Assembly: GCA_030431085.1 (NCBI GenBank)
Contig: JAUIJW010000002.1
Location: 1 to 34,720, forward strand
Direction of reading: 5' to 3'
From: Bacteroidia bacterium
Lineage (GTDB): Bacteria > Bacteroidota > Bacteroidia > Flavobacteriales > Flavobacteriaceae
Length of the DNA stretch: 34,720 bases
The notes beneath the pieces were generated by a model. The model was not told where the DNA came from. It searched no databases and saw only the letters and a program-made list of their open reading frames with translations. Positions within the stretch are counted from its first letter, which is position 1; each line of letters starts with the position of its first letter. Below are positions 1 to 34,720 of this stretch, piece by piece. The position numbers were made by a program, and so were the translations under genes.

Positions 1-1
1 T

Positions 2-472
2 GTTTTTGGCTTAGTTTTATTGATTCTCTTTTTATGGTCTTTTTTACCTAAATCAAAACAATATAAAGAAGAATATCTAATTAAAAACAATCTAAGTTTA
101 GTAGATACAGATTCATTGCATAAACTTCAGCGTAAAGCAAAGCAATTAATTATTGCAGATTCTATTAATGTTTCACTCGGTGAAATGAGTATAGTTTATA
201 GTGTGCAGATAGGAGCCTATAGTCATTTTAATGCCAAGTTAATTTCGGATGATTTAGCGCAGCTTGAGAAGTTTGAGAGTGATGGCTTGAATAAATATGC
301 AGTTGGTAAATTTACAACCTATAAAGAAGCGGTTTTACTGAGAGATGATTTAAAAAGACTTGGTTTTATTGATTGCTTCATCATTGCAAAATCTTTTGGA
401 GAATCTGTTAATATTAAAGAAGCACTAGAGCTTAGTGGTGAAGAATGGATTAGAGGTACTGCAACAAAATAA
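2..472 (+). CDS. SPOR-domain-like protein with N-terminal transmembrane segment (5' truncated by window edge)
   Basis: Frame is open to the window edge upstream of the listed TTG (GTT TTT GGC TTA GTT TTA TTG...); hydrophobic N-terminus; 'YSVQIGAYSHFNAKLISDDL...KYAVGKFTTYKEAVLLRDDLKRLGFIDCFIIA' resembles a SPOR repeat. Confidence 0.65.
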   Translation, partial: VFGLVLLILFLWSFLPKSKQYKEEYLIKNNLSLVDTDSLHKLQRKAKQLIIADSINVSLGEMSIVYSVQIGAYSHFNAKLISDDLAQLEKFESDGLNKYAVGKFTTYKEAVLLRDDLKRLGFIDCFIIAKSFGESVNIKEALELSGEEWIRGTATK

Positions 473-481
473 AATAGCACG

Positions 482-1384
482 TTGGCATCATATAAATCAT
501 GGCTTAAAGCCGCAAGGTTAAGAACATTACCATTATCATTATCTGGAATAATTGTAGGCTCATCATTAGCCTATGCCGAAAACCAATTCAACGGTTGGAT
601 TTTTTTGTTGGCTTCACTTACTACTGTTGGGTTTCAAGTGGTTTCTAACTTTGCAAATGATTATGGTGATGGGGTTAAAGGTACTGATAATGCCGATAGG
701 GTTGGACCTACACGAGCACTACAAAGTGGTGATATTAGCCCTAAACAGATGCTTAAGGCTATTAAAATAGCTTCAATCTTGACTTTTGTTTTAGCCCTTG
801 GCTTGATTATTTTGGCTTTTGGTAAAACTCACTTTAAATATGTATTCTTATTTATCGGGTTTGGTATTGCCAGCATTGTGGCCGCTTTAAAATATACCAT
901 GGGTAAAAAGGCTTATGGTTATAGTGGTTATGGCGATGTTTTTGTGTTTTTGTTTTTTGGATTATTAGGAGTATGTGGAAGTTATTTTCTATACACCAAA
1001 TCATTACATTATTCAGTTTTTTTACCGTCTTTCACCATTGGTTTATTGAGTACTGCTGTATTGAATCTCAATAATATGAGAGATCAAGTCTCTGATAAAA
1101 AGGCTGAGAAAAGAACCTTAGTAGTAAAAATTGGTAATGAATTTGCTAAGTATTACCATTATTACCTGTTAGGAGCTTCATTTCTTTTTGCGTTATGGTA
1201 TACTGCTATTAATTTAGAAAAACCATCTCAATTCTTATTTTTAGGAGCCTATGTTTTTATTTTTAGACATTTTAAGGTGGTTTATGATAATGAAAATCCA
1301 GAAAAGTTAGATCCAGAACTTAAAAAATTAGCGTTAAGCACATTTTTGTTTGCCTTATTGTTTGCCCTAGGATTAATGATTTAA
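482..1384 (+). CDS. menA: 1,4-dihydroxy-2-naphthoate polyprenyltransferase (UbiA family)
   Basis: 'NFANDYGDGVKGTDNADRVGPTRALQSG' UbiA Asp-rich motif, multiple TM helices; TTG start; menC and menE nearby. Confidence 0.93.
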   Translation: MASYKSWLKAARLRTLPLSLSGIIVGSSLAYAENQFNGWIFLLASLTTVGFQVVSNFANDYGDGVKGTDNADRVGPTRALQSGDISPKQMLKAIKIASILTFVLALGLIILAFGKTHFKYVFLFIGFGIASIVAALKYTMGKKAYGYSGYGDVFVFLFFGLLGVCGSYFLYTKSLHYSVFLPSFTIGLLSTAVLNLNNMRDQVSDKKAEKRTLVVKIGNEFAKYYHYYLLGASFLFALWYTAINLEKPSQFLFLGAYVFIFRHFKVVYDNENPEKLDPELKKLALSTFLFALLFALGLMI

Positions 1385-1421
1385 TCATGATAAACGTCAT
1401 AATTTATTTCACGAATTGAAT

Positions 1422-1429
1422 TATCTTTG
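1422..1429 (+). promoter_or_regulatory. Putative Bacteroidota -7 element TATCTTTG upstream of the copper cassette
   Basis: Exact match to TAnnTTTG 20 nt upstream of GTG at 1449; no clear -33 TTG at ideal spacing. Confidence 0.4.
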
Positions 1430-1448
1430 CAATGTAATTTTGATTTAA

Positions 1449-1832
1449 GTGAAGAAACTAATTTTTACTCATATTTTTATTAATCTATATATTCTAGCTC
1501 TACTACAGCCAGTGTTGCCATTATTAGATTATGTAGTCAATTATGATTATATTGTTTCAGAATTATGCGTTAACAAATCTAATACTGTTAAAGGTTGTAA
1601 TGGTAAGTGTTATCTAAGTGCTAAGGTAGAAAAGCAAACCAAAGATGATGTTGATAAACCCATTCCTAAATTACCAAAATTAGATTTGAACACATTTCTA
1701 ATATTTGTGATTTTTAATCCATTAGATTGGCACTCTTCAGTGAATAGTGAAATTGAAAAAAAAGTCTATTATTGGAAAGAACAAATAAATTCATTTTATA
1801 TAGGTTCTGTATTCCACCCACCACAGTTTTAA
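1449..1832 (+). CDS. Small membrane-anchored Cys-containing hypothetical protein of the copper cassette
   Basis: GTG start; N-terminal hydrophobic helix; CX9CX3C motif 'CVNKSNTVKGCNGKC'; co-directional with the lipoprotein and TonB receptor. Confidence 0.7.
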   Translation: MKKLIFTHIFINLYILALLQPVLPLLDYVVNYDYIVSELCVNKSNTVKGCNGKCYLSAKVEKQTKDDVDKPIPKLPKLDLNTFLIFVIFNPLDWHSSVNSEIEKKVYYWKEQINSFYIGSVFHPPQF

Positions 1833-1854
1833 TTTTACATTTTTTGCAATGTTA

Positions 1855-1879
1855 AGCTGGTAAACACATTTACCCAGCT
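1855..1879 (+). terminator. Imperfect hairpin after the 127-aa gene (possible attenuator or weak terminator)
   Basis: AGCTGGTAAA-CACA-TTTACCCAGCT with one bulged base, followed by GTTATTTT. Confidence 0.35.
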
Positions 1880-1947
1880 GTTATTTTGTGTGAACACCAA
1901 AAGTGTTTTGCACGCCTAAACTTATACCTATTAATAAAAAAACAAAA

Positions 1948-2793
1948 ATGAAAAATTTAAAAAACTTACTGTTATTATTACTAATTAATATGCTTATTGT
2001 TTCATGTTCTGATGATGATCCTAACGAAACGATCGATGAAACTTCGGGGCTTACAAAAATTGAAACTATAAAAAATGATAGTCATACCATAGAATTGTTT
2101 AATGAGATGGGAGTACTCACTAATGGATATAATGACATTGTGTTAAGAATTAAAGAGAATGATTCTGAGACCTATATAGAAAATGCTAGTATCACATGGA
2201 AACCTATGATGCATATGACTACAATGATGCATTCTTGTCCGAAATCTATGGTATCAAAAATTGAGTTCGCTAAAACTTTATATACAGGTTATATTGTATT
2301 TCAAATGCCAGGAAACGCATCAGAGGGATGGGATTTAACCATCAATTATACCATAGATGGGATAGATTATGAGGCCAAAGGCGATATAGATGTAAAAATG
2401 GCTGCAGATAAAATTAGCACTGTATTTATGGGAACAGATGATACAAGGTATGTGCTATCTATTAAAAATCCATATGATTTAGAAGTGAAACTGAACGAAG
2501 TTGAAATGACATTACATAAAATGGAGGATATGATGACTTTTACCGTAGTAGAAGATTATAAAATTATGTTAGACCCAAGAATGCCCAGTATGGGTAATCA
2601 CTCTTCCCCCAATAATGTTGATTTAACCTTTAATGCTTCACATAAAATGTACGAAGGAAAACTGTCATTAACAATGACCGGTTTATGGAGATTAAACCTG
2701 ATGCTATTGAATGATAGTGGAGAGCTCCTTAAAGGTACCGAAGTTACAGAAAGTAACGAGAGTAGCGACCTGTATGTAGAGTTTGAATTTTAA
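1948..2793 (+). CDS. Met/His-rich lipoprotein (YtkA/FixH-like), predicted metal-binding
   Basis: Likely start is the internal ATG at 1948: MKNLKNLLLLLLINMLIVSC lipobox followed by SDDD; 'WKPMMHMTTMMHSCP', 'MHKMEDMM', 'MLDPRMPSMGNH'. Confidence 0.75.
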   Translation: MKNLKNLLLLLLINMLIVSCSDDDPNETIDETSGLTKIETIKNDSHTIELFNEMGVLTNGYNDIVLRIKENDSETYIENASITWKPMMHMTTMMHSCPKSMVSKIEFAKTLYTGYIVFQMPGNASEGWDLTINYTIDGIDYEAKGDIDVKMAADKISTVFMGTDDTRYVLSIKNPYDLEVKLNEVEMTLHKMEDMMTFTVVEDYKIMLDPRMPSMGNHSSPNNVDLTFNASHKMYEGKLSLTMTGLWRLNLMLLNDSGELLKGTEVTESNESSDLYVEFEF

Positions 2794-2802
2794 CTAATAC
2801 CA

Positions 2803-2833
2803 TTACCTACTACAAGTTTTTTGTAGTAGGTAA
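2803..2833 (+). promoter_or_regulatory. Perfect 13-bp inverted repeat just upstream of the TonB receptor ATG
   Basis: TTACCTACTACAA-GTTTT-TTGTAGTAGGTAA; second arm ends 7 nt before ATG at 2841. Confidence 0.75.
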
Positions 2834-2840
2834 CTTTACT

Positions 2841-4832
2841 ATGAAAAAAGTACTAATAACATTATGGTTCTTTAGCTTAAGCATTACAACAATGCATGCT
2901 CAGGAGATAGATACAATATTACCTGTTCAATTAGAAGAAGTAATTTTAATAGGTAAAGAAAAATCTCAAAACAAGGAAAATATCAAACCACTAGCTACTA
3001 TTGATGAATATCTAGAGAAGTCGAATAAAATTACCATGATAAAAAGAGGTAATTACGCCTGGGAACCTGCTATCAATAATATGGTTTCAGATCGGCTCTC
3101 TGTTACCATAGATGGGATGCAAATTTTTGGGGCTTGCACCGATAAAATGGACCCAACCACGTCTTATGTAGATATTTCAAATTTAGAAGAGGTCAATATT
3201 TTATCTGGCCAACAAGGTTCTGAGAATGGCGCGACGATTGGAGGTGGTATTGATATGAAAATGCAAAAAGGTCAATTTGGAGAACAACATTGGGATATAG
3301 GTCTAGATAGTGGATTTGAATCTAATGGCAACGCTACTATTTTGAGCACAGAATTTAGTTATAACGACTCATCATGGTTTGCTAATGCTGATGTAATGTA
3401 TAGAAAATCTGGAAATTACTTTGCCGGAGGAAATAAAGAGGTTAAGTTCTCTCAGTATGAAAAATTTAATGTTTCTGCCGTAACTGGCTATAAAATTAAT
3501 GATGAAAGTGACATTACTGCCACTGTAATTTTTGATAAAGCCACAGATATTGGCTATCCTGCGCTAACCATGGATGTATCTTTAGCGCAAGCTATTATAG
3601 GCTCAGTAGGCTATAATCATAAAAATGTAGGAATATTCGATCTAATTGAAACAAAACTTTACGCCAACACCATTACACATGTAATGGATGACACCAAAAG
3701 GCCGGATGTACCAATCCATATGGATATGCCAGGGTGGAGTGATACTTACGGGTTTTATGCAAAAGCACATAAAACTCATCAAAAGCATCACTTCTTATTT
3801 AATATCAATAGTTATTATAATAAGTCATTGGCAGAAATGACAATGTATCCTAATGATCCAAATGAAAATCCAATGTTTATGTTAACATGGCCAGATGTAA
3901 GAACTTGGTACTCCGGATTTTATGGAGAAGATAATTTAACCATAAGTGAAGTAGATAAAATTAAGGTTACAGCGCGAATTGGATTTCAAAACGAGGAAGT
4001 TGCTAGTGAATTTGGTTTAAATAGCTTACGTATTTTTTATCCAGACATGTCGTCTACTCAAAATAGATTTTTATTGAGTTTTTCTGGTCAATATGAACTT
4101 AAGAAAAACCAATACGAACTTATCGTCAGTACAGGGTATGGTGAAAGAGCACCTTCGGTTTCTGAGGGGTATGGATTTTATTTATTCAACAGTTTTGATA
4201 ATTTTGATTATCTAGGTAACCCTTATCTTGACAAAGAAAAGTCCATTGAATTGAATGTTGCAGGTAATTACAAGCTAAATAATTTTAAGTTTGGATTAGA
4301 ATCTTCTTTTTTTTATATCAGAGATTATATCATAGGAGAAATAGATCCAACGTTAAGTCCGATGACTATAGGAGCTAACGGTGTAAAAGTTTATAGACCA
4401 TTAGATTATGCTACTATTTGGAATTCTAATATTGATGTAACATACTCTTTTTTAAATCATTTTGAACTAATTGGAGGTATTGGCTACAGTTTAGGTAAAG
4501 ATTATGAAAATAATAATTTACCATTAATAAGTCCGCTTAATTATCGAGCTTCATTGCAGTATTCCAAGGCCATGTTCTTTGCAGAAATTGGCTTAACGGG
4601 TGCCTCTAAACAGAATAATTTTGCTGGTGATTATGGAGAGGATCAATCGGATGCCTATACCATATTTAATGCCAATACTTCATATAATTTTTACTTAGGG
4701 AAGAATAAAATGATTGTTAAGGCAGGAATAGAAAATATATTCGACCAGTTTTATTCTACTTATGCAGATTGGAATAATATACCTAGAATGGGGAGAAATG
4801 TGTTTTTAAATTTATCTTATTTGTTCGATTAA
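2841..4832 (+). CDS. TonB-dependent outer-membrane receptor, OprC/NosA-like copper transporter
   Basis: Signal peptide, plug ('LSVTIDGMQIFGACTDKMDPTTSYVDISNLEEVNILSGQQGSENGATIGGGI'), beta-barrel ending in ...LSYLFD; CxxxM (C99/M103) and HxM (H280/M282) motifs. Confidence 0.88.
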   Translation: MKKVLITLWFFSLSITTMHAQEIDTILPVQLEEVILIGKEKSQNKENIKPLATIDEYLEKSNKITMIKRGNYAWEPAINNMVSDRLSVTIDGMQIFGACTDKMDPTTSYVDISNLEEVNILSGQQGSENGATIGGGIDMKMQKGQFGEQHWDIGLDSGFESNGNATILSTEFSYNDSSWFANADVMYRKSGNYFAGGNKEVKFSQYEKFNVSAVTGYKINDESDITATVIFDKATDIGYPALTMDVSLAQAIIGSVGYNHKNVGIFDLIETKLYANTITHVMDDTKRPDVPIHMDMPGWSDTYGFYAKAHKTHQKHHFLFNINSYYNKSLAEMTMYPNDPNENPMFMLTWPDVRTWYSGFYGEDNLTISEVDKIKVTARIGFQNEEVASEFGLNSLRIFYPDMSSTQNRFLLSFSGQYELKKNQYELIVSTGYGERAPSVSEGYGFYLFNSFDNFDYLGNPYLDKEKSIELNVAGNYKLNNFKFGLESSFFYIRDYIIGEIDPTLSPMTIGANGVKVYRPLDYATIWNSNIDVTYSFLNHFELIGGIGYSLGKDYENNNLPLISPLNYRASLQYSKAMFFAEIGLTGASKQNNFAGDYGEDQSDAYTIFNANTSYNFYLGKNKMIVKAGIENIFDQFYSTYADWNNIPRMGRNVFLNLSYLFD

Positions 4833-4897
4833 GCTAGGATTTAAAATATTTTTTTTTACTTCAATTTATAGTAATTTTATGGATTAAATCCTTTAAA

Positions 4898-5575
4898 ATG
4901 AAAATTACTTATTTAGGCCATGCCTCTTTACAAATAGAAATTGCTGGGAAAATACTTATAGTAGATCCTTTTATTTCGGCTAATGAATTAGCTAAGCATA
5001 TTGACGTTAATGCTCTTAAAGTAGATTATATTTTAATCACCCACGCACATCAAGATCATGTTTTAGATGTTGAGACTATTGCTAAAAACTCAGAGGCCAT
5101 CATTATATCAAATTATGAAATAGCCTCCCATTACGAAAGGTTAGGTTTTAAAGCCCATCCGATGAACCATGGGGGTAGCTGGTCATTTGAATTTGGTAAA
5201 TTAAGTTATACCAATGCCATACATACTAGCTCTTTTGCTGATGGTAGTTATGGAGGCCAACCTGGTGGTTTTATTATCGAAACCACTTCTAATAATATTT
5301 ATATTGCAGGTGATACGGCGTTGACAATGGATATGAAGTTAATTCCGTTACAAACCAATATAGACCTGGCTGTTTTACCTATAGGCGATAATTTTACAAT
5401 GGGTGTAGAAAGTGCAGTTATTGCTTCTGAGTTCGTAGAATGTACTAAGGTGTTAGGATACCATTATGATACCTTTGGTTATATTAAAATTGATCATGAA
5501 GCGGCTAGGCAGCATTTTAAATCAAAAGGAAGAGAGTTACTATTGTTAGACATTGGTCAAGAAATCGAGATTTGA
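4898..5575 (+). CDS. UPF0173-type metal-dependent hydrolase (metallo-beta-lactamase fold)
   Basis: 'MKITYLGHASLQIEIAGKILIVDPFIS', 'THAHQDHVLD', 'YIAGDTALTMDM'. Confidence 0.9.
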   Translation: MKITYLGHASLQIEIAGKILIVDPFISANELAKHIDVNALKVDYILITHAHQDHVLDVETIAKNSEAIIISNYEIASHYERLGFKAHPMNHGGSWSFEFGKLSYTNAIHTSSFADGSYGGQPGGFIIETTSNNIYIAGDTALTMDMKLIPLQTNIDLAVLPIGDNFTMGVESAVIASEFVECTKVLGYHYDTFGYIKIDHEAARQHFKSKGRELLLLDIGQEIEI

Positions 5576-5645
5576 AAAACGCTTATATTTTAGGTTTTTA
5601 CAGGTGATTTAATTAACTTTCTTAACATAAAGTAGACTAGAAATT

Positions 5646-6080
5646 ATGAAATACACTAACGAAGTTATAATCAAAAAACCTATAGATGAGGTAATAGAAT
5701 TATTTGATAATGTTGAAAATATGTATCAATGGCAACCAGAGTTACAGAGTTTTGAAACATTCGAAGGTATAGAAGGCAAAGAGGGTGCTAAATCTAGATT
5801 AAAGTATAAAATGGGGAGTAGAGATGTTGAAATGATAAAAACAATTCTAGTGAAGAATTTACCCAAGGAGTTCTCAGGTACTTATGAAGCTAAAGGTGTG
5901 TTTAATGAAATAAAAAATTCTTTTATAAAGATAGATGATAACACTACAAAGTGGGTGTCAGAAAATGTATTTCATTTTAGCGGTTTTATGAAATTAATGG
6001 CCTTTTTTATGCCAGGAGCCTTTAAAAAGCAGTCTCAAAAATATTTAGATTTGTTTAAAGAGTTTGTAGAAAAACAATAA
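5646..6080 (+). CDS. SRPBCC family protein
   Basis: 'NEVIIKKPIDEVIELFDNVENMYQWQPELQSFETFEG' START/Bet v1-like pattern. Confidence 0.75.
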   Translation: MKYTNEVIIKKPIDEVIELFDNVENMYQWQPELQSFETFEGIEGKEGAKSRLKYKMGSRDVEMIKTILVKNLPKEFSGTYEAKGVFNEIKNSFIKIDDNTTKWVSENVFHFSGFMKLMAFFMPGAFKKQSQKYLDLFKEFVEKQ

Positions 6081-6091
6081 TTATTATAGGT

Positions 6092-6478
6092 ATGAGAGCC
6101 GAAAATATGGTGAGTTGGTTTGAAATCCCTGTACTAGATATGGATAGGGCCAAAGTTTTTTATGAAAAAGTATTCGAGATTGACATCAAATTACAGTATT
6201 TCGGTAAAACCATTATGGGGTGGTTTCCAACCCCTCAAAATGAGAAGGCTCATGGGGCCAATGGATCGTTAGTTTATAATCCCGAGTTTTATACACCTAC
6301 CGCCAATGGTGCATTGGTATATTTTTCGTCTGCTGAGATAACCAGTGAGTTGGGTAGGGTAGAGTTTGCAGGCGGTATTGTGTTGCAAGGAAAGACACTA
6401 ATTAGTGAAGAGATTGGTTATATGGCTTTGATATTAGATACAGAAGGAAATAGAATAGCACTTTATTCTAAATTATAG
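6092..6478 (+). CDS. VOC family (glyoxalase-like) protein
   Basis: 'MVSWFEIPVLDMDRAKVFYEKVFEI ... GYMALILDTEGNRIALYSKL'. Confidence 0.87.
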   Translation: MRAENMVSWFEIPVLDMDRAKVFYEKVFEIDIKLQYFGKTIMGWFPTPQNEKAHGANGSLVYNPEFYTPTANGALVYFSSAEITSELGRVEFAGGIVLQGKTLISEEIGYMALILDTEGNRIALYSKL

Positions 6479-6497
6479 TTACTTAAATTAATAAGAG

Positions 6498-7535
6498 ATC
6501 AAAGCAACATTCCATAAATACATTTTAAATTTTAAAACGCCAGGAGGTACCTCTAGAGGTGTATTACATCAAAAAGAAACTTACTTTTTGAAGATCCAAA
6601 AAGACCAACAGATGGGCATTGGAGAATGTGCTCTCTTTCGAGGATTAAGCCATGATGATAGACCAGACTATGAAACAGTTCTTCAGCGCTTATGCATAGA
6701 GATTAATAAATCGCCATCTGATTTATTAAAGGATTTAATCGATTATCCGTCTATCCAATTCGGTCTAGAACAGGCATTACTCTCCTTAAAACAAAGAAAT
6801 AAATTTGAATTGTTTCCTTCAGAGTTTACACAGGGCAAAGCTAATATTTCAATTAATGGATTGATTTGGATGGGTGATAAAGATTTTATGAAAAAGCAAA
6901 TCATCGAAAAGTTAAAAGATGGATTTACAACGATTAAATTAAAAATAGGAGCTATAGATTTTCAAACTGAATTGAATTTAATTAAACTTATTCGCAAAGA
7001 ATTTAACCCAGATGAAATTGAAATAAGAGTAGATGCTAATGGTGCTTTTTTACCTCATGAGGCTTTAGATAAAATGAAACGTTTAGCAGAATTTAATTTA
7101 CACTCTATAGAACAACCAATACAACAGGGACAAATCGAGTCTATGGCAAAACTTTGTCGAGACACTCCTTTACCAATAGCTTTAGACGAGGAACTTATTG
7201 GTGTGGTAGATTACGATTTAAAAGAACAACTTATCGATATAATTAAACCGCAGTATATTATTTTGAAACCTAGTTTGGTTGGAGGGTTTAAAGGGAGTAG
7301 AGAATGGATTACTATTGCAGAAAAATATAATATTCAATGGTGGATTACCTCTGCATTAGAAAGTAATATTGGATTGAATGCCATTGCTCAATATACCTAC
7401 AAGTTAAAGCCTACATTACCACAAGGTCTGGGTACAGGTGGCTTGTTTAATAACAACATCGAAGCACCATTAGAAGTTGTTAAAGGAAGTTTAAGATACA
7501 ATACCCAGTTAAATTGGGGAGAATTACCCTGTTAA
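6498..7535 (+). CDS. menC: o-succinylbenzoate synthase (enolase superfamily); N-terminus extended upstream of the listed TTG
   Basis: 'GFTTIKLKIGAIDF', 'RVDANGAF', 'SIEQPI', 'LDEEL', 'IILKPSLVGG'. In-frame codons 6495-6587 encode EIKATFHKYILNFKTPGGTSRGVLHQKETYF, which continues into the listed ORF and looks like a MenC N-terminus; no canonical start codon is present there. Confidence 0.88.
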   Translation: MKATFHKYILNFKTPGGTSRGVLHQKETYFLKIQKDQQMGIGECALFRGLSHDDRPDYETVLQRLCIEINKSPSDLLKDLIDYPSIQFGLEQALLSLKQRNKFELFPSEFTQGKANISINGLIWMGDKDFMKKQIIEKLKDGFTTIKLKIGAIDFQTELNLIKLIRKEFNPDEIEIRVDANGAFLPHEALDKMKRLAEFNLHSIEQPIQQGQIESMAKLCRDTPLPIALDEELIGVVDYDLKEQLIDIIKPQYIILKPSLVGGFKGSREWITIAEKYNIQWWITSALESNIGLNAIAQYTYKLKPTLPQGLGTGGLFNNNIEAPLEVVKGSLRYNTQLNWGELPC

Positions 7536-7580
7536 GGCATGTTTAATTTATGTATCTTTCCCTCCTGATAAATTAATTAT

Positions 7581-8510
7581 ATGCAATTTTTAAAGCAAGC
7601 AGATACAGGTAAAAATGAGTGGTGGCGATATATATTAACACTTATGCTCATGTTTTTTGGATGGCAATTTATCGGAATCGTTCCGATGATCGTTACTGCA
7701 TGGTTTCATACGGGTAATCTATCTGATTTTTTAGAAGCTGCTAAGAGTACTTTTACTAATATAGGTATCAATTCTAATTTGTATTTAACCGTGGTAATCG
7801 CTTCTTTTGCATTTGGGTTGTTATTTTTAACTTGGGGAATCATATATATCCACCAAAAGAAACTCATATCTGTTTTAACCTCAAGAAAGAAAATAGATTG
7901 GCACAGGATTTTATTTGCCTTTCTGTTATGGTTTTCTATTTCTTTATTGGTAGTGTGTATTGACTATTACGCCCATCCTGAAGATTTTGTTTTTAACTTT
8001 AAACCACTACCTTTTTTTACTTTGTTAGTTGTATCCTTCCTGTTTTTACCATTACAAACTAGCTTTGAAGAGGTATTGTTTAGAGGGTATTTAATGCAAG
8101 GGTTTGCTTTAATATTTAAAAATGCTTTAATGCCTTTAATTTTAACTTCAATAGTTTTTGGACTGTTACACTTTTTTAATCCAGAAGTAGGTAAACTAGG
8201 TCCAATAATTATGGTATTTTATATTGGTACAGGTTTTTTATTTGGTATTACAACGTTAATGGATGAGGGTACAGAAATTGCTCTTGGACTTCATGCCGCC
8301 AATAATATTGCCGCAGCAACTTTGGTTAGTCTAGAATGGACAGTGTTTCAAACGGAAGCACTTTTAATAGATACGTCTGAACCTTCTATAGGATATGAAA
8401 TGGCTTTGCCTGTATTTGTTATCTACCCGGTTGTACTCTTTATTTTTTCTAAGAAGTACCAATGGAAAGGTTGGCAGCAAAAATTAACAGGACATATTGA
8501 TTACAAGTAA
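7581..8510 (+). CDS. CPBP family intramembrane metalloprotease
   Basis: 'SFEEVLFRGYLMQGF', 'FGLLHFFNPE', 'GLHAANNIAAA' motifs with multiple TM segments. Confidence 0.92.
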   Translation: MQFLKQADTGKNEWWRYILTLMLMFFGWQFIGIVPMIVTAWFHTGNLSDFLEAAKSTFTNIGINSNLYLTVVIASFAFGLLFLTWGIIYIHQKKLISVLTSRKKIDWHRILFAFLLWFSISLLVVCIDYYAHPEDFVFNFKPLPFFTLLVVSFLFLPLQTSFEEVLFRGYLMQGFALIFKNALMPLILTSIVFGLLHFFNPEVGKLGPIIMVFYIGTGFLFGITTLMDEGTEIALGLHAANNIAAATLVSLEWTVFQTEALLIDTSEPSIGYEMALPVFVIYPVVLFIFSKKYQWKGWQQKLTGHIDYK

Positions 8511-8533
8511 TGATTCAAAAACCTAATTAATTC

Positions 8534-9565
8534 GTGAAATCAGCTAGTTTACATAAATGCTTTAGGATAAACGGACAAGGATTTGAATCGGCAGATGAGC
8601 TGATAGATTACTGTAAATATCGCGATATTGAGGGCTATGAGTTTTTAGAAGACTGGTTTGGTAAGTCAAAAAACGTTAATGTTTATACTTCTGGCTCAAC
8701 CGGAAAACCTAAGTTCATGACGTTAGCTAAAAGTAATATGGTTAATTCGGCGTTAGCTACGGCAGAATATTTTAATATATATGCTAATACCAAGGCACTA
8801 TTATGTATGTCGTCTAATTATATTGCTGGAAAAATGATGTGGGTGAGAGCTTTAACTCTTGGGTGGCATTTAACTGTAGTTAAACCACAAAGCAATCCGT
8901 TAAAGCATTTAGAGGGTTCATTTGACTTTGCTGCAATGGTGCCATTGCAAGTGACTCAATCATTACCTAAACTGCACTTAATACGTCAGCTTATTATTGG
9001 GGGAGGTGTTTTATCGAATGTATTAGAAGATCAGCTAAAAAATATTAAAACCAATGTTTATGTTACTTATGGCATGACAGAAACAATTACCCATATTGCT
9101 ATAAGAGAAATTACTGGTAAAACTGAAAGGCTATATTCTGTTTTACCTGACATAAAGATAAGTTTAGATTCAAGAAATTGTTTGGTTATTGATGCACCTA
9201 AGCTCAATAATCAAAAAATAGTTACAAACGATTTGGTTAAAATTTATAATAATAACCAATTTGAATGGCTAGGGAGAATAGACCATGTGATTAATTCTGG
9301 AGGTGTTAAACTAAGTCCCGAAGTTATTGAGAAAAAATTATCAAAAAGTTTACCATTTAACTTCATTGTTGGCTCGAAAAAGGACGAGGTTTTGGGAGAA
9401 AAAGTTATACTAATCATAGAATCTAAGTCGCATAACCAAGACCTGAATTTTGAAAATCTAGATCGTTTCGAGAGACCTAAAGAGGTTTTGTATTTAGGGG
9501 CGTTTTGTTATACCAAAAATGGGAAAATTGATAGAACTTCAACGATAAGTTTGGCTATTCAATAG
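8534..9565 (+). CDS. menE: AMP-binding enzyme, o-succinylbenzoate-CoA ligase
   Basis: 'YTSGSTGKPKFMTL' P-loop, 'YGMTETITHIA', 'VKIYNNNQFEWLGRIDHVINSGGVKLSPEVIE', 'KNGKIDR'; men gene context; GTG start. Confidence 0.9.
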   Translation: MKSASLHKCFRINGQGFESADELIDYCKYRDIEGYEFLEDWFGKSKNVNVYTSGSTGKPKFMTLAKSNMVNSALATAEYFNIYANTKALLCMSSNYIAGKMMWVRALTLGWHLTVVKPQSNPLKHLEGSFDFAAMVPLQVTQSLPKLHLIRQLIIGGGVLSNVLEDQLKNIKTNVYVTYGMTETITHIAIREITGKTERLYSVLPDIKISLDSRNCLVIDAPKLNNQKIVTNDLVKIYNNNQFEWLGRIDHVINSGGVKLSPEVIEKKLSKSLPFNFIVGSKKDEVLGEKVILIIESKSHNQDLNFENLDRFERPKEVLYLGAFCYTKNGKIDRTSTISLAIQ

Positions 9566-11276
9566 TAATAATTTTTACTTCACTTACTGGTTTTCCTGAT
9601 GCCGTAAACCCTTCTAAACTCATAATAAAATCACCTTTAATATCCGAAGCGTAAAAAGTAATGTTTTTATCCGATAGGTTTAAATTAGGATCCCATAATA
9701 ACTGATAACGATAGTCTGGGATGCGCTCAAACTGATTTTTACTGTAATTTGGCTGGAAATAATTTTTAAGCGACTGTGGTTTAAAGAGTGTTATTTTTTT
9801 GATAAAATCGCCATCAGTATAGGTCTTATAATTTCCTGTTTTAGTTCTAAGGGCAACAATACCCTCATAAATTTTGTTGCCATAAATATAAGTGGCGTTA
9901 ACAACTTCTACCTTACTAACAGCATTGGCACTAAGAGCCAGAAATTCTTCATGATTTTGAATAACAATACCGTCTATCATTAGTAGAGGTAAGACTTCAG
10001 AATCTATACGATCTTCATAAATTCGTACATGAACTGTATTACCATTTTTTCTGTGTCTAACATAAACCGTAGGTAGAATTTCTACAATTGTTTCTGTCAT
10101 GGTTGGAAATCTGGTGTAATCGTCTAAATTATAAATTACTTCTTTTGATTTATAGAATGGGACTAGCAGTTCTGTACTATCAACCGTATTTAATTTAGCA
10201 TCGATATAAGCGTTTTCAACTTGATTAGCGACACTTCTTTTTAATAAAATCTCTTGATCCTTTTTAGTGATTCTAAACTTAGAAAAATTATAGTTTGGAT
10301 GTTTAAACGCTATATTAGTATCAACTATAATTTTTAAGCTATCTCTATTAGAGTCAATAATTTGCAGAATTGCATTTTCATGCTGATAATACTCATCAAT
10401 ATTAAAGAAAAAATTTCCATCTTTATTGGTGTTGGCAATTTTTACTAAATATTCTTTACCGGGAATTGACAGACTTACATTAGCATATGAGATAGGTTGG
10501 TCTTGAAAATTAATTACCTTGCCGGAAATAATTTCGCCTCTTAATTCTGGAAGAAATATATTTTGGTATCGAGTAGTGGTGATACGGTAACTTTCATCAA
10601 AATTAATGGTCTTTAGAACTTCAGGCACAGCTAAAGAATCTATTTTAGAAACGGATAATGAATAATTACCATGAATTAAATCTTTATCCGTAAGGTGAAA
10701 TTCAACTTTAATAGCTTCCCTAGGTTTGAACGAAGATTTTACGGTATGTAGAATTTTATTATTTGTTATACTATTTTTAAGAGCTAAAGGGTACTGTAGA
10801 TTGTAATCAATTTTGCTTGTCTTGTTGTATATACTATCATTTTTAGCGATAATATGATCTTGATTTTTTTGGAATGGATTGATGATACTGATATCGTTTT
10901 TAAAGGTATTTAGATTGCCTTCATTTTTCATCCATTGTGTATAGGCGATTAATTTATAATTACCAGAGGGTATGTTGGTTGGTATAAATATATTGCCATA
11001 ACCAACACCATATTCTAACTTTATTTTATGTTTAAATACTGTCTTTAAATCACTATTTACAATTTCTAAATAGGCAATTTTACTTAGACGACTTAGTTGA
11101 TTGTTAGATTTGTTTAGGCAATAAACCTTGTAATATATATTTTCTCCCGTAATAATAAGAGAGCTGTTAAAATGTACAAAAACTTTTTCTTGAGCTATAT
11201 CTGTTGCAACAGTATGTTGACTAGAAAGAGTACTTGAGATAAAAAATAAGAATAGTATTATTTTTTTCATTGCCAA
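9555..11276 (-). CDS. MG2-like/carboxypeptidase-regulatory protein with a TonB plug-like domain but no barrel
   Basis: N-terminal 'QEKVFVHFNSSLIITGENIYYKVYCLN' (MG2-like), 'GEIISGKVINFQDQPISYANVSL' (CarboxypepD_reg-like), 'PLLMIDGIVIQNHEEFLALSANAVSKVEVVNATYIYGNKIYEGIVALRTK' (plug-like); 573 aa, too short for a barrel. Confidence 0.7.
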   Translation of the reverse strand: MAMKKIILFLFFISSTLSSQHTVATDIAQEKVFVHFNSSLIITGENIYYKVYCLNKSNNQLSRLSKIAYLEIVNSDLKTVFKHKIKLEYGVGYGNIFIPTNIPSGNYKLIAYTQWMKNEGNLNTFKNDISIINPFQKNQDHIIAKNDSIYNKTSKIDYNLQYPLALKNSITNNKILHTVKSSFKPREAIKVEFHLTDKDLIHGNYSLSVSKIDSLAVPEVLKTINFDESYRITTTRYQNIFLPELRGEIISGKVINFQDQPISYANVSLSIPGKEYLVKIANTNKDGNFFFNIDEYYQHENAILQIIDSNRDSLKIIVDTNIAFKHPNYNFSKFRITKKDQEILLKRSVANQVENAYIDAKLNTVDSTELLVPFYKSKEVIYNLDDYTRFPTMTETIVEILPTVYVRHRKNGNTVHVRIYEDRIDSEVLPLLMIDGIVIQNHEEFLALSANAVSKVEVVNATYIYGNKIYEGIVALRTKTGNYKTYTDGDFIKKITLFKPQSLKNYFQPNYSKNQFERIPDYRYQLLWDPNLNLSDKNITFYASDIKGDFIMSLEGFTASGKPVSEVKIITIE

Positions 11277-12505
11277 AAATCTGGTTTTACGTTAGTGCCT
11301 AATACAGTACAGTCACCGCAAGCCGCAGGAACAACAAGGTATGGTCCAGCGTTTTCATCTTCTGGATCTGGAAATTTAGGGTTGAGATCTAAATATTTTA
11401 CTACACCTCTTAAAATATAATCTTGTAATGGAGGAGGGTAATTGTCACCTGGATAAACTCTAGCTGAAGGAGCCGACTGGTCACAGTCGACATAATACGG
11501 TGGTTTTGATAATTGTGGATAAAAATCAACATAGTCAAAGAAAATTCTTTGTTCATCTACAGAGCTCACTTCAAATATACCTATCACCTTTTCATCTACA
11601 TGACTTAAAGAAGAAATGTTACCTTGAATAAAACCTGGCTGATTTTGCGAAAAAGGGTCATCAGAGGAAGAAAATTTCTTTAAGGTTTTGTAATAGGTAT
11701 GAGCTTCTATTGATTGTACATACTGTTTAACCAGAATACTATAACGCTGTGCCATAATAGGATTTCTATTAGAAATGAACTGTACCTGAAATCTTTCGAT
11801 GCGATCTTCTTCTAAATCTGTAGTTTGGGCTAAAATAATATCATTAGAATATAGGGTGTTATAACAAATACGTTGTTCTGTAGTCTTTGGGCCAATGCTA
11901 AATGCATATGGAGGATAATTTTCTACATAGATATCATCTGGTACCCAATAAGGAGCTATAATTTTATAGGTTTCTTCAAATTCATAACGGTAATAATTAG
12001 AATTTCTGCTAGGATCATAACTGTCTAAAAAAATAGAAATACCTCCATTATTAAAATTATCAACACCTTTTTCTGCATATAAAGCATCAATTTTTGTAAT
12101 GGCAGTTAGTGGAGTAGGGGTAGACTCGTATTGTTCACCGCTAGCAGTTGTTATTTGCAGTTGATAAATTTTACCTGCTTCTGCTGCAAATTCTATTGCG
12201 GAATAATAGGTGCCTGGATTAGAATTATCTTCAATAAATGTGATAGATCCCCCTAAATCATCAATAATAACGACTTGGGCATTGGTTTCTGGATTAGGGC
12301 TTTCTTCTTCAAAGGTATATGAATTTGATAGCTTAATTTGATGGGTTTTATACTCATTGGTAATCCTGGCATCAACAACCAATACATCTTCAAATGTGAG
12401 TGTTTTAACGTCTATAGGGTCAATACAGGCATTGCTAGCCAACATCAACAAGAAGATGCCCAGTAGTTGAATCAAATTAAAATTTTTATTTTCTTCGAAT
12501 CTCAT
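11267..12505 (-). CDS. DUF4249 domain-containing probable lipoprotein
   Basis: 'LLMLASNACIDPIDVKTLTFEDVLVVDARITNEYKTHQIKLSNSYTFEEESPNPETNAQVVIID' pattern; directly downstream of a TonB receptor. Confidence 0.82.
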   Translation of the reverse strand: MRFEENKNFNLIQLLGIFLLMLASNACIDPIDVKTLTFEDVLVVDARITNEYKTHQIKLSNSYTFEEESPNPETNAQVVIIDDLGGSITFIEDNSNPGTYYSAIEFAAEAGKIYQLQITTASGEQYESTPTPLTAITKIDALYAEKGVDNFNNGGISIFLDSYDPSRNSNYYRYEFEETYKIIAPYWVPDDIYVENYPPYAFSIGPKTTEQRICYNTLYSNDIILAQTTDLEEDRIERFQVQFISNRNPIMAQRYSILVKQYVQSIEAHTYYKTLKKFSSSDDPFSQNQPGFIQGNISSLSHVDEKVIGIFEVSSVDEQRIFFDYVDFYPQLSKPPYYVDCDQSAPSARVYPGDNYPPPLQDYILRGVVKYLDLNPKFPDPEDENAGPYLVVPAACGDCTVLGTNVKPDFWQ

Positions 12506-12514
12506 TATATAAAA

Positions 12515-15265
12515 TTAAAATCTGAAATTATAGGTTATTGTTGGTACAGGTACAGAAAAAATAGAGCTCTGATAAGCTTTTATCTGTCCATCTTCTGTGA
12601 CAAAGAAAACAGAAAAAGGATTATTCCTACCCAACACATTATAGACAGATATATTCCAAAAGCTGTGCGCTAGTTTTTTGATTTTATGATTTCCTTCAAT
12701 ATTAATACCTAAATCTAGTCTATAATAGTCTGGAATTCTAAATTGATTTCTATCGCTATAAAATACATACTCTGAACCATTTTGTTCATAATTACCAATA
12801 GGGTAAGTTACAGGTCTACCAGTTTGATAAACAAAATTGGCAGAAAAGCTATAGCGTTTGGTTAATTTATAATTGGCTACCAAGCTAAAATCGTGTGGTT
12901 TATCGTAATTGGATGGAAAATATTGACCACCATTAACTCTTTCTTCACTATACTCACTGTCAAGTTTAACTAGGGATCTTGAGTAAGTATAACCAACCCA
13001 ACCGTTCAATCTGCCTTTTGTCTTTTTTATCAAAAACTCAACACCATATGCTTTGCCGTCACCTTGCAGTACCTCAGTTTCAATATTGTTATTAAGCAAA
13101 AGTTCTGCCCCTACTTTATAATCTAATGTGTTTTTTGATTGTTTAAAATAGCCTTCCAAACTCAATTCATATAAATTACCAGCAATATTTTTATAAATAC
13201 CTAACGAATACTGGTTGGCGGTTTGTGGTTTTATATTATTATCTGATAATTTCCATGTGTCTGTAGGTGAAGCTGTTGTGTTATTTGATAGAGTATGTAT
13301 AAATTGATAATTGTTATTATAACTTGCCTTGATTGAAAAATCTGGTGTAAATGAGTAACGTGCAGATAACCTTACTTCTGGCCCGCCATATTTTTGAGCA
13401 ATTTCATTATTGCCATAAGAAATAGTATCAATGGCTGTACCTTCATTTTTTGGTAAGTCATTAGCATACACTACTTGGTCTGTAGGACCGAGAAATGCAT
13501 AGAAAGAATATCTTAATCCAGCTGTAACAGAAAATTGTTTATTAATATGATAGCTATCAGAGATAAATAGGGCAGACTCTAAAGCTTTTTCTTTGTCAAT
13601 CGTAATAGGATCTACTATTGACAAAGAGCCTTTAGGTGTTTTTCTTCCAGGTGAATTATGATATAGCTTAGAAGATATACCATAATCGAAGTTATGTTTT
13701 TGACCTGTGAGGTACCTCATATGTAATTTAAGCTCAGTTTCAGAAATGTTGTAGGCAAAATCAAAATTGGTATTACCTGTATTTTCGTAACCTATATCAT
13801 AGTTGTAGCCGCTATGTGCGAGTATTAGGCTTCCTCTATTTTTTTCGTTGATTTTATGATTCCATTTAAGAGACATAAGTTGATTACTATACCCATAAAC
13901 AGAATCAGATGAAATACTGAATTTATCTTTACTGTAGTAGGCTGTGGCTTCTAAACTATTGCTATCATCAAATCGGTGATCGTATTTAAGAATAGCATCA
14001 TAGAAAGAAGCTTCACTGTTTTTTAATTGCTCTTCATTTATGGCTTTTAAAATCCAATCAGAATAGGTGGCTCTTCCCCCAACAATTAAAGATGCTTTTT
14101 CTTTAAATATAGGAATTTCAAGTGTTAGGTTACTGGTTACTGGACCAATAGCTCCCTCACCTTTAAACTTATTTTTATCAGCCGGTTTAGTTTGGATATC
14201 GAATACCGAAGATAATCTGCCTCCAAATTGCGCAGGGATGTTACCTTTATAAATTTCTACGTCTCCAGTAGTAAATGGATTTAGAGCAGAAAAAATACCA
14301 AAAAAATGTGTAGGATTGTAAATTACCGCATTGTCTAGTAGCATAAGGTTTTGATCTGTTTTACCTCCTCTAACGTTGTAGCCAGAGGCTCCTTCACCTG
14401 CTGTTGATATACCTGGCATGGTAGTAGCAACCTTTAACACATCTCTCTCTCCTAAAACTAAAGGTATGGTTTTAATATCTTTTACCTGTATTTTAGTAAT
14501 TCCGCTAATGGTTTCTTTAATATTGGCATCTTTATCAGCATCTATAAGAACTTCATCTAACATTTCTGGATTTTCATCCATGTAAAAATTATAGGTACCA
14601 TTGTTATAAATAATAACATTTTTTTTGGCGTCTAACATGCCCAGAGATTTCAAATATAATATGTTGACACCTACGGGAAGATCAATGTCATATTTTCCGT
14701 CTAAATCTGTAACAACATTTATTTTTTTCTCGGGTAAAGAAATAACCAAATTAGGAATAGGCTCTTTGGTAATAGAGTTAAACACCCTTCCTGTTAAATT
14801 AAATTTTTCTTGAGTAGACTGCTTGTTTTCTTTACCAATTCTAATGGTTTCTACAGCATTAGATTTAGGTGTTTGTGCTATAAACACAGGATTAGCACTT
14901 TGTAAATCTTCATCTGCCTCTTTCTCTTTAAAAAAATTTGAAGGAAGAGTATCGTAGATAATACTATTTTGTGTTAAAATTATTCGATTATTATCTGCAA
15001 AATGATAGTTGATCACAGTTTGGTCAAAAACATTATTTAAAATTAAAGGTACAGAGGTATTTTGAAAATTTCCAGAGATTCTGTAATTCTCATTAAACCA
15101 CTCATCAAGATAATAAAACTTGTATGATGTTTTATTTTCTATTTTTTTTAAAACATCGGTGATGCTTGCGTTATCGTAAGTTATAGATATCTTTTCATAA
15201 GATATTTGACTGTAACCAAATGAAAAACAAACTAGAGAAATTGCAAGTATAAGGTTCTTAATCAT
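12515..15265 (-). CDS. TonB-dependent receptor with N-terminal STN domain and carboxypeptidase-like domain
   Basis: 'ISITYDNASITDVLKKIENKTSYKFYYLDEWF' (STN), 'NLTGRVFNSITKEPIPNLVISLPEKKINVVTDLDGKYDIDLP', plug 'ASGYNVRGGKTDQNLMLLDNAVIYNPTHFFGIFSALNPFTTGDVEIYKGNIPAQFGGRLSSVFDI', C-terminal barrel. Confidence 0.93.
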   Translation of the reverse strand: MIKNLILAISLVCFSFGYSQISYEKISITYDNASITDVLKKIENKTSYKFYYLDEWFNENYRISGNFQNTSVPLILNNVFDQTVINYHFADNNRIILTQNSIIYDTLPSNFFKEKEADEDLQSANPVFIAQTPKSNAVETIRIGKENKQSTQEKFNLTGRVFNSITKEPIPNLVISLPEKKINVVTDLDGKYDIDLPVGVNILYLKSLGMLDAKKNVIIYNNGTYNFYMDENPEMLDEVLIDADKDANIKETISGITKIQVKDIKTIPLVLGERDVLKVATTMPGISTAGEGASGYNVRGGKTDQNLMLLDNAVIYNPTHFFGIFSALNPFTTGDVEIYKGNIPAQFGGRLSSVFDIQTKPADKNKFKGEGAIGPVTSNLTLEIPIFKEKASLIVGGRATYSDWILKAINEEQLKNSEASFYDAILKYDHRFDDSNSLEATAYYSKDKFSISSDSVYGYSNQLMSLKWNHKINEKNRGSLILAHSGYNYDIGYENTGNTNFDFAYNISETELKLHMRYLTGQKHNFDYGISSKLYHNSPGRKTPKGSLSIVDPITIDKEKALESALFISDSYHINKQFSVTAGLRYSFYAFLGPTDQVVYANDLPKNEGTAIDTISYGNNEIAQKYGGPEVRLSARYSFTPDFSIKASYNNNYQFIHTLSNNTTASPTDTWKLSDNNIKPQTANQYSLGIYKNIAGNLYELSLEGYFKQSKNTLDYKVGAELLLNNNIETEVLQGDGKAYGVEFLIKKTKGRLNGWVGYTYSRSLVKLDSEYSEERVNGGQYFPSNYDKPHDFSLVANYKLTKRYSFSANFVYQTGRPVTYPIGNYEQNGSEYVFYSDRNQFRIPDYYRLDLGINIEGNHKIKKLAHSFWNISVYNVLGRNNPFSVFFVTEDGQIKAYQSSIFSVPVPTITYNFRF

Positions 15266-16018
15266 TTATTTAGTTGTAGTTTGACGGATGTAACGATTGA
15301 GGTTGAGCGCTAGCATTTTCATAAATTCTGTAGGATTGTCCTTTTTAATCTTTTTATTAGCTTGGAAGAAACTGTTGATTTGCTTTTTAAAGTTGGGTAG
15401 TATTTTTTGAATATCGGATTTACTGGAAACCACATAGTATTGTCCTTCGTACTTTAGGAGATAACTCACCTTTAAACTAAACTTGTGGTAAAGTGATTTT
15501 TGTTTTATGAATTCTTTTTTTTGCTTATAATATTTTATATAGAGCTCTATTGGCTCATTATAAACAGCTAATTCATAAAACCCCTGAACAGGTTCATTAC
15601 TACTTTGGCTATTCAATTGAACAAATGTTTTGTCAAGAAAACTAAATTCAGAAATAAAAAACTTATTAAGATAAACAATACTTTCTCCGTTAGAACCTTG
15701 AAGCTTAGCTACAATTTCATCTTGAAATAAATCATATTTAATAGGGATGTCGTAATAAGGCTGCTGATCAAAAGTAATTTTCGCTAAATGATAATCATCA
15801 TTTTTAAAAAATCTAAAATCATTTGGTAATGTTCTAAATTGAGTAACATACCTTACCCCATTGTACAAATCTGTATTTTGTAAACCAATTTGCTCATCAA
15901 ACCATTTGTAGTTGTTTTTATGAGCTTCATCGGATACTTGAGCAGTTAACCCCCCGATAAATATTAAATAAAAAAAGGTATATAAATAAAATCGTAGAGG
16001 AGTTAATTTTAGCAGCAT
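15266..16018 (-). CDS. Hypothetical secreted/envelope protein coupled to the TonB receptor gene
   Basis: ORF open from 16117, but ATG at 16018 (MLLKLTPLRFYLYTFFYLIFIGGLTAQ) gives a signal peptide and avoids the terminator at 16067-16102; its TAA directly abuts the receptor ATG. Confidence 0.7.
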   Translation of the reverse strand: MLLKLTPLRFYLYTFFYLIFIGGLTAQVSDEAHKNNYKWFDEQIGLQNTDLYNGVRYVTQFRTLPNDFRFFKNDDYHLAKITFDQQPYYDIPIKYDLFQDEIVAKLQGSNGESIVYLNKFFISEFSFLDKTFVQLNSQSSNEPVQGFYELAVYNEPIELYIKYYKQKKEFIKQKSLYHKFSLKVSYLLKYEGQYYVVSSKSDIQKILPNFKKQINSFFQANKKIKKDNPTEFMKMLALNLNRYIRQTTTK

Positions 16019-16066
16019 GAAAAGGTGTAACTTTTGAGGGGCTAAAATATAAAATACTCTGGTTAT

Positions 16067-16102
16067 AAAAAAAAAAGAGGCTTTAAAGCCTCTTTTTTTT
16101 TT
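16067..16102 (-). terminator. Symmetric intrinsic terminator after the beta-barrel gene
   Basis: A10-GAGGCTTTAAAGCCTC-T10, a perfect 36-bp palindrome starting at the stop codon of the minus-strand gene. Confidence 0.9.
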
Positions 16103-16769
16103 AAAAGAAATATCCAATGGATATTTGGAACACCCTATTTGCCATATCTAGATCTAAATAATTATCAGCTTTTCCATCTTCAAAAACATCCGAAAGGGAA
16201 ATATTATACCTAGTATCAATATAAAATGTATTGTTGTATTGATAACCTAAACCAAGGTTAATAGAAGTATCTAGGCTATGCGTATAATCTGATAAGTCAA
16301 ATTCATCTTCGTTCTCATACCCAAAAAAATTGTCTTTATAATTGTTCTTGGCATTAACTAAAACTCCAATTTGTGGACCAGCTTGAATGCTCACCCCTTT
16401 GGCTAAATAATACTTGGCTATTAATGGGATGTTAATATAGTCAAGTTTTATAGTGCCTTGGTAGTCCGAATTTTCTATAAATTTATTAGAATAGGTTGTT
16501 TTGGCCCCCTGTTGAGAATACAAAACTTCTGGTTGTAAGCTAAATTTAGAACTAAAAGAAAATTCTGCCATCACCCCTGCAAAAAATCCAGATTTACTAG
16601 AAACATCTAATTCGCCGCCACTATATGATAAATTAGAAATGTTAAGACCGGCTTTAACACCAAGGTTATATTTAATAGGTTGTTTATCTGTTTTTGAAGC
16701 TTCTTCTGTTTGTCCAATTACATTTAGTTGAAGTAACAAAATCAACGTTAATATAAAATATTTTTTCAT
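16101..16769 (-). CDS. Porin-family outer-membrane beta-barrel protein
   Basis: Start likely ATG at 16769 (MKKYFILTLILLLQLNVIGQ); 'YNLGVKAGLNISNLSYSGGE...GFFAGVMAEFSFSSKFSLQPEVLYSQQGAK...LDYINIPLIAKYY...GPQIGVL' typical OMP_b-brl_2 pattern; ends ...ISIGYFF. Confidence 0.9.
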   Translation of the reverse strand: MKKYFILTLILLLQLNVIGQTEEASKTDKQPIKYNLGVKAGLNISNLSYSGGELDVSSKSGFFAGVMAEFSFSSKFSLQPEVLYSQQGAKTTYSNKFIENSDYQGTIKLDYINIPLIAKYYLAKGVSIQAGPQIGVLVNAKNNYKDNFFGYENEDEFDLSDYTHSLDTSINLGLGYQYNNTFYIDTRYNISLSDVFEDGKADNYLDLDMANRVFQISIGYFF

Positions 16770-16785
16770 TTTAAATATGTTTTGA

Positions 16786-16817
16786 AACAAGTAACTCGAT
16801 GCTTTGAGTTACTTGTT
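16786..16817 (-). terminator. 12-bp perfect inverted repeat between the M4 protease and the beta-barrel gene
   Basis: AACAAGTAACTC-gatgcttt-GAGTTACTTGTT; no strong T-run, 17 bp before the downstream ATG. Confidence 0.5.
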
Positions 16818-16833
16818 AAGAATTAATTCTTAT

Positions 16834-19800
16834 TTATTTTTTAACCACTTTAGTGGTGTATTTTTCACCTTCAATAATACACTCAACAATGTAAATACCA
16901 TTGTCTAATGTGCTTAAATCAATGCCTTCTGGCAAATCAGAATAAGTATTACTCATTACCATTTGACCGCCTAGTGCGTAAACATTTATTGATGTTGTGC
17001 CAGTCATTTCATTTGATAAGAAAAGATTTAAATAACCTTCGGTTGGATTAGGATAAACCCTAAATGGTTTCATCAACTTTTCTACAATTAATCCATCTGC
17101 ATTAAATGGTTCAGAAATACTAGAACATCCATTACTGTTAGTTACCTCTACTGTATACTCACCTTCCCAAATTGCTAAAATCGATTTGGTATTTGAGTTA
17201 GGTAATGGTCTATTATTTAAATACCATTGGTAAGATGTTCCTTCTAAGCTCGCTCCTAATTTTCTACTTTTATACACTTGAATTTCAGGGGTTTCATTGC
17301 CTATTATGTTTATACTTGTGTGTAATATTTTCCCCACACCATTTTTATAAACAGTTACATAATAATCACCACTTGCTGTTGCAGGATAGGTGGCATTGGT
17401 AGAACCATCAAACCATTCGTAGGCATCGTATTCGCCTGGATTTAAATCTACTACAGGCCCACAAACATCTCCGCTTGCTAACTTTGATTCAAAATTATCA
17501 AATTGAACATTAACAGATTCTGTTAGTTCACAACCATTGGCAAACATAACTGTTACATCGTAAGTGCCAGATTGGTTAACATATATACCATTGCTTGTTT
17601 CACCATTGCTCCAGGTATAAGAAGAGGCATTCAATTCATTATAAATAATGTTGGTCTCAGCGTCTAAATATAATGTCTGCCCTTGGTATCCATAAATGGT
17701 CGTATTATCAAATATTTTAAAATCTTCATTAAGTTTTTGATATACATAATTGTTAATGATATTGTTGTTGGTAATTTCATCACCTTCTAAGGTAGCCACT
17801 AAATTAAACACATGTGAGTCTTCCACATCAGACAAAGTAGGCTGTACCTTAAACGTATAGTCAATACTCTCGCCAATTGCTATATTTACATCAACCAATT
17901 CTGTAATTGCTTCTTGGGTATTGCTATACTCTAAATCTAAAGTAATGGCATCGGCTGCAATATCTACTTGGCCAGAATTAGTTAATCGGATAGTAACTTC
18001 ATCATTTACACCACAGATATCTCTAGGCGAAATTAATTCAATAGCCACATCGGTTAATGGGTCTGTAGTCATAGTAATATCATCTAGGGCCATATAAGAG
18101 TACCCACTTGCTTTAGCATGTCTAAAACGCAACATAATGTTACTGTTTTTATACGCACTTAAATTAACCACGGCTTTTTGCCAAGTTCTATCTCTATGAT
18201 CGCCTTGATTGGACACTCTCCATACTTCTTCCCACTCTCCATTTAAGGTTTTAATATCTAAGATAAGCGCATTTATAGTATTAGATTGTAGAGCATAATA
18301 AAATTCTAATCCCGCTACATTGTCTGGTAAACTAAAGAAGGAAGAATTTAATTCTCCGTAGTAATAATTGTTTTCTAACTGGTTGTACAACATTTGAGCA
18401 GATTCATCGCCGGTGTGATCTGTTTTTGGTAGCGATAAATATGGATTTTCATGTTGTACCACTACTTTCCAAGGATAATTGTTGGTTCCTTCATTAGAAA
18501 TCCATCCTTTTTGCCCAAATAAAGCGCCTTGCTCAAAATCAGAGAAATCTAGTGTGGTTAAGCTTGGAGCATCATTAACTACATTAATAGTAGCTACGAC
18601 TTTGTTATCATCTAAATTGATTTCTCCTTCCACATTTACTGTAATTTCAATATCATAGACACCTTCCTCTAATTCTGGCAAATCTTCTATGATGTAAATA
18701 ATGGATTCATTTTGTAAAACCGAAGCATTCTTTTCAACATCTACAGGGCTTCCAATTGGGTTGCCATTTTGTAATATTTGATAGTTGATTACTACCTGGT
18801 CTACAGCATTATAACCTATATTTTTTGCACCAATAAACAATTTGTGATCTGGTGTATGTGTATACATCATTTCTGGGACACTTAAGTTAGCCACTTTGAA
18901 ATCGATAGCCGACTTTTTAATTTCAATATTATCTACCGCAAATCCGTTGGCAAATAACCCGTTGTCATCATGTACAAAAGCAATTTGTACACATGATTGG
19001 CCAGCATAGTCACTTAAATCAACATCATATTCTTGCCAAGCACTTAAATAAGCAATATTATATATAGTTTTCCAAGTAATACCACCATCAGTACTCACTT
19101 TTACATAACCGTCAGAAAATTGAAATCTATCTCCATATCCATCAAATGAAAGGTAAGCTTCTGTATAATTACTTAAATCAAAAACTGGAGAAATTAACAT
19201 GTCATTAGAGGCATCACAGTTACATTTATCGTCATTACTAGCCATGAAATTGGTATGTTCAGCAATAAACCATCCAGGAGTACCTAAATCAGATCGAACA
19301 CCGTGCTTCCACCCATTAGATCCTTTATTTTCTTTAGTTCTCCATCCGGTATAACCATTCTCATCTTCAAAATCCATTAGGTATGGTAAAGAATTTATTA
19401 CTAGATCTTCTTTAGGCCATATATCTTCATAAAAGACAATTGCATTATTCTCTGGTTTAATTTCTTTTGCAGTATCTTCTGGATAAACTGTTACAGAAAC
19501 TTGATGTTCACCAAAGCTAGAAAAATTTAAAGCGGTGGTAAAGTTATAAGACACGGTATCTTTAAACTTGGTAAAATTAATTGTACCCGTTTCTGCGAAT
19601 GCATACAATTCTTCACCTTCCATGTTTAAAATTTGCGTAGTGAAAGTAAGTGTTTCTTGATTTGTTGGGAAGTTATTTACAACATCTACCGTTAAGTTAG
19701 CTGATGTGAAATCTAACTCACATTCACCTGCATTAATATTGGCTGAGATAACTTCTAAATCATACGGAGCTTCATCAATATAAATATTGTCCACAAAAGC

Positions 19801-22800
19801 ACCGTAAAAATTATCTGGGTTTTCATTGGTTAATACTCTAAATCGAAGTTTAGCTTTTTTACCAGCAAGGTTGTTTAACCTTACTTTAATTGGGTCTTTA
19901 AAAGATTGACTGTTAACCCCTGTAAACCAAGGGCCTTGTGTTAAATCATTATAATGTGTATCCTCAGAATAATTTTCGCTGTCAATTTTCACCCAAGTGG
20001 TGCCATTGTCTTCTGAGTATTCAATAATTAAGCCGTCGTACCCTTTTTCGAAAGCCCAAATGGCATCAAACTCCATATAAGGTGAGGTAATGTTTGTAAA
20101 ATCTAATACAGGAGATTCTAAGGCAAAATCAGCATTGGTTGTTGATAAGATAGTTTTTCCATAAATAGCAGTACCCCACATATACTCAGATGGTAAGCCC
20201 CTAAATTTAATAGGGTTTTTGTAGTAAACCCAGTTTTGATCATTTTGTAGAGCTACAGAAGTCCAGGCTCCAGTAGTTCTTTCAAAATTTTCACTATACG
20301 GAAACTCTTGTATGCTACCACTAAAAGTTGCATTAATAATAGAATTATTACTTGGTACAGGATCTTCTTGATAAGAAACAAAAGCCTCAAAAGTATGCAG
20401 TCCTTGTGCCGATAAATCAATATTGTTATCGAACTCTACAGTTAATTCTGACTCACCCTTAAAATCTTCTGTTAAGGTAACTGATTTCCATATAGTATCT
20501 GTTTCGTGTAACGTATTAATATAGCCTACTTTAAAACTTGTGCCAGACGCAATATCAAGACACCCTAAGTTTTTGATTGTTGTAGATAGCTTATGATCTG
20601 TTGGCAAGCTATTACCGCTTGTAGTAGGTAAACTGATACTTTTTAGCGCCAAATCTAAATCTTTTTCGCCAGGAGGAACAATGAATCCAGTTAATACAGA
20701 TAGTCCACTTTTAGTGCTAAAATCTTCAATAGGATCAAAATCCAGTTTTATTTCTACATAATTGGTTATTCTTGCATTTACCAAGTAAGGTAAGTCATCT
20801 TGTACTTTTAGCGTACCACTTTCTCCAATAGGTATTTCATTGTCAAAAGTAGTTTCTCCATCATTGGAGTAAAGTTCAAAAAACCTACCTCTAGAGAGTA
20901 CCATTACTCTTATTTTGTAGTTAATTGTACTATTGGCCATAATATTTGCCGCTCCTGTATTTTTTACGGTAATATAAAATGGTTCTGTACCAGTTAGTGG
21001 CCCACAGTCTACCGTTGGTGCATCAAAAGAAACTAAAGATAATTGGTTGTCACTATATTGAGTACCAACTCCAACTGCGTACCAAGCATTGGTAATTTGA
21101 ATATACTCTTCAGAACCAAGCCCAAATAAATCTTCTGCAGCCATTAAACTCGCTTGGCGCATATGGGCAAAGTTTGAAGATGGTGTTAGGTATTCTGTTA
21201 AGGTTACATAAGCTAATTTTTCAGCTTTTTCTATTCCAATAGGAGATACATCATAATCATCATAATTGTCGTTTACACCATTACCACCTTCGCAAAGCAA
21301 ATAAAACCAGTAATTGGATACACCACTGTTTATGTGTACACCACCATTGTCATACCCTAAATTTGCTGGGTTAACCCAGTTTCTTCCTCCATAAGTATCA
21401 GGATGCCCTTCTACGTTTGGATCAGCCATATTACGCATAGAACCGTGATCGTACAGCTCATCGCCTAATTTCCAGATATCATCCTTGGTATCTTTACCTA
21501 CATAAAATTCAACAGCAACACCAAGCATATCACTAAAAGATTCATTTAAGGCTCCAGATTCACCTGCATATACTAAATTGGCAGAAAATTGTGTAACTGC
21601 ATGTGTTAATTCATGTGCAGTAATTCCTAAAGATACATAAGGAGCATTGTTTCCGTCACCAAATTGAGCCCAACCACCTGTCCAAGATGCATTGCTTACG
21701 TTTTCGCCCAAATGAGCTAAACCAATTACATTCAGCCCCTCATCATCTACACTATTTCTGTCAAATTTTTCAGTATAATAATCTATAGTTTTTTGCATAC
21801 CCCAGTGTATGTCTATGGCAGATTCATCACGTGATTCGTTATGTAAATCTGTCCAAATATTATCTTCATCAATGAAATCTGTAATTATCTCATCTGTTGG
21901 CCAATCGGCATGATTCATGTTTAATGTATAAATTGGCACATTATATTTACCTTGGGTATTTTGTAATCTATAGCCATCAGCAAATTGCTGTGTATTAAAA
22001 GTTACTTCACCTGCATATCTACTTTTTCCTTTACCAATAACATCTGTATCTCTTTGTAAATCGATTGTTAGAATAATATTTCCGGTATTGGCATCAACAT
22101 AAACAGTTTGGCTTACTTGTGGTGAGGTAGCATAAACATCAAATTTCCATGCCAAATGATATTTATTTAATTGCGTAGAGAAATTAGGCCCTACATATAC
22201 CAATTCTCCTTTAGGTTTCTTAGAAATATTTTTATGAACCAGAGACGATAGTTTTTTACTTTCCCACAAATATTCTTTGGCATTCACTTTATTTAGGGCC
22301 TGCTGTAAAGCATCTTCATTAGATAATTTATAATTGCTATTTAAATTAATATCACTACTAATGTACCCAAAAGCCTCAATTTTGTATTGATCTTCTCTAA
22401 CTTTATACATGGCACCTTCAACTGGAATGGAATTATGCATTTGTTGATAAGTCGCCACAGTGCGATTGTGTTTTAAGGAAGTAGATTTTAATTGCATATA
22501 ATCAGCTTTCTTTAAAGAAAAAGCCGATTTTTTAGCTTCAAATATATTTTTAGCATTCAAGTTTGCCGATTTGGCAAATGTTTTAACATCTACTCCTGTT
22601 GTATCCTGATAACTTGTATTAGATAAGGGTTGAACTAGAGTTTGTTCCGTATTAAGGCGATTTGAAATTTGCTGACTTTCTCCTTCTGATAATTTTTTAC
22701 TACCATTTGGGATAACTGGTTCTTGTAAATACGCATTAGTACTTGAACCTGTATTTAAAACCTTTTGATTAGCACTTTGATTTGCATACGGAGGGTTTTG

Positions 22801-22953
22801 TTTTTTAATCTGCTTTGTAGCAGGGTTTTCTACTGCAGTTTTAGCATTGCTATTTGGTCTTACCTGTAGAGGCGATTGTGCCATCCCTAAAGAACAGATA
22901 AATAACCCAAGTAGAAGTAGTAATGACTTCGATTTAGAGTAAACATGTTTCAT
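16834..22953 (-). CDS. Large M4 (thermolysin-like) metallopeptidase with FTP/PepSY-like propeptide, repeated ectodomains and T9SS type A sorting domain
   Basis: 'GITAHELTHAVTQ' (HExxH), 'GALNESFSDMLGVAVEFYVG', 'GGVHINSGVSNYWFYLL'; three choice-of-anchor/MAM-like blocks; C-terminal 'FRVYPNPTEGYLNLFLS...LDNGIYIVECIIEGEKYTTKVVKK'. Confidence 0.95.
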   Translation of the reverse strand: MKHVYSKSKSLLLLLGLFICSLGMAQSPLQVRPNSNAKTAVENPATKQIKKQNPPYANQSANQKVLNTGSSTNAYLQEPVIPNGSKKLSEGESQQISNRLNTEQTLVQPLSNTSYQDTTGVDVKTFAKSANLNAKNIFEAKKSAFSLKKADYMQLKSTSLKHNRTVATYQQMHNSIPVEGAMYKVREDQYKIEAFGYISSDINLNSNYKLSNEDALQQALNKVNAKEYLWESKKLSSLVHKNISKKPKGELVYVGPNFSTQLNKYHLAWKFDVYATSPQVSQTVYVDANTGNIILTIDLQRDTDVIGKGKSRYAGEVTFNTQQFADGYRLQNTQGKYNVPIYTLNMNHADWPTDEIITDFIDEDNIWTDLHNESRDESAIDIHWGMQKTIDYYTEKFDRNSVDDEGLNVIGLAHLGENVSNASWTGGWAQFGDGNNAPYVSLGITAHELTHAVTQFSANLVYAGESGALNESFSDMLGVAVEFYVGKDTKDDIWKLGDELYDHGSMRNMADPNVEGHPDTYGGRNWVNPANLGYDNGGVHINSGVSNYWFYLLCEGGNGVNDNYDDYDVSPIGIEKAEKLAYVTLTEYLTPSSNFAHMRQASLMAAEDLFGLGSEEYIQITNAWYAVGVGTQYSDNQLSLVSFDAPTVDCGPLTGTEPFYITVKNTGAANIMANSTINYKIRVMVLSRGRFFELYSNDGETTFDNEIPIGESGTLKVQDDLPYLVNARITNYVEIKLDFDPIEDFSTKSGLSVLTGFIVPPGEKDLDLALKSISLPTTSGNSLPTDHKLSTTIKNLGCLDIASGTSFKVGYINTLHETDTIWKSVTLTEDFKGESELTVEFDNNIDLSAQGLHTFEAFVSYQEDPVPSNNSIINATFSGSIQEFPYSENFERTTGAWTSVALQNDQNWVYYKNPIKFRGLPSEYMWGTAIYGKTILSTTNADFALESPVLDFTNITSPYMEFDAIWAFEKGYDGLIIEYSEDNGTTWVKIDSENYSEDTHYNDLTQGPWFTGVNSQSFKDPIKVRLNNLAGKKAKLRFRVLTNENPDNFYGAFVDNIYIDEAPYDLEVISANINAGECELDFTSANLTVDVVNNFPTNQETLTFTTQILNMEGEELYAFAETGTINFTKFKDTVSYNFTTALNFSSFGEHQVSVTVYPEDTAKEIKPENNAIVFYEDIWPKEDLVINSLPYLMDFEDENGYTGWRTKENKGSNGWKHGVRSDLGTPGWFIAEHTNFMASNDDKCNCDASNDMLISPVFDLSNYTEAYLSFDGYGDRFQFSDGYVKVSTDGGITWKTIYNIAYLSAWQEYDVDLSDYAGQSCVQIAFVHDDNGLFANGFAVDNIEIKKSAIDFKVANLSVPEMMYTHTPDHKLFIGAKNIGYNAVDQVVINYQILQNGNPIGSPVDVEKNASVLQNESIIYIIEDLPELEEGVYDIEITVNVEGEINLDDNKVVATINVVNDAPSLTTLDFSDFEQGALFGQKGWISNEGTNNYPWKVVVQHENPYLSLPKTDHTGDESAQMLYNQLENNYYYGELNSSFFSLPDNVAGLEFYYALQSNTINALILDIKTLNGEWEEVWRVSNQGDHRDRTWQKAVVNLSAYKNSNIMLRFRHAKASGYSYMALDDITMTTDPLTDVAIELISPRDICGVNDEVTIRLTNSGQVDIAADAITLDLEYSNTQEAITELVDVNIAIGESIDYTFKVQPTLSDVEDSHVFNLVATLEGDEITNNNIINNYVYQKLNEDFKIFDNTTIYGYQGQTLYLDAETNIIYNELNASSYTWSNGETSNGIYVNQSGTYDVTVMFANGCELTESVNVQFDNFESKLASGDVCGPVVDLNPGEYDAYEWFDGSTNATYPATASGDYYVTVYKNGVGKILHTSINIIGNETPEIQVYKSRKLGASLEGTSYQWYLNNRPLPNSNTKSILAIWEGEYTVEVTNSNGCSSISEPFNADGLIVEKLMKPFRVYPNPTEGYLNLFLSNEMTGTTSINVYALGGQMVMSNTYSDLPEGIDLSTLDNGIYIVECIIEGEKYTTKVVKK

Positions 22954-23007
22954 GTGTAAATTTGTTTTAAATTAATGTTTAAGTAAGGTTAATTGAAATT
23001 GTAATTT

Positions 23008-23151
23008 TTAAGATTTTGATTTTTGATTCTTTTTGAAATTTTGTGTATTTATTTTTTCAACTATTTTTATGAGGGCATTTTTTTTAGTTAGATTATCCTC
23101 TAATAATTCGTCTACATTAATAGCTGGTTCATTTTTTTTACCCTGTTTCAT
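23008..23151 (-). CDS. Possible 47-aa small protein upstream of the M4 protease gene
   Basis: Read manually on the minus strand: MKQGKKNEPAINVDELLEDNLTKKNALIKIVEKINTQNFKKNQKSKS*; below the ORF-track length cutoff; lies in an otherwise empty intergenic region. Confidence 0.4.
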   Translation of the reverse strand: MKQGKKNEPAINVDELLEDNLTKKNALIKIVEKINTQNFKKNQKSKS

Positions 23152-23322
23152 TGTTGTCTTTTATGAGAATGCGGGCTAAATTATGATGAAGTGATTATAG
23201 CATAAAATAATACAGCGCATTAAAAACACTATACCTCATTATTACCACCCTTTTTTTACCACTCACTATTTGTTAAAATACTGATTGTAAGATGATAAGT
23301 AAGATTGGTGCTAGTTACTTTT

Positions 23323-24930
23323 TTATGCAGAAAATGAGTTTAGGTAGGTAGAAAGGTTAATTTTTTCGTTCGTTAAATTGAGTTTTTTTCTCAATCTTGT
23401 ACGTGCATTTTCAACAGACTTAAACGATTGTCCAGTGATTTGAGCGATTTCCTTAGTGGTTAAATCAAGGTATAATAAAGCGCAAAGTCTTCTATCTTTT
23501 GGAGTTAAGCTTGGATGGTTTTTGCTCAGGTTATTATAGAATGATTGATGAACCTGTTCAAAACTAATTTCAAATTCTTTCCAAATATCAATATTTAGGT
23601 CTTTTTGAAGTTTCTTTAAAATATAGTCAATCGCCTGCTGAGTTTCTTTCTTAATCGCTTTAAGCTTGATTTGTTTTAACTCGATTAAAATGTTATTAAT
23701 AATATCTGTTCGATGAATTTCTGTCATCGCTTTTCCGATTAGTACTTTGTTTTTTTCTTCTAAATTTTGTTTAAGTTCTTGTTGTTTTCGTTTAAGCTTT
23801 TCTTGCTCGAGTTCGTTTTTAATATGCTTATTTCTATATTTTATCAATAAAATACTCAAACTTAAAACTCCTATGATTAAAAATAATCCGATTAAGTAAA
23901 GTTTAAATCGTTGTTTTTCTTCATTAAGCAGACGTATTTTATTTCTTGATTTATACGCTTGTTCTAATTTAATTCTCTCTAAATTCACAGCTTTTTCTTC
24001 TGTATTGAGACTATCTCGTATAGTGTTGTAGTTCTGATAATGCTTAACCGCTTCTTTGTAATTACCAACCGCGGAATAGGCATTAAAAAGGATATTTGAT
24101 AAATTTTGACTGATAAAGCTAATTGGTTTATGTTCGTTAAATTCTAAAGCTTTTTCTGCATGAAAAATAGCTTTATAATATTCCTTTTCTTTTAAGTTGT
24201 GCTGTGATATTGATTGGTGAATAAACGAATACAATGATTCGTTCATCGTACTATCCATAAGTTGTAGGGCATTATTGAAGTACTTGGCAGCTTGTAATGT
24301 ATCATTTTTTAGGCTATAGGTTCTGCCTAAATTCGTGGAAATATAAGCTTTAAGGGTGGCATTTTTTACGGTGTTTATATAGTTTTGAGCTTTTTTATAA
24401 TAAAAAAGAGAGGAGTCTAAGTTTTTCTTTAAATAGGCTGTACCGATATTGTTTAGCGCTTTGACTAACTCTACTGTATCTTTGTTTTGTTTTTGATAAC
24501 TGTAAACATGAAAAAAGTACTGAAGGGCCTTATCCTGATTATTACTTTGTCCATAAATAACAGCTAGATTGTTTTCAATTTTAGCAGCTTGCTCGAAATT
24601 ATTCCCACCTTTATAGATATCATATGCTTTATGATAATAATCTATGGCTACATCTAGAGCGTCTTTTGAAGCATAAATTTCGGCAGCAGTTTTATATACT
24701 ATCGCCTGTAAACTTTTTTGGTTTGTTTTTTTAACTTCAATTTCGGATAACTCTAAATATTTTAATGCTCTAGTCCAATCGGTATCTTTTAAAGACCAAG
24801 CAATTTCACTATATAATTCAATTTTTCTTTCGTTATTGTTTGTTAAATTTAAACTATCAATCAGTTCACTTGTAGGTGTTTGAGCAACCACTTTTAAAGT
24901 AATTAATAGTAATAAAATAACTTTTTTCAT
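23323..24930 (-). CDS. TPR-repeat protein with TM segment, coiled coil and C-terminal LuxR-type HTH
   Basis: Tandem TPR-like helices, TM 'LYLIGLFLIIGVLSLSILLI', C-terminal 'LTPKDRRLCALLYLDLTTKEIAQITGQSFKSVENARTRLRKKLNL'. Confidence 0.88.
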   Translation of the reverse strand: MKKVILLLLITLKVVAQTPTSELIDSLNLTNNNERKIELYSEIAWSLKDTDWTRALKYLELSEIEVKKTNQKSLQAIVYKTAAEIYASKDALDVAIDYYHKAYDIYKGGNNFEQAAKIENNLAVIYGQSNNQDKALQYFFHVYSYQKQNKDTVELVKALNNIGTAYLKKNLDSSLFYYKKAQNYINTVKNATLKAYISTNLGRTYSLKNDTLQAAKYFNNALQLMDSTMNESLYSFIHQSISQHNLKEKEYYKAIFHAEKALEFNEHKPISFISQNLSNILFNAYSAVGNYKEAVKHYQNYNTIRDSLNTEEKAVNLERIKLEQAYKSRNKIRLLNEEKQRFKLYLIGLFLIIGVLSLSILLIKYRNKHIKNELEQEKLKRKQQELKQNLEEKNKVLIGKAMTEIHRTDIINNILIELKQIKLKAIKKETQQAIDYILKKLQKDLNIDIWKEFEISFEQVHQSFYNNLSKNHPSLTPKDRRLCALLYLDLTTKEIAQITGQSFKSVENARTRLRKKLNLTNEKINLSTYLNSFSA

Positions 24931-24976
24931 TAAAGTAATTCTTAGTAGAAAATCAAATTTATATAAAAAAAGTAGT

Positions 24977-25045
24977 AATAATAGAATCTCAGGTGATATA
25001 AAACACTTAAATATTGCAGTTTATATTACCTGAGATTCTATTATT
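24977..25045 (-). terminator. Long inverted repeat (26-bp arms, one mismatch, 17-nt loop), probable secA terminator
   Basis: Arms 24977-25002 (AATAATAGAATCTCAGGTGATATAAA) and 25020-25045 (TTTATATTACCTGAGATTCTATTATT); on the minus strand it is followed by ACTACTTTTTTT. Confidence 0.75.
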
Positions 25046-25065
25046 TAATTACGATAAAATTTTAT

Positions 25066-28000
25066 TTAGTCCATTAGTACCCATTCTCCTTTTTCAATAA
25101 ATGGGATGGCCTGTTTATATTTTACAGTTTTACTTTCTCCGGTTGAAATGTTTTTGATTGTTACTTTTTCATTTCTACCTATTTTTCTTTCCGCTCTAAC
25201 TATCGTTTCAGTAACTTGAGGTTGCTGAGTTTGATTAGTACTAGTTTCTTGAGTTGGACTGCTAAATTCTTCTTTACTCAATTGAACTTTTTCTCTTTTT
25301 TGTTCTTTGGCTTGAGATACTTGCTGTGGATTTTGGCTAGGTAATTCACCTTTAAACAAGAATGACATAACCTCTTTATTAACCTTTTCTAACATTTGTT
25401 TGAATAACTCAAATGCCTCAAATTTGTAGATTAATAAAGGATCTTTTTGCTCATAAGAAGCATTTTGTACAGATTGTTTTAAATCATCCATCTTTCTTAA
25501 ATGATTTTTCCAAGTATCATCAATAATGGCTAAAGTGATATTCTTTTCAAAGTCTTTAATCAATTGTTTACCATTACTATCATAAGCCTCTTTTAGGTTG
25601 GTAACTACTTGTAAACTTTTTACCCCATCTGTAAATGGTACTACAATTCGTTCATAACGATCGCCTTGTTTTTCATAAACATCTTTAATAACAGGGAAGG
25701 CCGCTACTGCGTTATTTTCAATTTTATTTTGATAATGTTGGTAAACAGTTTCGTATAATTCGTCTATTAATACCCTTTCATCTTTAGATTTAAATTCTTC
25801 TTCAGAAAATGGAGAAGTTGTAGATGAGAAACGGATTAATTCAAACTCAAAATTAGAGAAATCATTATTAGGCTTGTTATTAATAACAATAGCTTCACAG
25901 GTATCGTAAATCATATTTACGATATCTACCTGAAGTCTTTCTCCGTAAAGGGCATGGCGCCTTCTTTTATAAATTACCTCTCTTTGGGCATTCATAATAT
26001 CATCATATTCAAGTAACCTTTTACGAATACCAAAATTGTTCTCTTCAACTTTTTTCTGGGCACGTTCAATTGATTTAGAAATCATCGAATGTTGAATGAC
26101 TTCACCTTCTTGAAGGCCCATTCTATCCATCATTTTTGCAATTCTTTCAGAGCCAAACAAACGCATTAAATTATCTTCTAAAGAAACATAAAATTGAGAA
26201 GACCCAGGGTCTCCCTGTCTACCAGCTCTACCGCGTAATTGTCGGTCAACACGTCTAGAATCATGACGTTCTGTACCAATAATCGCCAATCCGCCTGCTG
26301 CTTTTACTTCATCACTCAACTTAATGTCTGTACCACGACCAGCCATATTGGTTGCAATGGTTACCACTCCTGGGTTTCCTGCCAAAGCAACAATATCAGC
26401 TTCTTTCTTATGTAGTTTAGCATTTAATACATTATGTTCAATTTTTCTAATAGAGAGCATTTTGGACAATAATTCTGATATTTCTACAGAAGTAGTACCT
26501 ACTAATACGGGTCTTTTTTGATCAACGAGTTTACCAATTTCTTCAATAACAGCATTGTATTTTTCTCGTTTGGTTTTGAAAATTAAATCTTCTCGATCGT
26601 CTCTTATAAGTGGTCTGTTGGTTGGAATTTCAACGACATCTAATTTATAAATCTCCCAAAATTCACCTGATTCTGTAATAGCCGTACCGGTCATACCAGA
26701 TAGCTTGCGATACATTCTAAAATAATTTTGGAGAGTAATGGTAGCGAATGTTTGTGTAGCTGCTTCAATTTTTACATTCTCTTTTGCTTCGATAGCTTGA
26801 TGTAAACCATCTGAGTACCTACGGCCATCCATGACACGGCCAGTTTGTTCGTCTACAATTTTGACTTGACCATCAATTAATACATATTCTACATCTTTCT
26901 CGAATAAAGTATAAGCTTTTAATAGCTGATTTAAGGTGTGAATTCTTTCACTTTTAATACTAAACTCTCTATAAAGTTCTTCTTTGGCTTTGGCTTTATC
27001 TTCAGCAGAAATTTCTTGACTGTCAATTTTGCCAACTTCAACTCCCATGTCTGGTAGAACAAAGAAATGATCATCTTGGTTGTCTCCTGAAAGGTGAGTA
27101 ATCCCCTTATCTGTTAAGTCAATAGAGTTGTTTTTTTCATCAATAACAAAGTATAATGCTTCATCAATTTGAGGCATTTCTCTGTTATTGTCTTGCATGT
27201 AATGGTTTTCTGTTTTTTGCAATAGCTGTTTGATGCCTTCTTGACTCAAAAATTTAATGAGCGCTTTGTTTTTGGGTAAACCTCTATATACTCGGTATAA
27301 TAAAAAGGCGCCTTCTTTGGTATTACCTTCTTTAATTAATTTTTTCGCTTCTGATAAGATACCAGTAAGATATTTGTTTTGTATACGTACAATTTCATCA
27401 ACCTTTGGTTTAAGTTCATTAAACTCATGTCGATCACCTTGTGCAGTCGCTCCGGAAATAATTAAAGGGGTTCTAGCATCATCAATTAAAACAGAATCTA
27501 CCTCATCAACAATAGCATAATTGTGGGGTCTTTGCACTAAATCGTTTGGTGAATGAGACATATTGTCTCTTAAATAATCAAAACCAAATTCATTATTGGT
27601 ACCGTAAGTGATATCTGCTAAATATGCTTTTCTTCTTTCTTCGGAGTTTGGTTGATGATTGTCAATACAATCGATGGTTAGTCCATGAAATTCAAAAATT
27701 GGTCCCATCCATAAAGCATCTCTTTTAGCCAAATAATCATTAACAGTCACCACATGAACACCATTGCCAGTTAATGCGTTAAGGTAGATTGGGAGGGTTG
27801 CAACAAGTGTTTTACCTTCACCAGTCATCATTTCTGCAATTTTACCTTGATGTAATACAGAACCACCTATCAGCTGTACGTCGTAATGTACCATATCCCA
27901 AGTAATGGCTGCGCCAGCGGCATCCCAATTGTTTTTCCATATGGCTTTATCACCTTCTAGGGTAACATAATCTTTAGTGGATAATTCTCTATCAAAGGCA

Positions 28001-28398
28001 GTAGCACTTACCTCAAGCGTTTGGTTGTTAGTAAACCTTCTTGCGGTTTCTTTAATTACAGCAAAAGCTTCTGGCTGGATTTCGTTTAAAATACCTTCAG
28101 TGATTTGATAAATATCATCATTAAGCTGATCGATTTCTTTATAAATAGCTTCCTTTCGATCAACGTTTGCTGTTTCTAATTCTGATTCTAACTCTGAAAC
28201 TTGTTGTCTTAGCTCTTGAGTAGCTTGGGCAATTTTATGTTTAAATTCTGAAGTTTTTGCTCTTAGTTGATCTAAACTTAATGCTCCAATCTCTGCTTCA
28301 AACGCAGAAACTTTGTTTACAATGGGCTGTAAAAGTTTTAAATCTTTTTTCTTTTTATCGCCAACAAAGGCCTTTAGTACTGAATCTAGAATACTCAT
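25066..28398 (-). CDS. secA: Preprotein translocase subunit SecA
   Basis: '[20 protein letters not shown]', '[22 protein letters not shown]', '[14 protein letters not shown]', '[25 protein letters not shown]'. Confidence 0.99.
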
Positions 28399-28487
28399 AA
28401 TGTTTTGATATTTATATAGGTTGTTAAACCCTTAAAATGAAATTGTCTAAGATTTTATAGGTTGAGTGGATGAAAATAGAACAAAAA

Positions 28488-28510
28488 AAAAGTCTCATGT
28501 CGAGACTTTT
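28488..28510 (-). terminator. Intrinsic terminator after the DUF2795 gene
   Basis: AAAAGTCTC-atgtc-GAGACTTTT with an A-run on the left (T-run on the minus strand). Confidence 0.85.
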
Positions 28511-28513
28511 AAT

Positions 28514-28735
28514 TTAATATTCATCTTCATTCCAAAGAAAATCCTCATCTGTAGGATAATCTGGCCAAATCTCTTGGATGATTTCATATACTTCACCTTC
28601 ATCTTCTAAAGCCTGTAAATTTTCTACAACCTCTAAAGGAGCTCCTGTTCTTATTGCATAATCAATAAGTTCATCTTTAGTAGCTGGCCAAGGCGCATCA
28701 CTTAGGTATGATGCCAGTTCTAATGTCCAATACAT
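28514..28735 (-). CDS. DUF2795 domain-containing small protein
   Basis: 'MYWTLELASYLSDAPWPATKDELIDYAIRTGAPLEVVENLQALEDEGEVYEIIQEIWPDYPT'. Confidence 0.85.
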   Translation of the reverse strand: MYWTLELASYLSDAPWPATKDELIDYAIRTGAPLEVVENLQALEDEGEVYEIIQEIWPDYPTDEDFLWNEDEY

Positions 28736-28761
28736 AATTAAAACTAATTTTCAATTTTATG

Positions 28762-28791
28762 CAAAAGTAATTTTTTTAAGCAGAAAAGCAA
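28762..28791 (-). promoter_or_regulatory. Bacteroidota-type promoter for the DUF2795 gene
   Basis: On the minus strand TTG (28791-28789), 19-nt spacer, TACTTTTG (28769-28762), upstream of the ATG at 28735. Confidence 0.6.
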
Positions 28792-28873
28792 GTATTTTGT
28801 TTATTATTTTTAAGGTTTAAAAAGAACGTGTTTTTTAAAGAAATAAATAGCTAATATAATCATTAGGTTTAGG

Positions 28874-29446
28874 TTAGGTTTTTTTTGGAATCCATTTAAT
28901 TTCTTCAATGTTTTTATCATGAGACAACTTTCGTGCCAACACAAAAATATAGTCGGATAGGCGGTTGAGATATTGGATGATAATGGGTTGAATAGGCTCA
29001 TTATCATGAAGTTCAACACAAATTCTTTCTGCTTTTCTACAAATACATCGTGCAATATGACAATATGACACTTGTGTATCTCCTCCAGGAAGGATAAAAT
29101 GAGTCATGGGTGGTAAAGTTTCATTCATATGGTCAATCTCGTGCTCCATAAACTCAATGTCGTTTTGATCTACCTTAATGATTTGAAGTCGGTCTTTTCC
29201 GTTTTTTAGTTTTTCTTTATCTGGAGGTGTAGCCAGTGTAGAGCCAATGGTAAACAATTCATTCTGAATTTTAATTAAGGCTGTTGTATCTTTTGAGTTT
29301 AATTTTTCGCTTCTAATTAAACCGATATAAGAGTTTAACTCGTCGATAGTGCCATAAGCCTCAATTCTTTGGTTGTATTTCTTTACTCTTGTGCCCCCAA
29401 ATAGAGATGTTTCTCCTAGATCGCCAGTTTTGGTGTAAATTTTCAT
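28874..29446 (-). CDS. Cob(I)yrinic acid a,c-diamide adenosyltransferase (PduO type)
   Basis: 'MKIYTKTGDLGETSLFGGTRVKKYNQRIEAYGTIDELNSYIGLIRS', 'FILPGGDTQVSYCHIARCICRKAERICVEL', 'YLNRLSDYIFVLAR'. Confidence 0.95.
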   Translation of the reverse strand: MKIYTKTGDLGETSLFGGTRVKKYNQRIEAYGTIDELNSYIGLIRSEKLNSKDTTALIKIQNELFTIGSTLATPPDKEKLKNGKDRLQIIKVDQNDIEFMEHEIDHMNETLPPMTHFILPGGDTQVSYCHIARCICRKAERICVELHDNEPIQPIIIQYLNRLSDYIFVLARKLSHDKNIEEIKWIPKKT

Positions 29447-29449
29447 GAT

Positions 29450-30232
29450 TTAAACTCTAATTTTAAAATGTTGTTTAGGTTGTTCACTTCTAAAAAAGAC
29501 AATGCCCCATTTAAAAGTATCAACAGTTACACTTACCGCTTTGTCATTTTTAATGTGCTGCCATGCGGACTCCATTTCGGAACTCCAATGAATATCATCA
29601 AAGATAAATATACTTTCGTTTTTAATTTGTGATTTACATAGATTAAAATATTCTATAGTGGCAGATTTTGTGTGATTGCCATCGAAATAAATCAAATCAA
29701 ATTGATTATTCTTTAATACTTTCGGCATGATTTGATTGAATTCGCCAACCTCAAGGTTAACATTATTAAATTGATGTTTATTTAATTGTTGTTTAGCTAC
29801 ACCTGAAGTTTTTGGGCACCCTTCTAGGGTAATAACTTTAGAGACAGAATCAGATATTGAAAGACCAGAAGTTGACAATCCTAATGAAGTACCTATTTCC
29901 AACACTCTAGAAACCTTAAAATATGTGCATATTTTATAAAGTAAAATGGTGTTTTTTAACGTTATACCGGCATTTTTTGCTATCGCGGAAATACGTCTTT
30001 CATTACTTTTGAATACTTTTGATCCTGCTCCAAAATCTGTGACATTAATAATGGTATCATTATTTAACAAATCCCTTCTATAGGCCTTGAGTACTTTAAT
30101 TTTTGCAGGATTATTGATAGAATTATTATATAAGCATTGTGTAATAAAATGATACACAAAAGGAGAGTGGATACCATGTTGATTGTTAGAAGAAAATATA
30201 AATTTTAGATATGCCCAAACTTGAAAATTCAA
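29450..30232 (-). CDS. Class I SAM-dependent methyltransferase (O-methyltransferase-like)
   Basis: 'VSRVLEIGTSLGLSTSGLS', 'VITLEGCPKTSGVAKQQLN', 'FDLIYFDGNHTKSATIEYFNLC', 'FIFDDIHWSSEMESAWQHI'. Confidence 0.87.
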   Translation of the reverse strand: MNFQVWAYLKFIFSSNNQHGIHSPFVYHFITQCLYNNSINNPAKIKVLKAYRRDLLNNDTIINVTDFGAGSKVFKSNERRISAIAKNAGITLKNTILLYKICTYFKVSRVLEIGTSLGLSTSGLSISDSVSKVITLEGCPKTSGVAKQQLNKHQFNNVNLEVGEFNQIMPKVLKNNQFDLIYFDGNHTKSATIEYFNLCKSQIKNESIFIFDDIHWSSEMESAWQHIKNDKAVSVTVDTFKWGIVFFRSEQPKQHFKIRV

Positions 30233-30269
30233 TACTACTTTTTAATTGCGAAAATAGCTAGAAATTTTA

Positions 30270-30299
30270 TTGCTGTGAACAATTTTAAAATTATATTTG
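30270..30299 (+). promoter_or_regulatory. Bacteroidota-type promoter for the exopolysaccharide operon
   Basis: TTG (30270-30272), 19-nt spacer, TATATTTG (30292-30299), 22 nt before the ATG at 30322. Confidence 0.7.
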
Positions 30300-30321
30300 C
30301 CATTTAGTCAAAAAAATAAGA

Positions 30322-31110
30322 ATGAAGAAGTACATAACCTTCCTATTGCTTTCCATATTGTTCTTTTCTTGTGTTCCGAATAAAGATTTGGTTTATTTTC
30401 AAGGAGAACTTGAAGATAGTGAGAATATTCAAAAATTACAAAATGAGCCTTATAAATTACAGGTGAATGATATGCTTGATATTCAGATTAAATCTTCTGA
30501 TACCAAGTTAGTTGAATTGTTTCAATCTTCTGCAGGCGACTCTAATAATAATTCGAGATACAATGAAGAGAGTTTGTATTTTACGTCTTATAGTATTGAC
30601 GATCATGGTAATATTAGATTACCTTATATTGGGGAGATTAATGTATTGGGGTATACTACCAAAGAGGTACGCGAAAAAATAGAACAAGAGTTTTTACAAT
30701 ATTTTAAAAGTTCAGATGATTTTTTTATTAATGTAAAATTGGCAGGAATACGTTTCACCGTATTAGGAGAGGTGGGGAGTACAGGGACAAAGGTGATATT
30801 TCAAAACCAAGTTAGTTTGGTAGAAGCTATTGCCAATGCTGGCGATATCACGCTTGTAGGTAATAGGAAAAATGTTTCTGTTTTTAGAAAAACTATGGAT
30901 AAAACAGAAAGGTTTAAGATAGATATGACTGATATGTCTACCTTTAATTCTGATAACTTTTTTATTCAATCCAATGATGTTATTTATGTTGAGCCGTTAA
31001 AGCAAAAATCATGGGGAACAGGAACTACGGGAGTTCAAACACTAACTACAGTAATATCAGTTTTGTCTTTAGTTACAACAGCAATATTATTGATTAATTC
31101 GACTAAATAA
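30322..31110 (+). CDS. Polysaccharide biosynthesis/export lipoprotein (Wza-like)
   Basis: Lipobox 'LLSILFFSC'; 'YKLQVNDMLDIQIKSSD', 'IRLPYIGEINVLGYTTKEVREKIEQEF', 'FTVLGEVGSTGTKVIFQNQVSLVEAIANAGDIT', C-terminal TM. Confidence 0.94.
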   Translation: MKKYITFLLLSILFFSCVPNKDLVYFQGELEDSENIQKLQNEPYKLQVNDMLDIQIKSSDTKLVELFQSSAGDSNNNSRYNEESLYFTSYSIDDHGNIRLPYIGEINVLGYTTKEVREKIEQEFLQYFKSSDDFFINVKLAGIRFTVLGEVGSTGTKVIFQNQVSLVEAIANAGDITLVGNRKNVSVFRKTMDKTERFKIDMTDMSTFNSDNFFIQSNDVIYVEPLKQKSWGTGTTGVQTLTTVISVLSLVTTAILLINSTK

Positions 31111-31126
31111 GATAATCCATTGTTTA

Positions 31127-33580
31127 ATGAAACAATTGAATAATATAGATATAAACGAGCTGCAAACTTTTGATATAAAGGAATATATTTATAAAGTTCT
31201 AGGTTATTGGAAACTTTTTGTTGTAACCATTGTGATTGCACTTGTAATTGCAAAAATTGTAAATAACGTTTCAGAAAAAGTTTATAATCTGGAGAGTTTA
31301 ATCACTGTTAAAGACGAGCAAAATCCGTTATTTTCTTCAAGTACAAATATTGCATTTAATTGGGGTGGACCGAGCGATAAGGTTGAAACGATAATAACGA
31401 TACTTCAGTCAAGAACTCATAATGAAAAAGTAGTTAAAAAGTTAAACTATTATATAGATTATCTAAAAGATGCTACTTTTAGAAAAACTGACGTGTATGG
31501 AAATACGCCATTTATTGTAGAAATAGATACTTTGGCCTATCAACTCCAAAATACCGAAATCAAATTAACATTCTTGAATAATGATGAGGTGAATTTAACT
31601 TTAGAGTTTGATGATGAGAATAATAAACTAATAAATTATAGCAATAACAATACTAAATCGTTTGTGCCAGAAAACTTGATTTACGATAGAACTTTTGCCA
31701 TAGGAGAACCCATTGTTACACCATATTTTAATTTCATAGTTAAAAGTAAGAACGCCTTAAACGACTTATCAGGTAAAGAGTATTTTATTAGATTTAATAA
31801 TTTCAATAGTGCTGTAAAAAAATGTCAGCAAATTGATGTATCTACGTTAAAGAAAGGAACTTCAATTTTGGAGCTAAGTTATAGCGGTTCGAATAAAAAA
31901 CGAATAGAAGATTTTTTAAATACTACCGTAGATGTACTGGATAAAGATCAAAGAAATCAAAAAATTAAATATGCTCTAAAAACGAAACAATATATCGATA
32001 CGCTTTTTGAAGTAGAGGCCAATAGTTTAAAAAGCATAGAAACAGATTTAGGAGAATATAAACAAGAAAATAAAATTTATGACCTTTCTGCCGAAGGTAG
32101 TGCATTGCTGGAAGAGGCAACTAAGTTAGATAGTGAACTCGAGGCTACAAGAAATAGACTAGAGTATTTGAATAATTTGGATAATTATTTAAGAAATAAC
32201 AATATTCTTAATAGTGAAAGTATACCAGCTCCTGCACTTATTGATATGGAGGATCCTAATATTATCAATAGCGTAAACAACTTAATATTAAAGTCTAAGA
32301 CAAAAGAAGGGCTAGAGTTAAAGGTGAAGTCTAATTATCCTCCCTTAATTAAACTGAATGAAGAGATTAAACTTGAGAGACAAATTTTATTAGAACAAAT
32401 AGCTTCTTTAAAAGTATCCATTCGTAATAATCTTAATAATTTGACTAGACGAATGGCAAGAAATAATTCTCGATTAAGTAAACTTAATCCTAAAGAACAG
32501 CGTCTGTTAAACTTTCAAAGAAAATATAATATCACTGAAGCAAATTATAATTATCTAAAGCAAAAAAGTTATGAAGCAGGTACGGCTATAGCTGCTAATG
32601 TCTCGGATATTAAAATTTTAGATAATGCTAAAGATGTTGGTCAAGGTCCAATTAAACCTAAAAACACATTTAATTATTTAGTAGCTTTAATGTCGGGTAT
32701 TATGTTGCCAATGCTTTATATCCTTACTAAAGAAACTTTAAATAATAAAATTCAAACAGTAGAAGAGATAGAAAAAACCTATAAAATTCCTGTATTAGGT
32801 GTTATTGGTAAAAATCATTACGATAAAAACCGATTGGTAGTAAGTAGAAAGCCTAATTCTACTATAGCAGAATCGTTTAGGGCATTAAGGTCGAATATTC
32901 AGTTTTTATTACCCAATGAGAAAAAAACAAAAACCATTGTCATTACGTCATCTGTAAGTGGAGAAGGTAAAACAATGTGTGCAGAGAATATGGCTACAGT
33001 TTTTGCCATGAGTGGTAAAAAAACAATTTTATTAGGTTTAGACCTTAGAAAGCCTAAAATGCATACAGATTTCGAAGCCGATAATAGAGAAGGAGTTGTT
33101 AACTATTTAATAGGAGAAAAAAACTTAGAAGAAGTTGTTACCCCTTCTGGTATCACGAATTTAGATATTGTTACTTCCGGACCAGTACCTCCTAACCCTT
33201 CCGAACTTATTTTAAGTGAGAGAGCAGAAGAGTTATTTGAGAAATTATATCAACAATATGAGTATATCATTGTTGATACGCCACCTGTTGGTTTAGTAGC
33301 AGATGCTTTAGAATTATTTAAGTATGCAGATGCTATTATTTATATGATTAGGCAAAATTATACTCAGAGAGGTATGCCTAAGATGATAGATGCTAAGTAC
33401 GACAATAATGAAGTGAAAAATATTTGCTATGTACTTAATGATTTTGCTGTTCAAAATAAATATGGTGGAGGCTACGGCTATGGTTACGGCTATGGTTACG
33501 GTTATGGGAAGTATGGGAATGGCTATCATACTAATGAGAAGAAATCTTTTATTCAAAAGGTGAGAGATAGATTTAGCTAA
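31127..33580 (+). CDS. Polysaccharide co-polymerase / BY-kinase (Wzc-like tyrosine autokinase)
   Basis: Wzz-like N-terminus with TM, coiled coil, 'ITSSVSGEGKTMCAENMATVFAMSGKKTILLGLDLRKPKMH', 'YIIVDTPPVGLVADALEL', Tyr-rich tail 'GYGYGYGYGYGYGKYGNGY'. Confidence 0.95.
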   Translation: MKQLNNIDINELQTFDIKEYIYKVLGYWKLFVVTIVIALVIAKIVNNVSEKVYNLESLITVKDEQNPLFSSSTNIAFNWGGPSDKVETIITILQSRTHNEKVVKKLNYYIDYLKDATFRKTDVYGNTPFIVEIDTLAYQLQNTEIKLTFLNNDEVNLTLEFDDENNKLINYSNNNTKSFVPENLIYDRTFAIGEPIVTPYFNFIVKSKNALNDLSGKEYFIRFNNFNSAVKKCQQIDVSTLKKGTSILELSYSGSNKKRIEDFLNTTVDVLDKDQRNQKIKYALKTKQYIDTLFEVEANSLKSIETDLGEYKQENKIYDLSAEGSALLEEATKLDSELEATRNRLEYLNNLDNYLRNNNILNSESIPAPALIDMEDPNIINSVNNLILKSKTKEGLELKVKSNYPPLIKLNEEIKLERQILLEQIASLKVSIRNNLNNLTRRMARNNSRLSKLNPKEQRLLNFQRKYNITEANYNYLKQKSYEAGTAIAANVSDIKILDNAKDVGQGPIKPKNTFNYLVALMSGIMLPMLYILTKETLNNKIQTVEEIEKTYKIPVLGVIGKNHYDKNRLVVSRKPNSTIAESFRALRSNIQFLLPNEKKTKTIVITSSVSGEGKTMCAENMATVFAMSGKKTILLGLDLRKPKMHTDFEADNREGVVNYLIGEKNLEEVVTPSGITNLDIVTSGPVPPNPSELILSERAEELFEKLYQQYEYIIVDTPPVGLVADALELFKYADAIIYMIRQNYTQRGMPKMIDAKYDNNEVKNICYVLNDFAVQNKYGGGYGYGYGYGYGYGKYGNGYHTNEKKSFIQKVRDRFS
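33470..33505 (+). repeat. In-frame Gly-Tyr repeat encoding the BY-kinase Tyr cluster
   Basis: Six GGN-TAY units, including two perfect tandem copies of GGCTATGGTTAC (33476-33499). Confidence 0.85.
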
Positions 33581-33586
33581 AACACG

Positions 33587-34186
33587 ATGGCTTTAAACAA
33601 GATACAAAGTTTTAGTAAGCGCTCGTTTGATATTTTTGTATCTCTTATAGGTTTAATAATTTTAGGAGGCCTAATACTCCTTCTTTGGCTGCTTGCCACA
33701 ATATCTACAAAAAAAAATGGTTTATATGGTCAGGTAAGAGTAGGTAAAGATGGTAGTTTGTTTAAAATGTACAAGTTGCGTACCATGAGAGGAGCTCCTA
33801 ATATAAACCATATCACTGTAAAAGGAGATAGTAAAATTACAAGAGTTGGTCAATTCATGAGGTTCTTTAAACTGGATGAAATGCCGCAATTGTATAATGT
33901 TTTGATAGGAGAAATGAGTATGGTTGGGCCTAGACCTGATGTGCCAGGATATGCCGATAAACTTAAAGGTGATGATAGAATTATTTTGTCGGTTAAACCA
34001 GGGATTACAGGACCGGCGACCCTAAAATATAGAAATGAAGAAGAGGTTTTATCGAAACAAATAGATCCTATTACCTATAATAATGAAGTAATTTGGAAAG
34101 ATAAAGTTGTTATTAATAAAGAATATGTTAAAAATTGGACATTTTTAAAAGATATTAAGTTAATAGTGCAAACTATTTTTAATTAA
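33587..34186 (+). CDS. Sugar transferase (initiating glycosyl-phosphate transferase, WcaJ/PglC-like)
   Basis: 'KRSFDIFVSLIGLIILGGLILLLWLLATISTKKNGLYGQVRVGKDGSLFKMYKLRTM', 'LDEMPQLYNVLIGEMSMVGPRPDVPGY', 'KPGITGPA'. Confidence 0.95.
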   Translation: MALNKIQSFSKRSFDIFVSLIGLIILGGLILLLWLLATISTKKNGLYGQVRVGKDGSLFKMYKLRTMRGAPNINHITVKGDSKITRVGQFMRFFKLDEMPQLYNVLIGEMSMVGPRPDVPGYADKLKGDDRIILSVKPGITGPATLKYRNEEEVLSKQIDPITYNNEVIWKDKVVINKEYVKNWTFLKDIKLIVQTIFN

Positions 34187-34214
34187 ATTTGTCATCCCCT
34201 TAAAAAAAAATAGA

Positions 34215-34720
34215 ATGGAAAACTTTAAAATTGCCGTAATTGGTTTAGGCTACGTAGGATTACCTTTAGCTGTTGAATTTGCAAAAAAGTATCAAGTTGT
34301 AGGTTTTGATATCAATCAGAAAAGAGTTCATGAATTGAGAGAAAACAATGATTTTACTCTAGAAACATCTACAGAAGATTTAAAAAGTGTCAATACATCA
34401 TCATTTCAAGATTTAAGTAACTTAAAAACCGGATTATGGTTGTCTTATGATATCAATGATATTAAGGATGCTAATTTTTATGTGGTTACGGTGCCAACGC
34501 CAATTGATAAAAGTAAACAACCAGATTTAACGCCGCTATACAAGGCTAGTGAAACGGTTGGTCAAGTGCTGTCAAAAAACGACATTGTTGTTTATGAGTC
34601 TACAGTATTTCCTGGAGCAACAGAAGATGAGTGTATTCCAATATTAGAAAAAGTTTCAGGTCTTAAGTTTAACCAAGATTTTTTTGCAGGATACTCACCA
34701 GAAAGAATTAATCCTGGAGA
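34215..34720 (+). CDS. Nucleotide-sugar dehydrogenase (UDP-glucose/GDP-mannose dehydrogenase family), truncated by window end
   Basis: Translated manually from ATG 34215: 'MENFKIAVIGLGYVGLPLAVEFAKKYQVVGFDINQKRVHELRENND...VTVPTPIDKSKQPDLTPL...VYESTVFPGATEDECIPILE...FFAGYSPERINPG'. Confidence 0.93.
   Translation, partial: MENFKIAVIGLGYVGLPLAVEFAKKYQVVGFDINQKRVHELRENNDFTLETSTEDLKSVNTSSFQDLSNLKTGLWLSYDINDIKDANFYVVTVPTPIDKSKQPDLTPLYKASETVGQVLSKNDIVVYESTVFPGATEDECIPILEKVSGLKFNQDFFAGYSPERINPG

Follow-up and report, generated by a model that had tools for sequence, protein, structure and literature searches.

What do three co-directional genes between menA and a UPF0173 gene do in a Flavobacteriaceae genome, and what part does the smallest of them play? 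The window analyzed here is a 34,720-nt stretch of Bacteroidia bacterium DNA (GenBank assembly GCA_030431085.1, contig JAUIJW010000002.1), and an ORF check of it confirms the three genes where a first-pass annotation had placed them (Table 1). That annotation described a candidate copper-acquisition cassette within a menaquinone locus, in which a lipoprotein captures copper at the cell surface, a TonB-dependent receptor transports it, and a 127-aa protein serves as an inner-membrane or periplasmic component. Its interpretation holds in part: the genes are inherited together as a copper module in which an OprC-type receptor is paired with a predicted copper-binding lipoprotein, but a transport role for the 127-aa protein is not supported. 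Judged by its sequence, that protein most likely acts as a leader peptide that senses copper in the manner of CruR or CutF. To our knowledge, copper uptake and its regulation are almost undescribed in Bacteroidota, and a nascent-chain copper switch of this type has so far been worked out experimentally only in Proteobacteria.

Table 1. Features of the three-gene cassette and its surroundings (positions within the window).
Feature	Position	Strand	Remarks
menA	482-1384		NF004750 match, 352.6 bits
Bacteroidota-type -7 promoter box TATCTTTG (TAnnTTTG)	1422..1429	+	27 nt from box start to small-gene start codon
127-aa putative copper-sensing leader peptide (CruR/CutF-like uORF)	1449..1832	+	GTG start and hydrophobic N-terminal helix, followed by Cys motif, spacer predicted to be disordered, and HPP at the C-terminal end
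Codons of C40-x9-C50-x-G-x-C54, presumed copper-sensing motif	1566..1610	+	C40, C50, G52 and C54 fully conserved across alignments A1 and A5
Codons of P124-P125 (HPPQF-stop), presumed ribosome-arrest motif	1818..1823	+	Both prolines fully conserved across A1 and A5
Leader-lipoprotein intergenic region, 115 nt	1833..1947	+	Expected site of regulation; hairpin not significant, z -0.8 to -1.5
281-aa predicted copper-binding lipoprotein	1948..2793	+	From ATG; lipobox LIVSC, then SDDD
13-bp perfect inverted repeat (14 pairs if G-T is counted) in lipoprotein-receptor gap	2803..2833	+	z -4.4
663-aa OprC-type TonB-dependent copper receptor	2841..4832	+	TIGR01778 E=3e-33
UPF0173	4898-5575		NF001911 match
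MenC-like	6588-7535		PF13378
MenE-like	8534-9565		PF00501

A conserved copper cassette across Bacteroidota

The three genes are a conserved copper cassette across Bacteroidota. In 80 of 80 named receptor loci the lipoprotein gene adjoins the receptor gene, and 76 of them also have the small gene; in the remaining four, a contig end or masked sequence interrupts the locus. The proposed co-occurrence is thus near total. Neighboring genes in relatives include nosZ, nosL, mbnP/mbnH and PepSY_TM, and a NosZ fragment is present in the window's own genome. Within the same genus, the fragmented assembly G515 contains the receptor with no leader detected. In genome G509, a leader follows menA with no cassette behind it.

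The menaquinone setting, by comparison, is incidental: the cassette is flanked by menA and UPF0173 in the window, with MenC-like and MenE-like genes further downstream, but sits elsewhere in most genomes. Comparison of the menA-UPF0173 junction among relatives revealed empty sites, with the two genes directly adjacent in four genomes of the same genus (L272, L273, L275 and L276) that lack the receptor as well. We rejected a role in menaquinone synthesis because the cassette occurs at many other sites and menA-UPF0173 stand alone in these four genomes.

Probable copper-ligand residues in the receptor and lipoprotein

The receptor matches OprC (6fok; E=3e-16), with its CxxxM and HxM motifs aligned. 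The copper ligands of OprC, C143/M147/H323/M325 (PMC8610252), correspond to C99, M103, H280 and M282 in the window, and none of these four residues varies among 29 homologues, some with as little as 19% identity to the receptor in the window, bearing out its assignment as OprC-type. The protein shares this CxxxM-HxM site with OprC and NosA and has a NosA-like link to N2O reductase, but differs from them in its length of 663 residues, its pairing with a dedicated lipoprotein, and a TIGR01778 score (115.4 bits) that does not reach the equivalog cut-off of 472 bits. An OprC homologue with this motif has already been noted in another member of the Flavobacteriaceae, Bizionia argentinensis (PMC11213822).

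The lipoprotein is predicted to comprise two beta-sandwich domains, the second of them CrdA/YtkA-like (AF2 pLDDT 93). Foldseek aligns it with Ag-bound CrdA (9ll4) with a probability of 1.00, a TM score (target) of 0.77 and an r.m.s.d. of 2.7; sequence profiles match a CrdA-like domain with E=0.014 and YtkA (PF13115) with E=3.7e-5 and 24.7 bits, just below the gathering score of 25.9. Its Met/His motifs are more than chance, because all of the lipoprotein family retains DPRM-x-P/M..NH, within a longer conserved stretch (DPRMPxMGNHSSPNN) whose Met and His residues are invariant. The second domain has both its fold and its Met-rich loop in common with Helicobacter pylori CrdA and YtkA; unlike CrdA, the window lipoprotein has two domains, is tied to import rather than efflux, and carries conserved His besides Met. 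Overall, the CrdA-like fold and the conserved Met/His residues support a copper-binding protein, probably surface-exposed, that presumably captures copper on the cell surface.

These data also bear on whether the receptor imports something else, be it chelated copper, a different metal or a metallophore, with its copper context being secondary. Its score far under the TIGR01778 cut-off would agree with this, and CrtA shows that copper-regulated receptors can take chelated copper (PMC12914433). We nonetheless consider it very unlikely, given the invariance of all four OprC copper ligands, the CrdA-like lipoprotein and the nos/mbnPH context.

The small gene has the anatomy of a leader peptide

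The C-terminal HPP of the 127-aa protein, absent from the first-pass annotation, turned out to be its key feature. Across the first 62 homologues, neither the three cysteines nor the C-terminal Pro-Pro varies, and C-x7-10-C-x-G-x-C plus a Pro-Pro located 1-8 residues before the stop codon is found in 186 of 189, compared to a Pro-Pro in the last 10 residues of only 3 of 186 other ORFs of 90-160 aa. The residue before the invariant Pro-Pro is H, P, R, K, Q or E. Spacing from the cysteines to the Pro-Pro is 69.0 +/- 2.1 residues across the family (range 63-74; 70 in the window), yet the roughly 65 residues ahead of the Pro-Pro cannot be aligned among homologues. AF2 models residues 2-19 as a hydrophobic helix beginning with KK (pLDDT above 90) and further helices up to residue 66, with low confidence and no fold beyond; the protein is predicted to be disordered past its N-terminal half. 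It matches no family in Pfam or NCBIfam. HYC_CC_PP small proteins are possible cousins of it.

The small gene also usually has a promoter box of its own. A TAnnTTTG box lies within 70 nt upstream of 119 of 187 family members, but at the same distance from only 5 of 145 lipoprotein genes, 3 of 165 receptor genes and 183 of 1428 background ORFs. A sigma-70 promoter scan performed no better than shuffles, leaving the Bacteroidota -7 box as the informative signal. In the window, the GTG start codon stands directly after an in-frame TAA, and 65 of 189 homologues lack an in-frame ATG start altogether.

Of the Bacteroidota genomes sampled, 154 of 393 (about 39%) carry the family. Its members are nearly always the first gene, with a co-directional next gene in 185 of 188 cases, and head copper modules as varied as MbnPH, a c5 barrel, a PepSY_TM receptor and an OprC receptor. 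The family may thereby predict genes that answer to copper, new ones included, such as c5 and c9 barrel-like proteins and the CrdA-like lipoprotein.

Could the 127-aa protein instead be a stable inner-membrane or periplasmic copper chaperone or adaptor, fed by the receptor, with copper-carrying cysteines and an incidental Pro-Pro? An invariant C-x9-C-x-G-x-C behind an N-terminal hydrophobic segment and strict linkage to copper genes would suit such a protein. An invariant Pro-Pro by the stop codon, a preceding stretch fixed in length but not in sequence, and the absence of a predicted fold past the helices argue against it, as do a third of homologues having no ATG start and an invariably upstream gene whose downstream modules have no partner in common. 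Moreover, in other Bacteroidota its place is taken by DUF2946 proteins ending in RAPP or RGPP. We consider a chaperone unlikely. A leader peptide fits better than a transport component because the terminal Pro-Pro is invariant, the Cys-to-Pro-Pro spacing is fixed, the gene has its own promoter and comes first before unrelated copper modules, the chain is predicted to be disordered, and other Cys/Pro-Pro leaders replace it.

Two such replacements precede the same receptor genes: a second leader family (CTCHH...LLRPPR-stop) in 11 loci, and DUF2946 proteins ending in RGPP/RAPP in four loci (L265, L266, L268 and L269). We treat the leader families as unrelated because hhalign gave at most 10% probability of homology between them (on small alignments). 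PF11162 (DUF2946) matched 0 of 62 homologues of the 127-aa protein and 0 of 40 relatives, and hhalign of the family against Bacteroidota DUF2946 proteins gave a probability of 0.2%. We see an even chance that Bacteroidota possess copper-sensing arrest peptides of their own, unrelated to CruR/DUF2946 and reading copper on the periplasmic side, with 69 residues separating their cysteines from the site of arrest, and that at least three leader families that show no detectable homology (the 127-aa type, CTCHH...LLRPPR and DUF2946) are interchangeable before one lipoprotein-receptor operon. Nascent-chain copper sensing would then be a convergent solution.

Relation to CruR and CutF

Arrest of CruR at RAPP, and its relief by copper, have been described (PMC9426467, PMC12992588). 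CruR of Bordetella pertussis (DUF2946; cruR-crtA(bfrG)-PepSY_TM) is a small Cys protein that is exported, as the window leader is presumed to be, and that likewise has a Pro-Pro close to its C-terminus. Like the window leader, it comes first in operons encoding PepSY_TM, MbnPH and TonB receptors, OprC-type ones among them, and has a fixed Cys-to-Pro-Pro spacing and a C>G region within the leader (PMC9426467). The window leader differs in having no DUF2946 match, C-x9-C-x3-C instead of CXXC, and (H/P/R/K)PP instead of RAPP. The spacing also differs, at 69 versus about 45 residues, and the longer distance would let the cysteines clear SecYEG instead of lying at the tunnel or translocon. If arrest-to-sensor distance sets the compartment, these two lengths form a testable ruler for periplasmic versus cytoplasmic copper sensing. 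No copper-linked RAPP/RGPP uORFs in Bacteroidota emerged from a recent survey of such uORFs (PMC12992588).

CutF of Rhodobacter capsulatus (cutFOG) carries a CxxxC motif and is thought to sense extracytoplasmic copper (PMC9973294). Set beside the published rules for CutF-like proteins (PMC9973294), the window leader has 127 residues (<150), ends in HPPQF-stop (Pro-Pro within the last 15 residues), and is co-directional with a lipoprotein gene whose ATG lies 115 nt downstream (<1000 nt). The rules also call for an N-terminal signal, for which the hydrophobic helix of residues 2-19 is a candidate. The published CutF-like list holds 29 clusters, including many from Bacteroidota (PMC9973294), and our leader family may lie unnamed within it.

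A model for copper-controlled expression

The three genes probably form one copper-import operon that is switched by the copper-sensing leader and expressed when copper is scarce. In the sequence of events that we infer, mRNA would start from a promoter immediately ahead of the small gene, and the N-terminal hydrophobic segment of the nascent leader would target the ribosome to SecYEG. The ribosome would pause at the terminal Pro-Pro, 69 residues past the last cysteine (family mean; 70 in the window), with C-x9-C-x3-C already through tunnel and translocon and in the periplasm; about 50 extended residues span the distance from the peptidyl transferase center to the periplasmic SecYEG exit (PMC7513700). 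Under copper scarcity, the pause would persist and the last part of the leader mRNA would stay covered, so that transcription continues and lipoprotein and receptor are made. Copper on the cysteines would release the pause, the leader would be finished and degraded, and expression of the downstream genes would cease, with Rho as the probable agent, acting where the leader mRNA ends in a stretch rich in C and poor in G. The lipoprotein would take copper at the cell surface and pass it to the OprC-type receptor for TonB-dependent import, supplying copper enzymes, among them N2O reductase and cytochrome oxidase.

The distal part of the leader is skewed toward C over G (C 0.206, G 0.125), resembling the rut region mapped in cruR. 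This skew may simply follow amino-acid composition. As a point against arrest, the leader tail is (H/P/R/K)PP rather than the proven RAPP/RGPP. With EF-P active, a Pro-Pro by itself stalls ribosomes weakly. A CutF construct ending in Pro-Pro showed no arrest on its own (PMC9973294).

RNA between the genes

In cutFOG, copper activates cutO through a stem-loop, and we found no support for such a stem-loop after the window leader. Family-wide, structure after the leader showed no excess (mean z -1.5 versus -1.2 in controls), and we rejected a conserved RNA switch or SD-masking stem at this position on that basis. No intrinsic terminator was found between leader and lipoprotein. These results weigh against a CutF-type switch of opposite sign, in which copper makes the pause stronger and thereby opens a stem-loop that covers the ribosome-binding site of the next gene, turning the operon on for detoxification or supply. 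The overall design, with a putative export signal, matches published CutF-like proteins, but the downstream RNA is no more structured than controls, and the downstream genes are importers, which copper represses in published cases; we consider this switch quite unlikely. The operon contains a further hairpin in its lipoprotein-receptor gap, where the inverted repeat is a possible intercistronic control or mRNA-stability element. Many relatives carry hairpins at the same position, with unrelated sequences.

The cassette is gained or lost as a unit beside menA

The first-pass annotation described three co-directional genes between menA and a UPF0173 hydrolase gene, followed by MenC- and MenE-like genes. 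We recovered all three reading frames at the positions given there and found the same setting. The small protein carries the Cys pattern reported for it (C40-x9-C50-x3-C54), and it cannot extend further N-terminally because an in-frame TAA directly precedes its start codon at 1449. Its C-terminus, which the annotation had passed over, reads VFHPPQF-stop.

Features of the window
Feature	Position	Strand	Product	Remarks
Small protein (putative leader)	1449-1832	+	127 aa	GTG start
Lipoprotein	1948-2793	+	281 aa	lipobox LIVSC
Inverted repeat	2803-2833			perfect, TTACCTACTACAA...TTGTAGTAGGTAA; immediately before receptor ATG
TonB receptor	2841-4832	+	663 aa	TIGR01778 match
Secreted protease	16834-22953		2039 aa	thermolysin M4 and MAM domains, C-terminal sorting domain (Por_Secre_tail)

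We scanned GTDB genomes using the receptor as query, with the other two genes unused, and obtained 80 named loci. The proposal that the three genes belong together is borne out: the lipoprotein gene lies beside 80 of 80 receptors, and the small gene is present in 76 of the 80 clusters. At three loci where the small gene went undetected (L179, L241 and L250) a contig edge ends the locus, and at a further locus, L180, it is masked apart from the tail SVFKPPQFLA-stop. Both small-lipoprotein-receptor and small-receptor-lipoprotein orders occur.

Within the window's genus, the menA-UPF0173 junction exists in empty, two-gene and three-gene states. At four loci (L272, L273, L275, L276) menA directly abuts UPF0173, and in these genomes we found neither the small gene nor an OprC-type receptor. 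At L126-L138, the same site holds either the small gene and a 755-aa receptor without the lipoprotein, or all three genes in the order small-lipoprotein-receptor. Since filled and empty junctions coexist within one genus, the cassette is acquired or lost here as one unit. At L270 (6693-7082), and also at L135, a leader gene follows menA without a downstream cassette, and the following gene lies on the opposite strand.

The window's own genome contains a NosZ fragment (80% identical), and nosZ adjoins the cassette in some other genomes. At L105, L108 and L114 nosL comes immediately before the lipoprotein-receptor pair, which seems to lie within a nitrous-oxide-reductase cluster. Of the 75 lipoprotein-to-receptor gaps that exceed 35 nt, 21 (the window's among them) contain perfect stems of at least 9 bp, mostly unrelated in sequence.

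An OprC-type receptor and a CrdA-like lipoprotein

The window receptor matches TIGR01778 (TonB-copper) with E=3e-33, its score of 115 bits lying below the cut-off (472), and matches OprC crystal structures with E=3e-16. The copper ligands of OprC, C143/M147 in the plug and H323/M325 in the barrel (PMC8610252), align with C99, M103, H280 and M282. None of these four residues varies among 29 homologues, one group of which shares only 19-24% identity with the window protein. By itself the receptor is not new: Bizionia argentinensis, a flavobacterium, was already known to have an OprC-like receptor with the same motif (PMC11213822).

We found no description of the lipoprotein in the literature searched. 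Its lipobox is directly followed by SDDD, which we take to resemble a putative Bacteroidota surface-export signal. The family's invariant residues include M88, M90, H95, M212, M215 and H218, and its Pfam match, YtkA, falls slightly below threshold. An AF2 model built with 53 homologues confidently predicts two beta-sandwiches (pLDDT 93). The second matches Helicobacter CrdA, including the silver-bound structure 9ll4 (TM 0.77, rmsd 2.7 Å), a likeness also backed by a weak profile match (E=0.014); CrdA is a Met-rich protein that binds copper (PMC9182242).

The small protein has the anatomy of a leader

The small protein matched no family in Pfam or NCBIfam. Across 62 homologues, sampled at about one genome per genus, three Cys, one Gly and the terminal Pro-Pro (PP) are the sole invariant residues; PP was not selected for, because many of them were found by matches to the N-terminal half alone. 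Among 189 unique homologues, whose counts are not independent of phylogeny, 186 carry both the Cys motif and PP. The last Cys stands 69.0 ± 2.1 residues (range 63-74) ahead of PP, with unalignable sequence in between, and PP itself is 1-8 residues from the stop codon. As a control, PP falls within the last ten residues of only 3 of 186 other reading frames of 90-160 aa at family-level loci. AF2 predicts N-terminal helices and disorder beyond residue 66 of the small protein. At L161, L162 and L249 the frame continues beyond a QPP/HPP motif, possibly as extended or frameshifted versions.

In 185 of 188 cases the gene that follows runs in the same direction, and the small gene stands at the head of modules such as lipoprotein-receptor, MbnP-MbnH, PepSY_TM with a TonB receptor, and two outer-membrane-barrel-like families. 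The Bacteroidota -7 box (TAnnTTTG) lies at most 70 nt upstream of 119/187 small genes, compared with 5/145 lipoprotein and 3/165 receptor genes (background 183/1428). An in-frame ATG start is absent from 65 of 189 leader genes. At L044, L050, L054 and L144 the leader gene is duplicated before a single copper module, the copies adjacent or one gene apart.

A candidate copper-sensing leader family

The first gene of a Bordetella TonB-receptor operon encodes CruR (DUF2946), a Cys-containing protein that is exported and ends in RAPP. Ribosomes arrest at RAPP when copper is lacking, and transcription runs on; once the CXXC motif has copper, the arrest is lifted and Rho terminates the transcript (PMC9426467). 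Arrest was subsequently demonstrated in vitro (PMC12992588). Rhodobacter CutF, with CxxxC and a terminal proline motif, requires its signal peptide, and its target is activated by copper (PMC9973294).

The window protein probably belongs to this functional class, most strongly because other Cys/PP leaders substitute for it before the same receptor genes. In other Bacteroidota, a second family (142-160 aa; CYCE...CTCHH, LLRPPR[VA]-stop) heads the lipoprotein-receptor pair (L106, L107, L109-L113, L116, L117, L121, L167). Its members are Cys/His-rich with RPP or KPP near the stop, and a conserved Cys lies 58-61 residues ahead of PP. In a few Bacteroidota, DUF2946-like proteins ending in RGPP or RAPP, some slightly below the Pfam cut-off, head copper receptor operons: before MbnP-MbnH-lipoprotein-receptor (L265), before receptor-lipoprotein (L266), or before a receptor from which a single gene separates them (L268, L269). 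Comparison of the three families with hhalign detected no homology.

The Cys-to-PP spacing is 69 residues in the window family, compared with about 45 in CruR and 48-50 in Bacteroidota DUF2946 proteins. Starting at the peptidyl transferase centre, about 50 extended residues suffice to arrive at the periplasmic face of SecYEG (PMC7513700), and the window family would sample periplasmic copper because its spacing exceeds this length. In the distal leader C exceeds G (0.206 against 0.125), a skew that recalls, circumstantially, the rut region of cruR; we found no conserved RNA structure after the leader in homologous loci, which circumstantially disfavours a CutF-type stem-loop.

We infer the family's regulatory role, in all its aspects, from sequence. 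Nascent-chain copper sensing as such is already known, and this family may already sit, unnamed, within a 2023 rule-based CutF-like list that includes many Bacteroidota entries (PMC9973294). What would be new is a candidate leader family, distinct in motif, spacing and phylum, that is tied to a three-part copper-import operon. A survey of RAPP/RGPP uORFs recorded none linked to copper in Bacteroidota (PMC12992588); contrary to that survey, a few DUF2946 RAPP/RGPP leaders do exist there.
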